Shown: positions 1 to 64,000 of the stretch, piece by piece
Numbering within the stretch: position 1 is the stretch's first letter
How the letters are laid out: each line of letters opens with the position of its first letter
Origin: Gemmatimonadota bacterium
GTDB lineage: Bacteria; Gemmatimonadota; Gemmatimonadetes; Gemmatimonadales; Gemmatimonadaceae
Direction of reading: 5' to 3'
Length of the DNA stretch: 64,000 nt
NCBI GenBank assembly: GCA_028287235.1
Contig: JAQBQB010000022.1
Span: forward strand, 62,001 to 126,000
Notes under the pieces: model-generated
What the model saw: the letters and a program-made list of their open reading frames with translations, nothing else
Told to the model about the DNA's origin: nothing
Database searches by the model: none
Made by a program: the position numbers and the translations under genes

Positions 1-201
1 GCCTCCTGAGGGGTTGTTGTATCACGCAGAAAAAAATTCATCAGCACACGGTCGCCGGGACGGCTGCACTTCGTATGCCGAGTACCCATGCGTACCACGT
101 GCAAAACGCATCGGCTCTTTTCAACGCCTTAGTATACTGAGCCAAGCGCTTCGTCAAGAAGCGAAGTAGCGAGTCACTACGAATTATCGGAGAGCGACAC
201 T

Positions 202-657
202 GTGCCGAAATTGATCGTGCTGTTTCATGGTGATGACCAAGCAGCGGCATCGTTGGCGGAAAGTGCGGCCGCGGGCGCGAAGGCAGTCCGGTTTACGGAG
301 GTCGATATTCGGTCCGCGACCGCGACCGGCGGACCGCCGAAGCGCATCGAGTCGGCGGCGCAGCTGCGCGAGTACGATGGTGTGCTGTTGGCATACGCGG
401 GTGACGAGGCGCCAGCCGAAGCGAGGGCGACGCTCGCTGAATTGGCGAACGGAGAGCCGATGCCGAACACGGTGTTCGGTGTGACCGGCGTGGATGCGGC
501 CGCGCTTCAAGCGGTGGCGCAGCTTGGAGGGATCATCGTGTCGCAGCCACGCGGAGCGGACGGGAACGAGAGCGCGCGGCAGCTGGGCGCGCGAATGGCG
601 AAGGTGATTGGGTGGGTGCGTCACGCGTTGGGGCATGAGGCGGAACACACGCACTAG
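202..657 (+). CDS. Flavodoxin-like (WrbA-like) fold protein, degenerate
   Basis: Small 151-aa protein with alternating beta/alpha pattern. The N-terminus (LIVLFHGDD followed by an Ala-rich helix), a central REYDGVLLAYAG strand and a C-terminal helix after SARQLGARMAKV match the layout of WrbA/flavodoxin-type proteins. The phosphate-binding loop that should hold the FMN phosphate (Ser/Thr-rich after strand 1) reads GDDQAAA and looks lost, so FMN binding is doubtful. The start is a GTG preceded by GGAGAG at a fair distance (about 190-195). It stands just upstream of the menaquinone genes but is separated from them by 83 bases with promoter-like AT-rich DNA. The C-terminus carries a small His-rich tail. 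The fold call is tentative; the function is unknown. Confidence 0.55.
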   Translation: MPKLIVLFHGDDQAAASLAESAAAGAKAVRFTEVDIRSATATGGPPKRIESAAQLREYDGVLLAYAGDEAPAEARATLAELANGEPMPNTVFGVTGVDAAALQAVAQLGGIIVSQPRGADGNESARQLGARMAKVIGWVRHALGHEAEHTH

Positions 658-683
658 GATGATAGGATGATAGGATGATAGGA
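657..683. repeat. 8-bp tandem repeat (GGATGATA), about 3.4 copies
   Basis: Three perfect copies of GGATGATA at 657-664, 665-672 and 673-680, followed by a partial GGA. The array starts at the last base of the upstream stop codon and sits before the mqnB promoter region. It is a microsatellite-like array that could vary in copy number. Confidence 0.85.
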
Positions 684-697
684 ACAGCGCGTGAACC

Positions 698-715
698 TAT
701 AATACATGCTATACT
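698..715 (+). promoter_or_regulatory. Possible -10 elements upstream of mqnB
   Basis: TATAAT (698-703) and TATACT (710-715) stand out as AT-rich hexamers in otherwise GC-rich DNA, 26-43 bases upstream of the mqnB GTG. No convincing -35 is visible at the right spacing and there is no clear Shine-Dalgarno before the GTG, so a short-leader transcript is possible. Weak call. Confidence 0.25.
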
Positions 716-740
716 GACCATATTATGACGCGATAATGGC

Positions 741-1391
741 GTGAAAAATACCTATGACTTTGTCATATCTTTCGCCGCGGCGCTGGAGGGCGAAGGGCTG
801 CCGCAGGCACTTTCCGGGCGGTCGATAGCGCTACTCAGAACGGGCGTTGGGCCGGTGAATGCGGCGTATTCGGTGACGCGGTTTCTCATGGAGAACACCG
901 TCGGCGCGGTGATCGTTTGCGGCGTTGGGGGAGCCTATCCAGGATTCGGGTTGGCGACGGGAGACGTCGTCTGCGCCGAAAGCGAGACCTATGGGGATCT
1001 CGGCGCAGATTCTCCCGAAGGGTTTCTCGACATGCAGGCACTTGGATTTCCGGTGATCGAAGGCGCGGCTCCAGTCTTCAATCGTCTGCCGCTCGACCTG
1101 TTCCCGGTGCAGCGGCGCGTGCCGTTCGTCACGTGCGCGACGTGTACGGGAACCGACGCGAAGGCCGTGTCGCTCGCTGCACGCACCGGAGGCGCCGTGG
1201 AGTCGATGGAAGGCGCCGCGGTAGTTCACGTCGCGCGGCTCATGGGTGTGAACGTGGGCGAGGTGCGCGGCATCTCGAACGCGGTGGGAAATCGCGACCG
1301 CGCGCAGTGGCGCCTGAAGGAAGCGGCGGCGGCGGCGCGCACGGCGCTCATCAATTGGATCGAAGACGGAGGAGGAGCAGCTGGATGTTGA
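741..1391 (+). CDS. mqnB: Futalosine hydrolase MqnB
   Basis: 216-aa nucleoside phosphorylase/hydrolase-fold enzyme that cleaves futalosine to dehypoxanthine futalosine and hypoxanthine in the futalosine route to menaquinone, in the cytosol. Seen: GVGGAYPG loop, an ESETYGDLGADSPEGF segment typical of MqnB, and the family ESMEGAA motif near residue 155 that holds the purine-ribose pocket. Start is GTG at 741; the upstream ATGs run into stops. The end overlaps mqnD by 7 bases, so the two are surely co-translated. The other pathway genes (mqnA, mqnC, mqnE) are not in the window. Identity is supported both by the motifs and by the mqnD neighbour. Confidence 0.92.
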   Translation: MKNTYDFVISFAAALEGEGLPQALSGRSIALLRTGVGPVNAAYSVTRFLMENTVGAVIVCGVGGAYPGFGLATGDVVCAESETYGDLGADSPEGFLDMQALGFPVIEGAAPVFNRLPLDLFPVQRRVPFVTCATCTGTDAKAVSLAARTGGAVESMEGAAVVHVARLMGVNVGEVRGISNAVGNRDRAQWRLKEAAAAARTALINWIEDGGGAAGC

Positions 1392-2161
1392 GTCTCGCCA
1401 TTTCACCATGTCCAAACGACACGTTCATCTTTTGCGCGATGGTAGATAGCTTCCGCCTCGAGCTGGACGATGTGGAGTCACTGAATCTGCGCGCGGAGCG
1501 CGGTGAGTTCGACGTGACGAAGATTTCGGTGGCCGCGTATGGACGAATTCGCGAGCAGTACGCGCTACTGCGCGCGGGCGGCGCCGCCGGCTTTGGTGTT
1601 GGGCCGTTGCTCGTGAGCCGTGAAGCGCGTGCCCCGGGCGGGCGTGTGGCGATTCCAGGCGACCGAACGACGGCCGCGCTGCTCCTTCAACTGCTCGGCG
1701 ACTTCGACACGGTGCCGATGCGCTTCGATCTCATCGAAGGTGCAGTGTTGTCGGGCGCGGTGGACTGCGGAGTTCTGATCCACGAGGGCCGGTTCACCTA
1801 CGCCCAAAAGGGGCTCGTGAAGCTGGCCGACCTGGGCGAAGTGTGGGAGACGCGGATGCAGTGTCCAATTCCGCTGGGCGCGATCGCGATTCGCCGGGAG
1901 CTCGGCCCAGACGTGGCGCGCCGCGTGAACGCAGAGATCCGCGAGAGTCTCCTCCGCTCGCGCGCGCGGCCGGAGGAGTGCGCGGACTTCGTCCGGCGAC
2001 ACGCGCAGGAGATGGCGCCGGACGTCATTCAAAGCCACATCGATCTCTACGTCAACGACTACTCGCTCGACGCGGACGTGAGCGCCGTGGAGCGGCTCGT
2101 CGCGCTCGGGGAACAGCGCGGGCTATATCCGTCGTCGACGCAGCCGATCTTCGCGGTCTGA
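1385..2161 (+). CDS. mqnD: 1,4-dihydroxy-6-naphthoate synthase MqnD
   Basis: 258-aa periplasmic-binding-protein-fold enzyme that converts cyclic dehypoxanthine futalosine to 1,4-dihydroxy-6-naphthoate. Seen: N-terminal ISPCPNDTFIF with the family CPNDTF signature, an IHEGRFTY segment near residue 130, and an IPLGAIAIRR segment near residue 160. The start chosen is the ATG at 1385, which lies inside the last codons of mqnB (7-base overlap); the reading frame is open further upstream but that part is a shadow of mqnB. It ends 10 bases before a convergent gene, with a shared hairpin over both stops. Confidence 0.92.
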   Translation: MLSLAISPCPNDTFIFCAMVDSFRLELDDVESLNLRAERGEFDVTKISVAAYGRIREQYALLRAGGAAGFGVGPLLVSREARAPGGRVAIPGDRTTAALLLQLLGDFDTVPMRFDLIEGAVLSGAVDCGVLIHEGRFTYAQKGLVKLADLGEVWETRMQCPIPLGAIAIRRELGPDVARRVNAEIRESLLRSRARPEECADFVRRHAQEMAPDVIQSHIDLYVNDYSLDADVSAVERLVALGEQRGLYPSSTQPIFAV

Positions 2162-2164
2162 ACG

Positions 2165-2184
2165 GAAGCGCCTACGGGCGCTTC
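2165..2184. terminator. Bidirectional hairpin spanning two convergent stop codons
   Basis: Perfect 8-bp stem GAAGCGCC / GGCGCTTC with TACG loop. It begins 4 bases after the mqnD stop and covers the stop codon of the convergent zinc-ribbon gene. There is no T-tract on either side, so it may terminate weakly or protect 3' ends. Confidence 0.45.
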
Positions 2185-3002
2185 GCGTCCAGCGCGATCT
2201 TGATGTCGTTCTCGTGTGTGATGTATTCCGGGAGCTGCTTCGCGCGCTCTGTGGGAGCGGCGGCGACCAACTTGTCGTAGAAGGTGCGCTCCGCGGGCGC
2301 ATCCTTTCGAATGCGAGCTGCGTTGCCGGCGAGGATGAGGCCGAGCAGATGGTTCGGGTGAAGCGAGAGAATCGTGTCGGCTTCGGCGTGCGCGAGTGAT
2401 TCGTCGCCGGAGATCGCGGCGATGCGGCCCATGTCGTAGCGCTGATCGAGATCGAGCTTGCCGATCATCTGATACGCGGTGATGGCCATGGGAGCGAAGA
2501 GCGACACCGTGTCGGCGGCGCCGCGCTCGTGCGCGCCCATCACGCGATTGTAGAGACGAACCGCGGCTTCGGCCGGGGACAGCGCGCTGATGTCGGGCGC
2601 AGCGCCGTTTCCGGTTGCGCCAGCGAACGGCGCCGCTCCCGCCGCCGCGGCGTCTGCTGTCCCCGCGGTCGCAGCCGTCGCAGCTGTCGTGTCGGCCGGC
2701 TGTCTGCTGAAGCGCTGGCCCGCGATGAGGGCGATGAGGGCGACGAGTGCAATTGCCGCGACAGCCCAAGGCAGCGCCGAGGAGAAGCTGCGTTGATCGA
2801 CGGAGCCTTCCGCGCCGGCCGGTGTGCCGCACCGGTGGCAGAATCGGGCGCCTGGAGTAAGCGGTGCGCCACAGCCGCCACAGGTGGCGTCGGCGAGTGA
2901 CGCGCCGCAATTCGAGCAGAATTTTCCCGAGGCTGGAACGCCACACGAAGGACAGGGCGGTAGCGGCTCGGCGGAAGCGGATTTAGGAGGCATCGCGGAC
3001 AA
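2172..3002 (-). CDS. Double zinc-ribbon membrane protein with helical C-terminal domain
   Basis: 276-aa protein. Two consecutive zinc ribbons at the N-terminus (CPSCG...CSNCG near residues 18-33 and CGGCG...CHRCG near residues 43-59) are followed by one transmembrane helix (about 76-93), an Ala/Thr-rich low-complexity linker (about 103-133), and a helical C-terminal domain with TPR-like spacing that includes AEADTILSLHPNHLLGLIL. Such zinc-ribbon/TM/TPR proteins are common and mostly uncharacterised; a scaffold or sensing role is plausible but not shown. A second ATG (Met4) could also be the start. It is convergent with mqnD and divergent from the first glycosyltransferase of the EPS locus. 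Confidence 0.8.
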   Translation of the reverse strand: MSAMPPKSASAEPLPPCPSCGVPASGKFCSNCGASLADATCGGCGAPLTPGARFCHRCGTPAGAEGSVDQRSFSSALPWAVAAIALVALIALIAGQRFSRQPADTTAATAATAGTADAAAAGAAPFAGATGNGAAPDISALSPAEAAVRLYNRVMGAHERGAADTVSLFAPMAITAYQMIGKLDLDQRYDMGRIAAISGDESLAHAEADTILSLHPNHLLGLILAGNAARIRKDAPAERTFYDKLVAAAPTERAKQLPEYITHENDIKIALDAKRP

Positions 3003-3097
3003 AGTTACACGGCGGAGGCCGTCGGCGCGTAGGGTCCTTGCATTGGTCTGCGATCTGCACCTGCAGGGGGCGGTAGGCGTTCACCTGCGAGGAGCCG

Positions 3098-4354
3098 TTG
3101 CAGCAGCAAAGAGTTGAGTCCGGTTCGGAGCACAGCGGCTGCGCGCCGAGAGTTCTGTACGTCTGGGACGACGACTATCCGTGGGATGTTCGCACGGAGA
3201 AGGTGTGTGCGGCGTTGACGACGCATGGATCCGACGTGCATCTGGTTGCGCGCAACACGCGATGGGGGCCGCGCACCGAGCGACTGGCGGAGGCAACGGT
3301 GCATCGTATGACGCCGTGGCGCGCACTGGGGAAGAGAGTCGACGGAGCGTTGGCTTTTCCCGCATTCTTCAATCCGCGCTGGGTGTCGTTGCTCGCCGAG
3401 ACGATTCGCGCGGTGAAGCCCGACGTGCTGATCGTCCGCGATTTGCCGCTCTGTCCGACCGCATTGAATGCCGGGCGCCGATTCGGACTTCCGGTGATCC
3501 TCGACATGGCCGAGAACTACCCGGCGCTCGTGCGGTCGAACTGGGAGGCGAAGCGCCACACGGTGTTGGATTACGCGGTGCGAAACCCGGCGGCGGTCTC
3601 GGCGGTGGAGCGGTACTGCGTGCAGCGTGTGGATCGCACGCTCGTGGTGATCGAGGAGTCGGGCGATCGATTGGTGCGCGATCTCGGCGTGCCGGCGGAT
3701 CGAATCGATGTGGTCGGCAACACGCCGCCGCGCGCGCGCGCCGAGCACGCGCCGCGCCCGCCTCGTGACGCGTCGTCGCCGCTCGAAGTCGCGTACTTGG
3801 GCATCTTCGAGATTCCACGGGGTATAGGAGACGTGCTGGAGGCAATGGCGCGCCTTCGCGGGCGGGCCAAGGTGCGACTCACCCTCGTGGGGGACGGGCG
3901 CGACATGACGATTTTTCGCGAGCAAGCAAGGCGACTGGCGCTGACGGACGACGAAGTGTCGTTCCGCGGATTTCTCGTGCACGACGACGCGCTCGCGGTA
4001 GTGGCGAAGGCGGACGTGGGCATCGTGCCGCATCGTGCCGTCGAAGCCTGGAACACGACGATCCCGAACAAGCTGTTCGACTACATGGCCGCCGGGCTGG
4101 CGGTGATCACGTCGGACGCGGCGCCGGCGGCTCGCGTGGTTCGCACGACTGGCGCGGGCGAAGTGTTCAGGTCAGGCGATGCGTCGGAGCTCGCCGACGC
4201 GATCGTGCGGCTCGCCGATCCGGCGCGCTGCGCCGCGGCGGCGGCAGCGGGACAACGAGCGATTCGCGATCGGTATCACTGGGAACAGGACGCGTCGACG
4301 CTCGCCGCGGCGGTCTCGCTCGTCGCGCGAGGGCGCGACGTTGCGGTCGCGTGA
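3098..4354 (+). CDS. GT4-family glycosyltransferase
   Basis: 418-aa GT-B fold glycosyltransferase, first gene of the EPS locus. The N-terminal acceptor domain has the strand RVLYVWDDDYPWDVRTEK. The C-terminal donor domain shows LTLVGDG, a TIPNKLFDYMAAGLAVI nucleotide-sugar-binding segment near residue 320, and a conserved Glu in GAGEVF. It probably adds one sugar to the lipid-linked repeat unit on the cytosolic face of the inner membrane. The start is a TTG with GAGGAG at 3089-3094; no ATG or GTG fits upstream of the first conserved strand. Donor and acceptor cannot be read from sequence. Confidence 0.88.
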   Translation: MQQQRVESGSEHSGCAPRVLYVWDDDYPWDVRTEKVCAALTTHGSDVHLVARNTRWGPRTERLAEATVHRMTPWRALGKRVDGALAFPAFFNPRWVSLLAETIRAVKPDVLIVRDLPLCPTALNAGRRFGLPVILDMAENYPALVRSNWEAKRHTVLDYAVRNPAAVSAVERYCVQRVDRTLVVIEESGDRLVRDLGVPADRIDVVGNTPPRARAEHAPRPPRDASSPLEVAYLGIFEIPRGIGDVLEAMARLRGRAKVRLTLVGDGRDMTIFREQARRLALTDDEVSFRGFLVHDDALAVVAKADVGIVPHRAVEAWNTTIPNKLFDYMAAGLAVITSDAAPAARVVRTTGAGEVFRSGDASELADAIVRLADPARCAAAAAAGQRAIRDRYHWEQDASTLAAAVSLVARGRDVAVA

Positions 4355-4400
4355 TTCGATGATGCCTGACAATCTCGCGGGCAGACGGCGGGATGGCGGC

Positions 4401-5873
4401 ATGCGTGTCGCTGCGGCGATCGCGCTTGGTGCGTTGTTGGCGTTTTCGTGCGCGGCGCCGCAGGACTCGAGCACGGCAGCGAAGGGAGTAACCAGCGTCG
4501 CGGATACGGCGAAGCCCCCGCCCGCGCCGCCGCCGGTGGTCACGGGCGCGTCGACGCCGGTGAACACGAGCGCGCAATACGATTCGGTGTCGCGGCATTG
4601 GCCGCACATCCGCGTGCAGGTAACGGACTATCGCATCGGCTATCTGACGGACGCCGCGACACGCGAGGCCGAGTTCAAGTGGACGGGCGCGCACGGCGAC
4701 GACATCCTGCTGGATGCGTCCGACTCCCGGTCGGTGCCCAAGTACAGGTTGTACGATCCAAGCGCGAAGATCGACCGATACGTGTTGAACTGGACGGTGA
4801 TCCAGGCGGGGAGCGAGCCGGAAAACAACTCCACCGCGTACACGACGCACATGCAGAAATGGTACACGGCGCACTCGTCGTATCAACTGGAGAGCGCGTT
4901 CCTGCACGACGCCTCGAAATGCTCCGCCGGCACGAAGACCGCGGCGTGCCGCGTGACCTTCAAGATCTGGAACTCGGCGCGGTTCGCGCTCAACCCGGGC
5001 GACGCCGGCGTGCGCGCCTACCAGCGCGACAGATTTAAAGAAGTCTTATCCGACGCCGACGGGCTGTTCCTCGACGAGCACGGCTCGGGCGACTTCGACG
5101 ACAACCTGTCGTCGTTGAAGATTGTGGAATATCCCAGCTACGCGACGTACAAGACGGACATGGTGTCGTGGCTGGCCGATCTCAAAGCCGCCGTGGCGCC
5201 GAAGCAGCTCGTCATCAACACTGCGACGTACATCTCGAGCTGGGACACGCAGTTGGCGAACGCGGCGGGCGGCGCGCACGCCGAGGGGATCAACAATCCA
5301 TTCCGTGCCGATCTCGAACAGCGCTGGGATTTCATGGAGGCGCTGAACAAGGGAGGCACCGCGGTGGAGATGGTGCCGGCGGGCGACACGCCAGCGAACT
5401 ACACGGCGGGCGGGTCGGCGACCGCGGCCGCACGCCGCAAGTTGTTCCAGCTGGCGAGCTACTATCTCGTGGTGCCGAGTCCGACAGATCTGCTTCGCTT
5501 CAACTGGGGGCCGGATTGGACGACGCCATACTCGACGCAATGGTACAAGGCGATCGAGGTGGACGTGGGCAAGCCGATCTCGCCGCGGCACATCATGGGT
5601 GAGGGAAAAGATCCTGCCGGCCACAGCTATCGCATCTGGGCGCGCGAGTTCGAGAACGCGGTCGTGTTCGTGCGGCCGGTGATCGAATGGTCGAGCCAGA
5701 CGTACGACGACGGCACCGCGTTGACGATCACGATGCCGTCGGGCGACACGTACCTGCCGCTCAGCACCGATGGCACGGTCGGTGCCCCTACGGACCGTGT
5801 CACACTGCGCACGAGCGAGTCCGCGATCCTGCTGCGGAAGAGCCGGATGCAGGCGGTGGCGCCCACGTCGTAA
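4401..5873 (+). CDS. Secreted GHL15-like putative glycoside hydrolase
   Basis: 490-aa protein from the ATG at 4401, which gives a hydrophobic leader ending AFSCAAP (a possible though weak lipobox). In-frame ATGs at 4359/4362 would add 14 basic residues. After a Pro/Thr-rich linker comes a TIM-barrel-like domain; DGLFLDEHGSGDFDDN near residues 223-238 carries acidic residues in a barrel-strand context. It resembles the hypothetical glycosyl hydrolase family 15 (GHL15) group often found in polysaccharide loci. A role in trimming or releasing exopolysaccharide fits the neighbourhood but is inferred. Five bases separate the upstream GT stop from the earlier candidate ATG at 4359. Confidence 0.7.
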   Translation: MRVAAAIALGALLAFSCAAPQDSSTAAKGVTSVADTAKPPPAPPPVVTGASTPVNTSAQYDSVSRHWPHIRVQVTDYRIGYLTDAATREAEFKWTGAHGDDILLDASDSRSVPKYRLYDPSAKIDRYVLNWTVIQAGSEPENNSTAYTTHMQKWYTAHSSYQLESAFLHDASKCSAGTKTAACRVTFKIWNSARFALNPGDAGVRAYQRDRFKEVLSDADGLFLDEHGSGDFDDNLSSLKIVEYPSYATYKTDMVSWLADLKAAVAPKQLVINTATYISSWDTQLANAAGGAHAEGINNPFRADLEQRWDFMEALNKGGTAVEMVPAGDTPANYTAGGSATAAARRKLFQLASYYLVVPSPTDLLRFNWGPDWTTPYSTQWYKAIEVDVGKPISPRHIMGEGKDPAGHSYRIWAREFENAVVFVRPVIEWSSQTYDDGTALTITMPSGDTYLPLSTDGTVGAPTDRVTLRTSESAILLRKSRMQAVAPTS

Positions 5874-5888
5874 CAGTCGCAGGCAGTC

Positions 5889-6773
5889 ATGTCGTTGTCG
5901 TTTCACGCGGCCCAGACACCGCACTTTTTCACGGTCGACGTCGAGGATTACTTCCAGGTTGGCGCGTTCGAGCGGTTGATCCCGCGGTCGACCTGGGACA
6001 GCTACGCCTGCCGCGTCGAGCGCAACGTGGATCGGTTGCTCGAGCTTCTCGGAAGCGCCGGAGCAACGGGCACGTTCTTCACGCTGGGATGGATCGCCGA
6101 CCGGTATCCGCAAATGGTGAAGCGGATCGCGCGCGGCGGACACGAGATCGCGTCGCACGGAGCGACGCATCGTCGCGTGAACCTGCTGTCGCCCGCCGAG
6201 TTTCGTGAAGAAATTCGCAGCTCGAAGGCCACGCTCGAGGATGCGTCGGGTACGGTGGTGAGCGGCTACCGCGCTCCGAACTTCTCGATTCTGCCGGGCT
6301 ACGAATGGGCGTTCGACGTGCTGCTCGAGGAGGGCTACGAGTACGACTCGAGCCGCTTCCCCATTCAGCGTCCCGGCTACGGATCGCCAAACACGCCGCG
6401 TTATGCGCACGGAATCACCTGCTCGTCGGGTACGCTGCTCGAGCTGCCGATGACCACGCTCGACGTGATGGGCGCGCACATTCCTGCCGCGGGCGGCGCG
6501 TACCTACGGCACTTCCCGTACAGCGTCGTACGCAGCGCGTTTCGTGCGCGGCAGAACGCCGGGATACCCGGTGTGTTCTACATGCACCCGTGGGAGATCG
6601 ATCCGGAGCAGCCGCGCGTCGCGGCGCCGTTCGTCACGCGACTTCGCCACTACGGCGGTCTGAAAAAGATGCAGCCGCGCATCGAGCGGATGCTCGGAGA
6701 ATTTCGATTCACGTCGGTCGCCGACGCGCTGCCGGACATCCGGCGGACGGCGCCGCTCGTTCACGCCGCGTAG
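5889..6773 (+). CDS. XrtA-type polysaccharide deacetylase (NodB fold with DUF3473 tail)
   Basis: 294-aa NodB-fold deacetylase. Seen: TVDVEDYFQV at residues 15-24 (the VDVEDY variant of the catalytic Asp motif typical of the exosortase-A-associated deacetylases), HEIASHGATH near residues 83-92 supplying the metal-binding His pair, a YRAPNFS motif, and a C-terminal region with FYMHPWEIDPEQPR (DUF3473-like). It should remove acetyl groups from N-acetylated sugars of the EPS. No signal peptide is visible. It is followed with no gap by the FemAB-like gene, the same order as in exosortase-associated EPS loci. Confidence 0.9.
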   Translation: MSLSFHAAQTPHFFTVDVEDYFQVGAFERLIPRSTWDSYACRVERNVDRLLELLGSAGATGTFFTLGWIADRYPQMVKRIARGGHEIASHGATHRRVNLLSPAEFREEIRSSKATLEDASGTVVSGYRAPNFSILPGYEWAFDVLLEEGYEYDSSRFPIQRPGYGSPNTPRYAHGITCSSGTLLELPMTTLDVMGAHIPAAGGAYLRHFPYSVVRSAFRARQNAGIPGVFYMHPWEIDPEQPRVAAPFVTRLRHYGGLKKMQPRIERMLGEFRFTSVADALPDIRRTAPLVHAA

Positions 6774-7847
6774 ATGTCTCCGGCGCAGGCAACGGAGACG
6801 CGCGCGACCGACAACGCGGCGGCGCAGGGACTGACCGTCGGTCCGTTCGCCGGAGAACCGGCTGAGTGGGACGCGTTCGCCGAGCGACAGGCGGGCTACA
6901 CGCATTATCACAAGTACGGTTGGCGGCGTGTGATGGAGCGTGTCTTCTCCCACGAGGGCGTGTACCTGGCTGCGCGCGACGCTGCGGGCGAGCTCGCGGG
7001 AATTCTTCCGCTCATCAGGATGAGAAGCGCGCTGTTCGGTCGCCAGCTCTGTTCCATGCCGTTTCTGAACTACGGCGGTCCGATCGGCAGCGACGACGCG
7101 ATTCGGGCGCTATCCAGCGTGGCGGCAGAGCAGGCCGGGCGCGAGCGCACGAAGACGCTGGAGTACCGCGCGCGCGTACCGCTACCGGTCGACTTTCCGT
7201 CGTCGTCGCACAAGATCACGGTGACGATGGATCTCAAGCCCAACGCGTCGCAGGCGCTGTTCAAGTCGCTGCCGTCGCAGGTGCGCAACCAGGTACGCAA
7301 GCCGATCAAGGCCGGCGTGACGATGCGGTTCGGCGCGGATCAGGTGCGGCCGTTCTTCGAGGTGTTCGCGCGCAACATGCGCGATCTCGGAACGCCGACG
7401 CACACGCCGAAGCTGTTCGAGGCGATCGCGGCGGAGTTTCCGAACGACGCGATCTTCGGCTGCGCGTACGTCGGCGACAAACCGGTCGCGGCGGGCTGTG
7501 GGATCGTATGGGGCAACGAGATCGAGATGGCCTGGGGCTCGGCGCTCCGCGAGTACAACAAGTCGCACGCGCCGAACATGATGATGTACTGGTCGTTCAT
7601 GGAGCGCGCCTGCGAATTGGGGCTGAGCGTCTTCAACTTCGGCCGCTGTACGCCGGGCGAAGGCACGCATCGGTTCAAGACTCAGTGGGGCGGCCGCGAC
7701 GAGGCGCTGTGGTGGTACGGGCCGCACGTCAACGAGCTCGGGAAGATAGGAGCCGCCGAGCGGTACGGGCCGTTGGTGTGGCGGCATCTTCCGCTGCCGA
7801 TCGCGAACATGATCGGCCCCTGGGTGCGGCGAGGAATCTCGGCGTGA
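6774..7847 (+). CDS. FemAB-family protein of the XrtA/PEP-CTERM-associated type
   Basis: 357-aa protein with two GNAT-like lobes. Seen: YTHYHKYGWRRVMERVF near residue 43, LPSQVRNQVRKPIKAGV near residue 165, and FNFGRCTPGEGTHRFKTQWGG near the end, all typical of the FemAB-like proteins encoded next to exosortase-A systems. FemAB proteins transfer amino acids from aminoacyl-tRNA, but the substrate of this branch is unknown. The start abuts the stop of the deacetylase; the stop overlaps the next gene by GTGA. This is part of a translationally coupled run 5889-11246. Confidence 0.88.
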   Translation: MSPAQATETRATDNAAAQGLTVGPFAGEPAEWDAFAERQAGYTHYHKYGWRRVMERVFSHEGVYLAARDAAGELAGILPLIRMRSALFGRQLCSMPFLNYGGPIGSDDAIRALSSVAAEQAGRERTKTLEYRARVPLPVDFPSSSHKITVTMDLKPNASQALFKSLPSQVRNQVRKPIKAGVTMRFGADQVRPFFEVFARNMRDLGTPTHTPKLFEAIAAEFPNDAIFGCAYVGDKPVAAGCGIVWGNEIEMAWGSALREYNKSHAPNMMMYWSFMERACELGLSVFNFGRCTPGEGTHRFKTQWGGRDEALWWYGPHVNELGKIGAAERYGPLVWRHLPLPIANMIGPWVRRGISA

Positions 7848-9175
7848 ACGTCGACGCCGTGCTGGTGGCGCTGGGAGCGGCGATCCTGACGAATGTCTGG
7901 CGGATGCAGGACATTCTTCCGCAGCTTGGCGTCTTTCGGCCGGCGATTCTCTCGATCGTCGCGGCCGCGTTTTTTCTGCTCATCGACAGATCGCCGGAGC
8001 GCAGGGAGCGGCGGTTCTCGACGCCGGTGACGATTCCGCTGCTGGTGTATCTGGCGCTGACCGCGGCGTTGATTCCGGCGAGCCTCGATCCACAGCTCAG
8101 CGCGTCGTTCCTCGTGAAGGAGACGCTGGCCACCGGCGCGCTCGCGCTGATGATCGCCGCGGGGGTACGCAACGGTCGCGACCTGGAGTGGCTGGTGTTG
8201 GTGCACGTGTTGGGAGCGACGTTCTACTGCCTGTACGCGCTCCTTCGGGTGCCGCTTGGTCCGGAAGGGCACTGGATCAACATCATCTACTACGACAACA
8301 ACGACTTCGCGCTGGTGGCGGTGAGCACGATTCCGTTCGCGCTCTTTCTGCTGCAGAGCGGCCGCAAGCTCTGGTGGCGCGCGGCCGGACTGCTCGCGAC
8401 GGCGTTGTTATTTCTGTGCGTAGTACGCACGGGATCGCGCGGCGGTCTGCTCGGTCTCATCGCGCTGCTCGGCTATCTCGCGTTGCGGCACCGCACCGTG
8501 ACGGCGCGTGGGCGCATGGGCGTGGTCGTCGCGGCGGGGCTCGTCATCGCGCTGTTCGGCCGCAATCAGATCGCCGCCACGGTGACGACGCTGCGCAATC
8601 CGAAAGCCGACTACAATTGGGCGGGCAACGACTACAACGGGCGCATCGAGCTATGGAAGCGTGGGGTCGGCTACATGCGCGACCGTCCGTTGACCGGTGT
8701 CGGGCTGGCGGCGTTTCCCGTCGCGGAGGGGCAGCTCTCCGAGGTCGCGCGCGAGCGCATGGCGCACGGTCAGGACGTGAAGACGCTCGTTGCGCACAAC
8801 ATGTACATCCAGGTGGGTGCCGAGCTCGGATTGATCGCGCTCGCGGTCTTTCTCTTCGTGTTGTATCGCGTGTATCACACGGCGGTGTTGGTGACACGAG
8901 CGTACGAGCCACGCGACGACTTGAACCGCTCCGGACTCTTCTCGGCCCCGCCGGAAACGACGTTGCCGCGGCTACTGGCTGCGTCGGTGGTCGGCTTCTG
9001 TTTCAGCGCGGTGTTCATTGCCGCGGCGTACATGGCGTATCTCCCATTGCTCGTCGGCTTCGCGGGAGCGATCGCGCGTGTGGCGCCGGCATGGGTCACG
9101 GCGCCAAGGGGCCGACGGACGTACGCGGCGCCCGAGCTCGCTGACGTTGGCGTCGGCGCGGGTTCCGTGGCATGA
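7844..9175 (+). CDS. O-antigen ligase/polymerase-like membrane protein (Wzy_C type)
   Basis: 443-aa polytopic membrane protein with about ten or more hydrophobic helices. The Wzy_C-type core lies after residue 200: VRTGSRGGLLGLIALL, then a periplasmic loop with YNGRIELWKRGVGYMRDRPLTGVGLAAF and VAHNMYIQVGAELGL. It resembles the exosortase-A-associated putative O-glycosylation ligase/polymerase. It probably joins EPS repeat units in the periplasm. GTG start at 7844 overlaps the FemAB stop (GTGA); the much longer open frame upstream is only a shadow of FemAB. It overlaps the next gene by ATGA. Confidence 0.88.
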   Translation: MNVDAVLVALGAAILTNVWRMQDILPQLGVFRPAILSIVAAAFFLLIDRSPERRERRFSTPVTIPLLVYLALTAALIPASLDPQLSASFLVKETLATGALALMIAAGVRNGRDLEWLVLVHVLGATFYCLYALLRVPLGPEGHWINIIYYDNNDFALVAVSTIPFALFLLQSGRKLWWRAAGLLATALLFLCVVRTGSRGGLLGLIALLGYLALRHRTVTARGRMGVVVAAGLVIALFGRNQIAATVTTLRNPKADYNWAGNDYNGRIELWKRGVGYMRDRPLTGVGLAAFPVAEGQLSEVARERMAHGQDVKTLVAHNMYIQVGAELGLIALAVFLFVLYRVYHTAVLVTRAYEPRDDLNRSGLFSAPPETTLPRLLAASVVGFCFSAVFIAAAYMAYLPLLVGFAGAIARVAPAWVTAPRGRRTYAAPELADVGVGAGSVA

Positions 9176-10125
9176 CGAACGCGCCGACCACCGAGCGCAT
9201 GCGCAGCCGCATGAAGATGGCGGTCGAGCGCGTGTTGGTCTCGAGCGGGGCCGCGACGTTCGCGCGGTGGCGGCTGAACAACGGCGCCTTCGTCGTGGCG
9301 TATCACAACGTGATTCCGGATGGAGCCGCTGCCGCGTCCGACGTGTCGCTCCATGTGACGCGCGCACGATTTGCCGCGCAGCTCGACGCGTTGATGGAGA
9401 CGCACGAGATCGTTCGGCTCGACGAAGTGTTGCGCGCGCCGGCCCGCCAGCAATTGCGCCGGCGTCCCGTGGCGGCGATCACGTTCGACGATGCCTATCG
9501 CGGCGCGCTGACGGTGGGCATGCAGGAGGTTCGCGCGCGCAGACTCGAGGCCACGACGTTCGTGGTGCCCGCGTTTCTCGGCGGCGGCGCATTCTGGTGG
9601 GATGAGGTCGATTGGCCGGCGGACAGCGACGAAGGCGACCGTTTTCGTGCGCGCGCGTTGGACGAGTGCGGCGGGTGGGACGTGCAGGTACGCTCGCTGG
9701 CGGCAAAGATTGGCTACGGAACGATCGACGTACCGTCGTACGCGCGATGCATCACCGGTCCGGAGCTTCGCGAGATCGCGGCGGAGGGCAGCCTGTCCAT
9801 TGGCGCGCACACGTGGAGTCACGCCAACCTGGCCTTGCTCGACGACGTGACGCTGGCGAGTGAGCTCACACATCCACTCGAATGGCTGCGCGGACGGTTT
9901 CCGGGAGTGCAGCCTTGGTTGGCCTATCCGTACGGGCGGTGGTCTCCGCGCGTCGTTGCCGCCGCACGCGAGGCCGGGTACACGCTCGCCGTGCGTGTGG
10001 ACGGCGGGTGGCTGCGCGGGCGCGCCCACGCCGTCGACCCCTTCACCGTACCACGATACAACGTTCCAGCGGGGCTGACGCCCGACGGATTCCTGTTGAG
10101 AGCCTCCGGAATGTTTTGCCAATGA
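9172..10125 (+). CDS. Polysaccharide deacetylase (second in locus)
   Basis: 317-aa NodB-fold deacetylase, a different subtype from the one at 5889. Seen: VVAYHNVIPD near residue 43, AITFDDAYRG (catalytic TFDD motif) near residue 102, GAHTWSH (metal-binding His pair) near residue 208, and AYPYGRWSPRV near residue 253. No clear signal peptide; the N-terminus is charged. Likely edits N-acetyl groups on the EPS or its lipid intermediate. The 4-base ATGA overlaps on both sides place it firmly in the operon. Confidence 0.88.
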   Translation: MTNAPTTERMRSRMKMAVERVLVSSGAATFARWRLNNGAFVVAYHNVIPDGAAAASDVSLHVTRARFAAQLDALMETHEIVRLDEVLRAPARQQLRRRPVAAITFDDAYRGALTVGMQEVRARRLEATTFVVPAFLGGGAFWWDEVDWPADSDEGDRFRARALDECGGWDVQVRSLAAKIGYGTIDVPSYARCITGPELREIAAEGSLSIGAHTWSHANLALLDDVTLASELTHPLEWLRGRFPGVQPWLAYPYGRWSPRVVAAAREAGYTLAVRVDGGWLRGRAHAVDPFTVPRYNVPAGLTPDGFLLRASGMFCQ

Positions 10126-11246
10126 ATGCCACGGCGCGCAACGGATCACGGCGCATCGCGCTGTTTGCGGAAACGGGAGGCGCCGGCGGCGCCGAACGGA
10201 TGATGGTCCATCTCGGCGACGAGCTCCTGCGGCGCGGGCACGAGGTCATTCCCGTGCTGCCCACGGGTCGCGACCCGTGGATGGCGACGCAGTTCGTCGA
10301 CCGCGGTTGCCCGCCGGAGATGTTCACCGCGAAGGAAGGGTCGGCCGACCTGCACTGCCTGGCGCAGATGGTTCGCATCCTGTATCGCCGCAAAGTGGAT
10401 GTGGTTCACACGCACGAGTTCTTCACCTCCGTGTACGGCGGCGCCGCGGCGCGACTGCTGCGGACGCCGCACGTCATCACGATGCACGGAGGTCGGTACT
10501 ACTCATCGGGAGCGCACCGGCGCGCGGCGCTGCGATGGAGCGCGCGCGGAAGCCGGGCGGTGGTGGGCGTATCCGACGCCACGGCGACGGAGCTCGCCGA
10601 TCAGTTGGGGCTCGCGCGCGACCGCGTACAGGTGGTGCACAACGGCGTGCGGCCGGAGACCGGAGATCGCGCACCCGTGCGCAATGAACTCGGCGTGAAG
10701 GACGACGAGCTCCTGGTCGTAGCAGTGGGAAATCTGTATCCGGTAAAGGCGCACATCGTTCTGTTACGCGCCCTTGCCAACATGCGCGCCAATGGGGCGG
10801 CGCCGAACTGGCGCGTAGCAATCGCCGGCCGAGGCGGCGAGGAACCCGCGCTGCGCGCGTTCGTGTCCGAGCACCAGCTCGAAGATCACGTGCACATCCT
10901 CGGCTATCGAAGCGACATCGCGAACATTCTCGCGGCCAGCGACGTGTATGCGATGCCGTCGTTGTCGGAGGGACTTCCAATGGCGCTGATCGAAGCAATG
11001 TTCGCGCGACGCCCGGTCATCGCATCCAGGACGGGAGGTATTCCCGAGGTCGTCACGGATGGCGTCGACGGACTGCTCGTTCCGCCGGGTGACGACGCCG
11101 CACTCGCGGACGGCCTCTCGAGACTATTCGCCGACGCGGCACTGCGCGATCGGCTGGCGACCGCGGGGCGCGGGCGAGCCATGGATCGTTTCGGCGTGGA
11201 ACGCATGGTCGATGCGTACGAGCGGTTGTACGGCGTCGCTCACTAG
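10122..11246 (+). CDS. GT4-family glycosyltransferase
   Basis: 374-aa GT-B fold enzyme. The N-terminal domain begins ALFAETGGAGGAERMMVHL (glycine-rich acceptor loop) and contains VVHTHEFF. The C-terminal domain has VVAVGNLYPVKAH, ILGYRSDIANILAASDVYA and SEGLPMALIEAMFARRPV, the donor-binding E-x7-E region. Start ATG at 10122 overlaps the deacetylase stop by ATGA; the upstream open frame is a shadow. Likely adds a sugar to the growing repeat unit. Confidence 0.9.
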   Translation: MNATARNGSRRIALFAETGGAGGAERMMVHLGDELLRRGHEVIPVLPTGRDPWMATQFVDRGCPPEMFTAKEGSADLHCLAQMVRILYRRKVDVVHTHEFFTSVYGGAAARLLRTPHVITMHGGRYYSSGAHRRAALRWSARGSRAVVGVSDATATELADQLGLARDRVQVVHNGVRPETGDRAPVRNELGVKDDELLVVAVGNLYPVKAHIVLLRALANMRANGAAPNWRVAIAGRGGEEPALRAFVSEHQLEDHVHILGYRSDIANILAASDVYAMPSLSEGLPMALIEAMFARRPVIASRTGGIPEVVTDGVDGLLVPPGDDAALADGLSRLFADAALRDRLATAGRGRAMDRFGVERMVDAYERLYGVAH

Positions 11247-11269
11247 CTCACTCATACCGGACACACGAG

Positions 11270-12523
11270 ATGCGCGCAGGACCGGACGCACTGGCATCGA
11301 TCGACCGCTGGCTCGGAAAGCTCACGGGAGAGCGCCAGCTCGCGGTGGTCATGGGCGCGTCGGTCAACGGCCTGAGTTGGGTCCGCAGCCTTGGCCGGCA
11401 CGGCGTGCCGGTGCTGCTGATCGACGGTGAGCCGCTGATCGGCCGCTACTCGCGCTACGCCACGAGCGTGCAGATCGCGCGGGATGCCGGCGAAACGGAG
11501 GCGGTGCTCGAGTTCCTGAATGGGGTGAGGGAGCGACTGGACGCGCCGGCTCTTCTGTTCTCGACGTCGGACCACTATTGCTCGCTGATCACGGACAACA
11601 GCGAGCGGCTCGAAAGCGGCTTCCGCTTCCTGTTGCCCAAAGTCGGTACGATGCGCTCGATCGTCGACAAGAGCGTGCAATACAAGATCGCTCAAGACGC
11701 GGGAATCGATATTCCCCTGACATTCTTTCCGACGACCGTCGGCGACATCGACAAGTTCAGCGCGCAGCTCACGTATCCCGCGATCCTGAAGCCCTGTCAG
11801 CCCGATCAGCGGCCGGCCGAAATGCGGAACAAGTCCATCAAGGTCATGGTCGCGAATGCGCCTCAGGAGTTGCGCGAGGGCTTCGCGCGGGCGGCCGACA
11901 TCGGAATTCGCATGATGGTGCAGGAGATCGTTCCGGGCGACGACAGCGCGATCTACGGCTACTGGGGCTTTTGGGACGCCGAAGGGGTGGAGCGCGCATG
12001 GGTGACGCGGCGCAAGTTGCGTCAGTGCCCGCCGAAGTTCGGCGACGGATGCTGCCAGGTGACGATGGATACTCCTGAAGTACTCGAGCTGAGCCGGCGC
12101 CTGCTGCGTGCGTTCGAATACCAGGGCTTTTCCGGTGTGGAGTTCAAGCTCGATCCGCGCGACGGCAAGTACCGCTTGATGGAGATCAACCCGCGCACCG
12201 AGGCGGGAAATCAGTTGGCGATCAGCGCGGGCGTGGACTTCCCGTGGATCGGTTATCAGTATCTGTCGGCTCGCGCCGACGGCGCCGCGGTGGATTTCGG
12301 CGGACCGTTCAAACGCGGCATGCAGTACGTGAACGAAGAGGGTGATCTGAAGGCCTTTCTGGCGATGCGGCAGAGCGGCGAGATCACGGCGAGCGCCTGG
12401 CTTCGCTCCTTCGGCTCGTCTCGGTCGTATGCGCTTGGCGCGTGGGATGATCCCATGCCGCTGCTCGTCATGGCGGGGCGCATCGCGCGAGCAGCGGCGC
12501 GCCGCGGCGTGGGCAGAGCATAG
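11270..12523 (+). CDS. ATP-grasp family ligase
   Basis: 417-aa protein. A PreATP-like N-terminal fold (VVMGASVNGLSWVRSLGRHG, near residues 26-45) is followed by an ATP-grasp domain: YPAILKPCQPDQ near residue 165 (ATP-binding Lys), MMVQEIVPGDDSAIYGY near residue 218, and GFSGVEFKLDPRDGKYRLMEINPR near residue 285 with the Mg-binding Glu/Asn pair. It resembles carboxylate-amine ligases such as the D-aspartate-ligase-like group. In an EPS locus it could join an amino acid or similar amine to a sugar acid, but the substrate is not evident. It lies 23 bases after the GT4 gene and is convergent with the flippase. Confidence 0.82.
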   Translation: MRAGPDALASIDRWLGKLTGERQLAVVMGASVNGLSWVRSLGRHGVPVLLIDGEPLIGRYSRYATSVQIARDAGETEAVLEFLNGVRERLDAPALLFSTSDHYCSLITDNSERLESGFRFLLPKVGTMRSIVDKSVQYKIAQDAGIDIPLTFFPTTVGDIDKFSAQLTYPAILKPCQPDQRPAEMRNKSIKVMVANAPQELREGFARAADIGIRMMVQEIVPGDDSAIYGYWGFWDAEGVERAWVTRRKLRQCPPKFGDGCCQVTMDTPEVLELSRRLLRAFEYQGFSGVEFKLDPRDGKYRLMEINPRTEAGNQLAISAGVDFPWIGYQYLSARADGAAVDFGGPFKRGMQYVNEEGDLKAFLAMRQSGEITASAWLRSFGSSRSYALGAWDDPMPLLVMAGRIARAAARRGVGRA

Positions 12524-12539
12524 CGCGACGATCGCGCTA
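12521..12539. terminator. Hairpin covering both stop codons of a convergent pair
   Basis: Perfect 8-bp stem TAGCGCGA / TCGCGCTA with a 3-base loop. The left arm starts with the TAG stop of the ATP-grasp gene and the right arm ends with the stop (CTA on this strand) of the convergent flippase. There is no T-tract. Confidence 0.45.
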
Positions 12540-14054
12540 CACGGACACGACGCCCGCCTCCGGCTGCACGACGATGTCCGGTGAATCTTCGCCGCCATCG
12601 CCCGACCCGCGAACGAGTTGGATGAATCGCTGCATGCGCGACCAGTAGCGCAAGCGGATCACGGCGAGATAGGTGAGCGCACCCACAGCGACCTCGCAGG
12701 CGAAGCGTACGGCGAGAGGCAGGGTCTCTGGCATCGCGACGCGAGCCGCGACGACCATCACCGCCATGATCAGCGACGCCGCGATAGGAGGCCAAAGCGT
12801 GCGTGCGTACGTTCTCGCGTCGAGATCGATCAATCGGAACACCGCGCGATACGACGGATAGCTGGCGATCGGAAACCCGACGATCCACGCGGCGGCGACA
12901 CCGGACGTTCCCCAGTGCGATCCGAGGTAGAAGAGCGGTGCCAGCACGGCGAGCGAGAAGAGCGTGTATTTGAGATCGCTCTTCGCGTGTCCGGTCGCGA
13001 CGAGCATCGGCGAGATGACAGTTGCAATCGCGCGAAATCCGCCGTAGAAGGCGAGCAGGCGCAGCGGACCAATGGCGCCGGCGTATCTCGGTCCGATCGC
13101 AAGCAACACGAAGTGGTCGGCGGTGAGCGCCATGCCGGCGGCCAGGGGAAGTGCGACGAAGGCGAGTCCTTCACTCAAGCCGAGACAGTAGCGGCGTAGC
13201 CCCTCGCGGTCGTTCTGCACGCGCGAGAGTACGCTGGGAATGACGCGCGCGATGAGAGAGCTGATGCGATCGACCGGAATCGTGGCCAGCGTCCAGCCGA
13301 ACTCGTAGGCACCGAGGGCAGCTTTGCCGAGGACGCGGCCGACGATCGCGAAGTCGGCGTTCGAGTAGGCGTAGGTTCCGACGCGTGATAGGGCGACGTT
13401 CCACCCAAATGCCGCCTCGCCGGCGATGCGACGGAACTGCGTGGGCCAGGTGATGCGGTGCGGCGCCCACGCCAGCGCGAGCAGCGTGGTGACCGTCGAG
13501 CTGATCAATGCGGCGTAGGCGAGCGACCAGTAGCGATAGCCCATCATCGCGAAAGCGATCGTGGTGACGGTGAGCGAAATCGATTGCAGGCCGTCGATCC
13601 ACGCGAGCTTCTGGAACTCGAGCCGCCGCGCCATCAGCGCACGCGGCAGCATCTGCGGCGCGGTGATCAGGTAGGCGACGCTCAACAGCATGATGATGCG
13701 CGCCACTTCCGACTCCTTGTAGAACGCGGCGACGAGCGGAGCGAGCAACACCGAGACGAGGGAGAAGCCGAAGCCGTAGATCAACGACAGTCCGCCAAGT
13801 CGCGCGATTTTGTCGTCGGTGAGGTCGTGGCGCTGAACGATCGCCGCACTGACGCCGAGATCGTAGATGGGCGCGACGAATCCTGTGTAGACGAGCGCCA
13901 TGCCGTAGAGGCCGTAATCCCCGGGGCTCAGTAGGCGAACGATGAGCAGCGTGGAGGCCCAGCTTACGATCTGCGTCGCCCATTTCATTCCGGCGGTCCA
14001 AGCCACGCCATGGATCAATGAACGGTCGAGTGACGAGCGTTGCGACGTAGTCAC
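12537..14054 (-). CDS. Lipopolysaccharide/EPS flippase (Wzx-type, MOP superfamily)
   Basis: 505-aa polytopic membrane protein with about 12-14 helices. N-terminal GVAWTAGMKWATQIVSWAS, then LLSPGDYGLYGMALVYTGF and DLGVSAAIVQR are typical of MOP-superfamily polysaccharide transporters. It should flip the undecaprenyl-linked repeat unit across the inner membrane. The start chosen is the GTG at 14054, just before TTSQRSSLD; a longer open frame reaches 14261 but would overlap the start of the divergent GT4 gene and adds a non-conserved leader. It is on the opposite strand from the flanking EPS genes. Confidence 0.88.
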   Translation of the reverse strand: MTTSQRSSLDRSLIHGVAWTAGMKWATQIVSWASTLLIVRLLSPGDYGLYGMALVYTGFVAPIYDLGVSAAIVQRHDLTDDKIARLGGLSLIYGFGFSLVSVLLAPLVAAFYKESEVARIIMLLSVAYLITAPQMLPRALMARRLEFQKLAWIDGLQSISLTVTTIAFAMMGYRYWSLAYAALISSTVTTLLALAWAPHRITWPTQFRRIAGEAAFGWNVALSRVGTYAYSNADFAIVGRVLGKAALGAYEFGWTLATIPVDRISSLIARVIPSVLSRVQNDREGLRRYCLGLSEGLAFVALPLAAGMALTADHFVLLAIGPRYAGAIGPLRLLAFYGGFRAIATVISPMLVATGHAKSDLKYTLFSLAVLAPLFYLGSHWGTSGVAAAWIVGFPIASYPSYRAVFRLIDLDARTYARTLWPPIAASLIMAVMVVAARVAMPETLPLAVRFACEVAVGALTYLAVIRLRYWSRMQRFIQLVRGSGDGGEDSPDIVVQPEAGVVSV

Positions 14055-14126
14055 AGAGACGCATTGAGCAAGTGTGTGGCCAGCCGAAGCAGAGGGAGTG
14101 CTCGCTTCTTGCTCATTGGGTCGCCG

Positions 14127-15254
14127 ATGTCCACTGAATTTCGAATCGTGCACGCAATCACACCGGCCGAAGTGGGCGGCCTCGAGACGGCCGTTCGTCT
14201 GTTGGCATGCGGGCAACGCGAGCGCGGCCATTCGGTGCATGTGCTCGCGACCGTGGACCACGGCGGAGCGGAGTCAGCGGTTCTTGCGGCGTTGCGCGCG
14301 AGCGGAGTGCCGGTAACCACGATCGTCGCGCCCGGGCGCGCGTATCTGCACGAGTGGCGCGCGGTGGGCTCAGCGCTGGCGGCGCTTCAGCCGCATGTCT
14401 TACACACGCACGGCTACCGCGCCGATCTGCTCGCCGGAAGCGTCGCGCGCCGAGCAAATGTGCCGACGGTGACGACGCTGCACGGCTTTGTCGGTGGGGA
14501 TTGGAAGCTTCGGTTGTACGAGCAATTGCAGCGGCGCTCGCTTCGGCGGTTCGACGCGGTGGTGGCGGTGTCGACGCGTATGCGCGATGAGCTCAGCTAC
14601 CGCGTCGATGCGAAGCGATTCCACGTCATCCCAAACGCGTTCGCGCCGAGTGGAACGGCGCTGTCGAAGCAGGAGGCGCGGAGCAGGCTTGGAATCGCCG
14701 ACGGCGAGTTCCATCTCGGATGGATAGGCAGGCTGAGTCACGAGAAGGGGCCCGATGTGATGATTCGTGCGCTCGCGAGCAACGGTGCGCGTGACGCGCA
14801 CCTGTCGGTCATCGGCAACGGGGTCGAGCGGCAGCGCGTCGAACAGCTCGTGGCCGAGCTCGGGTTGGCGCAGCGCGTGACGTTCCACGGTGTTCGCCAG
14901 GACGCCGGAGCGCTGCTCGCCGCGTTCGACGGCGTCGTCCTGAGCTCGCGCAGCGAGGGTACTCCGATCGTGCTCCTCGAGGCAATCGCGGCGGGAGTTC
15001 CGGTGATCGCCACGTCGGTCGGTGGAATTCCTGAGGTGGTGCAGGCCCCGCATGCGCTCGTGGTTCCTCCCGAAAATCCCGCGGCGATTGCGGCGGCGAT
15101 TGCGGCGTTGGAATCGGATCCGGCGGCCGCGACGGAGCGGGCCAGCCGCGCGCTGGGGCGGCTGCGCGAGCGGTATGCGATAGGGCCGTGGGTGGCGGAA
15201 TACGATCGTGTGTACGACGGCGTCACGACGGGCGTAACCCGGATGGTCGCATGA
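14127..15254 (+). CDS. GT4-family glycosyltransferase
   Basis: 375-aa GT-B fold enzyme. Seen: HAITPAEVGGLETAVRLLACG (acceptor glycine loop), VLHTHGYRADLLAG near residue 91, LGWIGRLSHEKGPDVMI near residue 195, and SRSEGTPIVLLEAIAAGVPVIA near residue 273 (donor-binding). Start ATG at 14127 lies directly before the first beta strand. It overlaps the next gene by ATGA. Likely EPS repeat-unit assembly. Confidence 0.9.
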   Translation: MSTEFRIVHAITPAEVGGLETAVRLLACGQRERGHSVHVLATVDHGGAESAVLAALRASGVPVTTIVAPGRAYLHEWRAVGSALAALQPHVLHTHGYRADLLAGSVARRANVPTVTTLHGFVGGDWKLRLYEQLQRRSLRRFDAVVAVSTRMRDELSYRVDAKRFHVIPNAFAPSGTALSKQEARSRLGIADGEFHLGWIGRLSHEKGPDVMIRALASNGARDAHLSVIGNGVERQRVEQLVAELGLAQRVTFHGVRQDAGALLAAFDGVVLSSRSEGTPIVLLEAIAAGVPVIATSVGGIPEVVQAPHALVVPPENPAAIAAAIAALESDPAAATERASRALGRLRERYAIGPWVAEYDRVYDGVTTGVTRMVA

Positions 15255-16459
15255 ATCTCATCGCACTCATCGCGGTGTTTGCTCCGGGCGGAATGCTCGG
15301 CTACGCCTACGTCGGCTATCCGCTGTTGCTGCGACTCGCCTCGCGAAAGCGAGTCGATGGGAACGCCGTGGCGGATCCGCGAGCGTGGCCGCGCGTGACG
15401 ATCGTCATCTCGGCGTACAATGCCGAACGCACGATCGCGAGAACACTGGATCCGCTGCTTGCCATCGATTATCCGAAGGAGCTCGTGCAGATCCTCGTCG
15501 CTTCTGACGGCAGCACCGACCGCACCGATGCACTCGTACGCGAGTATGCGAATCGCGGAGTGGAGCTCGTTCGCGTCCCGCGCGGGGGAAAGACAGCCGC
15601 CGAGAACGCACTGGCGATGCATGTGCGTGGGGAGATCGTGGTGTGCACCGACGCATCCGTGATCGTGCATCCAAAGGCGGTCAAGCAACTCGTGCGGCGG
15701 ATCATGTCCGATCGGCGCCTCGGCGTGGTCTCCGGGCGAAGCATCGTGGTAGACCCGGAAACGTTGGCGACCGTCGAGCCCTCTGACGCTCGTGCGCGCG
15801 GCGGCGAAGGCGGCTACTCGGACTTCGAGCACGCGGTACGCTCGCTCGAGACGAAATTCGGCGCGATCGTCGGAGCGACCGGGGGGCTCTACGCGCAGCG
15901 CGCGGAGCTCTTTGCCATTCCATTGCCGCCGCACGTCACGCGCGATCTCGGGTGCACGCTCGTCGCGGTGGAGCACGGTTACGGATCGGCGCAGGAGAAC
16001 GACGCGACCTGCGTCGTCGGCTCGGCCAGCAGTCTGCGCGGAGAGTATAGGCGCAAGGTTCGCACGATGATCAACGGGCTCGACACGATGTGGTGCTTCC
16101 GCCGTCTGCTGCGGCCCAGTGTGTCCGGATGGTATGCGCCGCGCTTGTGGAGTCACAAGCTGGCGCGCGTGCTCGCCTACCTGCTCACGCCGCTCGCAGG
16201 CTTGGGTCTCGTGGTACTGGCGGCGAGCCACTGGATCGCGCGCATCGCGCTGGCCGGTGGACTGGCGGCGGCGTTGTTGGCGCTCGTGGCGGTCCTGCTC
16301 CCTCCCACGAAACGCGCGCCCTCGATCGTGAGCATGTGCGGCTACGCCGTCGCCGGCGCGATCGCGGCACTCGAGGCGTGGTGGTCGTTCTTCCGCGGGA
16401 AGCACGCGACGGTGTGGGAACCGACGAACCGCTCGCTGGAGCTCTCACCCGACGCGTGA
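15251..16459 (+). CDS. GT2-family glycosyltransferase with membrane helices
   Basis: 402-aa GT-A fold enzyme. One N-terminal helix (residues 2-22), then VTIVISAYNAERTIARTL (donor loop), ASDGSTDRT (DGS), VVCTDASVIV (DxD-like Asp), and a later EYRRKVRTMING (QxxRW-like position). Two to three C-terminal transmembrane helices follow from about residue 295. This layout is like processive or membrane-bound GT2 enzymes. Start ATG at 15251 overlaps the GT4 stop by ATGA. Confidence 0.88.
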   Translation: MNLIALIAVFAPGGMLGYAYVGYPLLLRLASRKRVDGNAVADPRAWPRVTIVISAYNAERTIARTLDPLLAIDYPKELVQILVASDGSTDRTDALVREYANRGVELVRVPRGGKTAAENALAMHVRGEIVVCTDASVIVHPKAVKQLVRRIMSDRRLGVVSGRSIVVDPETLATVEPSDARARGGEGGYSDFEHAVRSLETKFGAIVGATGGLYAQRAELFAIPLPPHVTRDLGCTLVAVEHGYGSAQENDATCVVGSASSLRGEYRRKVRTMINGLDTMWCFRRLLRPSVSGWYAPRLWSHKLARVLAYLLTPLAGLGLVVLAASHWIARIALAGGLAAALLALVAVLLPPTKRAPSIVSMCGYAVAGAIAALEAWWSFFRGKHATVWEPTNRSLELSPDA

Positions 16460-16483
16460 CGCGCCGGTCCGCTTGTTAGTGCG

Positions 16484-17692
16484 CTAGTGGCCGGTGCGCT
16501 TGAAGAACATCACCAGCGGCGTCTGCATCATGATGCGAAGGTCCTTCATGACGCTCCGATGGCGGAGGTACTCGAGATCGTACTTCACCTTCGCCCTCAC
16601 GTCCTCGATCGACGTGTCGTAGCTATGGCGAATCTGCGCCAAGCCGGTGATGCCCGGACGCGTACGCTGGCGGATCGGATAGTACGCAATGCACTCGACG
16701 AGATTTGGAATGATCGTCGGACGTTCGGGGCGCGGGCCTACGATGTTCATGTCGCCGCGAAGCACGTTGTAGAGCTGCGGGAGCTCGTCGAGGCGGCACT
16801 TCCGAAGGAAGCCGCCGATCGGTGTGACGCGCGGATCCTGTTTCTGCGCCCACACGGCACCGGTGCCGGACTCGGCGTCCACGCGCATCGTGCGGAACTT
16901 GAACATCGTGAACGTTTCGCCGCAGGTGTTCCAGGTGCGCCGATCGTGCACCGCGTTGGCGATCTTCCGCCGGCGCGCCTCGCCCGCGGCAAGCACGGCC
17001 TCCACGCTCAGGCCGTTGCGGCGGTCGCGATCGCGCCGGCGCTCGATTGCGACGGCGCTTTCGTAGACGCGGCGTCCGGCGTCCGTCTGGCGTGCGCGCT
17101 CACGTGCAGAAACCCCAGTGGCGCGCGCGGTCGACCGGCTAACGCGCTGCCCCTTCGCGCGCCGGCTGCTCGCTGTCCGGCGCTCCGCGGGCGACAGGAG
17201 GTCGTAGCGCCGCCGGTCGCGGCCGACGCGTACTTGCTTGTAGACCACCGGCCCCGGCGACGTCAGTCGAACCGCGATCGCGATGATCAGCATGACCGGC
17301 GACAGCAGCACCAGCGCGACGGCGGCGATAGCGACGTTCAGCGCGCGTACCGACCGTCCATTTCGAGGACGACATCTCCGGTCGAGGAAGAGCACCGCAT
17401 CCTGTGCGCTCTGCGGCTCCGTTGGTTGCGGGCGTTGCGCGTGCTGCGCGGATTGTGCGGATTGTGCGGATTGTGCGTCCAGCATGAGTGTGCCGCCGCC
17501 CGCGCCGGACACGGTGGAAACTGTCTCGGTCGTACTCGCCGCCACACCGGCGACGGACAGCGGACTCAGGGACTGTGACTGAGCGACGAGCTCGGAGGAT
17601 TCTATCGCGGGCGAAACAACTCGCGTAACAGGGGCACTCGGCCGGGCTCGGCGCATGCGCGCGAAGTGAAAACTCTGTGCTGCGGGGTTCAT
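16484..17692 (-). CDS. Initiating sugar transferase (polyprenyl glycosylphosphotransferase) with a large insert
   Basis: 402-aa bacterial sugar transferase that should move a sugar-1-phosphate to undecaprenyl phosphate and so start repeat-unit synthesis. Seen: Gln/Ser/Ala-rich N-terminal tail (to about 112), one re-entrant/TM helix (about 116-142), SPGPVVYKQVRVG at 145-157, FTMFKFRTMRVDAE at 261-274, LRKCRLDELPQLYNVLRGDMNIVGPRPE, and RPGITGLAQI. Unusual: about 100 Arg-rich residues (about 160-257) lie between the QVRVG strand and FTMFKFRTM, which are normally almost adjacent. AGGAG at 17699-17703 supports the ATG start. Transcribed with the Wza-like gene upstream of it. Confidence 0.9.
   Translation of the reverse strand: MNPAAQSFHFARMRRARPSAPVTRVVSPAIESSELVAQSQSLSPLSVAGVAASTTETVSTVSGAGGGTLMLDAQSAQSAQSAQHAQRPQPTEPQSAQDAVLFLDRRCRPRNGRSVRALNVAIAAVALVLLSPVMLIIAIAVRLTSPGPVVYKQVRVGRDRRRYDLLSPAERRTASSRRAKGQRVSRSTARATGVSARERARQTDAGRRVYESAVAIERRRDRDRRNGLSVEAVLAAGEARRRKIANAVHDRRTWNTCGETFTMFKFRTMRVDAESGTGAVWAQKQDPRVTPIGGFLRKCRLDELPQLYNVLRGDMNIVGPRPERPTIIPNLVECIAYYPIRQRTRPGITGLAQIRHSYDTSIEDVRAKVKYDLEYLRHRSVMKDLRIMMQTPLVMFFKRTGH
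17450..17480 (-). repeat. 9-bp in-frame tandem repeat coding QSA units
   Basis: Three copies of a 9-base unit (CGGATTGTG on the + strand) inside the sugar-transferase gene. They encode a Gln-Ser-Ala triplet repeat (about residues 74-83) in the unstructured N-terminal tail. Confidence 0.75.
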
Positions 17693-17743
17693 CTACTGCT
17701 CCTGCGTGCTGCCCGGGCGAGGACAGTTCCGCGCCCGTCGTCG

Positions 17744-18523
17744 TCAGAAAATTCTGGTCCCGCCGTACAGACTGACCAACACCGCGGCGACATACGCGCC
17801 GGTGCGAATCCAGTCTCCCCAATCGCGCTTGGACTGCTCGGCGACGTTGATCTCATCGCCTGCGCGCAGATCCAATTGGTCCACGGTGGCACCCGTCGCC
17901 ATCTCCTGGCGCAAGCGCTTGGGCTTCCAGATTTCCTTTCCATTGCGGCGGATCGTCGTCTCGCCGACGTTGGCCACCGGTGACGGCCCACCCGCGCTCA
18001 TGATGGCGTCGCTGACGAGCATGTCCGGCCGAACCGAATAGAATCCCGGCTTGGCGACCGCGCCGGAGACTTGCACGCGAAGCAACGGGTGCGCTTCCAC
18101 CGCCGGATTCACGACGTACCGCCCAATCTGCTTGGCGAGATACGGCGTGAGCTCGGACCAGAGCACGCCTGAGAGCGGTATCTGTCCGATGTCGGGAAGC
18201 TCGAGCACGCGTCCGCCGCGTACCGTGAAGGTATCCGTGAGCGCGGGCACGTTCGCGACGCGCACGGCGACGCGATCGCCGACGTTGAAGTCGCCATCGC
18301 GTAGACGCTCGCGAATGCTCGTGAGCTGCGCGACGTTCTCTTCCCATACTTTGCGATCGCCGGTGTTGCGCGCGGCGGCGTCCGCTGCCGACGCCCGTGA
18401 CTCGAGGGAAGTGCGCGTGGCGAACGGCGCTTCGGTACGTGATTGCGCGCGTGCAGTCGAGCCCGCGAGTGCACTCGCTGCAAGGCACAAAGAAGCAATC
18501 CGTCTCGATCCGCGCGTCGTCAT
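17744..18523 (-). CDS. Polysaccharide export protein (Wza-like, Poly_export and SLBB domains)
   Basis: 259-aa outer-envelope export protein. A signal peptide ends ...STARA before Gln. The polysaccharide-export domain covers about residues 75-145 (GDFNVGDRVAVRV, FTVRGGRVLELPDIG, IPLSGVLWSEL), followed by an SLBB domain (VQVSGAVAKPGFYSVRPDMLVSDAIMSAGG, about 151-180) and a C-terminal hydrophobic stretch. It lacks a lipobox Cys, unlike classical Wza. Divergent from the tyrosine-kinase gene, with a CRP-like palindrome in the shared upstream region; followed by the sugar transferase 51 bases downstream. Confidence 0.9.
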   Translation of the reverse strand: MTTRGSRRIASLCLAASALAGSTARAQSRTEAPFATRTSLESRASAADAAARNTGDRKVWEENVAQLTSIRERLRDGDFNVGDRVAVRVANVPALTDTFTVRGGRVLELPDIGQIPLSGVLWSELTPYLAKQIGRYVVNPAVEAHPLLRVQVSGAVAKPGFYSVRPDMLVSDAIMSAGGPSPVANVGETTIRRNGKEIWKPKRLRQEMATGATVDQLDLRAGDEINVAEQSKRDWGDWIRTGAYVAAVLVSLYGGTRIF

Positions 18524-18582
18524 TTCGTTGTGTTCAATCGGGATGTTTTGAGAACGTGATCAATGCACGGCGCATACCAACG

Positions 18583-18600
18583 GTGTGATCGCAGTCACAC
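18583..18600. promoter_or_regulatory. Perfect CRP/FNR-family palindrome between divergent EPS genes
   Basis: GTGTGATCGCAGTCACAC: exact TGTGA-N6-TCACA half sites, extended by one more G/C pair. It lies in the 159-base region between the Wza-like gene (start 18523, minus) and the Wzc-like kinase gene (start 18683, plus). It matches the consensus bound by CRP-type activators (CRP, Clp, Vfr) and could control both directions. Confidence 0.6.
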
Positions 18601-18682
18601 GAATTGGCCGGAGACTTGCCTCAAGTGGAGTTCGTCGCGGAGACGATCTTCGCGGCGACGTGGCCGCTCATCCCATCGCTGT

Positions 18683-21082
18683 ATGTCTGGACACCTGGTG
18701 CCATCGAACCGGCGCACCGCGCCGGCCCAAGCCGATCACAGACAACTCGCACAATCGTCGTGGCCGGAGCCACCACGCGGGCCCGCTGCACCCGCGGCGA
18801 GTCACGGATTCCAGTGGCGTCGCTATGCCGACGCCGTGCGTCGGCACCGATGGTTGGTGCTCGCGCTCGCATTCGTCGGCATTGGAGCCGGTTGGGTCGC
18901 CAGCCGATACGTGAAGCCGCAGTACGAGGCGCACATCTCGATCTGGATTCCGGCCGAGGACCGAACGCAGCAGACTGCACCGATCGGCGGCGCGCGCGTG
19001 CTCGATGCCGCGGGGTGGGCCGATCTCACGACGAGCTACGCGGTGCTCGACAAGGTGGCGATCGAGAACGGGCTGCTCGCCGGCACGACGGATACGTCGA
19101 AGCAAGCGGCGTTCGCCAATTTCCACACAAGTGACAAGCTCGTCCCGGGGCAGTACACGCTCACATTCACGAACGGTGGTCAGCGCTATACACTGACGCC
19201 AGTGCGCGGTACGCCGGAGTCCGGCGCGGTCGGTGATTCAATTGGACGCTCGTTTGGATTCCTCTGGGCGCCAACCGCTCGCCAGCTCGGAACGTCGAGC
19301 CCCATCGATTTCAACGTCATCACGCCGCGCCAGGCCGCGACCTACCTGCGGCAGCGACTCACCGTGGCGCTCTCCGATTCGAGCTTCATCGTCGCGCGCC
19401 TTCGCGGGCCGAACCCCGAGCGTGACTCGAAGATCTTGAATACGCTCGGACGCGAAGTGATCGCAACGGCGACGAGCCTGAAGCAACACAACGGCACGCA
19501 GGTGCTCAGCACACTGCAGACTCAGCTCACCGACGCGAGCGGAGCGCTCAGATCGTCGGAGGACGTGCTCAATCGTTTCCGGACGAACGCCATCACGCAG
19601 CCGTCGGAACAGTCGATCACCGACGCGATGCGCGACCCGACGGCGTCGCAATACTTTTCGTCGTCCGCCGCGCGGGACAGCCTCAAGAACGATCGCGAAG
19701 CGTTGGAGCGTGTCGTCGCGAGCGCGCGCACGCAACCGATCGACGTGGGCGCACTCCTGTCGATTCCGTCGGCGCGCAGCGCACCGGAGCTCACGGCGGC
19801 GATCGCGGAACTCAACAAGGCCGACTCCACCTATCAGGGCATGCGCCGGCAATTCACCGCAGACTATCGTCCCGTGAAGGATGTCGAGGGCCAGATCACG
19901 CGGCTCAAGACGCAGACGATTCCGCAGATCGCCAGCCATATCCTCGGTCGCCTGCAGACGTCGCAGATGCAATTCGCCACGCGCGCCTTCGACGCGCAGC
20001 GAAAGCTGCAGGCCATTCCGTCGCGCACGCTCGAGGAAGCGCGACTTCGCCGCGACGTGGCGACGAGAGAGAATCTCTACAACACGCTCAAGTCGCGCGT
20101 CGACAACTCGCGCATGGCGCAGCAAAGCTCCGTTGCCGAAGCGAGTGTGCTCGACAGCGCCGTCGCGCCGACGCAGCCGGTGGGCAATACGCGGCCGTAC
20201 TTCCTCGTCGTGAGCGTGCTGGTCGCGCTCGCGCTGGGCGTCGGCGTCGCACTGGTGCTCGATCGCTTCGATCCCAAGATTCGCTATCCCGAGCAGGTGG
20301 GCGAGCTCGGGCTGCACTTCCTCGCGGCCGTTCCGCACATGAATGGAAGCGTGGAAATCGATCACTCGGCGGAGGAAGCCGCGCAGGCCGTGGAGTCGTT
20401 CCGAACGCTGCGGTTGAATCTCCGACACCAGCAGCCCGGAGCCGACGCGGTGCAGCTCACGGTGACGAGCCCCGGCGCGTCGGAAGGGAAGTCGCTTCTC
20501 GCCGCGAACCTCGCGCTGTCGTTCGCCGAGGCGGGATATCGCACCCTGCTGATCGACGGCGACATTCGGCGCGGCCGGCAGCACGAGACGTTCGGCGCCA
20601 GCATTCAGCCGGGGCTCACCGATTTCCTCGCGGGCAACGCGCGCGCGGACGAGATCGCGCGTCGCTCCACGCATCCGAATCTGCTCGTGATTCCGTCGGG
20701 CTCGCGCGTGGGGAGCGGGCCGGAATTGCTGATGTCGCCGGAGCTCCCGCGCCTCCTCGCCGCGGTGCGTCCACTCTTCAACGCGATCATCGTGGACAGC
20801 GCGCCACTCGGCGCCGGCGCCGATGCGCTCGCGCTCGGCGCCGCCACCGGAAACGTGATGCTCGTGTTGCGGGCTGGGTCGACCGAGCGCCGCATGGCGG
20901 AATCGCGCATCTCGCTGCTGCGGCAGGCGCCAATCCGGGTACTCGGCGCGGTGCTCAACGACATCGGCGCAGCGGCGGTCTACGACGAATACAGCTACAT
21001 CGAGGGCTACTACGTTCCGGTCGCCCACGAGTCTGTGCCGACCGAGGTGTTGCCGGCACACGTCCAAGTGCAGGGGGACTGA
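18683..21082 (+). CDS. Wzc-like chain-length regulator fused to bacterial tyrosine kinase
   Basis: 799-aa inner-membrane protein. TM1 about residues 53-72, a long periplasmic coiled-coil Wzz/GNVR-like region, TM2 about 505-526, then a cytoplasmic BY-kinase domain: Walker A SPGASEGKS about 595-604, Walker A' TLLIDGD about 620-626, Walker B AIIVDSAP about 699-706. The C-terminus has a Tyr cluster (YDEYSYIEGYYVP, about 768-780), the usual autophosphorylation tail. It controls polymer length and couples to the Wza-type exporter. Start taken at the ATG 18683; the frame is open to 18563 but that part overlaps the palindrome region. Three bases before the GrpE-like gene. Confidence 0.9.
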   Translation: MSGHLVPSNRRTAPAQADHRQLAQSSWPEPPRGPAAPAASHGFQWRRYADAVRRHRWLVLALAFVGIGAGWVASRYVKPQYEAHISIWIPAEDRTQQTAPIGGARVLDAAGWADLTTSYAVLDKVAIENGLLAGTTDTSKQAAFANFHTSDKLVPGQYTLTFTNGGQRYTLTPVRGTPESGAVGDSIGRSFGFLWAPTARQLGTSSPIDFNVITPRQAATYLRQRLTVALSDSSFIVARLRGPNPERDSKILNTLGREVIATATSLKQHNGTQVLSTLQTQLTDASGALRSSEDVLNRFRTNAITQPSEQSITDAMRDPTASQYFSSSAARDSLKNDREALERVVASARTQPIDVGALLSIPSARSAPELTAAIAELNKADSTYQGMRRQFTADYRPVKDVEGQITRLKTQTIPQIASHILGRLQTSQMQFATRAFDAQRKLQAIPSRTLEEARLRRDVATRENLYNTLKSRVDNSRMAQQSSVAEASVLDSAVAPTQPVGNTRPYFLVVSVLVALALGVGVALVLDRFDPKIRYPEQVGELGLHFLAAVPHMNGSVEIDHSAEEAAQAVESFRTLRLNLRHQQPGADAVQLTVTSPGASEGKSLLAANLALSFAEAGYRTLLIDGDIRRGRQHETFGASIQPGLTDFLAGNARADEIARRSTHPNLLVIPSGSRVGSGPELLMSPELPRLLAAVRPLFNAIIVDSAPLGAGADALALGAATGNVMLVLRAGSTERRMAESRISLLRQAPIRVLGAVLNDIGAAAVYDEYSYIEGYYVPVAHESVPTEVLPAHVQVQGD

Positions 21083-21085
21083 GCG

Positions 21086-21949
21086 ATGCCAGATATCGAG
21101 CAGGAGCGCAACATATCCGGGATTGTGCGACAGATCCCGATATCGGACGAAGCCGAGTTCGACGACGTCCTCGACACGCCGAGCGATCTGCTCTCGGCCT
21201 GGCAGGGTCAGGTTCGCGGGCTGGCGGATCATCCACCCGTGAACGCCGACGACAATGCCACGTCGATGCTCGCGCAGCTTCGCGTCGTGGCCGACGACCT
21301 TGCGCGCCCGGCGTCCCGCTCCGCTCGCACCAAGCTGCTGACGACGGGCGAGCAGGAGCTCCCGATCGTATCGCTCGACGATGCGTCGAACGACACGCCA
21401 ACCGCGGCGGTGTTCGACATCAGCGGCATACAGCGCTCGATCGAAGACGCACAGCGGCGCATCGAATCGACCCTCACGAACAGCGAGAGTCGGCTCGCCG
21501 CCGCGTTCAACCAAGCCCTGACCGGCCTCGCCGACCGGACGAGCAGCGCGCACGAGTCACTGCTCGCCGACATGCGAAGCCAACTCGCCGAAGCGCGCGA
21601 GCAGATCGACGGCGAAAGCCGCGGTGCGCTCCAGCGCGCCATCGGCATGCTCTCGGTGCTCGAATCGCTGGACGACGTCGTTGCCTCGGTGAACGGGCGC
21701 GCCGACGACGCGTCGATCGGCCGCATTCAGCGTTTCGAGCGCGAAGCACGCGCGATGGCGCAGTTGGTCGAGCTCGAGGAGATCCCGAGTGAGGGCGCCG
21801 TCGATCCCGACCTGCACGAGATCGTGTCGACGGTGGGCGGAACGGCGCGCGCCGGCTCGATCGTCGAGGTGCGGCAGCGCGGCTATACATTCCGCGGCCG
21901 CGTCGTACGTCCGGCGCAGGTCGTCGTGTCTGCCCGCGGCAAAGCCTAG
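21086..21949 (+). CDS. Coiled-coil protein with GrpE-type C-terminal domain
   Basis: 287-aa protein, no signal peptide. Residues 1-110 are acidic and poorly structured; about 115-190 are strongly helical/coiled-coil (SIEDAQRRIESTLTNSESRL and following). Residues about 195-220 (AIGMLSVLESLDDVVASV) resemble the GrpE helix that precedes the beta domain, and residues 230-287 match the GrpE beta domain: GAVDPDLHEIVSTV, a short acidic-poor turn, then IVEVRQRGYTFRGRVVRPAQVVV. GrpE is the nucleotide-exchange factor of DnaK/Hsp70. Here it starts 3 bases after the Wzc-like kinase, so a DnaK partner tied to EPS export or an adapted scaffold is possible. It overlaps the convergent epimerase by 4 bases. 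The domain call is from motif reading and needs profile confirmation. Confidence 0.75.
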   Translation: MPDIEQERNISGIVRQIPISDEAEFDDVLDTPSDLLSAWQGQVRGLADHPPVNADDNATSMLAQLRVVADDLARPASRSARTKLLTTGEQELPIVSLDDASNDTPTAAVFDISGIQRSIEDAQRRIESTLTNSESRLAAAFNQALTGLADRTSSAHESLLADMRSQLAEAREQIDGESRGALQRAIGMLSVLESLDDVVASVNGRADDASIGRIQRFEREARAMAQLVELEEIPSEGAVDPDLHEIVSTVGGTARAGSIVEVRQRGYTFRGRVVRPAQVVVSARGKA

Positions 21950-22995
21950 GCGGGCACGGCGGTCTTGGCCGGAACGAGGTTTTCGGCGTACCACTCGACC
22001 GCGGATTGCAGACCCGTTTGCACGCTGTATCGCGGCGCGAAGCCGAGGTTGTCAGCCGCCTTCGCGATGTCGGCGCGCGAGTGCCGGATGTCGCCACTGC
22101 GGAACGGTTCGAACAGCGGTTCACGCGCGGCAAGCTCCGGACGCTTCTCGGCCAGCGAGTCGCGAATCAGCGCGAACAGCTCGGTGAGACTCGTCGGGTG
22201 TGCCGAGCCGATGTTGTACGCCGTGCCCGTGACGTCTCCTTCGTCGACCACCGAGGCGAGAATGTTCGCCTGCACGACGTCGTCGACGTAGACGAAGTCG
22301 CGAGTCGTCGCGCCGTCGCCGTAGATGCGACAGGGCTCATCGAGCAACAGGTTTCGCATCCACGAAGGGATGACCGCCGCGTACGCGCCATCCGGATCCT
22401 GGCGCGGCCCGAAGACGTTGAAGTAGCGCAGACCCACGGTGTTGATGCCGAACGCGCGCTGGTACACCGCGGCGTACAGCTCGTTGACGTGCTTTGTGAC
22501 CGCATATGGCGACAGGGCGCGCAACTCACTCTTCTCCTGCTTCGGAGTGCCGGGTGCGTCGCCGTACATCGCACACGACGACGCATAGACAAAACGCTTT
22601 GCCCCCGCATCGCGCGCCGCCGTCAGCATGTTCACGAAGCCGTCGACGTTCGTGCGGTTGACCGCGATTGGATCTTCCATGGAACGGGGAACGGAGCCGA
22701 TCGCCGCCTGATGGATCACGTAGTCCATTCCACGACAGGCATCCTGACAGGCGGACAAGTCCTCGATGTCGCCGCGAATCATTCGGAAGGTGCCGCCGCC
22801 GCCTTCGCTCTCGGCAACCGCCTGATCGACGTTGCGTTGATAGCCGCTGGAAAAATTGTCGAGGCCGACAACGTCCTGACCAAGCTCGAGCAACGTCTTC
22901 GTGATGTTTGACCCGATGAACCCGGCAGCGCCCGTGACCAACCATCGACGCGGATTGGCGCGCAGCTCTGCGCACACTGACTCATAGCGATTCAC
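21946..22995 (-). CDS. NAD-dependent UDP-sugar 4-epimerase (WbpP/Gne-like)
   Basis: 349-aa extended short-chain dehydrogenase. Seen: GAAGFIGS nucleotide loop near residue 22, LDNFSSGYQRN, ASSCAMYGD and the catalytic PYAVTKH (YxxxK), then LRYFNVFGPRQDP and FRSGDIRHS. This pattern fits UDP-N-acetylglucosamine/UDP-glucuronate C4 epimerases of the WbpP/TviC type, which supply EPS precursors. The start chosen is the GTG at 22995 with an excellent GGGAGGAAG 2-3 bases upstream; an earlier in-frame ATG at 23109 would add a non-conserved leader. It ends on a CCTAGG shared with the GrpE-like gene stop. Confidence 0.92.
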   Translation of the reverse strand: MNRYESVCAELRANPRRWLVTGAAGFIGSNITKTLLELGQDVVGLDNFSSGYQRNVDQAVAESEGGGGTFRMIRGDIEDLSACQDACRGMDYVIHQAAIGSVPRSMEDPIAVNRTNVDGFVNMLTAARDAGAKRFVYASSCAMYGDAPGTPKQEKSELRALSPYAVTKHVNELYAAVYQRAFGINTVGLRYFNVFGPRQDPDGAYAAVIPSWMRNLLLDEPCRIYGDGATTRDFVYVDDVVQANILASVVDEGDVTGTAYNIGSAHPTSLTELFALIRDSLAEKRPELAAREPLFEPFRSGDIRHSRADIAKAADNLGFAPRYSVQTGLQSAVEWYAENLVPAKTAVPA

Positions 22996-22997
22996 GA

Positions 22998-23006
22998 CTT
23001 CCTCCC
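22998..23006 (-). promoter_or_regulatory. Strong RBS fixing the epimerase start
   Basis: GGGAGGAAG on the minus strand directly before the GTG at 22995. This supports the short start over the upstream in-frame ATG. Confidence 0.7.
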
Positions 23007-23128
23007 GTTGCCGGACAACGTCGCGCGAATGATGACGCGCGCCGTACCATTCACCGTGTCGAATGCAATTGTGATTCCTATCACCGTTACGCTTTACAAC
23101 CGCTCCCAACCGCGCTTAGCCTTATCCG

Positions 23129-24499
23129 ATGGCCCCACCGTCGCGAAATCGCTCGCTCACGCCCGACACCACGGGCGCATCGAAGCAGGACATTCTCGAG
23201 CTTACCGAAAAGCTCAATGTCCGTTTCATGCGGCTACAGTTCACCGACATTCTCGGCATCAACAAGAACGTCGAGATTCCGTCGTCGCAGTTCGAGAAGG
23301 CGCTGGCCGGCGACATCATGTTCGACGGCTCGTCGATCGAGGGGTTCGTGCGCATCGAGGAATCCGACATGCTGTTGGCGCCGGACCTCGACACCTTCCT
23401 CGTCTATCCGTGGGGCGATCAAGACAATCGCATTTGCCGGCTGATCTGCGACATCCGCATGCCGTCGGGCGAGCTCTTCCCGGGCGATCCGCGCGGCACG
23501 CTCAAGTCGGTGCTCGCCAAGGCGAAGAAGATGGGCTTCACCATGAATGCCGGCATGGAAGCGGAGTTCTTCCTCTTCAAGCCCGGTGCGAGCGGTGAAG
23601 CGAGCACGACGACGCACGACGTCGGCGGCTATTTCGACCTTGCCCCCACCGATCTCGGCGAAGACGCACGCCGCGCGATGGTCGATACGCTCGAGCGCAT
23701 GGGCTTCGAGGTCGAAGCCGCGCACCACGAAGTGGCGCACGGCCAGCACGAGATCGACTTCCGCTACGCCGACGCACTGAAGACCGCGGACAACATCGCG
23801 ACGTTCCGCTTCGTCGTGAAGCATGTCGCCACCCAATTCGGGCTGCTCGCGTCGTTCATGCCCAAGCCGATCTTCGGCCAGAACGGAAGCGGCATGCATA
23901 CGCACCAGTCGCTGTTCAAGGGGAAGGAGAACGCGTTCTGGGATCCGAAGGCCGAGTGGGAGCTCTCGAAGACCGCGCTTCATTATACGGGCGGGCTGCT
24001 GCGCCACGCGCGCGGCATGTGCGCAATCACCAACCCGCTCGTGAACTCGTACAAGCGCTTGGTGCCGGGCTACGAAGCGCCGGTGAACGTCGCGTGGTCG
24101 ATGCGAAATCGCTCGCCGCTCATCCGCGTGCCCGACCGTCGGGGACTCGGCACCCGACTCGAGCTGCGCTCCCCCGATCCGGCGGCGAATCCGTACCTCG
24201 CGCTCGCGGTGATGCTCGCCGCGGGACTCGACGGCATCGAGACGCAAGCCGACTATCGCGAGCCGGTGAACGAGAACATCTGGGAGATGAGCTTTCGCGA
24301 AAAGCGGCGGCTGCGCATCGACGACCTACCGCACGACTTGAACGAAGCGCTCGACGAGCTCGAGAAGGACGACGTCATTACCGGTGCGCTGGGCAAGCAC
24401 ATCACGTCGAATTTCATCGAGGCGAAGCGGCAAGAGTGGCGCGACTACATCACGCAGGTGAGCGCGTGGGAGCTCGAGAGCTACCTCGCGAAATACTGA
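23129..24499 (+). CDS. glnA: Glutamine synthetase type I (GSI-alpha)
   Basis: 456-aa enzyme that makes glutamine from glutamate, ammonia and ATP in the cytosol. Seen: DGSSIEGF near residue 71, NAGMEAEFFLF near residue 139 (metal-binding Glu), HEVAHGQHEIDFRY, KPIFGQNGSGMHTHQSLF near residue 250, and NRSPLIRVPDRRG near residue 330. The length and lack of the adenylylation Tyr motif place it in the GSI-alpha subgroup, so feedback rather than adenylylation control is expected. An 18-residue N-terminal extension precedes the usual start; no good Shine-Dalgarno is visible. Divergent from the epimerase with 133 bases between starts. Confidence 0.95.
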   Translation: MAPPSRNRSLTPDTTGASKQDILELTEKLNVRFMRLQFTDILGINKNVEIPSSQFEKALAGDIMFDGSSIEGFVRIEESDMLLAPDLDTFLVYPWGDQDNRICRLICDIRMPSGELFPGDPRGTLKSVLAKAKKMGFTMNAGMEAEFFLFKPGASGEASTTTHDVGGYFDLAPTDLGEDARRAMVDTLERMGFEVEAAHHEVAHGQHEIDFRYADALKTADNIATFRFVVKHVATQFGLLASFMPKPIFGQNGSGMHTHQSLFKGKENAFWDPKAEWELSKTALHYTGGLLRHARGMCAITNPLVNSYKRLVPGYEAPVNVAWSMRNRSPLIRVPDRRGLGTRLELRSPDPAANPYLALAVMLAAGLDGIETQADYREPVNENIWEMSFREKRRLRIDDLPHDLNEALDELEKDDVITGALGKHITSNFIEAKRQEWRDYITQVSAWELESYLAKY

Positions 24500-24517
24500 C
24501 GTCGGTCGCCGGCGGGC

Positions 24518-26227
24518 TCAAGGAAGCGCAACCGGAAGCACGCGCACGACCTGACCGCGCCCGAGCTGGGCCATCGTGACCGTGCTGTCGCCCGCGACGT
24601 GAATCGATACCGCGCGTTCGCGCGGCACACCGCACAATAGAAAGCCGCCGTCACCGGCGAGCGTCTTGGCCGTTTTCGTCGTGCTTCCGCCCGGCCCACC
24701 GGAGCCGACAGTCCACGACGCCGTGATCAGCTTTCCCTCCACTGGATGTTCGCGCCGCGTGACCGCGCCGACGATCACACCGGCGTCGTCGGGAAGCGAT
24801 CGTGCATCCACGCCGCAGGTGGAGCGCGCCGCGTCGATCGATGACTCGATGGTGACGCGCGCAATGGCGCGCGCAACGGTGTCGATCTCCACGTGCACGC
24901 GGTTGCGCGGCCACCCGAGCGCGTCCAGCTCGTCGGTACCGACGTCGAGCAGGTACTCGCCGGGGACGAGGCGCTCGAATGCGACGCCACCGGTGGCATT
25001 GCTGCGCTGCACGCCGGGGCTTCCCACGAGCGACACGATCGCGCCCGAGACTCCCGAATCCCCGCGCGCGCTGACGTGCACGTCGACCGCGCCCGTCTGC
25101 CGGGACCAGACAACCACGGTGTCGCGCCGCACGTTGCGCAACGTACCGCCGGTCACGCGTATCTCATCGACGGTCCACTCTTGCCGATCCAGAACGGACA
25201 GCGCAGTGCTCCCGCCGCCGGCACGCCTCATCGTGCGGTGCGGCGACGACACATGCCGTTCAGTCACCGCGTGACCGATCGGCATGCGGATGGACCAATT
25301 GGTCATGACGCGGGCGCCCGTGGAAAGTCGCGCCAACTCGACGTGCCCGCCGGCGAGCGTGTCGTCGGTTGCCGACAACCCGAAGTCGACGTATGAAAAG
25401 TCGAGCGACGACAGCTCTTGTGTTGCGCGATCGAGCCAGAACGTCCCGCGAACCTCGACGTGGCCGAAGTGCTGCGCGGGGGTAAAGTCGATACCCACCA
25501 TCGACGGATGGCCTGGTTTGTCGTGCACGCGGAGACAGTGCGTGTCGGCGAAATACGACGACAGCAAGACCTCGATGTCGGGCGCGACGAACGTCGTGCT
25601 GTCTCGCGCCTCGAGCACGTATCCGTCGCGGCGCAACCGCTCCGGCGGAACGCTCGCCCACGATCGGGTGTCGCGAACGGAGTTCTCGGAGAACGCAATG
25701 TCGAGCAGATCGTGCGACGCGAAATCGTACCGGCGCGTGTGGTCGACAATGTCGAACAAGTAGCCGCGATCGTCACGCGTGATCGCGGCGGCGTAGAGCG
25801 CCGTCTTGGCGTCGTCCCAGAGGACGCCAACGACGAGCAGCGAATCGGGCCGGACGTGGCATTGGCCGCGCTCGACGGTCGTAACCGCCGGCAGCGGACG
25901 CGAATCGTCCGTCATCCGCAGCACGATCGTCGTGTCCCCCGAGAGGGTGAAGCGATCGGAGTCGACGGGGCGGAAACCAATCCTCAGCGCGCGAACCCGA
26001 AAGCGGCCCGGCGCCGACGCGCGCAACGCATACGCTCCCGTACCGGTCGACAACGCTCGCGCGGCGACTCCGCCCGCCGAGTCGATGAGGAGCAACACTG
26101 CGCCATCGACCGACGCACCGCTCCGCGACAACACGCGGCCGCGAACGGTCTGCGCCTCGAGCGTTCCGGCCAGAACCAGAATGCAGAGAACCCACGCGGC
26201 GAGACGTGCGAGTTTCCGATCGCGCAT
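24518..26227 (-). CDS. Secreted hypothetical protein with carboxypeptidase-regulatory-like domains
   Basis: 569-aa protein with a signal peptide ending LEA before Gln. An N-terminal beta-sandwich (VRGRVLSRSGASVDGAVLLL and following, about 28-105) looks like a carboxypeptidase-regulatory-like/CnaB domain. The middle (about 110-370) is an unfamiliar beta-rich region with many Asp and Arg residues. A second such sandwich (DVHVSARGDSGVSGAIVSLVG, about 386-450) follows, and possibly a third near the C-terminus. Such proteins are common in Gemmatimonadota and Acidobacteriota; no enzyme motif is visible. Cell-surface or periplasmic location is likely. Confidence 0.75.
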   Translation of the reverse strand: MRDRKLARLAAWVLCILVLAGTLEAQTVRGRVLSRSGASVDGAVLLLIDSAGGVAARALSTGTGAYALRASAPGRFRVRALRIGFRPVDSDRFTLSGDTTIVLRMTDDSRPLPAVTTVERGQCHVRPDSLLVVGVLWDDAKTALYAAAITRDDRGYLFDIVDHTRRYDFASHDLLDIAFSENSVRDTRSWASVPPERLRRDGYVLEARDSTTFVAPDIEVLLSSYFADTHCLRVHDKPGHPSMVGIDFTPAQHFGHVEVRGTFWLDRATQELSSLDFSYVDFGLSATDDTLAGGHVELARLSTGARVMTNWSIRMPIGHAVTERHVSSPHRTMRRAGGGSTALSVLDRQEWTVDEIRVTGGTLRNVRRDTVVVWSRQTGAVDVHVSARGDSGVSGAIVSLVGSPGVQRSNATGGVAFERLVPGEYLLDVGTDELDALGWPRNRVHVEIDTVARAIARVTIESSIDAARSTCGVDARSLPDDAGVIVGAVTRREHPVEGKLITASWTVGSGGPGGSTTKTAKTLAGDGGFLLCGVPRERAVSIHVAGDSTVTMAQLGRGQVVRVLPVALP

Positions 26228-26389
26228 AGTTTGATGATATCCCCCGGCTGGCGCCGGGCAAGCGGGAGTTTCCTGGCGGATGTCTTACAAAGTCCCCGTT
26301 GAGGCCGTCCGCGGTGGAGGGTGGGCGAGCGCGCGGTATATTAACCCTCCATCCCGCACGGGTTGCCCACCTGATCCTGGAGCTCGTCG

Positions 26390-26845
26390 ATGCACCCCAG
26401 CACGGTCATCGTTCGTGAGGCCATCACGGACGACGCCGACGCGATGGCCCGGCTCTGCACCCAGCTGGGATATCCGTCGGAATCGCCTGCCATCCCGGGC
26501 AGGCTCGAGCGCCTTCGGGCGGACCGAAACGCGCGGGTGTACGTCGCGGACAGCGGCGGAACGATCGTGGGCCTCACCACGATTCACCTGCGCGACACCA
26601 TCAATCACGACGCGCCCATCGCGCAGCTCACGCTGCTCGTCGTCGACGAGGCGAACCGGACGCGCGGCGTCGGCCGCGCGCTCGTCCAAGCCGCCGAGAC
26701 GTTTGCGCGCGACCGCGGCAGCAATCGCATGACCGTGACGACCGCGCTCAACCGCGCCGACGCCCACGCGTTCTACGAGCGCATTGGGTACGCGCAAACC
26801 GGGCGCCGCTACGGCAAGGATTTCTCGCCTCCTCGGACGACATGA
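26390..26845 (+). CDS. GNAT-family N-acetyltransferase
   Basis: 151-aa single GNAT domain. The N-terminal IVREAITDDADAMARL is the usual first strand and helix; acetyl-CoA-binding motif A is LTLLVVDEANRTRGVGRALV (about 83-102) with RTRGVGRA, and the C-terminus has the N-x-x-A-x-x-FYERIGY motif (about 122-135). Acceptor unknown. A TATATT at 26337-26342 may be its -10. It overlaps the DinB gene by ATGA. Confidence 0.88.
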   Translation: MHPSTVIVREAITDDADAMARLCTQLGYPSESPAIPGRLERLRADRNARVYVADSGGTIVGLTTIHLRDTINHDAPIAQLTLLVVDEANRTRGVGRALVQAAETFARDRGSNRMTVTTALNRADAHAFYERIGYAQTGRRYGKDFSPPRTT

Positions 26846-27354
26846 GCGTCAACCAGCTCGACGACATCACTCGGCTCTTTCGCTACACGTGGTGGGCGGA
26901 AGATCAGCTCATCGCGGCGGTGAAAGCGCTCTCAAGCGAGCAACAGGAACGCGAGCTCGGCGGAAGCTTTCCGAGCGTACGCCAGTGTCTCGCCCACCTC
27001 GCCGCATCGCACCTGATCTGGTTCAGACGCTGGCACGGGCTTCCGGGCCGACCACTTCCCGAAGGCTGGCCCGCCGCGAGCATGGATGCACTGCTGGAGC
27101 AATGGCCCTCCACTCGTCGCGATCAGGAGGCGTTCGTCGCCAGTCTCGACCTCGCCGAGCTCGATCGTCCGGTGAATTTCACGTCCATCAATCAGGCAAC
27201 GCTCACGCTGCCACTCGGAGAGACGCTTCGCCATGTCGTCAATCATTCCACGTATCATCGCGGTCAGATCGCGACTTTTCTCCGCATGCTCGGCGCGACG
27301 CCGCCAACGACCGACCTCGTCTTGTTCTACGCCGAGGAGCGCGCGGCGCGGTAG
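26842..27354 (+). CDS. DinB-family protein
   Basis: 170-aa four-helix-bundle protein of the DinB/YfiT superfamily. The three metal-binding His positions are present: AHLAASHLIWF near residue 52 and HVVNHSTYHRGQ near residue 132. DinB-like proteins include thiol S-transferases and many of unknown role. Start ATG at 26842 overlaps the GNAT stop by ATGA. The 3' end is overlapped by the possible 5' end of the metallo-beta-lactamase gene. Confidence 0.88.
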   Translation: MSVNQLDDITRLFRYTWWAEDQLIAAVKALSSEQQERELGGSFPSVRQCLAHLAASHLIWFRRWHGLPGRPLPEGWPAASMDALLEQWPSTRRDQEAFVASLDLAELDRPVNFTSINQATLTLPLGETLRHVVNHSTYHRGQIATFLRMLGATPPTTDLVLFYAEERAAR

Positions 27355-28192
27355 CGCGACGGTCGCGGCTCTGGCCGCGGCGCTCGTCGCGGGACTCACC
27401 CTGGCGGGTGCGCTGCGTCACGCGCCACCGACGTATGAGGTGTACGCCGTGAGGTATGCAACCGTACCGAACTTCCGGGTTTCCGGTCTCATCGCCGGCG
27501 CGGATACGAGCCGCCGTCTCGACATCGCGATGATGGTGTGGCTGTTGAAGGGTCCGAACGGCCGCAACGTGCTCGTCGACGCGGGCTTCCATCGCGACGA
27601 TTTCGTGCGTCGCTGGAAGCCGGTGGACTTCGTTACGCCTGCCGAAGCGGTCGCACGCGCCGGGGTCAAGCCGGAGGACGTGACCGACGTCGTCGTCTCG
27701 CACGTGCATTGGGACCACCTGGACGGGATCGACCTCTTTCCCAAGGCGCGCGTCTGGATTCAACGCGAAGAGCTCGACCACCACGTCGACAACACCGGTA
27801 CCGTGAAGGATCGCGCGATCGACGCCGGCGACGCCAAGCTGCTCATGCAGATTCAACGCGAGGGGCGCCTGATGCTCGTCGACGGCGACGCGAAGGAGAT
27901 CATCCCCGGCATCACCGTCTATACCGGCGGCAAGCACACGTACGCGTCACAGTTCGCCGGCGTGCACACCGATTTCGGCACGGTCGTTCTCGCGTCGGAC
28001 AACGTGTACCTCTATGAGAATCTGGCGCGCCACCTGCCGATCGCACAGACGCTCGACTCCGCGTCGAACATGCGGGCGCAGGCGCGCATGGTGACGCTGG
28101 CGTCCGATCCGCGGTTCATCATTCCGGGGCACGATCCCGAAGTGTTCGTCAGGTTTCCGACGCCGGGGAACGGGATCGCTCGAATTCGATGA
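27233..28192 (+). CDS. Metallo-beta-lactamase-fold hydrolase (lactonase-like)
   Basis: 319 aa from ATG 27233, which overlaps the DinB gene by 122 bases in another frame; the next in-frame start is GTG 27440 (250 aa). A hydrophobic segment (AALAAALVAGLTLAGAL, about residues 47-63) just before the family-typical YEVYAVRYAT favours an exported form, but no start codon lies between. The fold is clear: SHVHWDHLDGIDLF (HxHxDH, zinc site), HTDFGTVVLASD (Asp ligand) and IIPGHDPEVF (His ligand). It resembles the N-acyl homoserine lactonase family; the substrate is unproven. Convergent with the GH15 gene. Confidence 0.82.
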   Translation: MSSIIPRIIAVRSRLFSACSARRRQRPTSSCSTPRSARRGSATVAALAAALVAGLTLAGALRHAPPTYEVYAVRYATVPNFRVSGLIAGADTSRRLDIAMMVWLLKGPNGRNVLVDAGFHRDDFVRRWKPVDFVTPAEAVARAGVKPEDVTDVVVSHVHWDHLDGIDLFPKARVWIQREELDHHVDNTGTVKDRAIDAGDAKLLMQIQREGRLMLVDGDAKEIIPGITVYTGGKHTYASQFAGVHTDFGTVVLASDNVYLYENLARHLPIAQTLDSASNMRAQARMVTLASDPRFIIPGHDPEVFVRFPTPGNGIARIR

Positions 28193-28196
28193 TTCT

Positions 28197-30020
28197 CTAA
28201 AGCGCGCCCGCGCCATCCTTGCCGCGCTGCTCCACCGGCCGCGGCGCGTTCTGCCCCTCGGCGTGCCCGAGATTGAACGCGGTGCTCAGCAGCGCGATAT
28301 GGGAGAAGGCCTGCGGAAAGTTGCCGACCTGCCGTTTGAGCCGCGGCTCATACCCCTCGGCGAGCAGCCCGACGTCGTTGCGCAGCGACAGCAGCCGCTC
28401 GAACAGCGCGATCGCATCATCGCGGCGGCCGAGCAGCACGTAGTTGTCGGCGAGCCAGAAGCTACAGGCGAGGAACGCGCCCTCGCCGGGCGGCAGGCCG
28501 TCGTCCGTCTTCTCGCTGTCGTAGCGGAGCACGAATCCGCCGACGACCAGCCCTTTCTCGATGCACTCGACTGTGGCCTGCACCCGAGGATCGCTCGCCG
28601 GAAGGAATCCAACGAGCGGCATGAGCAGCGTGCTGGCGTCGAGCAGCTTCGAGCCGTACGCCTGAACGAACGCGCCAATTTCGGGATTCCACGCGTTCCG
28701 GCAGACATCGTCGTGAATCTCGTCACGCAGCGCGCGCCAGTGGTCGAGCGGTCCGTCCAACTTGAACTGCTCGGCGCTCTTCACCGCACGGTCGATCGCC
28801 ACCCACGCCATCACCTTCGAGTGCGTGAAGTGCTGCGGCTCGCCGCGCACCTCCCAGATGCCGTGATCGGGCTTCCGCCACACCGTTTCGAGGTGGAGCG
28901 CCAGTGCTTTCTGGAGCTGCCACGCGTCGAGGCTGTCGGGAATGTCGCCGAGCCGTGCCTGGTGGAGGGCGTCCATCACCTCGCCGTAGACGTCGAGCTG
29001 CGTCTGCCCGGACGCGGCGTTGCCGATGCGTACCGGTTTCGAGTTCTCATATCCCGGCAACCAGGGAATGTCCCACTCGCGTAGGAATCGCTCGCCGGCC
29101 AGGCCATACATGATCTGCAGCTGATTGGGGCTTCCCGCGGCGGCGCGCAGCAGCCAGTCGCGCCACGCGGCGGCCTCGCGGTAATAGCCGGCGTCCATGA
29201 GCGCGAGTAGCGAGAGGGTGGCGTCGCGCAGCCAACAGTAGCGATAGTCCCAGTTGCGCGATCCGCCAATCAGCTCCGGCAGCGAGGTCGTGGGCGCGGC
29301 CACGATCCCGCCCGTCTGATAGTAGGTGAGCGCTTTGAGCGTGAGCAGCGACCGCATCACCGGCTCGCGCCATTCGCCGCGATACGTGCAGTCGCTCGCC
29401 CAATCCGTCCAGAACTTCTCCGTGAGCTTGAGCGCGTCGTCCGCGTCAATTGCCGTAGGCGGAGGAGTGTGCGACGGGCCCCACGTCATGACGAACGACA
29501 CGCGGTCGCCTTCGGCCACGACGAACTCGCCCGCGGTCGTCATGCTCTCGCCGTGGAGCTCGACGTCCGAGCGCGTGACGATCATGTCGGGGCCGGCGAT
29601 GGCGCGGATCGCTCCGTCGCTCAACCGGCTCACCCACGGAATGATCGACCCGTAGTCGAAGCGAAAGGCGATCTCGGTCCGCATCGCCACGCTGCCGCGC
29701 AGCCCGACCACCGTGCGCACGATGTCCGACCGTCCGTCATGCAACGGCATGAAATCGATGACACGCACCCCGCCATCGGCGGTCTCGAAGTCCGTCTCGA
29801 GGATCATCGTATCGCCGCGATAGCGGCGGCTCGTGCGCGCCTCGGGATCGACCGGCGCGACGAGCCAGCGGCCGTTGTCCGGCGTGCCGAGCAGGGCGGC
29901 GAAGCAGGCTCCGGAGTCGAAGCGCGGCCAGCACAACCAGTCGATCGATCCGTCGCGCGAGACGAGCGCCGCGCTCTCGCAGTCGCCGATCAGGGCGTAG
30001 TCTTCGATTCGCGCCGTCAT
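28197..30020 (-). CDS. GH15-family glycoside hydrolase (glucoamylase/trehalase-like)
   Basis: 607-aa cytosolic-type GH15 enzyme. N-terminal trehalase-like beta domain (IEDYALIGDCESAALVSRDG and SIDWLCWPRFDSGACF), then an (alpha/alpha)6 barrel with GGSRNWDYRYCWLRDATLSL near residue 250, and LPPGEGAFLACSFWLADNYV (catalytic Glu region) near residue 525. It should release glucose from trehalose or alpha-glucans. The start overlaps the stop of the glucose dehydrogenase gene by 4 bases, so both are one operon; the divergent gluconokinase completes a glucose-to-6-phosphogluconate route. Confidence 0.92.
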   Translation of the reverse strand: MTARIEDYALIGDCESAALVSRDGSIDWLCWPRFDSGACFAALLGTPDNGRWLVAPVDPEARTSRRYRGDTMILETDFETADGGVRVIDFMPLHDGRSDIVRTVVGLRGSVAMRTEIAFRFDYGSIIPWVSRLSDGAIRAIAGPDMIVTRSDVELHGESMTTAGEFVVAEGDRVSFVMTWGPSHTPPPTAIDADDALKLTEKFWTDWASDCTYRGEWREPVMRSLLTLKALTYYQTGGIVAAPTTSLPELIGGSRNWDYRYCWLRDATLSLLALMDAGYYREAAAWRDWLLRAAAGSPNQLQIMYGLAGERFLREWDIPWLPGYENSKPVRIGNAASGQTQLDVYGEVMDALHQARLGDIPDSLDAWQLQKALALHLETVWRKPDHGIWEVRGEPQHFTHSKVMAWVAIDRAVKSAEQFKLDGPLDHWRALRDEIHDDVCRNAWNPEIGAFVQAYGSKLLDASTLLMPLVGFLPASDPRVQATVECIEKGLVVGGFVLRYDSEKTDDGLPPGEGAFLACSFWLADNYVLLGRRDDAIALFERLLSLRNDVGLLAEGYEPRLKRQVGNFPQAFSHIALLSTAFNLGHAEGQNAPRPVEQRGKDGAGAL

Positions 30021-31108
30021 GCCGTGCGGTTGTTCACCGCGGATCGCTCGGCGCCGTCGCCGAATTCGATGACCGTCTTCACGTCATTCTCCGTATGCAC
30101 GAACGCCTCGCGCCATCGCGCGAGCGGCACGCGCCGCGTGATGACGCGACGCAACCAGCCCTGATCCGCCGCGACCAGCGCCTGCATGCCGGCCTCGTAG
30201 TGTCGCCGATTCGCGTTCACAGTGCCGAAGATTACACGATCCCCCAACACTACGTCACGGTTGAACGCTCCGACGTCGACCGGCTTCGCCGCGCCAGGAT
30301 CCGACACGCCCGCCAAACACACGACGCCATCGGGCGCGGTGCGTGAAACGACGTCGAGCGGGAGCGACGCGGCCCCAGTGCATTCCATGACGACGTCGAA
30401 GGTGCCTGGCACGTCGCCAAGCGTGCCGGAATGGAACGTTGCGCCCAGGCTGCGCACGAGGTCCGCCTTGATCTCGCTCGCCGACTTGTTCAGCACGTGC
30501 ACCTCGAGGTTGCGCTGCACGCCCAACAGCGCGGCGAGCAGCCCGACCGGACCGGCGCCGGTCACGAGCACGCGCTTCGGGTGCCAGAGCGCGCGCTTCC
30601 CGATGTGCTCCGTGTGCTCCCATGCCTTCGCGACGATCGTCGTGGGCTCGAGCAGCACGCCGAGCTCGCCGAGTGCGGGGTCGAGCTTCACCACGAACTC
30701 GGGATCGAGCCGGTACCACTCCGATCCGAATCCGTCGAGCGCCTTGATGCCGTGTTCCGTGTACTCGCCGTTCCGACACATATCCCACTCACCCGCTCCG
30801 CAGTTCTCACAGGGCACGGGGTCGGGATGGCGAACGATGCCGACAGCCAGGTCGCCGGCGGCCAACCCGCTTCCCGCCGGCGCTTCCTCGATACGTCCAA
30901 GCGACTCATGGCCAATGATCAGGCGCTTGTGCCCCGGCGGCGCCGCGCCGTACTTGGCAGCGACGATCTCGAAGTCGGTGCCACACACGCCGAGCGCGAC
31001 CGCGCGTACGAGGACCGCTCCCTGCTCGGGGCCGGGGATGCGAAATTCATCGAGCTGCAGGGAGTCGGCGACCCCTGGCTGGACGGTGAGCGCGCGCATC
31101 TTTTCCAT
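30017..31108 (-). CDS. Glucose 1-dehydrogenase-like zinc alcohol dehydrogenase
   Basis: 363-aa medium-chain dehydrogenase. Seen: LGVCGTDFEIV (catalytic Zn Cys) near residue 39, IGHESLGRIEE (His/Glu) near residue 65, a structural lobe CENCGAGEWDMC, GFGSEWYRLDPEFVV, LLEPTTIVAKAWEH, and VLVTGAGPVGLLAALLG (NAD(P)-binding). The lobe and the C-terminal NANRRHYEAGMQAL are typical of glucose 1-dehydrogenases of the archaeal-like Glc_DH group. It would make gluconolactone from glucose. Start taken at ATG 31108 (a second ATG at 31099). Divergent from gntK. Confidence 0.85.
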   Translation of the reverse strand: MEKMRALTVQPGVADSLQLDEFRIPGPEQGAVLVRAVALGVCGTDFEIVAAKYGAAPPGHKRLIIGHESLGRIEEAPAGSGLAAGDLAVGIVRHPDPVPCENCGAGEWDMCRNGEYTEHGIKALDGFGSEWYRLDPEFVVKLDPALGELGVLLEPTTIVAKAWEHTEHIGKRALWHPKRVLVTGAGPVGLLAALLGVQRNLEVHVLNKSASEIKADLVRSLGATFHSGTLGDVPGTFDVVMECTGAASLPLDVVSRTAPDGVVCLAGVSDPGAAKPVDVGAFNRDVVLGDRVIFGTVNANRRHYEAGMQALVAADQGWLRRVITRRVPLARWREAFVHTENDVKTVIEFGDGAERSAVNNRTA

Positions 31109-31167
31109 GATGCTGAACGGTACGCAGAAATCGCACCTTGTGAAATGACCATGATTCGGCTGACGTC

Positions 31168-31689
31168 GTGAGCAACGACGGCGCGTCGGGCGTTCGCGTG
31201 ATCGTCGTGATGGGCGTGACGGGCGCGGGAAAAACGACCGTGGGCCATGCGCTCGCCGACGCCCTCGGCTGGAGCTTCTACGACGCCGACGAGCTCCATT
31301 CTCCCGAGAACAAGGCGAAGATGCACCGCGGCGAAGGCCTGACCGACGCCGATCGCGCGCCATGGCTCGCCACACTCGGCGCGCTCGTCGCGCGCGTGAT
31401 CGCAAACGGCGAGCATGCGGTCCTGGCCTGCTCGGCGCTCAAGCAATCGTATCGCGATGTGCTCGTACCGAAGGACGCACCCCCCGACGCGGTTCGCTTC
31501 GTCTTTCTCGACGTGCCGTCCAAGGTGTTGCGTGAGCGCCTCGCGATGCGCGGGAACCACTTCGCGACCGCGAATCTGCTTCCGAGCCAATTCGCGACGC
31601 TGGAAGTTCCCAGCGACGCGCTGCGTGTCGACGGTACACGTCCCGTTCCCGAGATCGTGCAGACGGTGCGGCAAGCGTTCGGTATCTGA
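31168..31689 (+). CDS. gntK: Gluconokinase
   Basis: 173-aa P-loop kinase that phosphorylates gluconate to 6-phosphogluconate. Seen: VIVVMGVTGAGKTTVGHALA (Walker A, about residues 11-30), YDADELHSPENKAKMHRGEGLTDADR split over residues 37-62, and ACSALKQSYRDVL near residue 90, all GntK signatures. Start is a GTG at 31168, 59 bases from the divergent glucose dehydrogenase start. Pathway fit with its neighbours strengthens the call. Confidence 0.93.
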   Translation: MSNDGASGVRVIVVMGVTGAGKTTVGHALADALGWSFYDADELHSPENKAKMHRGEGLTDADRAPWLATLGALVARVIANGEHAVLACSALKQSYRDVLVPKDAPPDAVRFVFLDVPSKVLRERLAMRGNHFATANLLPSQFATLEVPSDALRVDGTRPVPEIVQTVRQAFGI

Positions 31690-31706
31690 CTTCGATCTCC
31701 CCGCCA

Positions 31707-32312
31707 ATGCCAGCCACGTTCTTCAAGTCCGGCCGCGCCTTCCGCGAGTGGCTCGAGAAGCATCACACCGCGAAAACGGAGCTATTGCTCGGCTTCCACA
31801 AGAAGGACTCCGGGCGCGGCGGCATCACCTATCAGGAGGCGCTCGACGAAGCGCTGGCCTTTGGCTGGATCGACGGAATCCGCCGCCGCATCGACGACTA
31901 CGGCTATTCGATCCGATTCACGCCACGGAAGCCGCGCAGCATCTGGAGCGCCGTGAACATCAAACGCGTGAACGAGCTCACCGCGGCCGGACGCATGCGC
32001 GACGCCGGTTGTGCCGCATTCGAGAAGCGCGACGAGACGCGCTCGGCCGTCTATGCGTACGAGCAGCGCGAGGGCGCGGTACTCGATGCCGTGGCGCTGA
32101 AGGCGCTCAAAGCCGACAAGAAAGCGTGGAAGTTCTACGACGCGCAGCCGCCCTTTTACCAGCGGACGTCGGCCTACTGGATCAACAGCGCAAAGAAACC
32201 CGAGACGCGGGCGAAGCGGCTCGCGACGTTGATCGACTGCTCGCGAAAAGGCGAGCGGATTCCTCCGCTCGCCTTTCCGTCGGCCGCGAAAAAACCGAAC
32301 CCTACGGCGTAA
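31707..32312 (+). CDS. YdeI/OmpD-associated family protein
   Basis: 201-aa protein. Seen: FREWLEKHHTAKTELLLGFHKK, ITYQEALDEALAFGWIDGI near residue 32, YSIRFTPRKPRSIWSAVNIKRV near residue 63 and FYDAQPPFYQRTSAYWI near residue 142, all typical of the YdeI/OmdA group whose function is unclear. The last 20 codons contain a 13-bp hairpin and a stop that overlaps the convergent S9 peptidase gene by 11 bases; the natural C-terminus may have been lengthened into a former terminator. Confidence 0.88.
   Translation: MPATFFKSGRAFREWLEKHHTAKTELLLGFHKKDSGRGGITYQEALDEALAFGWIDGIRRRIDDYGYSIRFTPRKPRSIWSAVNIKRVNELTAAGRMRDAGCAAFEKRDETRSAVYAYEQREGAVLDAVALKALKADKKAWKFYDAQPPFYQRTSAYWINSAKKPETRAKRLATLIDCSRKGERIPPLAFPSAAKKPNPTA
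32245..32276 (-). terminator. Intrinsic terminator of the S9 peptidase gene, lying inside the ydeI-like 3' end
   Basis: 13-bp perfect stem (32247-32259 with 32264-32276) and 4-base loop. On the minus strand it ends in CCTTTTCG, about 26 bases after the peptidase stop. It lies in the last codons of the convergent gene and may act in both directions. Confidence 0.6.
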
Positions 32313-34689
32313 GCCGATTCTGCTTCGGCCCCAACTCGTATTCCTTCGGCGGCTCGGCGCCCATGAGATTCTTGACGAAGTAGTCCCACCGCCGGCGGGT
32401 CATGTAATTCGCGTCCGGTCCGTAACCGTGCGGCTGGTTCGGCAGCATGAGCAGATCGAAATCCTTGTTCGCCTTGATCAGCGCATCGACCACGAGATAG
32501 GTGTTCACCGGCGGCACGTTGTTGTCCATCGTGCCGTGCGCCAGCAACAGCTTGCCCTTGAGGTTCTTGGCGAGCGTCTGATTGGCGTGCTGGTCATAGC
32601 TGGAATTCGGACCGCTCCCTTCTTCGAGTCCCTGATACCGCTCGCCCCAATCGTCCTCGTACACGCGGTTGTCGTGGTTGCCGGATTCAGAGATTCCTAC
32701 TTTAAAGAAGTCGGGATACCGGAACATCGCGTCGGCCGTGGCGAAGCCGCCGCCCGAGTGGCCGTAGATGCCGGCGCGATCGAGGTCGATCCACTTGTAG
32801 CGCGCCGCCAGCTCCTTCATGCCGGCCACCTGATCGGGCAGCGTGTTGTCGCCCATGTTGCCGTAGTAGGCGTCGTGGAACGATTTCGAGCGCCAAGGCG
32901 TGCCCATGCCGTCGAGCTCCACCACGACGAACCCGAGCTCGGCGAGCGCTTGACCGTCGCCGCGCGAGGCGTTGAACGAGCGTCCGCCCACCGATCCAGT
33001 TTGCGGTCCCGGATAGATATGGTTGACGATAGGGTACTTCTTGGTCGAGTCGAGGCTAGTGGGCACGTACATCAGTCCGTACAGATCCGTCTTGCCGTCG
33101 CGCGCCTTCACCGTGATCGGCACCGGCGCCTTCCAGCCTGACGCAACCAGCCGCGAGATGTCCGCCTTCTCGACGCTGACCACCAGCTTTCCGTTGGCGT
33201 CGCGCACCACCGACGTGGGCGGAACGTCGGGACGGGAATACGTGTCGCTGAAGAAACGTCCGGATGGCGAGAGCGAAACGTCGTGGTCCGCATCTTCGGG
33301 GGTCAACAGCGCCAGGCCCTTGCCGTCCATCCCGATTTTGTAGAAGTGCCGGAAGTACGGATCGCGTCCTCTCTCCTTGCCAACGCCCTGGAAGTAGAGC
33401 GTGCGATTCTTCTCGTCGATGCGCAGAAGCTGCGTGACATTCCCGTCGCCGGTCGTGATCTGGTGTTTCACCTTGCCGGTCGTGAGGTCGTAGAGGTAAA
33501 GCTGACCCCAGTTGTCCCGCTCCGAGAACCAGATCAATTCGTTCGACGCCGGCAGCACATGCCAGTTGACGCGGCCATTGCCCGACTCGAATTGCGTGGC
33601 GACTTTCTCCTCCATTACATCGCGCACCACGCCGGTGGCCGCATCGGCCAGGCGCATTTTTTCATCCTTGTGATCGCGTGACGTCGAGACGAACGCGAGG
33701 TGCGAGCCGTCTGGATACCACTCCACGTCGGACCACTCACCGCCGCGGCAAGCGATGTGATCGCACAGTGTGGAGCGATGCTGGTCGGCGCCCATCTGCA
33801 GGCGAATCATGCGCGGCGTGTCACCGCTCACGTCGATGATCACGCGATGGATGACCGGCACGATGCTGTCGCCGACCAACGGATACTTCTGTACCGTCAG
33901 CTTCGGATGTCCGAGCGCGGTCGGCACGAGATAGAGCTCGCCGACGCCGCGTTGATCCTGCTGGAAGGTCGCAATCTTCTTCGAGTCGGGCGACCAGATC
34001 AGGAGCGCGCGGTCGCTGCTCGTCCAACCGGCGTTGTCGGTGCCGTACCCGAAGTCCTTGATCCCGTCGGTGGTGAGCTGCACTTCGCGGCTCGTCGCCA
34101 CGTCGCGCATCCACAAATTCCAGTCGCGAATGAAGACGCCGTGCTTTCCGTCGGGCGACATCGTCTCCGGCGCACGCGCTGCGCCGCGTCCACCGCCCCG
34201 GCTGCCGCGGCCTCCGCGACCTCCGGCGCTCGCGCGCTCACGGTCGTCGACTGCCGCGTCGCAGCGGGTCGTCTCCACGTCGCAGGTCACCGATCGGCCG
34301 GCGATGCTCACGGTGATCATCCGCCCGTCCGGCGTATAGCCGGTCGTCGTGGTGCCCTGGCGCAGTGCCTCGGCGCTGGCGCCAAGTGCGGTAGTGACGG
34401 CCGACGTGAGACGCGGTTCGTCGAACACGCGCGTTCGGGTGGCCTTCGCGGGGTCGACGACGATCAGCTCAGAGCCGTTGGGAGCGACGTTTCTATACCA
34501 GAAGCGATCGTCGGGCAGCCACGTGGGCCGTACGGCGGTGCCGAACACGAGCGGCGTTGTGTTATAGCTCATGAATCGCTCGGCGCGCCCATAATCGGCG
34601 GCGGTGACCGTGCGCTGCTGCGCGGCGGCTGGTACAACGGGGGCGGCAACCGCCAAAGCGGTCGCGACATGGCGGAATCGCATGCTCAT
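32302..34689 (-). CDS. Secreted S9-family prolyl oligopeptidase (DPP IV-like)
   Basis: 795-aa enzyme. Signal peptide ends PAAA before Gln. An N-terminal beta-propeller (DPP IV N-like, about 60-520) is followed by an alpha/beta hydrolase domain with catalytic Ser in IYGHSGGGFATADA (about residue 642), Asp in LAHGTMDNNVPP (about 721) and His in LPNQPHGYG (about 752). It should cleave short peptides after Pro or Ala in the periplasm. Start taken at ATG 34689; the upstream frame to 34779 adds no signal sequence. A Gly/Arg-rich loop (about 165-186) is inserted in the propeller. Divergent from the M16 gene with 215 bases between. Confidence 0.92.
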   Translation of the reverse strand: MSMRFRHVATALAVAAPVVPAAAQQRTVTAADYGRAERFMSYNTTPLVFGTAVRPTWLPDDRFWYRNVAPNGSELIVVDPAKATRTRVFDEPRLTSAVTTALGASAEALRQGTTTTGYTPDGRMITVSIAGRSVTCDVETTRCDAAVDDRERASAGGRGGRGSRGGGRGAARAPETMSPDGKHGVFIRDWNLWMRDVATSREVQLTTDGIKDFGYGTDNAGWTSSDRALLIWSPDSKKIATFQQDQRGVGELYLVPTALGHPKLTVQKYPLVGDSIVPVIHRVIIDVSGDTPRMIRLQMGADQHRSTLCDHIACRGGEWSDVEWYPDGSHLAFVSTSRDHKDEKMRLADAATGVVRDVMEEKVATQFESGNGRVNWHVLPASNELIWFSERDNWGQLYLYDLTTGKVKHQITTGDGNVTQLLRIDEKNRTLYFQGVGKERGRDPYFRHFYKIGMDGKGLALLTPEDADHDVSLSPSGRFFSDTYSRPDVPPTSVVRDANGKLVVSVEKADISRLVASGWKAPVPITVKARDGKTDLYGLMYVPTSLDSTKKYPIVNHIYPGPQTGSVGGRSFNASRGDGQALAELGFVVVELDGMGTPWRSKSFHDAYYGNMGDNTLPDQVAGMKELAARYKWIDLDRAGIYGHSGGGFATADAMFRYPDFFKVGISESGNHDNRVYEDDWGERYQGLEEGSGPNSSYDQHANQTLAKNLKGKLLLAHGTMDNNVPPVNTYLVVDALIKANKDFDLLMLPNQPHGYGPDANYMTRRRWDYFVKNLMGAEPPKEYELGPKQNRLTP

Positions 34690-34904
34690 CCTCAGAGCGG
34701 GGTGAAGTACTGACGCTGAACTTGGCAAAGGGCGGTGTCGCGAGCAACCGGTGGCGCGAGAACCCTCAAATGCAAGCAAACTGAAAGGCGGAAGTTGGGA
34801 CGCGGGAAACGCGTGGGTCGTCCAAGGGTAGAAATATTGCCGCGCGACATGCGCGCTCTCATACTTGTGGGCTGGCCACGCCCGCCCTCCTCTCGTAGCC
34901 CATC

Positions 34905-37751
34905 ATGACGAACAGATTCCTTCCGATCGCGCTGTCGCTGTCGCTCGCCGTTCCCATGCTGGCGCAGAATGCGAAGCCAGCGGGCTCGGCGGCGATGCCG
35001 GCGCTGACGGCGCCGCTGCCGGTCGACCCCAAAGTGCGCATCGGTACGCTGCCGAACGGCATCCGCTACTACATCCGTCAGAACCCCAAGCCGGAAAAGC
35101 GAGCCGAGCTTCGGCTCGTCGTCAACGCCGGCTCCATTCTCGAGAACGACAGCCAGCTCGGCCTGGCCCACTTCGTCGAGCACACGGCTTTCAACGGCAC
35201 GACGCACTTCGAGAAGAACGACCTCGTGAAGTACCTCCAGTCGATCGGTGTGCGCTTCGGCGCCGACTTGAACGCTTCGACGGGCTTCGACGAGACGGTC
35301 TACATTCTTCCGATTCCAACCGACACGGCCCGCATCGTCGACCAGGCCTTCACGATTCTCGAAGACTGGGCACATGGCCAGACCTTCGACTCCACCGAAG
35401 TGACGAACGAGCGCGGCGTGGTGCGCGAAGAATGGCGCCTGGGCAAGGGCTCCGGCGACCGCATGCTGCATCAGTGGCTGCCCATCGCGCTCAAGGGCTC
35501 GCTCTACGCCGACCGGCTGCCCATCGGCAACGAGCCGAGCATCATGTCGGCGACGCCGGCGCGGCTGCGCTCGTTTTATAAGAACTGGTATCGCCCCGAC
35601 CTCCAGGCCGTGATCGCCGTCGGCGATTTCGACCCCGCCGCGATCGAGGTGCAGATCAAGAAGCATTTCGCCGGTATTCCCAAGTCGGTGAACGCGCCAA
35701 AGCGCATTGTCCTGGACGTGCCGGACAATAAAGAGCCGCTCATCGCGATCGCCACGGACAAGGAAGCGACGGGATCGGACATCGAGCTGATCTTCAAGCA
35801 GCACGCGGAAAAGACGAAAACCGTCGGCGACTACCGTCGCGACCTCATGGAGCGTCTCTACCTCGGCATGCTCAACAACCGCCTGGAAGAGATCTCGCAG
35901 AAGCCCGACGCGCCGTTCTTGGGTGCCGGTGCATCGAAAGGCAACTTCATCGGCCGCTCGACCGATGCGTTCACGCTCGCGGCGAACGTGAAAGACGGCG
36001 CGATCGAGCCCGGCCTCGCTGCGCTGCTCGTCGAGGCCAAGCGCGTCGACGAGTTCGGCTTCCTGCAGTCGGAGCTCGATCGCGAGAAGCAAAGCATGCT
36101 CCGCAGCTACGAGCGCGCCTACGCCGAACGCGACAAGTCGAACTCGTCGTCGTTCGTGCAGGAGTACATCAACAACTATCTGCACGAAGAAGCGATTCCT
36201 GGCATCGCGTACGAGTACAAGCTCGTGCAGCAGCTCGTGCCGACCATCGCGCTGACCGACGTCAACAAGCTGGCGAGCAACTGGATCACCGACGACAACC
36301 GGGTGATCCTGGCCGAGTCGCCGGAGAAGGAAGGCGTGAAGGTTCCGACGCGCGCCGAGCTCCTCGCCGTGTTCGACCAGGCGGCGAAGACGAAGGTCGT
36401 GGCGTATTCCGAAAACCTGTCTGGCGACGCGCTGCTCGACCGCGTACCGGCGCCCGGAAAGGTGGTGAGCTCGCGGACGATTCCCGCGGTCAACGTCACC
36501 GAATGGAAGCTGTCGAACGGCGTGCGCGTGCTCGTCAAGCCGACCGACTACAAGGCTGATGAAGTGCTGTTCAGCGCAACGAGCCCGGGCGGATCGTCGC
36601 TCGCGTCCAATGCGGACTACATGTCGGCGGGACTCGCATCACAGATCGTGGGGTTGAGCGGGCTCGGAAAGTTCAACGTCATCGACCTTCGCAAGAAGCT
36701 CACGGGCAAAGTGGCGTCGGCCGGCGCATCGATCGGCGAGACGAGCGAAGGCCTCAGCGGCCGCGCATCGCCGCAGGATCTCGAGACGATGTTCCAGCTC
36801 ATCTATCTCGACTTCACGGCCCCGCGGCTCGACACGTCGGCCTTCCAGGCATTCAAGAATCAAGTCGGTCCATTCCTGGCGAACCGCGGCGCCGATCCCG
36901 ATCAGGTGTTCTCCGACACCGTCTCCTGGACGATGTCGTCGCACGACTTCCGTGCACGCCCGATCAGCGCGGCAACCTTCGCCGAGGTGAATCCGGAGAA
37001 GGCGTTCGCCTTCTATAAGGATCGCTTCGCCGATGCGAGCGACTTCACCTTCGTGTTCGTTGGGAACGTCGACACGTTGGCGCTCAAGCCGCTCGTGGGG
37101 AAGTACCTCGGCTCGCTTCCTTCGACGGGGCGTAAGGAGACCTTCCGCGACAATGGCGGCGCTCCGCCGAAGGGCATCGTGGAGCGCGTGGTGCGAAAGG
37201 GCGTGGAGCCCAAAGCGAACACGATCATCGAGTTCACCGGAGCGTGCGCCTACACTCCCGAAAATCGTTTCGCGCTGCGTTCCATGGTCGAGCTCTTCCA
37301 GATCAAGCTCAACGAAACCCTTCGCGAGCAGCTCGGCGGCGCGTACAGTCCGAGCGCCGGTGGCGGTTGCAGCCGTCTCCCGCGTCCGGAGTACTCGATT
37401 CAGGTCCAGTTCAACTCGTCGCCGGAGAACGTAGACAAGCTGTCCAAGAGTGTGTTCGCGCTCATCGACTCGCTGAAGACCAACGGACCGAGCCAAGCCG
37501 ATGTGGACAAGGTGAAGGAGGAGATTCTCCGTGCCCACGAAGTTGAGGTGAAGCAGAACAACTACTGGGCGAGCAACATCCTGGCGCGCGACGCGGCCGG
37601 CGAGGACATTGCCGGATTGACGGCGGCGTACGACCAGATGATCAAGAATCTCACGCCCGCCCAGATCCAGGCGGCCGCGAAGAAATACTTTGACACCAAT
37701 AATTACGCGCGGTTCGTGCTGCTTCCGGAGAACGGAAAGACGACGCCGTAA
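34905..37751 (+). CDS. Secreted M16-family zinc metalloprotease (first copy)
   Basis: 948-aa pitrilysin/insulinase-type protease with a signal peptide ending PMLA before Gln. The inverted zinc motif HFVEH (HxxEH) is at about residues 87-91, and the third ligand Glu lies in NERGVVREEW near residue 168. Four M16 domains are expected by length; the second half (about 490-948) has the R/Y pair context GGAYSPSAGG. Predicted to degrade peptides in the periplasm. Followed by a strong terminator and then a close paralogue. Confidence 0.92.
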   Translation: MTNRFLPIALSLSLAVPMLAQNAKPAGSAAMPALTAPLPVDPKVRIGTLPNGIRYYIRQNPKPEKRAELRLVVNAGSILENDSQLGLAHFVEHTAFNGTTHFEKNDLVKYLQSIGVRFGADLNASTGFDETVYILPIPTDTARIVDQAFTILEDWAHGQTFDSTEVTNERGVVREEWRLGKGSGDRMLHQWLPIALKGSLYADRLPIGNEPSIMSATPARLRSFYKNWYRPDLQAVIAVGDFDPAAIEVQIKKHFAGIPKSVNAPKRIVLDVPDNKEPLIAIATDKEATGSDIELIFKQHAEKTKTVGDYRRDLMERLYLGMLNNRLEEISQKPDAPFLGAGASKGNFIGRSTDAFTLAANVKDGAIEPGLAALLVEAKRVDEFGFLQSELDREKQSMLRSYERAYAERDKSNSSSFVQEYINNYLHEEAIPGIAYEYKLVQQLVPTIALTDVNKLASNWITDDNRVILAESPEKEGVKVPTRAELLAVFDQAAKTKVVAYSENLSGDALLDRVPAPGKVVSSRTIPAVNVTEWKLSNGVRVLVKPTDYKADEVLFSATSPGGSSLASNADYMSAGLASQIVGLSGLGKFNVIDLRKKLTGKVASAGASIGETSEGLSGRASPQDLETMFQLIYLDFTAPRLDTSAFQAFKNQVGPFLANRGADPDQVFSDTVSWTMSSHDFRARPISAATFAEVNPEKAFAFYKDRFADASDFTFVFVGNVDTLALKPLVGKYLGSLPSTGRKETFRDNGGAPPKGIVERVVRKGVEPKANTIIEFTGACAYTPENRFALRSMVELFQIKLNETLREQLGGAYSPSAGGGCSRLPRPEYSIQVQFNSSPENVDKLSKSVFALIDSLKTNGPSQADVDKVKEEILRAHEVEVKQNNYWASNILARDAAGEDIAGLTAAYDQMIKNLTPAQIQAAAKKYFDTNNYARFVLLPENGKTTP

Positions 37752-37778
37752 GCCAACCTGGGGCGAGACGGTACAAGA

Positions 37779-37807
37779 AAGGGGCGCGAGGTCGCGCCCC
37801 CTTTTTT
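37779..37807 (+). terminator. Intrinsic terminator after the first M16 gene
   Basis: GGGGCGCG / CGCGCCCC stem (37781-37788 with 37793-37800), 4-base loop, then CTTTTTT at 37801-37807. A classic rho-independent terminator 28 bases after the stop codon. Confidence 0.88.
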
Positions 37808-37883
37808 GTCGCCCAAAAAGCAACCTTTGCATTCTGTCATTCAAGGTTGCACAGTAGGGAGTCTTCCCACTCAGGATGGCAGT

Positions 37884-40721
37884 ATGTCCAGGCGCTTCGC
37901 GATGCTCGCCGCCGGCCTCGTGTTGGCCGCGGCGCCCTCGCTTCCCGCGCAGCAGCAGGCGGGAGCGAAACAGCTCGATCCGGACGTTCAGCTCACCATC
38001 GACCCCAAGACACGGACCGGGGTGCTCCCGAACGGCCTGCATTACTACGTGCGGGCGAACACGTATCCCGCCAAGCGCGCCGAGTTGCGGCTGGCGGTGA
38101 ACGCTGGCTCGATCCTCGAGGACGACGACCAGCGCGGAATGGCCCACGTGATCGAGCACATGGGCTTCAACGGGACGACGCACTTCAAGAAGAACGAGCT
38201 CGTCAGCTACCTGCAATCAATTGGCGTTCGCTTCGGCGCCGACTTGAACGCGTACACGAGCTTCGACGAAACCGTGTACATGCTCCAAGTTCCGACCGAC
38301 ACCGCGCGCATTCTGGAGCAAGGAATAACCGTGCTCGAGGATTGGGCCCACGGCCAGCTCTTCGATTCCACCGAGGTGGCGAACGAGCGCGGCGTTGTCG
38401 TCGAGGAATGGCGGATGGGGAAGGGCGCCGGCGACCGAATGCGCCAACAATACTGGCCAGTGATGTTCCGCGGATCGAAGTACGCCGACCGGTGGATCAT
38501 TGGTACGCAGGAGAGCATCATGTCGTCGACGCCGGCGTTGCTCCGCCGCTACTATGACGACTGGTACCGCCCGGACATGATGGCGGTGGTCGCGGTCGGC
38601 GATTTCGATGCGGCCCAGGTGGAAGCGCTGATCAAGAAGCACTTCAGCGGCGTGAAAGCGGTCGCGAATCCGCGCAAGCGGACGCTCGCCGACGTACCGG
38701 CGAACAAGGCGCCGTTGGTGGCGATCACCACCGACAAGGAGGCGACGAACACCGTCGTGGAGTTGATGTTCAAGCTTCCGCGGTCCGAAACGCGAACCGT
38801 GGGCGACTACCGACGGCTGCTCGCGAGCCGGTTGTACAGCTCGATGCTCAACGGACGGTTCAGCGAGATGTCGCAGAAGCCCGATGCGCCGTTCGCCCAG
38901 GCGTTCGGCAACAAAGGCAACTTCGTCCGCGGTCTGGACATCTTCGAGGTGCTGGCGCTGGTCAAGGACGGTGGCGCGCAGCGTGGCGCCGACGCGTTGA
39001 TCACCGAGACGCGCCGAGTCGACCAGTTCGGCTTCCTGCAGTCAGAGCTCGATCGCGCCAAGCAGAACATGCTGCGGCAGTACGAGCGCGCGTACGCGGA
39101 GCGCGACAAGACGCCGTCGGCGCAGATCGTCAGCCAGTTCGTCGGAAACTTCCTGGCCGGCGAGGCGGTGCCGGGGATCGAGGCGGAGTATCAGCTCGTG
39201 CAGCAGCTTCTACCTACGATCTCGCTACCGGAAGTGAACACGCTGGCGAGCAGCTGGATCACCGACGAAAACCGCATCGTCCTCGTCGAAGGCCCGCAGA
39301 AAGACGGCGTCACGACGCCCACCCAGACCGAGATGCTGGCCGTAATCGACCGTGCATCGAAGGCGCCGGTCACGCCGTACACCGAGACCGTCGCGGCGGG
39401 CGCGTTGGTCGCGAAGCTCCCCGCGCCGGGTAAGATCGCGAGCGCAAAGACGCTCAATGGCGGAATCACCGAATGGAGGCTGTCCAACGGCGCGCGCGTG
39501 CTCATCAAGCCGACGGACTTCAAGGCGGACGAGGTTCGCTTCGGCGCCTATAGCCCCGGCGGATCGTCGCTCGTCTCGGACGCCGACTACATGTCGGCAG
39601 CGATGGCCGCGCAAATCGTGTTCACCAGCGGCCTGGCCTCGTTCAGTCGCATCGATCTTGGGAAGAAGTTGACGGGGAAGTCCGTGAGCCTGCAACCCAA
39701 CATCTCGGCGAATACGGAAGGATTGTCGGGCGCGGCGTCGCCGAAGGACATCGAGACGCTCATGCAGCTTGCGTATCTGCAGTTCACCGCGCCGCGCCTC
39801 GACACGTCGGCGGTCGTGGCGTTTCAGAACCAGTTCAACGCGATGCTTGCCAATCGCGGCGTCAGCCCCGAGGCCGCGTTCAGCGACACGTTCGCACTCA
39901 CGATGGCGTCGGGACACCCGCGCGCCCGTCCGCTGAGCGCGGCGACGTTCGCCGAGGTGAATCCGCAGAAGGCCTACCAGATCTTCCGCGACCGCTTCGC
40001 CGACGCGAGCGACTTCACCTTCGTCTTCGTCGGCAATGCCGATACGGTGGCGCTCAAGCCGCTGGCCGAGCAGTACCTCGCGTCGCTGCCGAGCACGCAT
40101 CGAAAAGAGACGTGGAAGGACGTCGGCATGCGCCCGCCCACGGGAGTCGTGGAAAAGGTCGTGCGCAAGGGAACGGAGCCCAAGTCGCTCACCTACGTCG
40201 CGTTCACCGGTCCGATCGACTTTACCGACCAGGCGCGATTCGACCTCCAGGCGCTCACCGAAGTCGTGCGAATCAAGATCATCGAGACACTGCGCGAGAA
40301 GATGAGCGGCACGTACTCGCCGAACATCAACTCGTCGAGCACCAAGATTCCACAGCCGCAGTACAACGTGACGGCGTTCTTCAGCTCGTCGCCGGAGAAC
40401 ATCGAGCCGTTGTCGCGCGCGCTGTTCTCGGTGATCGACACGCTGCAACGGAGTGGCCCGTCGCAGGTGGACGTCGACAAGGTGAAAGAGGAGCTGATTC
40501 GCTCGCACGAGGTGGAGCTGAAGCAGAACGCGTACTGGATGTCCTACATCCTGGCCAAGGACCAGAACGGCGAGGACGTGGCGGCCGCGCAGGCGAGCTA
40601 CGAGGCGATGATCAAGAAGCTCACGCGCGCGGACATTCAGCGGGCGGCGAGGCAGTTCGTCAACATGAAAAACTACGTGCGGGTGGTGTTGGTGCCGGAG
40701 GGGCCGAAGGCGACGCCGTAG
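37884..40721 (+). CDS. Secreted M16-family zinc metalloprotease (second copy)
   Basis: 945-aa paralogue of the preceding gene, alike along its whole length. Signal peptide ends SLPA before Gln. The zinc motif is HVIEH near residues 88-92, and the Glu ligand lies in NERGVVVEEW. The C-terminal half has GTYSPN in place of GAYSPS. Start taken at ATG 37884, since upstream codons run back into the terminator of the first copy. Probably separately transcribed because of that terminator. Substrate range may differ from the first copy. Confidence 0.92.
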   Translation: MSRRFAMLAAGLVLAAAPSLPAQQQAGAKQLDPDVQLTIDPKTRTGVLPNGLHYYVRANTYPAKRAELRLAVNAGSILEDDDQRGMAHVIEHMGFNGTTHFKKNELVSYLQSIGVRFGADLNAYTSFDETVYMLQVPTDTARILEQGITVLEDWAHGQLFDSTEVANERGVVVEEWRMGKGAGDRMRQQYWPVMFRGSKYADRWIIGTQESIMSSTPALLRRYYDDWYRPDMMAVVAVGDFDAAQVEALIKKHFSGVKAVANPRKRTLADVPANKAPLVAITTDKEATNTVVELMFKLPRSETRTVGDYRRLLASRLYSSMLNGRFSEMSQKPDAPFAQAFGNKGNFVRGLDIFEVLALVKDGGAQRGADALITETRRVDQFGFLQSELDRAKQNMLRQYERAYAERDKTPSAQIVSQFVGNFLAGEAVPGIEAEYQLVQQLLPTISLPEVNTLASSWITDENRIVLVEGPQKDGVTTPTQTEMLAVIDRASKAPVTPYTETVAAGALVAKLPAPGKIASAKTLNGGITEWRLSNGARVLIKPTDFKADEVRFGAYSPGGSSLVSDADYMSAAMAAQIVFTSGLASFSRIDLGKKLTGKSVSLQPNISANTEGLSGAASPKDIETLMQLAYLQFTAPRLDTSAVVAFQNQFNAMLANRGVSPEAAFSDTFALTMASGHPRARPLSAATFAEVNPQKAYQIFRDRFADASDFTFVFVGNADTVALKPLAEQYLASLPSTHRKETWKDVGMRPPTGVVEKVVRKGTEPKSLTYVAFTGPIDFTDQARFDLQALTEVVRIKIIETLREKMSGTYSPNINSSSTKIPQPQYNVTAFFSSSPENIEPLSRALFSVIDTLQRSGPSQVDVDKVKEELIRSHEVELKQNAYWMSYILAKDQNGEDVAAAQASYEAMIKKLTRADIQRAARQFVNMKNYVRVVLVPEGPKATP

Positions 40722-40840
40722 GGTGGGAGAAGAGGAAGACACGGAGTGATGGGGATGCCAGCGTTTTGCGTTTCGGTCGCGTAGCACGCAGAATAGCTTG
40801 AACGCCGTTCTGCTCCCCTACCGACGCCTTCGCCGAATCC

Positions 40841-43800
40841 ATGCTCATCATTCCGCGCCCCTTCCGACTCGCGGCGACGCTCCTCGCGCTTGCAACCGCC
40901 CTCCCCGCACAACGAGGGGGCGGTCCGCGCGATCCGATGCAGGAGGGGCTCCCGCTCAAGCCGACGCGCACGATGAGCTTCACCACGCGCGTGGGGCACT
41001 GGATGTCGGTCGACGTCAGCCCTGACGGCCAGACGCTCGTCTTCGACCTCCTCGGCGACATCTATACGATGCCGATCGGCGGCGGGGAGGCGACGGCGCT
41101 CACGCGCGGCATGGGCTTCGACGCGCAGCCGCGCTTCTCGCCCGACGGCAAGAAGATCGTCTACACGAGCGATCGCGACGGCGGCTACAACCTCTACACG
41201 CTGTCGCTCGACAAGAAGGATTCCGTTCAGCTCACGACGGGGAAAACCAACCGCTACTACTCGCCCACGTTCACGCCCGACGGGAAGTACGTCATCGCGA
41301 CACGCGGTACGCGGCTCTACATCTACGATGTCGAAGGCGGTACGGGTGAAGAGCTCGTGCGTCCCGATCCGAGCGCAGCACCGGCGGGCGGACGCGCCGG
41401 CGCAGGAACGGAAACGCTGCGCCAGCTCGGCGCCGCGTTCGGTGGAGATCCTCGCTACGTATGGTTCGCGCAGCGTCGCGGAAATTCGCTGTACAACACG
41501 CCGCTCTCCGACTACTCGCTCGCCGTGTACGATCGCGAGTCAGGGCAGACGAACGTGCGCGAGTCGCGTTGGGGTTCTGCCTTCCGTCCGGTGCTGTCGC
41601 CCGACGGCAAGTGGCTCGTCTATGGCACGCGCTACGTCAACGAGACGCGCCTTCGCATCCGCGACCTCCGCACCGGCGACGAGCACTGGCTCGTGTACCC
41701 GGTGCAACGCGACGATCAGGAGTCGGCGGCGTCGCTCGACGTCTATCCCGGCATGGCATTCACGCCCGACTCCAAGTCGCTGATCGCGACGTGGGACGGC
41801 AAGCTGTGGCGCGTTCCGATCCCCACCGGCAAACCGGTCGAGATTCCGTTCGAGGCCGACGTCGTGCAGCCGCTCGGACCCGCGGTTCGGTTCGAGTATC
41901 CGATTCCCGATTCGTCTACCTTCGTCATCAAGCAGATTCGCGACGCCGTGCCGTCGCCCGACGCGCGCAAGCTGGCGTTCGTCGCGCTCGACCGGCTGTA
42001 CGTGATGGACTATCCGAGCGGCACGCCCCGCCGCCTCACGACGTCGACCGGCGGCGAGTTCGAGCCGTCGTGGAGCCCCGACGGACAGTGGATCACCTAC
42101 TCCACGTGGAGCGGACCGGACGGGGGTCACGTGTACAAGGCGCACGCCGACGGTTCGGGCCAACCGCAGAAACTCACGACCGTCTCCGCCTACTGGCAGC
42201 ATCCGACGTTCTCGCCGAACGGGCAGCGCATCGTCGCGGTGCGTGGACCGGCGCGCGCGTTCAACCTGGCGTTGGCGCAGCCCACACCTGGCGGCGCCGA
42301 AGACGTGGTCTGGTTCCCCGCGTCGGGCGGCGACGCGATGTTCATCGCCGCCGCGGGAGGAATGGATCAGCCGCAGTTCTCGCGCGATACGACGCGGATC
42401 TACGGCTACTCCGGTGCGCGCGGCCTGTTCTCCATGCGCTGGGACGGCACCGACGTGCGCTCGCTCCTCCGTGTCGCCGAAGGCGGGGGACGTGCGGGCG
42501 GTGGTGGTGGCGGCGTCGTCGGCGCATGGATCTCGCCCGACGGCACGCAGGCGCTCGCGCAGGCGTCGTCGCTCGACCTCTATACGATGTCCATCCCCAT
42601 GCTCGGCGGCGCGGCGCCGCAGATCACACTGGGTGACGCGTCGAATTTTCCAAACCGGAAGCTGACTGACATCGGTGCGCAGTTTCCGGCGTGGTCGTCG
42701 GACGGCAAGCACATTCACTGGTCAATCGGCAACGCACACGTCGTGTACGATCTCGACCGCGCACGTGCGTTCGACGACTCGGTGCGCCGTGCCAATCGCA
42801 CGCCGGCACCCGCGGCGGGCGACTCCGCGGCGGTGGGAGGGCGCGGTGGCCGCGGCCGCGCGGCGGGACCGCAGTTTCGGCCGGCGGAAACCCGCATCCG
42901 CGTCACCGCCGAGCGGGACATCCCGAAGGGCGTGTCGGTGCTGCGTGGCGCGAAAGTGGTGACGATGAAGGGCAACGAAGTGATCGACAACGCCGACATC
43001 GTCGTGACGAACAACCGCATCACGGCGATCGGCAAACGCGGAAGCGTCGCGATTCCGAACGGTGCGCACACGATCGATGTTGCCGGCAAGACGATCATTC
43101 CGGGCTTCGTCGATACCCACGCGCATCTGCGGGTGGCGTCGAACATCCACCGCGACGTGCAGTGGAGCTACGCGGTGAATCTCGCGTACGGTGTCACGAC
43201 CGCGCGCGATCCGCAGACCGGCGCCACCGACGTGTTGTCGTACGAGGACGAAGCGCGCGCCGGCAACATTCTCGCGCCTCGCATCTACTCGACCGGCCCT
43301 GGCGTCTTCTCCTACTCCGGCGTGCGCGACCTCGAGTCCGCGCGGCGAGTGCTCCGGCGCTACAGCGACTACTACGGCACGCAGACAATCAAGGAGTACG
43401 AGACAGGCAATCGCGAAGTGCGGCAGTGGGTGATTCAAGCGGCGAACGAGCTGCACCTCATGCCGACCACCGAGGGCGGTCTCGACTACGCCATGAACAT
43501 CACCGAGGCGTTCGATGGCTACAGCGGCCACGAGCATACCATTCCCACGTACCCGCTGCAGTCCGACGTCATCAAGCTGCTCGTGGAGTCGGGAATCACC
43601 TACACCCCCACGCTGCTCGTTGCCTACGGCGGTCCGTGGTCGGAGAACTACTGGTACGAGCACGAGGACCTGTTCAACGAGGCGAAGCTGCGGCGCTTCA
43701 CGCCGTGGAACGATCTCGACGCGAAGATCTTCCGCCGCGGGGGCTCGAATAATCCGGCGCCAAACGGCGCGCAGGCGGGCTGGTTCGCCGACAATCAGTA

Positions 43801-44230
43801 CATCATGAACATCGCCGGCGCGGACATCAAGAACCTCGTCGCCGCCGGTGGACGCGCGGGCATCGGCTCGCACGGCCAGCTTCAGGGGCTCGGCTATCAC
43901 TGGGAGCTGTGGTCCGTTGCGATGGGCGGCATGACGACGCACGACGCGCTCCGCGTCGCCACGATCCTCGGCGCCGACGCACTTGGGCTCGCGAAGGACG
44001 TGGGCTCACTCGAGGTGGGAAAGCAGGCCGACATGCTGGTGCTCGACAAGAATCCGCTCGAGAACATTCGGAACTCGAAGTCGATTCACTACGTGGTGAA
44101 GAACGGCCGCGTCTATGACGGCAACACGCTCGACGAAGTTTGGCCGCGCCAACGCAAGACCGGAACGTTCTACTGGCAGAACGACGAGGGCGGTACGTCG
44201 GTCAAGGCGGCCGAGACACGCACACCGTGA
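40841..44230 (+). CDS. Secreted TolB-like beta-propeller fused to amidohydrolase
   Basis: 1129-aa protein. Signal peptide ends ALPA before Gln. Residues about 45-680 hold WD40-like PD40/TolB repeats (SPDGQTLVFD, RFSPDGKKIVYTSD, TFTPDGKYVIATRG and more). Residues about 700-1115 form an amidohydrolase domain: IPGFVDTHAHLRV near residue 755 (HxH metal site), TTEGGLDYAM, and the C-terminal LEVGKQADMLVLDKNPLENI. Amidohydrolases of this kind include dipeptidases and imidazolonepropionase-like enzymes. It overlaps the M24 peptidase by GTGA, which supports a role in peptide or amino-acid use. Confidence 0.9.
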   Translation: MLIIPRPFRLAATLLALATALPAQRGGGPRDPMQEGLPLKPTRTMSFTTRVGHWMSVDVSPDGQTLVFDLLGDIYTMPIGGGEATALTRGMGFDAQPRFSPDGKKIVYTSDRDGGYNLYTLSLDKKDSVQLTTGKTNRYYSPTFTPDGKYVIATRGTRLYIYDVEGGTGEELVRPDPSAAPAGGRAGAGTETLRQLGAAFGGDPRYVWFAQRRGNSLYNTPLSDYSLAVYDRESGQTNVRESRWGSAFRPVLSPDGKWLVYGTRYVNETRLRIRDLRTGDEHWLVYPVQRDDQESAASLDVYPGMAFTPDSKSLIATWDGKLWRVPIPTGKPVEIPFEADVVQPLGPAVRFEYPIPDSSTFVIKQIRDAVPSPDARKLAFVALDRLYVMDYPSGTPRRLTTSTGGEFEPSWSPDGQWITYSTWSGPDGGHVYKAHADGSGQPQKLTTVSAYWQHPTFSPNGQRIVAVRGPARAFNLALAQPTPGGAEDVVWFPASGGDAMFIAAAGGMDQPQFSRDTTRIYGYSGARGLFSMRWDGTDVRSLLRVAEGGGRAGGGGGGVVGAWISPDGTQALAQASSLDLYTMSIPMLGGAAPQITLGDASNFPNRKLTDIGAQFPAWSSDGKHIHWSIGNAHVVYDLDRARAFDDSVRRANRTPAPAAGDSAAVGGRGGRGRAAGPQFRPAETRIRVTAERDIPKGVSVLRGAKVVTMKGNEVIDNADIVVTNNRITAIGKRGSVAIPNGAHTIDVAGKTIIPGFVDTHAHLRVASNIHRDVQWSYAVNLAYGVTTARDPQTGATDVLSYEDEARAGNILAPRIYSTGPGVFSYSGVRDLESARRVLRRYSDYYGTQTIKEYETGNREVRQWVIQAANELHLMPTTEGGLDYAMNITEAFDGYSGHEHTIPTYPLQSDVIKLLVESGITYTPTLLVAYGGPWSENYWYEHEDLFNEAKLRRFTPWNDLDAKIFRRGGSNNPAPNGAQAGWFADNQYIMNIAGADIKNLVAAGGRAGIGSHGQLQGLGYHWELWSVAMGGMTTHDALRVATILGADALGLAKDVGSLEVGKQADMLVLDKNPLENIRNSKSIHYVVKNGRVYDGNTLDEVWPRQRKTGTFYWQNDEGGTSVKAAETRTP

Positions 44231-45684
44231 GCATCGCCATGCTGAAGCGATTCGCATTTCTCCTGATCGGCACCGCGTCGGTCGCCGTGGGGCAGATTCC
44301 GCAGCGCGAGTTCGTCGTACGCCGCGATTCACTTGCCAAGCGCATCGACAGCGGCATCGTGATCGCGTTCGGCGGCCGCACGCCAATTTCGGACTTCGGT
44401 CCCTTCCACCAGCTGCCGGCGTTTCACTATCTCACGAACTTCGACGAGCCCGACGCGGCGTTCGTCATGGTCGTACGCCGCGGCGCGGCGCTTCCGATCC
44501 TGTTCGTCACGCCCGCCGACCCGCGGGCGGCATTCTATTACGGCTGGCGTCCGGACTCCGCGGCGGTACGCCGCACGCTCGGTATCACCGCGCGTCCGTC
44601 TACCGCGCTCGCGTCGGTCGTCGATTCGCTGGCGTCGACAGGGTTGCCGTTCTACACGCTGAACGATTTCGAGGACGCCGACTTCGCGCGCGCCGATTCG
44701 CTGACCCGCGGCCGCGTCTACGTGCGCGCCGTGGCCGATCGGCATCCGGGGCTCGTCGTGAAGGACGCGCATCCGATCGTCGACCAGTTGCGCGCGAGAA
44801 AGAGCGCTGCCGAGATCGCGCTATTGCGCCGTGCCGCCGAGATCAGCTCGGAGGGCCATCGCGCCACGATGCTCGCGCCGGTGCCGGCGCACGAGTACGA
44901 GCTGCAGGCCGTGCTCGAGTACAACTTCACGCGGTTGGGCGGAACGCGTCCCGCATACGGATCGATCGTCGGCTCCGGACAGAACGGCACGCAGCTTCAT
45001 TACATGAAGGATCGTGGCGACACGAAGCCGGGCGATCTGGTCGTCATGGATGCAGCGGCGGAGTACGAAGGGTATGCCGCCGACATCACGCGCACGCTGC
45101 CGGTCAGCGGAACGTTCACACCCGAGCAGCGGAAGATCTATCAGTTGGTGCGCGACGCACAGGCGGCCGCGGAGCGCAACTCGAAGCCAGGCAAGTCGGC
45201 GCAGGCCGCGCAGGACTCGTCGGTGGCCGTTCGCGCGCGCGGACTCGCGGCGCTCGGACTCATCGAGAGCGAGGAGGCCTCCTTTGATCCACCCTGGCAG
45301 GCGAACTGCGAGCGCACGCCCGCGTCGTGCAAGCAGGCGATGTTCTGGATGATCCACGGCATCAGTCACGGTCTCGGACTCGCCGTGCACGACCCGGCGC
45401 AGTTCTCCTACGGCGATCGCGTCTACAAGCCGGGCGACGTGTTCACGATCGAACCCGGGATCTACGTCAGCTCACGGATGCTGTCGGCGCTGCCGGACAC
45501 GCCGAAAAACCGCGCCTTCATCGCGAAGGTGAAATCGACCGTGCCGCGGTACGAGAACACCGGCGTCCGCATCGAGGACGACTACGTCATCACGGAAACG
45601 GGACTCGATCGCATCAGCAGCGCGCCGCGGGAGATCGCGGAGATCGAGGCACTGATGAAGAAGCGGGCGCGAACCATCCCGTAG
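44227..45684 (+). CDS. Secreted M24-family Xaa-Pro aminopeptidase
   Basis: 485 aa from GTG 44227 (GTGA overlap with the upstream gene); an ATG at 44239 is also possible. The signal peptide ends VAVG before Gln. N-terminal creatinase-like domain, then the pita-bread fold with five metal ligands: Asp in VVMDAAAEYEGYAADITRT (two Asp, about 274 and 285), His in HGISHGLGLAVHD (about 383), Glu in TIEPGIY (about 409) and Glu in RIEDDYVIT (about 449). A Cys pair in CERTPASCKQ forms a small extra loop. It removes N-terminal residues ahead of Pro, alongside the neighbouring S9 and M16 enzymes. Confidence 0.92.
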   Translation: MSIAMLKRFAFLLIGTASVAVGQIPQREFVVRRDSLAKRIDSGIVIAFGGRTPISDFGPFHQLPAFHYLTNFDEPDAAFVMVVRRGAALPILFVTPADPRAAFYYGWRPDSAAVRRTLGITARPSTALASVVDSLASTGLPFYTLNDFEDADFARADSLTRGRVYVRAVADRHPGLVVKDAHPIVDQLRARKSAAEIALLRRAAEISSEGHRATMLAPVPAHEYELQAVLEYNFTRLGGTRPAYGSIVGSGQNGTQLHYMKDRGDTKPGDLVVMDAAAEYEGYAADITRTLPVSGTFTPEQRKIYQLVRDAQAAAERNSKPGKSAQAAQDSSVAVRARGLAALGLIESEEASFDPPWQANCERTPASCKQAMFWMIHGISHGLGLAVHDPAQFSYGDRVYKPGDVFTIEPGIYVSSRMLSALPDTPKNRAFIAKVKSTVPRYENTGVRIEDDYVITETGLDRISSAPREIAEIEALMKKRARTIP

Positions 45685-45685
45685 C

Positions 45686-46465
45686 CTAGGGCGCCTTGGG
45701 AATCTGTTTCACTGCGGCTGCTTTCTCGACGAGGCGTCGCAGCTCCGCGATCGGGTCAGGACTGTCGTCGACCTGAAGGCGAAGGACGGTGTCGTTGTGC
45801 AACCATACACCGCCGTCCTTTTTCACGATCACGAGCGCCGCCGACTCCATGCCGCGCGTGTCGCCGCCCGCGGACTGCCCGCCTTCGAGCGCGGCGACGA
45901 GCCGGTACGCGAGATGGCCCGGCGTGCGCTCGAACCGTGCGACCATGCTGTCCACCACCGCTGAGCCCGCGAGAATATTTCCCTGCGCGGTGCAATGGTG
46001 GGAGCCCGAGCACGACTTGTTGCCCGCCCACGGCGTGGCTTTGGGACCGGTGTACGCGTAGACGTTGCCCTTCGCGTCGATCACGGCGAACTGTCGCCCT
46101 TCCTTCGTCCAATCCTTCGGCCGCGGATCGGGATCGCTCTCCCAGATCGACTTCACGACTTGCTCGGGCGAGATCCCCTGACGCAGCAGCGCGATGGCGC
46201 GCGGACCATATCCCACGTCGACGATCGCCTGAGTGGCCGACGCGCCGACACCGGCTTCGGCGTTGAGCACACCGTTGCCGACCGAGAAGACGCGCGACTG
46301 CACCGCGCCGCCGATCTCTCCCGTGACGGGATCGTAGGCCAGGATGGAGAACGTGCCCGTGGGCCACGGGAGGTCGGACGAATCCGGCGCCGCGGGCCGT
46401 GCCTGGGCGGCCAGCGGAGCGGCGAGCGACGTGAAGACGAGCGCGGTGAGGATCGGGTGACGCAT
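45686..46465 (-). CDS. Secreted DUF1028-family protein (Ntn-hydrolase-like)
   Basis: 259-aa protein. Signal peptide ends PLAA before Gln. The DUF1028 core starts TFSILAYDPVTGEIGGAVQS near residue 38 and shows GVGASATQAIVDVGYGPRAI and GNILAGSAVVDSM. The fold is related to Ntn hydrolases; enzyme activity is not established for most members. It ends 2 bases after the convergent M24 stop, with no obvious terminator between them. Confidence 0.88.
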   Translation of the reverse strand: MRHPILTALVFTSLAAPLAAQARPAAPDSSDLPWPTGTFSILAYDPVTGEIGGAVQSRVFSVGNGVLNAEAGVGASATQAIVDVGYGPRAIALLRQGISPEQVVKSIWESDPDPRPKDWTKEGRQFAVIDAKGNVYAYTGPKATPWAGNKSCSGSHHCTAQGNILAGSAVVDSMVARFERTPGHLAYRLVAALEGGQSAGGDTRGMESAALVIVKKDGGVWLHNDTVLRLQVDDSPDPIAELRRLVEKAAAVKQIPKAP

Positions 46466-46543
46466 CGTGCGTGCGACTCCGGTTTGAGTGGTAAAGCTGT
46501 CAGAACTGCAGCACTGTCGTTCAGCAGATCACAGTTCGCTATT

Positions 46544-48202
46544 TCAAGGACGATAGTTTACGTCCAATGCATTGAGCCGCCGAAGGTGAGCCGGAAGCCG
46601 CGCGGAGAAATCCGCGAAGTCGCGCCGGGTTCGCGGCGTCCACAGCACCTCCGACAGCACCGAGATGCGCGGATACGCCATGTACTCCACCTGCTTGGGC
46701 CCTGTGATGTACTCCGTCCACACTTGGCCCTGTGCACCGAGGATGTGCGATGCATACCGCGCCTCGAGCTCGGGCGGCACCGGCTCGTACGCGTACACTG
46801 AGTCGATCGGCAGGAACCCGCCGATCGCGAGCGGCTCGGCGTCCTTGTTGAGAGATTGATACTTATCGAAGTACGTGTAGTTCTCTGGCGCCATGACTAC
46901 GTCGTGGCCGGCGCGCGCCGCGGTGATGCCGCCGGCGATGCCGCGCCACGACATGACGACCGCATTCGGGGCCAGCCCGCCTTCGAGGATCTCGTCCCAT
47001 CCCACGAGCCGGCGGCCATGCGACGCGAGGAAGACGTCCATCTTCGTCGTGAACCAGCTCTGCAGCTCGTTCTCGTTCGAGAGTCCGAGCTCCTTCATCC
47101 GTGCCTGCGCGCGCGGGCTCGCCTTCCACTCCGTCTTCGGCGCTTCATCGCCGCCGATGTGAATGAACTCACTCGGAAAGAGCGCCATCACCTCGGTGAG
47201 CACGTCCTGCATGAAGGCGATCGTGCTATCCGACGGGTTGAGGATGTGCGGCGTGACGCCCCACGTCGTCCACACCGGCACCGTGTCGCCGAAGTTGCCG
47301 AGGAAGGGGTACGCCGCAATCGTTGCCTGCGAATGGCCGGGCATCTCGATCTCCGGCACGACGCGCACGAACCGGTCGCGCGCGTAAGCCACGATCTCGC
47401 GCGCGTCGTCCTGCGTGTAGAAGCCGCCGTGCCGCGCCTTGTCGAAGACGTTTGCCGCGGAATCGTGCTGTGGCCTGCCGGCGAGCGTCTGGCTGCGCCA
47501 CGCGCCGACCTCGGTGAGCCGCGGATATTTCTTGATCTCCAATCGCCAGCCCTGGTCGTCAGTCAAGTGCCAGTGAAAGGTGTTCATTTTGTGCAGCGCC
47601 AGGAGATCGATGTACTTCTTCACGAACTCCTTCGGCATGAAATGGCGCGAGACGTCGAGGTGCGCGCCGCGCCACTGAAAGCGGGGCCGGTCCTCGATTG
47701 TCACGGCCGGCATCGACCAGGCTGTACCGGATACGAGCGCCGAGCGGAACACCGCCGCGGGTAGGAGCTGGCGCATGGTCTGGCTCGCGTAGAACGCGCC
47801 GGCGGGCGCAGCCGACGTGACGGTGGCGACGCCTGGCGTGATCTGGAGCCGGTAGCCTTCTCGACCGAGCGCGGTGTCGCCCTCTGCGGCCTGCCGAAAG
47901 ACGATGCGGCTTCCGCTCGTTCCGGCGCCGATCTTTACGACGAGATCGAGACCGGTAGCGGGCGCGATCTGGCGGGCAAATCGCGCGGCAACGGCCGAGT
48001 CGGCGCGGTCGGTCCAGATGGTCGTTCGTGGGCCGAGCACGAAGGCTCCGCGCCCTCCGCTCATCGACATCGGGCGAGGAATGACCGATGGCCCATCGGA
48101 CGCCTGCGCGGCGCCGCGACGCGGGCCCAGCGCCGCGAGTGCGAAAGCGAGGAGTGGATACCCCGCAACTCGCCATCGAGGGGTTCTCATGAACGACAAC
48201 AT
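46544..48202 (-). CDS. Secreted GH20 beta-N-acetylhexosaminidase
   Basis: 552-aa enzyme that releases terminal GlcNAc/GalNAc. Signal peptide ends RRGAA before Gln. A GH20b domain (about 40-165) is followed by a GH20 TIM barrel: WRGAHLDVSRHFMP, FHWHLTDDQGWRLEI near residue 210, IEMPGHSQATIAAYP, and catalytic HIGGDEAPK (Asp-Glu at about 350-351). Start taken at ATG 48202, with a second ATG at 48190; the open frame further upstream is not conserved. Divergent from the sugar isomerase-like gene. Confidence 0.92.
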   Translation of the reverse strand: MLSFMRTPRWRVAGYPLLAFALAALGPRRGAAQASDGPSVIPRPMSMSGGRGAFVLGPRTTIWTDRADSAVAARFARQIAPATGLDLVVKIGAGTSGSRIVFRQAAEGDTALGREGYRLQITPGVATVTSAAPAGAFYASQTMRQLLPAAVFRSALVSGTAWSMPAVTIEDRPRFQWRGAHLDVSRHFMPKEFVKKYIDLLALHKMNTFHWHLTDDQGWRLEIKKYPRLTEVGAWRSQTLAGRPQHDSAANVFDKARHGGFYTQDDAREIVAYARDRFVRVVPEIEMPGHSQATIAAYPFLGNFGDTVPVWTTWGVTPHILNPSDSTIAFMQDVLTEVMALFPSEFIHIGGDEAPKTEWKASPRAQARMKELGLSNENELQSWFTTKMDVFLASHGRRLVGWDEILEGGLAPNAVVMSWRGIAGGITAARAGHDVVMAPENYTYFDKYQSLNKDAEPLAIGGFLPIDSVYAYEPVPPELEARYASHILGAQGQVWTEYITGPKQVEYMAYPRISVLSEVLWTPRTRRDFADFSARLPAHLRRLNALDVNYRP

Positions 48203-48304
48203 AGCGCCGGGGCGCGGGTGCCGCCGGGGGCGCCAGGTTGCAAGCGTCCCGTCGCCGGGCCATGTTTGCGAACGATCCTGAGTCACTTCCACTTCCGTGA
48301 GCTC

Positions 48305-49156
48305 ATGAGCCAAAACCGTCGGAGTTTCCTCGTCGCGCTTGGTGCCGGCGCGGCCGCCCTGGCCGCAGGCGGACACACCGCCGCCGCCGAACGACCGCCG
48401 GTCGAGCGCAAGAAGATCAAGCGCGTCGGCATCCAGCTCTACACGCTGCGACGCCAAGCCGCCGCGGATCTCCCCGGCACGCTCGCCGCGCTCGCCAAGA
48501 TCGGCTACAAGGAGATCGAGCTCGCTGGCTACTACGACCACTCGGCGGCCGACGTTCGCGACCTCCTCAAGAAGAACGGACTCACGGCGCCGTCGGCGCA
48601 CATTCCGATCGAGCAGATCGAAAGCGCGCCGGACAAAACGTTCGCGGATGCAAAGACGATCGGACAGCAATGGATCACCGTTCCGTCACTACCGCGTGGC
48701 CTGCAGGACACGGCCGACGGATGGAAGCGCGTGGCCGCGCAGTTCAACGCCGCCGGCAAGCAATCGAAGGCGGCCGGTTTCCGCTTCGCCTTTCACAATC
48801 ACAACGATATCGTTCGCAAGACGGGCGACGTGCTGCCCATCGAGATCCTGATGAAGGAGACCGATCCGGCGCTCGTCTCCTATGAGATGGACATCTTCTG
48901 GGCGGTGAACGGCGGCGCCGATCCACTGGCGCTGCTCCAGCGGTATCCCGGCCGATTCAAGATGCTCCACGTGAAAGACGGCAAAGGCCCGACGTACGAC
49001 ACACAGACCGACGTGGGACAGGGATCGATCGACTTCAAGACGATCTTCGCCCGCGCCAAAGGCATCGAGCACTACTTCGTCGAATCCGACACGGCCGCCG
49101 ATCCGCTCGCGTTCGCGGCGGCGAGCTATCGCTATCTCGCGAATTTAGACTTCTAA
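48305..49156 (+). CDS. Exported sugar phosphate isomerase/epimerase-like TIM-barrel protein
   Basis: 283-aa protein with a Tat-like leader (QNRRSFLVALGAGAAALAAGG) and an xylose-isomerase-like TIM barrel: GIQLYTLRRQAAADLPGTLA, IGYKEIELAGYYDHSA, FRFAFHNHNDIV, VSYEMDIFWAVNGGADP and FKMLHVKDGK. The Glu/His/Asp residues in these strands form the usual metal site. Members of this group act as isomerases, epimerases or lyases on sugars and keto-sugars. First gene of the cluster that runs to 56369; one base separates its stop from the next ATG. Confidence 0.88.
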   Translation: MSQNRRSFLVALGAGAAALAAGGHTAAAERPPVERKKIKRVGIQLYTLRRQAAADLPGTLAALAKIGYKEIELAGYYDHSAADVRDLLKKNGLTAPSAHIPIEQIESAPDKTFADAKTIGQQWITVPSLPRGLQDTADGWKRVAAQFNAAGKQSKAAGFRFAFHNHNDIVRKTGDVLPIEILMKETDPALVSYEMDIFWAVNGGADPLALLQRYPGRFKMLHVKDGKGPTYDTQTDVGQGSIDFKTIFARAKGIEHYFVESDTAADPLAFAAASYRYLANLDF

Positions 49157-49157
49157 T

Positions 49158-50840
49158 ATGGCACAGCGGCAGGAATACGACGTCTGCATCATCGGATCGG
49201 GCGCCGGCGGCGGCATGGCGGCGTATGCGCTCACGAAAGCCGGCGCACGCGTCGTCATGCTCGAGGCGGGCCCGAAGTGGTTCGCGTCGCACGATTCCAA
49301 GATGATGGTCCCGAGCTACGCCACTCCGCACCGGGGGGCCGCGATTCACGGCCGCCCGTTCGGCGAGTTCGACGCATGCGACGGCGGCTGGGAGATCGAC
49401 GGCGAGCCGTACACGCGCGCGCCCGGCACGAACTTCAGCTGGTGGCGCGCTCGCATGCTCGGCGGACGCACGAATCACTGGGGCCGCATCTCGCTCCGCT
49501 TCGGACCCGACGATTTCCGCGGCAAAACCCTCGACGGTTTGGGCGACGACTGGCCGATCGGCTACGACGACGTCAAGCCGTACTACGACAACATCGACCG
49601 GCTCATCGGTCTCTTCGGATCGAACGAGGGGCTGCGCAACCATCCCGACGGCATCTTCATGCCGCCGCCCACGCCGCGCTGCCACGAGCTGCTCGTGAAG
49701 AAAGCGTCGGACTCGCTGAACATCACCTGCATTCCGGCGCGGCTGTCGGTCATCACCAAGCCGCTCAACGGACGACAGGCCTGCCACTACTGCGGCGAAT
49801 GCAATCGCGGCTGCCAGGTGAAGGCGAACTTCTCGAGTCCCGACGTGCTGATCGATCCGGCACTCAAGACGGGCAAGCTCACGCTGATCACGAACGCGAT
49901 GGCGCGCGAGGTGACCGTTGGGCCTGACGGACTCGCGAACGGCGTCTCCTACATCGACAAGAACACCGGCGCCGACGAGCACGTGCGCGCACGCGTCGTC
50001 GTCCTCTCGGCCAGCGCATGCGAGACCGCGCGGCTGCTGCTCAACTCCAAGTCGAGCAAGTTCCCGAACGGCCTCGCCAACTCGAGCGGTATGGCGGGCA
50101 AGTGGCTCACCGACACCACCGGCGCAAGCGTGTCGGGCTTCATCCCGTCGATGGTCGACCACATCCCGCACAATCACGACGGCGTGGGCGGCATGCACGT
50201 GTACATGCCCTGGTGGCTCGACAACAAGAAGCTCGACTTCCCGCGCGGCTACCATATAGAAGTCTGGGGCGGCGCGGGGCAGCCGTCGTCGGGATTCATG
50301 GGCGGCATCCAGCGCTACAACGGCGGCGGGTACGGCAAGCAGCTCAAGGCCGACTATCGCAAGTATTACGGCGCCACGATCGGCTTCGACGGCCGCGGCG
50401 AGATGATCCCCAACGAAGCCTCGTACTGCGAGCTCGATCCCACGACCGTCGACAAGTTCGGCATTCCCGTGCTGCGCTTTCACTGGAAGTTCGCCGAGCA
50501 CGAGTACAACCAGGCGAAGCACATGCAGGAGACCTTTCGCTCCCTCATCGCGGCGATGGGCGGAACGGTCTTCTCGCCCATGCCAACGCGCGAGCAGAAC
50601 TACGGCCTCGCCGCGGGCGGCACGATCATCCACGAGCTGGGCGGCGCGCGCATGGGCAGCGACCCATCGAAGTCGGTCGTCAACGCGAACTGCCAGGCGC
50701 ACGACGTGAAGAATCTCTTCGTCGCCGACGGGAGCCCGTTCGTCACCCAGGCCGACAAGAATCCCACCTGGACGATTCTCGCGTTGGCGTGGAGAACGAG
50801 TGACTACATCACCCAGCAGCGAAAGGCGGGGGCGATATGA
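49158..50840 (+). CDS. GMC oxidoreductase, FAD-dependent sugar dehydrogenase catalytic subunit
   Basis: 560-aa flavoprotein. Rossmann motif IIGSGAGGGMAAYAL at residues 11-25, LGGRTNHWGR near residue 100, and C-terminal HELGGARMG (about 494) with NPTWTI near residue 535, giving the catalytic His/Asn. A four-Cys cluster (Cys209, 212, 215, 219 in CHYCGECNRGC) has the spacing of the iron-sulfur ligands reported for bacterial FAD-glucose dehydrogenases. No signal peptide of its own; the partner subunit has one, so co-export through Tat is likely. It probably oxidises a sugar hydroxyl, plausibly C3. Overlaps the next gene by ATGA. Confidence 0.9.
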   Translation: MAQRQEYDVCIIGSGAGGGMAAYALTKAGARVVMLEAGPKWFASHDSKMMVPSYATPHRGAAIHGRPFGEFDACDGGWEIDGEPYTRAPGTNFSWWRARMLGGRTNHWGRISLRFGPDDFRGKTLDGLGDDWPIGYDDVKPYYDNIDRLIGLFGSNEGLRNHPDGIFMPPPTPRCHELLVKKASDSLNITCIPARLSVITKPLNGRQACHYCGECNRGCQVKANFSSPDVLIDPALKTGKLTLITNAMAREVTVGPDGLANGVSYIDKNTGADEHVRARVVVLSASACETARLLLNSKSSKFPNGLANSSGMAGKWLTDTTGASVSGFIPSMVDHIPHNHDGVGGMHVYMPWWLDNKKLDFPRGYHIEVWGGAGQPSSGFMGGIQRYNGGGYGKQLKADYRKYYGATIGFDGRGEMIPNEASYCELDPTTVDKFGIPVLRFHWKFAEHEYNQAKHMQETFRSLIAAMGGTVFSPMPTREQNYGLAAGGTIIHELGGARMGSDPSKSVVNANCQAHDVKNLFVADGSPFVTQADKNPTWTILALAWRTSDYITQQRKAGAI

Positions 50841-51529
50841 GCGACGAGAATGGAGAGGGGAGAGGCGTCTCGCGCCGGCGTGCGCTGCAGATTCTCGGCG
50901 CGGTTCCGATCGCGACTGCGCTCGGGGCGCAGCAACAACAAACGCCGCAGCAGAACAAGGTGCTCACGCCCGGCGTCACCTCGCAGATCCCGATTACTCC
51001 GGGTAACGCCGCACGCTCCACGCTCAACGCCCCGCGCTTCTTCACCGCGCACGAATGGAAAACGGCAAGCATGCTCGCCGACTACATCATTCCGAAAGAC
51101 GAGCATTCGGGCAGCGCGACCGATGCGAAAGTCCCCGAGTACATGGATTTCCTTCTCTCCGAGAAGGACGCCAACGTCAACACCCAGATAGCGATGCGCG
51201 GCGGACTCGCCTGGCTGGACAACGAGTGCCGCAAGCGATTCGGCAAGACGTTCATCGGCGCGAGCGACGCGCAGCGCCGGCAGGTGCTCGACGACATCGC
51301 CTATCCGCAGAAGGCAAAGCCGGAGATGAGCTACGGCGTCAGTTTCTTCAATCGCTTTCGCGACATGACTGCATCGGGGTTCTACTCGAGTGCCGCCGGG
51401 TGGCAGGACGTGCGGTACGTGGGCAACGTATTCAACCCGGGATATGACGGCTGTCCGCCGGCCGCGCTCGCGAAGCTCGGCGTCAGCCTCGATCTCATGA
51501 AGACACGCATCGCACCCGAGGCGAAATGA
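50837..51529 (+). CDS. Gluconate 2-dehydrogenase subunit 3-family protein (small subunit of FAD sugar dehydrogenase)
   Basis: 230-aa subunit. Tat-like leader SRRRALQILGAVPIATALGA followed by Gln-rich residues. The core (about 70-215) shows EWKTASMLADYIIPKDEHSGSA, DFLLSEKDANVNTQIAMRGG and WQDVRYVGNVFNPGYDGCPP, typical of the hitchhiker small subunit that carries the GMC subunit through the Tat pore. ATGA overlaps on both sides tie it to the GMC gene and the following Gfo/Idh gene. No cytochrome c subunit is encoded next to it, so the electron acceptor is unknown. Confidence 0.88.
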   Translation: MSDENGEGRGVSRRRALQILGAVPIATALGAQQQQTPQQNKVLTPGVTSQIPITPGNAARSTLNAPRFFTAHEWKTASMLADYIIPKDEHSGSATDAKVPEYMDFLLSEKDANVNTQIAMRGGLAWLDNECRKRFGKTFIGASDAQRRQVLDDIAYPQKAKPEMSYGVSFFNRFRDMTASGFYSSAAGWQDVRYVGNVFNPGYDGCPPAALAKLGVSLDLMKTRIAPEAK

Positions 51530-52803
51530 GCCGCGACAACGGAGCGAAGCCGCAACGGCGGTTGGGGGTCGGATTCATCGGAAGCGGCTTCAACGCGCGC
51601 TTCCACATGCAAGGTTTCCGCGGAATCCGCGACGCCGACGTACTCGGCGTGTGGAGTCCCAATGCCAAGAACGCCGCATCGGCTGCGGCGTATGCCCGCG
51701 AGCTCGACGTCGGCAACGCCAAGGCGTATGCGTCGATCACCGACATGGTGGCCGATCCGGCGATCGACGCGATCTGGCTCACCGGACCGAATCAAGCGCG
51801 CATCGAGAACGTCGAAGAGATCGTCGACGCGCTCGATCGCGGAAAGGGAACGCTCGCCGGCATCGCCTCCGAGAAGCCGCTGGCCCGGAACGTCGCGGAA
51901 GCGAAGCGCGTCACCGAGCTGGTGAAAGGCACCGGCATCAAGCACGGCTACCTCGAGAACCAAGTGTTCGCTCCTCAGGTCGACACCGGACGTACGCTCC
52001 TCTGGGCGCGCGGCGCGGCGACGACCGGCAGGCCGTATCTCGCCCGCGCCGCCGAGGAACATAGCGGGCCGCACATGCCGTGGTTCTGGCAGGGCGAGCT
52101 CCAAGGCGGCGGCGTGCTCAACGACATGATGTGCCACTCGGCACTCATGGTTCGGCACCTGCTCACCAAGCCGGGTGCGCCGCGCGACAGCGTGCGGCCG
52201 GTGCGCATCACCGCGCACATTGCGAGCCTCAAGTGGTCGCGGCCGGCGTACGCCAAGCAGTTGCGCAAGACGATGGGACGCGACGTGGACTACTCCAAGC
52301 GTCCATCTGAAGATTTCGCCAGCACCACGATCGAGTTCGAGACCGATGACGGCTTCACCGTGATCGGTGAGGCATCCACGTCGTGGAGCTTCGTCGGCGC
52401 CGGCCTGCGGCTGTCCGCCGAGCTGCTCGGACCCGAGTACTCGATGTCCTGGAACACGCTCGACAGTGGGCTCAAGCTGTTCTTCTCACGCGCCGTGCAG
52501 GGACGTGCGGGCGAAGATCTCGTCGAGAAGCAAAATGCGGAAATTGGCTTGATGCCCGTCGTCGCAAACGAAGCGGCCGCCTACGGCTACGAAGCCGAAG
52601 ACCGGCATTTCGTGCGCGTGTTTCTCGGAAAGGAAGAGCCGCGTCTCACGTTCGACGACGGGCTCGAGGTCGTGAAGATGTTGATGACGGCGTATCAGAG
52701 CGCCGAGCAGGGCAAGACGCTGGACTTTCCGCCGCGCGGCTTGGACAAGTTCGTCCCCGCGGTGGCGCGTGGAGAGTGGAACCCTGTGTCATCCCGAGCA
52801 TAG
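51526..52803 (+). CDS. Gfo/Idh/MocA-family oxidoreductase (no signal peptide)
   Basis: 425-aa NAD(P)-dependent oxidoreductase. Rossmann start VGFIGSGFNARFHMQGFRG near residue 11, IWLTGPNQARIENVEE near residue 83, and a SEKPLARNVAEAKR motif (EKP) near residue 112. C-terminal alpha/beta domain with HSGPHMPWFWQGELQGGG. It probably acts in the cytosol on a sugar or keto-sugar. The last codons coincide with a 12-base sequence also seen in the hairpin at 58615. Next gene follows after 26 bases. Confidence 0.88.
   Translation: MSRDNGAKPQRRLGVGFIGSGFNARFHMQGFRGIRDADVLGVWSPNAKNAASAAAYARELDVGNAKAYASITDMVADPAIDAIWLTGPNQARIENVEEIVDALDRGKGTLAGIASEKPLARNVAEAKRVTELVKGTGIKHGYLENQVFAPQVDTGRTLLWARGAATTGRPYLARAAEEHSGPHMPWFWQGELQGGGVLNDMMCHSALMVRHLLTKPGAPRDSVRPVRITAHIASLKWSRPAYAKQLRKTMGRDVDYSKRPSEDFASTTIEFETDDGFTVIGEASTSWSFVGAGLRLSAELLGPEYSMSWNTLDSGLKLFFSRAVQGRAGEDLVEKQNAEIGLMPVVANEAAAYGYEAEDRHFVRVFLGKEEPRLTFDDGLEVVKMLMTAYQSAEQGKTLDFPPRGLDKFVPAVARGEWNPVSSRA
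52788..52799. repeat. Half copy of the GTCATCCCGAGC repeat
   Basis: Exact 12-mer GTCATCCCGAGC, identical to the left arm of the hairpin at 58615-58626. Here it lies over the last codons of the Gfo/Idh gene, just before its stop. Confidence 0.6.
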
Positions 52804-52829
52804 TCACGGACGACAGTAACGGAGAATCG

Positions 52830-54386
52830 ATGACCGACAAGAAGAATCTCACCCGCCGCGACTTTGTCGCCGACGCGGGCAAGCTCGCCATCGGCGCAGC
52901 GATCATGCCGAAGGGTTTTCCCACGATCGTGCCGCGTCACGTGCTCGGCGGTCCCGGGTACACGGCGCCGAGCGCGATGCTCAACATTGGTGTCGTGGGC
53001 GTCGGCGGGCAGGGAAGCGGGAACGCGCGCTCCATGGCGAGCGAGAATCTCGTCGCCTTTTGCGACGTGGACCCGGCGTTCATGCAGAAGAACGTCATGG
53101 GCGGTGACCGGCCGAACACGCCGCCCAGCCCGGAAACCGTGGCATTTCGGGATAAGTATCAAAAAGCGACTAAATACACCGATTTCCGCGAGATGCTCGC
53201 CAAGCACCGCGATCTCGACGCCGTGATCATCGCGACGCCCGATCACCTGCACGCCACCGTCGCCGCGGCGGCGATGCGCGCCGGCAAGCACGTGTACTGC
53301 CAGAAGCCGCTCACGTACTCGGTCTACGAAGCGCGGCTGCTCAGCCGCCTCGCGCGCGAGCACAAAGTCGTCACGCAGATGGGCAACCAAGGCCACTCGG
53401 GCGAGGGCACACGCCGCGTCGTCGAATGGGTGCGCGCCGGCGTCATCGGTCCCGTGCGCGAAGTGCACATCTACACCGACCGCCCCGCGCGCTTCTGGGC
53501 ACAGGGGCTTCCTCGGCCCGCTGCGTCGCCCGCACCGGCCGCGCTCAGCGCCGGCAATGTGCGCGCGGTGAGCAACGCGCTTTCGGCAGCTTTGGCAAAC
53601 GCGAATCCAACGATGCCCGAAGGACTGCGGTGGGACCTCTACCTTGGTCCCGTCGCCGAGGACATTCCGTATCACCCGGTCTATCATCCATTCACCTGGC
53701 GCGGTTGGACCGACTTTGGTGTCGGTGCACTCGGCGACATGGGCGCGCACCTCATCGACCAGGCGTACTGGTCGCTCGAGCTCACGCAGCCCACGAGCAT
53801 CGAAGCGACGTCGTCGCTCTGGGGAACGCTGACGGTTCCGCCGCCGGCCGGCTCGCCGGCGGGCACGCGGCCCACCAGCAAGCCTGTGTCGTATCCCATG
53901 GCGAGCACGGTGCACTACCAGTTCCCCGCGGTCGGCGCGCGGCCGGCGGTGAAGATGAGCTGGTACGACGGCGGGTTGTTTCCGCCCCGTCCCGACGGCC
54001 TGCCCGACGACGTCGTGTTCGACTCGGAGGGCGGCGGCATCCTCATTGGCGATAAGGGAATTCTCATTCACAATACCTATGGCAACAACCCTCGGCTCTT
54101 TCCGATGTCGGTTGCCGAGGCGGGGGCTGCGGTGGCGCAGACGATTCCGCGGATCGCCGAGAGTCACGAGATGAATTGGGTCAACGCCTGCAAGGGCCAA
54201 GGAAAGGCCAGCTCGCCGTTCGAGTACGGCGCCGCGTTGAATGAGACGATGCTCCTCGGTGTCGCTGCGCTTCGTGCAGGCCAGGGGCGCAAGGTGATGT
54301 ACGACGCCGCCAACATGCAGTTCACGAATGCGCCGGACGCCAACCAATATCTCACCCGCGAATACCGCGCAGGATGGGCGCTGTAG
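52830..54386 (+). CDS. Tat-exported Gfo/Idh/MocA-family oxidoreductase
   Basis: 518 aa from ATG 52830, preceded by GGAGAA. Tat-like leader TRRDFVADAGKLAIGAAIMP, then the Rossmann start IGVVGVGGQGSGNARSM near residue 53, ATPDHLHATVAAAAM near residue 134, and KHVYCQKPLTYSVYEARL (EKP variant QKP) near residue 152. The C-terminal domain has MPEGLRWDLYLGP and FTWRGWTDFGVGALGDMGAHLID. Members with a Tat leader keep a tightly bound cofactor and act in the periplasm. Followed after 1 base by the DUF1080 gene. Confidence 0.9.
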   Translation: MTDKKNLTRRDFVADAGKLAIGAAIMPKGFPTIVPRHVLGGPGYTAPSAMLNIGVVGVGGQGSGNARSMASENLVAFCDVDPAFMQKNVMGGDRPNTPPSPETVAFRDKYQKATKYTDFREMLAKHRDLDAVIIATPDHLHATVAAAAMRAGKHVYCQKPLTYSVYEARLLSRLAREHKVVTQMGNQGHSGEGTRRVVEWVRAGVIGPVREVHIYTDRPARFWAQGLPRPAASPAPAALSAGNVRAVSNALSAALANANPTMPEGLRWDLYLGPVAEDIPYHPVYHPFTWRGWTDFGVGALGDMGAHLIDQAYWSLELTQPTSIEATSSLWGTLTVPPPAGSPAGTRPTSKPVSYPMASTVHYQFPAVGARPAVKMSWYDGGLFPPRPDGLPDDVVFDSEGGGILIGDKGILIHNTYGNNPRLFPMSVAEAGAAVAQTIPRIAESHEMNWVNACKGQGKASSPFEYGAALNETMLLGVAALRAGQGRKVMYDAANMQFTNAPDANQYLTREYRAGWAL

Positions 54387-56369
<1,983 letters not shown>

Positions 56370-56468
56370 GTCAAAGCACCACCGCGGGATGCGCCGGAGT
56401 GTAACTTCAGAGGACGCGCACCCGTTGTAGTCAACGAAGTTGTTGGATCTCTAAACCCGTCGCCTCCG

Positions 56469-57116
56469 ATGGACCTATACATCTCGAGCTTGTTGCTAGG
56501 TGCCGCCGGCCTCGGCGTGATGGCACTCAGCGGCCTCGGGCATCACGGCCACGGAGCCAACGCTACGCACGGTCACGGCCCTTCGCATGCCGGCCACGCG
56601 GGCCACACACACGCCGGTCACACACACGCAGGGCATTCCGCACTCGCGCACGGCGGAGCGCATTCCGCCGGCGCGCGCGACTCGGCGACCAATGCGTTGT
56701 GGGCGGCGGCGTCCCCTCGCTACCTGTTCAGCCTCGCGCTCGGGCTAGGCGCCGTAGGCGAGCTGCTGCGGCCGGTGCTCGGCGGTCCGCTCCTTCTCGT
56801 CGCGGCGATTGCCGGCGGGCTGTTGTTCGAGCGCTTCCTCGTCTCGCCGCTCTGGAACTTCACGATGCGCTTCGCGTCGACACCGGCGACGATGCTCGAG
56901 AGCGCGGTGGCCGACGAGGCGACCGCTGTGACGTCGTTCGACGCGAACGGTCAGGGCATCGTGTCGATCGAAGTCGACGGACAGGTCGTTCAGATTCTCG
57001 CGACGCTGCGTGGAGACGATCGCCTGCTCGGGGGCGCGAGAATCCGCGCGGGGCAGCGAGTCAGAATCGAAGAAGTAGACGCAGAGAAGAACTGTTGCAC
57101 GATATCGATCATATGA
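56469..57116 (+). CDS. NfeD-like membrane protein with His-rich region
   Basis: 215-aa protein. N-terminal helix (about 5-22), then a strongly His/Gly/Ala-rich segment (about 25-70; GHTHAGHTHAGH and similar), two transmembrane helices (about 87-125), and a C-terminal OB-like beta barrel (about 150-215: EATAVTSFDANGQGIVSIEVDG, LLGGARIRAGQRVRIEEVD). NfeD/YqiJ-type proteins pair with flotillins in membrane microdomains. The next gene is a flotillin, which strongly supports the call. The His segment might bind metal but could also be simple low complexity. Confidence 0.82.
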   Translation: MDLYISSLLLGAAGLGVMALSGLGHHGHGANATHGHGPSHAGHAGHTHAGHTHAGHSALAHGGAHSAGARDSATNALWAAASPRYLFSLALGLGAVGELLRPVLGGPLLLVAAIAGGLLFERFLVSPLWNFTMRFASTPATMLESAVADEATAVTSFDANGQGIVSIEVDGQVVQILATLRGDDRLLGGARIRAGQRVRIEEVDAEKNCCTISII

Positions 57117-57223
57117 AGCAAGGGTTTTCGGTTTAGCGTATAGAGAAGGTGTGCGGCGCGCCAACGGCGCGACGTTCCTTTCCCAAAACCGTAAACCTGG
57201 TTCGTGAATCAATTCCCTCCCTC

Positions 57224-57228
57224 AGGAG
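57224..57228 (+). promoter_or_regulatory. RBS fixing the flotillin start
   Basis: AGGAG seven bases before the ATG at 57236, in an otherwise start-poor region. It supports 57236 over the upstream open frame that begins at 57149. Confidence 0.65.
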
Positions 57229-57235
57229 TGCTTGT

Positions 57236-58588
57236 ATGTCTAGTCTGGCGCAGACAGGTATCATGATCGCCATCGTCGTTGGTTTCGTGGTGATCGTGAT
57301 CCCGGTGATCGTCGCGAGTTTCTTACGGAACGTCGACGCGGGTACCATCCGTCTCGTGAGTTGGTTGGCGGGCGGCACGGTCACGTACCGCGGTCCGGGC
57401 AAGTCGAAGGAGATTCCGCTGCTCACCACGGGCACGACGATCTCCAGCAAAGTCATCAACATCGATCTCGACATCACCGATCAGACGGCGGACATCGATG
57501 AGAGCGGCACGCCGCGTCCGATCAAAGTGCGCGTGCTCGCGAGCGCGATCGTGTCCGTGGGCGACAGCGACGCGTTGATCAAGACCGCGGCAAACCGCTT
57601 CTTCTCGAAGAGCGACGCGGACCAGCTCAGCACGTTGACGGATCTGCTCTCGAGCTCCGGTCGTCGTGCCATGAACCTGCTCACGCACGATCAACTCTTC
57701 TCGGCGAAGGCGCCCCCCAGTGCCCGCGCACTGGCGGCGGGATCGGCGAACCCGCTGCTGCCGGTACGCGTGCCGGGGCACGAGATGACGCAGGCCGAAG
57801 CGACCGCACTCGAGGACGAGGACGATCCGCTCGCCGTGATCATCCGCAAGGCGTGCTCGCGCGAGCTCACCGACCTGGGACTCATCTTCAACTCCTTGAA
57901 CATCAAGGTCGTGCAGTCGGAAGTCGCCGAAGCGCGCCGCCGGCAGTCGGCGGCCGAAGCGCAGGCGAACGCCGACATCGTATCGGCGAATCAGTCGCGG
58001 CGCGCGAAGGAAGCGCAGCTCGAGGCGGAGCGCGCCATCTCCGACAAGCAGCGCGAGCTGGAGCAGACGAAGGCGTCGAACGCGGCGCTCATCGCGCAGG
58101 CGGAGGCGAAGCGTCAGGAAGCGCAGGGACTCATGCGCACGGCGGAGCTCGACGCGACGCAGATCGCGCAGGCGAGAGCCGATGCAGCGCGCGTTCGACT
58201 GGCCGCCGAAGCGTCGGCCGACGCGGAAGCGATTCGCATTCGCCGCATCGCCGACGCAACGGCAGAGAGCATTCAGAAGGTGAACGCCGCGATCCAGTCG
58301 GGCGGCGAGTCGTACTTCCGCTACCGTCAGATCGAGATGCTGCCGCAGATCGCGCCTGTGATCGCCGAAGCGTTGGCGCAGGCGAGGCTCGTCACGTTCT
58401 CCAGCAGTGGCGAGGGCGCGCCGGAAGCGACGACGAACAACATCACGAGTGTCATTCAGACGGTGCTCGCCGCGCAGATGGTATCGCGCGGGTTGCTCGA
58501 CGGACAGACGCCGATTCTCGCCAATCCGACGGCGGCTGATGCGAAGCTTCCGAGCTCGCTAACTTCGCCGCCGGCGGCCAAGCGGTAG
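57236..58588 (+). CDS. Flotillin-family (SPFH/band 7) protein
   Basis: 450-aa protein. N-terminal membrane segment (about 9-30), SPFH domain (about 35-230) starting VDAGTIRLVSWLAGG and containing a variable loop (about 165-190), then a long Ala/Glu/Arg coiled-coil (about 228-345) with repeated EA-type heptads, and a C-terminal tail. YqiK-like flotillins organise membrane domains and act with NfeD proteins, here encoded just upstream. Start ATG at 57236 preceded by AGGAG. Confidence 0.9.
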   Translation: MSSLAQTGIMIAIVVGFVVIVIPVIVASFLRNVDAGTIRLVSWLAGGTVTYRGPGKSKEIPLLTTGTTISSKVINIDLDITDQTADIDESGTPRPIKVRVLASAIVSVGDSDALIKTAANRFFSKSDADQLSTLTDLLSSSGRRAMNLLTHDQLFSAKAPPSARALAAGSANPLLPVRVPGHEMTQAEATALEDEDDPLAVIIRKACSRELTDLGLIFNSLNIKVVQSEVAEARRRQSAAEAQANADIVSANQSRRAKEAQLEAERAISDKQRELEQTKASNAALIAQAEAKRQEAQGLMRTAELDATQIAQARADAARVRLAAEASADAEAIRIRRIADATAESIQKVNAAIQSGGESYFRYRQIEMLPQIAPVIAEALAQARLVTFSSSGEGAPEATTNNITSVIQTVLAAQMVSRGLLDGQTPILANPTAADAKLPSSLTSPPAAKR

Positions 58589-58614
58589 CAACCTGGACTC
58601 GGCGCCATGCAGTT

Positions 58615-58651
58615 GTCATCCCGAGCAGCGTCGCGCTTCGCTCGGGATGAC
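58615..58651. repeat. Inverted repeat / hairpin between convergent genes
   Basis: 12-bp perfect arms GTCATCCCGAGC (58615-58626) and GCTCGGGATGAC (58640-58651), with a small inner AGCG/CGCT stem in the loop. It lies between the flotillin gene and the convergent M20 gene (stop at 58654). There is no T-tract. It probably works as a bidirectional 3'-end hairpin, or it is a copy of a dispersed palindromic repeat, since its left arm recurs at 52788. Confidence 0.65.
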
Positions 58652-58653
58652 GC

Positions 58654-60075
58654 TCACGGCACGTTGGGCACCACGTACGTCTTCCTGAGATCCGCCAGAT
58701 ACTCGCCATGTAACCCGCGGATCGTCTCGAACTCGCGCTTAACGACGGCGCGATACTCCGGGCGCGTCGCGAAGTCGAAGAGCACCGCCGACATTGCCTG
58801 CGCATCGACGACGAACCCTTGGTGTCCAACAGGGCCAAGCGCGTCCTGTTCCATCTCGTACGTATGGTTCGGCGAGTTCGACGTCTTGGCACTGAAGCCG
58901 ATTCCAGGAATCGCGCTCGAAACGCTTCCCGTCTCCTCGTAGCCCTGCGGCTTCCCGGGCTCCGCTAGCGCGCCCGCGCCTCCGTATTTCTTCATGTAGC
59001 CGAACGCCACCTCGTTCAGCGCACCGACACCAATACCGTCGCGGTCGGCGCCGTAGTGCTCGATCTTCACCTTCGTGCCCGTTGCCAGCGCGGCGGCGCG
59101 GGCCGCGTCGTCGACCATCTGCGACAGTTGCGCGAGATAGATCTCGTCGGGATAACGGATGTAGAAGTCGGCGGCCGTTCGGTCGGGCACCACGTTCGGC
59201 GCTGCACCGCCTTCGGTGATCACACCCTGGATCCGCGCTTCGGGGCGGATGTTGCTGCGGATTCCGTCGATGTTGTTGAAGAGGTGAATCACCGCCGTCA
59301 GTGCGTTTCGCCCATTCCACGCCGTGAGCTGATGTGCTGGAGCGCCGCTGAAGGTGTACTTCACGCCATCGATGTTCATGCAGCACGTGCCGAATCCGGC
59401 GGCAGGGCGGCTCGTTGTACTCGACGAATGGCTGCGCACCAGCACGTCCATTCCGTCGAACACCTTCGACTCGTGCATCACGGTCTTGGCGTTGGGCGGC
59501 ATCATCTCTTCGCCCGGCGCGCCGAACACCGTCACCGTGCCGGGAGTTTTCGTTTTCGCGAGATACTCGGCGACGGCGACCGCCGCCGCGAGGCCGATCG
59601 GTCCCTGCGTGCTGTGCTGGTCGCCGTGGAAGGCGCCCTTGGTGCCGCGCAGCGCGTCGTACTCCACGATCACGCCGAGTGCAGGCCCGCCGCTGCTCTT
59701 CGTGTATCGCGCGACGAACGCGGTCGCGAGCCCAGGCGTTCCCATCTGCACCGTGAAGTCGTGCTTCTTCAGATAGTCGGTGAGCAGCTGCACCGATCGC
59801 TTCTCCTCGAAGCCGATCTCGGGATGGCGGGTGATGTCGTCGCCGAGCGCGAGCAGCTCGGTGTCCATGAGCTCCTTGGCGCGCGCCACGACTTGGTCGC
59901 GCTGGGCGTTGGGGCCGGTGAGCTTGGCCACGAGGGCCGGCAGGTCGAGAGACTTCTCGAGCGAGTCGAGACGGCGCACGACGTCGCGCGCGGACTCGCG
60001 CTCGGTCGGGGTCTCCTGTGCGGCGACAACGAGCGGAAAGGCCAGGAGCAGTGCGGCAATTCGAGAGATGTGCAT
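58654..60075 (-). CDS. Secreted M20-family amidohydrolase (AbgB-like)
   Basis: 473-aa zinc hydrolase. Signal peptide ends VVAA before Gln. Seen: HPEIGFEEKRSVQLL near residue 84, VIVEYDALRGTKGAFHGDQHS near residue 135 (the first metal His region), FGAPGEEMMPPNAK near residue 185 (Glu pair), and a dimerisation domain about 235-350 with FSGAPAHQLTAWNG. The usual GHACGHN of AbgB-type enzymes is replaced by FHGDQHSTQG. It probably cleaves an amide such as p-aminobenzoyl-glutamate or an acyl-amino acid. 75 bases after the ADOP permease on the same strand. Confidence 0.88.
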   Translation of the reverse strand: MHISRIAALLLAFPLVVAAQETPTERESARDVVRRLDSLEKSLDLPALVAKLTGPNAQRDQVVARAKELMDTELLALGDDITRHPEIGFEEKRSVQLLTDYLKKHDFTVQMGTPGLATAFVARYTKSSGGPALGVIVEYDALRGTKGAFHGDQHSTQGPIGLAAAVAVAEYLAKTKTPGTVTVFGAPGEEMMPPNAKTVMHESKVFDGMDVLVRSHSSSTTSRPAAGFGTCCMNIDGVKYTFSGAPAHQLTAWNGRNALTAVIHLFNNIDGIRSNIRPEARIQGVITEGGAAPNVVPDRTAADFYIRYPDEIYLAQLSQMVDDAARAAALATGTKVKIEHYGADRDGIGVGALNEVAFGYMKKYGGAGALAEPGKPQGYEETGSVSSAIPGIGFSAKTSNSPNHTYEMEQDALGPVGHQGFVVDAQAMSAVLFDFATRPEYRAVVKREFETIRGLHGEYLADLRKTYVVPNVP

Positions 60076-60150
60076 TCGGTGAGGGTGAGGACGAACGAAT
60101 AATCGACACCCTCCCGACGGGACGCTAGAGATGGCCGCAAGACCGCAGTC

Positions 60151-62814
60151 TCAATCCGACCTCAGCGCCACCAGCGGATCAATTCGCGTGGCTCGCCGCG
60201 CCGGCAGATAGCTCGCGACGAGCGCCACGCCGCAGAGCACCGCCGTAACGACCACGAACGTCGCGAGGTCCGACGGGCCAACCCCATAGAGCAGCTTCAC
60301 CATCGACCGCGTGAGCGCGAACGCGGCCACGAGTCCCACGCTCGCACCAATCATCGCGAGCGCCATCCCCTGCCGCACGACGAAGCCCAACACGCTCGAC
60401 GGCTCGGCGCCGAGCGCGATGCGAATGCCGATTTCATGCGTGCGGCGCGACACGGAGTAGCTCATCACGCCGTAGATCCCAACGGCGGCGAGCGTGAGGG
60501 CGATGCCGGCGAATGCCGCGAGCAGCACCAGATAGAAACGCGACTCGGCGGTGGCCTGTCCCACGATGTGGGTCATCGTCTCCACCTCGGAGATCGCGAC
60601 GTTGCGATCGATCGAGCGAACCGCCTTCACGATCGGGTCGGCCAGCGTTGCGGCATCGCATTGGCCCTGACCGTGGCAGACCGTGCGCACGACGAGCGTG
60701 AGATAGGCGTAGCGCGAGGGCGCGTCCGTCGCATACGAGGACTGCGCATGCGGCACGAACAGCTCCTCTTCGGCGGGCGCGGACCACTGCTCGCGCACGG
60801 TGTTCTTGGCTATGCCCACGACGGTTACGGGCGTGGAATCGCCGGAGATGTGAATGCGCTGGCCGATCGCGTCCTCGCTCGGCCAGTACGTCTTGGCCAT
60901 GTGCTCGTTGATCACCACGACGTGCGGTGCGTCGAGCCGGTCGGTCTCCGATACGTCGCGGCCGCGCAGCAGCGGGATACGCATCGTATGGAAGTAGCCC
61001 GGAAACACCACGCGGTACGTCGCGCTCGGCGCGTCACCCGGCTTCGGCGCGGGGCGCCCATCGACCGTGAAGGAATAGCCCCACTGATCGCCGGTGATCG
61101 GGAGATGGTTGATGAAGCTCGCTGACTCCACGCCGGGAATCGCCTGCACGCGAGACCGTACGTCGGCAAAGAATGACGCGCGAAGCGCCGCAGCGCTCTC
61201 CCGAGTGCCCGCGGTGGAGATGGACATCGTCACGACATTCCGCGGATCGAAACCGGGATCGATGCGCTGTAGCGCGGCGAAGCTGCGAATCATCAAGCCT
61301 GCGCCCACGAGCAGCACGAGCGCCAGCGCGAACTCCGACGCAACGAGCGCGCTCCGCAACCGATGCTTGCCCTGTCCGTCGGTCGAACCGCGATCGCCAT
61401 CCTTGAACGTTCCGGCGAGGTCGACGCGCGCGGCGCGCAGCGCAGGCAGCAACCCGAACACAATCGCCGTGGCCGCGGTGATGAGCGTCGTCATCACCAG
61501 CACGCGCCCGTCGATCGTCACGGTCGACACGCGCGGAATGATCGCGGGACTCGCCACGACCAACGCCCGCACGCCGAACAGGGCGAGCACGACTCCACCG
61601 ATACCGCCGATCAGCGCGAGCACTGCGCTCTCAGCGAGCAGCTGCGTCACGAGCCGGCCGCGCGTTGCACCGAGCGCGGTGCGGATCGCCAGCTCCTTCT
61701 GCCGCGCTGCCGCGCGCGCGAGCAGCATGTGCGCCACGTTCGCGCAGGCGATCAACAGCACGAACGCCACCGCGACGAGCAGCACGAGCAGCGGCGTTCG
61801 AATGTCGCCCACGACCTTGAGCTTGAGGCTCTGCACGGTGATGTCGCGGTTCGAGCCGGGGAACTGCTGCTCCTGGCGTGCGGTGACGGCGCCGAGGTCG
61901 CTCCGTGCTTGACCGAGCGTGACACCGGGACGGAGCCGCGCGAACGCGCGCATGCTCTGTCCGCCGGCCCGCTTCGCGGCGCGCGCGGCAAGCGACATCG
62001 GCGCCCACAGCTCGGAGCGAGTCGCCCAGAATGGCGCGAATTGAAACGATGCCGGCATCACGCCGAGAATGGTGAACGGCTCTCCGTCGAGCGAGATCTG
62101 CCGTCCGACGACCCCCGTGCTTCCAGCGAAGCGCCGCTGCCAGAGTCCGTAGCTGATGACCGCAACGTGATCGTTCCCCGCCGTCTCTTCCTCGGCAGTG
62201 AACGTGCGGCCCAACAGCGGCTTCACGCCGAGCATGGGAATCATGCCGGCGCTCATGTGCAAACCGAAAACGTGTTCCGGCTCGTCCGCTCCGGTGAGAT
62301 TCGGCGTCCAGTACTCGGCCGCCGAGATCTCGGTGAAGCTCCGCGTCTGCCGAGCCCACTCGACGATGTCCTCCGCCGAGACGGGATTGCGCTCATTGTG
62401 CAGGATGACGACGAGCCGATCGCTGTCCTCGTAGGGAAGGGGACGGAGCAGCACGCCGTCGACGACGCTGAGAATGGCGGTCGTCGCGCCGATGCCGAGC
62501 GCCAATGCCAGGGCGGCGGCGAAGGTGAACGCAGGCGCCTTGGCGAGCGACCTCAGTGCGAATCGAAGGTCGCGTATGACCAGGTCGATCGTGGCGCCGG
62601 TGCGGACGTCGCGCACTTCCTCCTTCACCTGCTCGATGCCGCCCACCTCGAGCAGCGCTTCGCGCCGCGCTCGCTCCGGGGACTGGCCATGCCGGATCCG
62701 CTCGGCAATGACCTGCTCGACGTATGCGCGCAGCTCGTCGTCGAGCTCCCGTTCGACACGAGGGCGTTTCAGAAGATTCCGTGCGGCGCTGCTGATCCGG
62801 GAGACGAGCGACAT
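60151..62814 (-). CDS. ADOP-type ABC transporter permease (MacB/FtsX-like, duplicated)
   Basis: 887-aa permease. N-terminal soluble region (about 1-80: ERELDDELRAYVEQVIAERI, typical of ADOP proteins), TM about 95-118, a MacB-like periplasmic domain, three helices of the first FtsX domain, then a second MacB-like domain and a second FtsX domain (about 755-885) ending RATRIDPLVALRSD. Orphan permeases of this kind, with no ATPase next door, are expanded in Acidobacteriota and Gemmatimonadota and are often under PadR-type control. A strong inverted repeat lies 30-77 bases upstream of its start. Confidence 0.92.
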   Translation of the reverse strand: MSLVSRISSAARNLLKRPRVERELDDELRAYVEQVIAERIRHGQSPERARREALLEVGGIEQVKEEVRDVRTGATIDLVIRDLRFALRSLAKAPAFTFAAALALALGIGATTAILSVVDGVLLRPLPYEDSDRLVVILHNERNPVSAEDIVEWARQTRSFTEISAAEYWTPNLTGADEPEHVFGLHMSAGMIPMLGVKPLLGRTFTAEEETAGNDHVAVISYGLWQRRFAGSTGVVGRQISLDGEPFTILGVMPASFQFAPFWATRSELWAPMSLAARAAKRAGGQSMRAFARLRPGVTLGQARSDLGAVTARQEQQFPGSNRDITVQSLKLKVVGDIRTPLLVLLVAVAFVLLIACANVAHMLLARAAARQKELAIRTALGATRGRLVTQLLAESAVLALIGGIGGVVLALFGVRALVVASPAIIPRVSTVTIDGRVLVMTTLITAATAIVFGLLPALRAARVDLAGTFKDGDRGSTDGQGKHRLRSALVASEFALALVLLVGAGLMIRSFAALQRIDPGFDPRNVVTMSISTAGTRESAAALRASFFADVRSRVQAIPGVESASFINHLPITGDQWGYSFTVDGRPAPKPGDAPSATYRVVFPGYFHTMRIPLLRGRDVSETDRLDAPHVVVINEHMAKTYWPSEDAIGQRIHISGDSTPVTVVGIAKNTVREQWSAPAEEELFVPHAQSSYATDAPSRYAYLTLVVRTVCHGQGQCDAATLADPIVKAVRSIDRNVAISEVETMTHIVGQATAESRFYLVLLAAFAGIALTLAAVGIYGVMSYSVSRRTHEIGIRIALGAEPSSVLGFVVRQGMALAMIGASVGLVAAFALTRSMVKLLYGVGPSDLATFVVVTAVLCGVALVASYLPARRATRIDPLVALRSD

Positions 62815-62843
62815 GGTCGATCCGAGAAAGGGGTCACTCCTAC

Positions 62844-62891
62844 AGACATTCTATACGAGTAAAACGTTGGGTGGTTTCGTATCGAATGTCT
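62844..62891. promoter_or_regulatory. 15-bp inverted repeat upstream of the ADOP permease (likely operator)
   Basis: AGACATTCTATACGA (62844-62858) and TCGTATCGAATGTCT (62877-62891) pair at 14 of 15 positions around an 18-base spacer. On the minus strand the proximal arm contains TATAGA, which could be the -10 of the permease promoter, so the site would overlap it. The two long, widely spaced arms look like a dimeric-regulator operator (two DNA turns apart), perhaps PadR-type. Confidence 0.6.
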
Positions 62892-62926
62892 ATAGGGGAG
62901 CCCATTTTCAGCATGTCTTTGGGCGG

Positions 62927-63781
62927 CTAGTCGCGCTCCATGAGCACGAAGCCGTTGAACCGCTTGAAGTCCTCGCGCATCCGCTTCGGATAGAAATTGC
63001 TGAGGAAGCGCCAGAACCACATGCCCTTCATCTCGCGCCGCAGTCGGCGGGCCTCGTCCAAGGCGGAGCGAAAGGACAGCTCGCGCCAGCCGAATGGCTC
63101 GAAGAACTTCGTGCTCTCCGACGGCGCGAACTGAAATGGCGCGTTCCCCGCCGCCAGGTTCTTGCCCCATGACTTCTCCATGATCGCGAGCAGCCGGGGA
63201 TTCGCCAGATCGAACAACCACCAAGCAAAGCTCGGCACCGCATGCAGATCGCGCGTGAGCTGCTCGACCTGCTCGGCGTTCAGGTAGATCAGCAGCCCTT
63301 CCGTCACCACGAGCACGCGCGACGATTGGGCGCCGACCTGCGCGAACAGCGCCTGCCGCCGCGCCGGGTCGGTGAGGTCCACGCGGATCGCTTCATAATT
63401 GCACACCGGCTTTTCGTCGCGCAGCATGTCGAGCTTGTAGTCGAGGATGCCGGGCAGGTCCACGTCGATCCAGCGGAGCGAGGGAGGCAACGGCATGCGC
63501 CACGCGCGCGCGTCGAGCCCCGCGGCGAGGTTCAGCACGGTGTCTACGCCGCCGTTCCGAACGCGGTCGAGAATGATCTCGTCGAAGATCGCCGTGCGTA
63601 CGATCATCGCCCACGCCATTTTCCGGCCGTGCTTCATCGTATCGACGATCGACTGGCCGCGCTCCCCGGCGAGCCGGGCGGCGAACGGATCGCGAAAGAC
63701 GGCGTCCTTGCGCTCCGTTTCCATTGCGCGGTAGACGGCCACCCATCGGGCGGTGTCGGAGATGTTTTCGATCTGGGCCAT
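62927..63781 (-). CDS. SAM-dependent methyltransferase, LCMT/PPM-like
   Basis: 284-aa class I methyltransferase of the leucine-carboxyl-methyltransferase-like group. Seen: AVYRAMETERKDAVFRDPFA near residue 15, LNLAAGLDARAWRMPLP near residue 77 (SAM site with the GLDARA signature), WIDVDLPGILDYK near residue 97, and VVTEGLLIYLNAEQVEQL near residue 144. Such enzymes O-methylate varied small carboxyl or hydroxyl substrates; the target here is unknown. Start chosen at ATG 63781 with GAGGAA close upstream; a further 20 residues (to 63841) are in frame but basic and unlike the family. Confidence 0.88.
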   Translation of the reverse strand: MAQIENISDTARWVAVYRAMETERKDAVFRDPFAARLAGERGQSIVDTMKHGRKMAWAMIVRTAIFDEIILDRVRNGGVDTVLNLAAGLDARAWRMPLPPSLRWIDVDLPGILDYKLDMLRDEKPVCNYEAIRVDLTDPARRQALFAQVGAQSSRVLVVTEGLLIYLNAEQVEQLTRDLHAVPSFAWWLFDLANPRLLAIMEKSWGKNLAAGNAPFQFAPSESTKFFEPFGWRELSFRSALDEARRLRREMKGMWFWRFLSNFYPKRMREDFKRFNGFVLMERD

Positions 63782-63784
63782 TCG

Positions 63785-63790
63785 TTCCTC
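63785..63790 (-). promoter_or_regulatory. RBS fixing the methyltransferase start
   Basis: GAGGAA on the minus strand, 3 bases before the ATG at 63781. It favours the shorter protein. Confidence 0.6.
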
Positions 63791-63899
63791 GTGGGCTGGC
63801 TGCGGCGACCGTGACTTATGCGCGCCAGCCGGTCCAGTCAATGCCGCGCGCCAAGGATTGGCCGGCGGCTCTAGCCGAACGGTGCTCCGCGAGCAATTT

Positions 63900-64000
63900 C
63901 TAGGGCGGCGCCTCCGCCATCGTGGGGCGCACCATCCGTCTCACACCGGCCAGGGCCCCTTCGATGTCTCGATTGCACGTGCTTGTCTCCCTCCCGCTTG
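63900..64000 (-). CDS. Possible 3' end of a gene running off the window
   Basis: Open minus-strand frame from the window edge to a TAG at 63902-63900, reading ...CNRDIEGALAGVRRMVRPTM with a short Ala/Pro tail. It looks like a plausible coding C-terminus, but about 33 codons are too few to name or to be sure. Confidence 0.3.
   Translation of the reverse strand, partial: SGRETSTCNRDIEGALAGVRRMVRPTMAEAPP

Follow-up and report, generated by a model that had tools for sequence, protein, structure and literature searches.

Related systems

Operators of the CRP/GlxR type follow the consensus TGTGA-N6-TCACA, and the matching CRP recognition helix follows the rule RETV-R. When CRP activates, its usual position is -41.5, in a class II-like geometry. 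The redox regulator Rex reads a box with the consensus TTGTGAA-N4-TTCACAA. A c-di-GMP-responsive regulator of exopolysaccharide (EPS) production in Burkholderia belongs to the CRP/FNR family.

CRP-cAMP also inhibits sigma-54 promoters in E. coli (glnAp2, dctA, and Pu), where its target is the sigma-54 polymerase bound to the promoter; in the available part of that report, CRP is recruited by the polymerase, works remotely or in trans, or has no recognised site (PMC3900584). For EPS genes, sigma-54 control is described as widely predicted in the accessible text of one study (PMC3162934), and RpoN dependence as demonstrated for the PEP-CTERM gene pepA in that of another (PMC9850573). According to the sections available from Haft et al., the PrsR/RpoN-associated PEP-CTERM box is found only in Proteobacteria, ahead of PEP-CTERM genes (PMC1569441). 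In the Burkholderia BerA/BerB system, as far as the available text goes, one EPS system is controlled by a c-di-GMP-responsive regulator together with RpoN, in a cascade where RpoN drives berA (PMC5552954). Studies of CRP regulons or EPS promoters in Gemmatimonadota did not turn up in our search of the open-access literature.

The locus examined here combines features of these systems. Its palindrome has the half-sites and spacing of CRP/GlxR-type operators, and the CRP of the same genome shares the SRETV helix with solved CRP/FNR relatives; judged by sequence, it differs in that the site lies between two sigma-54-like promoters and in the ligand-contact residues of the CRP C-helix. What sets it apart from the E. 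coli cases is a perfect palindrome that would serve two promoters at once, with EPS export genes as targets. With the PEP-CTERM box and pepA it has in common sigma-54 -24/-12 elements tied to exopolysaccharide/XrtA-type systems, but the promoters here stand before export and kinase genes, and none of the three activators scanned, out of 17 strong Sigma54_activat domains in the genome, reaches the 502.6-bit cut-off for PrsR (TIGR02915). Whereas RpoN and the regulator form a cascade in Burkholderia, both elements share one intergenic region here.

The palindrome and its gene neighbourhood

We analysed a 64-kb window, a whole stretch of DNA from a bacterium of the Gemmatimonadaceae, in which GTGTGATCGCAGTCACAC is the sole exact TGTGAN6TCACA (Table 1). 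It lies between divergent genes for a Wza-like exporter and a Wzc-like kinase, as originally predicted. The nearest NCBIfam model to the exporter is that of the XrtA export protein (TIGR03027), with a score below the cut-off. With the kinase starting at the ATG at 18683, the spacer covers 18524-18682 (159 bp). The program-made list of open reading frames opens the kinase at an in-frame ATG at 18563, which would place the palindrome inside the gene. We rejected this possibility: the source genome shares the start at 18683 (MSG[HQ]L[VI]P) with two congeners, G003 and G002, so the upstream ATG is probably not the kinase start. On these gene calls the palindrome is intergenic, and its half-sites fall in the promoter region as expected of a CRP-type operator. 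No sigma-70-like promoter was found.

Table 1. Positions of the features discussed; window coordinates unless a contig is given.
Feature	Position	Strand	Remarks
Wza-like polysaccharide export protein (Poly_export + SLBB), 259 aa	17744..18523	-	Pfam PF02563 and PF10531 above cut-off
Near-invariant block with sigma-54-like exporter promoter	18561..18580	-	TGG 18579-18577, TGC 18567-18565; predicted start ~18553
CRP-type palindrome GTGTGA-N6-TCACAC	18583..18600	.	Centre ~39 bp upstream of both predicted starts
Sigma-54-like kinase promoter TGGCCGGAGACTTGCC	18605..18620	+	TGGC-N7-TTGC kept in 3/3 species; predicted start ~18631
8-pair stem or inverted repeat CGCGGAG...CTYCGCG, kinase leader	18635..18655	+	7/8 pairs kept in all 3 species
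Wzc-like chain-length determinant / BY-type tyrosine kinase	18683..21082	+	GNVR, CbiA, and TIGR01007 all above cut-off
Plain CRP-type protein, 226 aa	C11:64087..64764 (source genome, G000)	-	cNMP_binding and HTH_Crp_2 domains
Putative Rex regulon sites, source genome	C26:169965, C25:54459, C4:5319, C9:15124 (L011, L010, L002, L005)		Spacers recur in the genus

Elsewhere in the window (5889-7847), an XrtA-type polysaccharide deacetylase and FemAB proteins score above their NCBIfam cut-offs, and the cluster is therefore of an XrtA/PEP-CTERM-like EPS type. Directly after the kinase gene, at 21086-21949, lies a GrpE-like protein for which every match is below cut-off. The stem in the kinase leader might function as RNA or serve as the site of an activator; both sides of its outermost pair are changed in one species, and the pair is broken in another.

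Sigma-54-like blocks beside the palindrome

Besides the source genome, only G003 and G002 carry the divergent pair closely (exporter identity 73% and 68%, respectively), and the resulting three-species footprint is shallow. A further locus considered as a fourth species was set aside, being identical to that of G002 over 3,759 nt. In this alignment the most conserved parts of the spacer are two flanking blocks, not the palindrome. On the exporter side, 19 of the 20 columns of CAATGCACGGCGYATACCAA are identical in the three species. Read outwards, the blocks are TGGTATRCGCCGTGCA and TGGCCRRAGACTTGCC, which have little in common beyond GG and GC at the exact 12-bp spacing of sigma-54 -24/-12 elements, a feature present in both blocks of all three species; the transcription starts in Table 1 were predicted from this pattern, 12 bases after the -12 C. 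RpoN is present in all three genomes, beside the enhancer-binding domains counted above in the source genome.

The outward TGG-N9-TGC pair is invariant in the three species. When letters were permuted among the invariant columns, none of 20,000 trials gave the pattern on both strands and 0.7% gave it at least once, figures to be read with the fact that the pattern was picked after the alignment had been inspected, which weighs against the claim. Genome-wide, the core TGGCN7TTGCW is not enriched (45 matches against 147 for the reversed control), and we dropped this count as supporting evidence. Divergent TGG-N9-TGC pairs occur four times in the window, the one in the EPS spacer included; the case for sigma-54 is for these reasons carried by conservation. 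We scanned twenty other exporter loci (L023-L042), and none has a conserved outward pair at the position it occupies in the three congeners. Near the two blocks we recognised no activator-binding site, the leader inverted repeat being a candidate only.

The palindrome itself is kept at the orthologous place in two of the three species, exactly in the source genome and with one mismatch, in the right half, in G003, where the blocks are kept. It is lost in G002 although crp (88% identity) and both promoter blocks are retained, which counts against a CRP operator. With one of three carriers of the divergent pair lacking it, any such control would be lineage-specific. From the place of the palindrome to the kinase promoter, the distance in both G003 and G002 is longer by about 11 bases, roughly a turn of the helix; to the exporter promoter it is equal in the source genome and G003. 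By sequence comparison, then, the putative sigma-54 pair is the more conserved feature.

The motif across the genome

The source genome (5.73 Mb, 31 contigs) contains 13 exact copies of TGTGAN6TCACA and none of the reversed control pattern. Order-1 to order-3 Markov models built on the window predict 1.3-2.3 copies per 5.73 Mb and 3e-5 to 6e-5 per 159-bp stretch, which bears out the original view that an exact match in this spacer is unlikely by chance. With one mismatch allowed, matches number 74, against 24 for the control. Exact copies in G002, G001, G005, G003, and G004 number 5, 9, 6, 7, and 8, and control matches 0, 1, 1, 2, and 0. The palindrome thus belongs to a genuine genomic motif.

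A plain scan of this kind, which had been proposed to check the prediction, nevertheless overcounts, because four of the 13 matches are Rex-type: their A/T-rich spacers are found again in congeners without a single change, and by the Rex consensus we take these matches to be Rex boxes. We thus rejected the idea that all 13 form a single CRP regulon. The four are all intergenic by our gene calls; one stands before a gene whose product has the N-terminal domain of the Rex type and a CoA-binding domain, and others lie ahead of an atpA-like gene and a cytochrome-type gene, names that come from reading the sequences. The EPS site, which reads GTGTGATCGCAGTCACAC, does not fit the Rex consensus.

Gene calls were made with a home-made codon-usage caller trained on the window, 93% of which it calls coding. 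By these calls, seven of the nine non-Rex matches in the source genome are intergenic and two lie inside genes, so the matches do not fall mostly at coding positions, as they would have had to in order to speak against the original prediction. Among the 35 matches of the five congeners, sorted by eye on their spacers, 18 are non-Rex; all 18 were inspected, and 11 are intergenic and seven inside genes.

A conserved CRP-family regulator and its candidate targets

Six places in the source genome match the cNMP_binding family, so that a genome devoid of CRP-family proteins, the other outcome that would have undone the prediction, is not what we found. One is the plain CRP-type protein of Table 1, and two other proteins also have both cNMP_binding and HTH_Crp_2 domains. 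The best solved relatives of the CRP-type protein are annotated as CRP/FNR regulators (e.g., 4byy, 4cyd, 3d0s), which we take to be GlxR and Mycobacterium tuberculosis CRP. A match was found in all 40 genomes searched (E up to 0.001), the best match being weak in some distant ones; orthologues are 88-94% identical across five congeners. We fetched the crp loci of 12 of the 40 genomes, and the recognition-helix string SRETVS is present in 12 of 12 orthologues, so that the search for a regulator with a matching helix was successful by the RETV-R rule. As its ligand, cAMP and c-di-GMP are both conceivable: the protein has the phosphate-binding PRSA cassette, but its C-helix carries Ala-Asp where the nearest solved relatives show Thr-Asn (10 of the 10 orthologues with an extractable stretch; two were not extracted). 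The source genome has one class III cyclase domain.

The palindrome also occurs, with at most one mismatch, beside crp itself in eight of the 12 loci (source genome, G005, G003, G002, G006, G014, G023, and, by eye, G018), ahead of a gene for a metallo-beta-lactamase-fold (MBL) protein. Its first base falls in the range from 5 bp ahead of the crp stop to 22 bp past it, and all copies lie at the stop or within about 40 bp downstream; none was found there in G001, G004, G021, and G010. In several crp loci (L131-L138), a second common string like GTGACNCCCTTCCTAGC stands between the palindrome and the MBL gene.

Most targets of the CRP-type motif differ between congeners. Two further ones recur in the source genome and G001 with the site upstream: a KaiB-linked small protein (48% identity) and a small W-VW protein (33%). 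Further sites in the source genome lie next to an HD-domain response regulator, beside a hybrid kinase accompanied by a GH16 gene, and at a KaiB/KaiC locus. At locus L158, KaiB and KaiC genes come after a small protein that has a CRP-type site (4241-4256) upstream, and G001 has a related protein and site.

Because the motif is enriched and intergenic, the CRP gene conserved, and the palindrome present beside crp in most loci, CRP-family recognition and a multi-gene regulon are supported at the sequence level, and the likely reader of the palindrome is the conserved CRP-family protein. The original proposal of CRP-family control is partly supported; it had overlooked the sigma-54-like blocks and did not foresee the loss in G002. 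With two conserved sigma-54-like promoters flanking the palindrome, the likely mechanism changes.

Proposed mechanism and alternatives

Our tentative reading, to which we give slightly less than an even chance, is that the palindrome is a CRP operator between the outward sigma-54 promoters of exporter and kinase, most likely hindering both. The lineage-conserved 226-aa regulator would bind the palindrome, which lies in the 24-bp gap between the -24 elements of the two predicted promoters, and RpoN would use one block for the Wza-like exporter and the other for the Wzc-like kinase. A CRP dimer, presumably ligand-bound, would fill this gap and overlap each of the two sigma-54 polymerase complexes at its upstream edge; most likely it would hinder these polymerases or their putative enhancer-binding activator. 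A single cyclic-nucleotide signal might in this way switch both halves of the export machine together; the arrangement suggests that one regulator sets both directions at once. Repression or anti-activation is our first guess as to sign because the reported effect of CRP on sigma-54 promoters in E. coli is inhibition, and by this analogy it may be about evenly balanced against all other outcomes taken together.

The position of the site speaks for the opposite sign, which we consider unlikely: CRP at about -39, near the -41.5 position, could activate by recruiting polymerase or bending the DNA, the blocks being bound by RpoN or another sigma factor. In G003 the exporter spacing is unchanged and the distance to the kinase promoter is greater by 11 bp, about one turn of the helix, which fits such an activator. 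A CRP footprint would, however, extend to the -24 elements, and the effects of CRP on sigma-54 promoters in the available part of the E. coli report are inhibitory (PMC3900584).

The conservation pattern raises a different and somewhat less probable explanation, in which the two blocks, read by RpoN together with some activator, form the real control region and the palindrome is recent or a chance occurrence with no role. The blocks are kept in three of three species and the palindrome in two, and the turnover of motif targets between congeners points the same way; yet the very low number of exact sites expected in the spacer and the one-mismatch copy at the equivalent place in G003 argue against chance. 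It is more improbable still that the palindrome is read by another protein. Candidates would be Rex, as the motif also occurs in the Rex-type boxes of this genome; a further CRP/FNR-type protein, as two others combine the cNMP_binding and HTH_Crp_2 domains; or the enhancer-binding activator of the promoter pair, as a sigma-54 activator must bind somewhere. Rex-type sites, however, have A/T-rich spacers recurring letter for letter in congeners, whereas the EPS site reads GTGAT...GTCAC, like several crp-adjacent sites.

Significance

The elements described here are of known kinds, in a little-studied group, and it is their combination that is unusual. A candidate CRP regulon is now testable, comprising the crp-MBL, EPS, and KaiB-linked sites and those at the HD-domain response regulator and the hybrid kinase/GH16 gene, and the analysis also yields a separate, putative Rex-type regulon and a concrete, putative divergent sigma-54 promoter pair for EPS export. 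Should CRP act between the two sigma-54 promoters, its known inhibitory effect would be extended to a dedicated shared operator, and the double-sided CRP/sigma-54 arrangement would be a new promoter architecture. It is possible, if doubtful, that Gemmatimonadaceae thus possess a symmetric CRP switch between mirrored sigma-54 promoters, through which one second messenger would silence or release exporter and kinase together.

Follow-up and report, generated by a model that had tools for sequence, protein, structure and literature searches.

GrpE resets the Hsp70 chaperone and is familiar as an exchange factor that stands alone. Bacterial GrpE (PF01025), as in the structures from E. coli (1DKG), T. 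thermophilus (3A6M) and M. tuberculosis (8GB3), combines a long helix, a helical bundle and a beta domain. The major DnaK contacts of E. coli GrpE lie in the four-helix region (PMC10825016). In the M. tuberculosis protein, a helix patch (R64, N71, R73, K74, R75 and R78) is required both for viability and for binding to DnaK, and its mutation abolishes that binding (PMC10803776). In Myxococcus xanthus, the Hsp70 homologues StkA and SglK act in EPS or fibril production (PMC4319316, PMC8265645), and GrpS is a second GrpE-type protein in one genome (PMC10313047, PMC8265645, PMC4319316). In another instance, DnaK of B. subtilis was identified as a substrate of the BY-kinase PtkA; this is a kinase-substrate relation, and the abstract describes no GrpE-like partner of the kinase (PMC4835898). 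Eukaryotic BAG-domain proteins join an Hsp70-binding module to diverse targeting modules (PMC4753570). Within the titles, abstracts and selected passages searched, no description of a Wzc-linked or CpaF-fused GrpE domain was found.

The window (the whole stretch of 64,000 nucleotides analysed, from the genome designated G000) carries a polysaccharide-export locus in which a gene for a GrpE-fold protein directly follows that for a Wzc-type kinase (Table 1). Glycosyltransferase and polysaccharide deacetylase genes are also present in the locus. The kinase scores 130 bits with TIGR01007, over the cut-off, and carries a GNVR domain, an SEGKS P-loop and a C-terminal YDEYSYIEGYY cluster. Its translation probably begins at residue 41 of the longest open reading frame, an internal ATG (MSGHLVPS); the first 40 residues of that frame (18563-18682) have no counterpart in the protein of a sister species, G144. 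The downstream gene opens with an ATG 3 bases after the wzc stop, as had been noticed from the sequence alone, in an operon-like arrangement.

Table 1. Features of the polysaccharide-export locus and of the wzc-linked GrpE-fold protein (window coordinates).
Feature	Position	Strand	Basis
Polysaccharide flippase (Wzx-type)	12537..14261	-	Pfam Polysacc_synt_3
Bactoprenyl-sugar transferase (Bac_transf)	16484..17692	-	Pfam
Wza-like SLBB polysaccharide export protein	17744..18523	-	Pfam Poly_export, SLBB
Wzc-type chain-length determinant / tyrosine autokinase	18563..21082	+	TIGR01007, domain and motif reading
wzc-linked GrpE-fold protein, 287 aa	21086..21949	+	Pfam GrpE 57.4 bits; ORF
N-terminal conserved motif, residues 33-78 (DLLxxWxxxxxxL...LRxVADDLxR)	21182..21319	+	Two alignments; common to three orthologs
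Stalk helix, residues 112-202	21419..21691	+	Model pLDDT about 95; motif scan
Second helix of GrpE-type bundle, residues 208-227	21707..21766	+	Model
GrpE beta domain, residues 230-282	21773..21931	+	Pfam, model, Foldseek
NAD-dependent sugar epimerase/dehydratase, convergent with the GrpE-fold gene	21946..23109	-	Pfam

The Pfam GrpE profile matches the protein with an E value of 1.8e-15, well over its cut-off of 25.8 bits, across residues 145-282 (profile positions 23-164 of 165), and the protein likewise matches the sequences of the solved GrpEs of T. thermophilus, E. coli and G. kaustophilus. Against the NCBIfam GrpE equivalog models, it reaches 43 bits at best where 164 are required, and its score lies far under every equivalog cut-off listed. 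A monomer structure model, computed from an alignment of 29 GrpE homologues, attains a pLDDT of at least 90 in 162 residues and consists of one long stalk helix, a second helix and a beta domain. The first 11 PDB matches returned by Foldseek for this model were all GrpE chains. The VIA-align Z score was 13.7 for human GrpEL1 and 13.2 for E. coli GrpE, values near 13 being attainable by chance for helical models; above Z 8, only GrpEs match, covering the helix and the beta domain jointly. Because the alignment included canonical GrpEs, this fold test is not fully independent, and a model from the single sequence was poor (pLDDT 48). The GrpE-type fold of the protein, proposed in the sequence-only reading, and the linkage of its gene to wzc are established.

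The N-terminal two thirds of the protein had been read as a novel extension. This description stands for residues 1-111, which have no known relatives and no Pfam match, RsbRD_N (PF14361) included; the GrpE-like part, however, begins earlier than supposed. As the Pfam match starts at residue 145 and the modelled stalk at 112, the extension without known relatives amounts to about residues 1-111 together with a lengthened stalk. Within it, the conserved N-terminal motif is modelled as low-confidence helices. An RsbRD_N origin of the N-terminus was a weak lead and was not accepted. Its one sign is a weak resemblance of the N-terminal motif to a histidine kinase with an RsbRD_N domain in G375 (L160:478-1668).

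G000 encodes three GrpE-type domains. One is a canonical grpE on contig C28 (129 bits), another belongs to the wzc-linked protein, and the third forms the C-terminus of a CpaF/T2SSE ATPase of 653 aa on contig C16 (L037:7620-9581). The window gene is thus an extra copy, as anticipated, and its being the sole grpE of the genome is ruled out. A profile match, a GrpE fold and a further grpE, the three points on which the sequence-only reading had staked its assignment, were all found. The CpaF fusion belongs to a Tad pilus locus, where secretin and CpaE/TadZ-like genes immediately precede it; G144 has a fusion of the same kind (L038:8144-10093; 60% identical), and the CpaF of G312 is without a GrpE domain. 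A search of G000 for an extra DnaK, which had been suggested as a check, found none: there is one DnaK, and the other PF00012 match reads as MreB.

Among six genomes sampled from the genus, the wzc-linked gene occurs in three (G000, G144 and G395). G144 holds all three GrpE types, its wzc-linked homologue being 484 aa long, and the gene order bac_transf / SLBB / wzc / GrpE-like / epimerase / glnA is identical in G000 and G144. In G395, a Wzc with 74% identity is followed by a 290-aa gene that retains the N-terminal motif and the helical region; this product has no Pfam match and lacks the beta domain seen in the other two proteins, although an assembly error could account for the loss, as the G395 assembly is fragmented. 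No GrpE-like gene stands beside the more distant wzc of G312 or beside the additional wzc-like genes in G000 and G144. Conserved linkage to the kinase gene thus held up in three species. A phylum-wide pairing did not: in the family, represented by 179 genomes, a single genus has the pair, and only G000 and G144 passed 1e-16 with a profile of the divergent GrpE domains. Strong matches to the N-terminal motif came only from G000, G144 and G395. The extra gene directly after wzc and the sister copy of its domain fused to CpaF suggest the attachment, within a single genus, of a chaperone-type domain to export machines. The CpaF-GrpE fusion, the wzc-linked gene in sister species, the beta-domain loss, the genus restriction, and the divergent clade and patch loss described below are new with respect to the sequence-only reading.

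In a phylogenetic tree, five divergent GrpE domains form one group (support 100/97) separate from 66 other GrpEs. This group takes in the wzc-linked proteins, the CpaF-fused domains and a member from G379 that lies beside an extra Hsp70 gene; given several long branches, its exact placement and internal order are unsure. Compared with bacterial GrpE, the window protein shares the overall architecture, a significant sequence match and the core motif of the beta domain, but it lies outside the canonical clade, is encoded beside wzc, lacks the N.RKR patch, adds the N-terminal motif and a long stalk of variable length, and has one ortholog without the beta domain. All six patch positions defined for the M. 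tuberculosis protein are present in the canonical GrpE of G000; the wzc-linked protein has none of them, or a single one if the alternative register is used. A motif scan of the stalk found no canonical AExxNxRKR, and the N.RKR patch is absent from every member of the divergent clade, that of G379 included. With a 20-residue profile of the patch region, canonical Gemmatimonadota-type sequences score at least 44 bits and the divergent members between -16 and -3; for shuffled copies of the window protein, the 95% point lies at -7 bits, and the window protein itself scores near this background. Since the G379 member also lacks the patch but adjoins an Hsp70 gene, patch loss alone is compatible with an Hsp70 partner. 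The beta-domain core (Q264, R265, G266, Y267, R275, V279 and H244) is kept, together with the helical bundle, the region of DnaK contact in E. coli GrpE. Comparison of G000 with G144 gives a dN/dS of about 0.35 in the beta domain, near the other parts of the gene; the helical part has about 0.28 and wzc about 0.16. These values are rough, since dS exceeds 1.

From these observations, the reading favoured here, to which we would give a probability of roughly 0.4, is that the window protein is a Wzc partner built on a divergent GrpE scaffold that would dock DnaK at the kinase with which it is co-encoded. By analogy with known GrpE structures, the protein would dimerize through its helical bundle, and the N-terminal motif and variable-length stalk may anchor it to the Wzc export complex. 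The beta domain and helical bundle would then serve as a docking site for the single DnaK of the cell, bringing the chaperone to the kinase; among the possible outcomes are that DnaK remodels the Wzc oligomer or drives its cycling, or that it comes within the kinase's reach. Such a protein would act as an adaptor in the manner of BAG proteins, with an Hsp70-binding and a targeting module, rather than as a general exchange factor; the likeness lies in this proposed logic only, as BAG proteins are eukaryotic and of unrelated fold, and Hsp70 binding is for the window protein a proposal. This reading is supported by the GrpE match and fold, by the gene order shared by G000 and G144 and the persistence of the gene beside wzc in G395, and by the same domain ending CpaF in two species. 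The single supported clade with its Hsp70-adjacent member, the retained beta-domain core with its dN/dS of about 0.35, and the presence of only one DnaK also fit. Precedents are PtkA with DnaK (PMC4835898) and StkA and SglK (PMC4319316, PMC8265645). The present case differs from the M. xanthus proteins in that no Hsp70 gene is linked and the adjacent gene encodes the Wzc kinase itself. Against the reading stand the retention of at most one of six patch positions and the beta-domain loss in G395. A separate clade of such domains, with one encoded next to a polysaccharide-export kinase and another joined to a pilus ATPase, would imply that bacteria can target or re-use the fold of an Hsp70 cofactor at particular export machines. 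The fused domain would provide equivalent DnaK docking at the Tad pilus ATPase. Rather doubtful is the wider proposal of a bacterial counterpart of the BAG adaptors, in which a GrpE-derived Hsp70-docking domain on envelope export ATPases (Wzc, CpaF) would deliver DnaK to the chosen machine.

Almost as likely as a docking partner is a protein that uses the GrpE fold as a dimeric coiled-coil scaffold for Wzc, or as its modulator, and plays no part in Hsp70 action. In this view, the work would fall to the N-terminal motif together with the helical bundle, and the beta domain would be dispensable or a re-used protein-interaction surface. This is what the disappearance of the DnaK-binding helix motif from all members would lead one to expect, as would the G395 protein, which has shed the beta domain and kept the N-terminal motif and helical region. 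The length range of the orthologs (287 to 484 aa), due chiefly to the coiled-coil stalk, and the lack of an extra DnaK point the same way. A pure scaffold is harder to reconcile with the joining of the same domain to CpaF, kept in two species, with the clade member that adjoins an Hsp70 gene although it likewise lacks the patch, and with the retained four-helix region, the site of major DnaK contacts in the E. coli work (PMC10825016). The sequence-only reading had offered a dedicated Hsp70 cofactor or a repurposed GrpE fold. The former, in the strict sense, is not sustained in view of the single DnaK, the missing helix motif and the beta-domain loss in G395; the latter, serving the kinase, fits about as well as docking. 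Patch loss and the beta-domain loss in one species provide a natural test of which parts are important to the kinase.

A role as a canonical exchange factor is unlikely. A second, fully functional GrpE, supporting nucleotide exchange on DnaK generally and placed in the EPS locus by happenstance, would account for the above-threshold Pfam match and the GrpE fold, but it is an improbable reading for a protein that coexists with a canonical grpE, scores far below the equivalog cut-offs, has lost the key helix patch and has kept its wzc linkage in three species. Least probable is a decaying duplicated or acquired grpE without a present role, next to wzc by chance, for although the patchy occurrence in the genus (3/6 genomes) and the beta-domain loss in G395 would suit it, the gene has an open frame and coding-type codon bias in three species, a dN/dS of about 0.3 to 0.35 between G000 and G144, and a conserved N-terminal motif.

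Beyond the genus, a first scan of genome contigs found no relatives elsewhere. In a sample of 395 genomes from the phylum, G000, G144 and G379 gave the strong matches to the profile of the divergent GrpE domains. In G379 (L045:6397-10112), the divergent GrpE gene is flanked on one side by an extra Hsp70 gene (452 bits) and on the other by a gene that matches TPR weakly, possibly an accessory Hsp70 system in another family. Two matches each to the same profile were recorded in G031, G065, G116 and G333. A second scan of genome contigs returned 36 loci, of which those inspected resemble ordinary grpE; at two of them, L119 and L122, a dnaK-like gene adjoins grpE.
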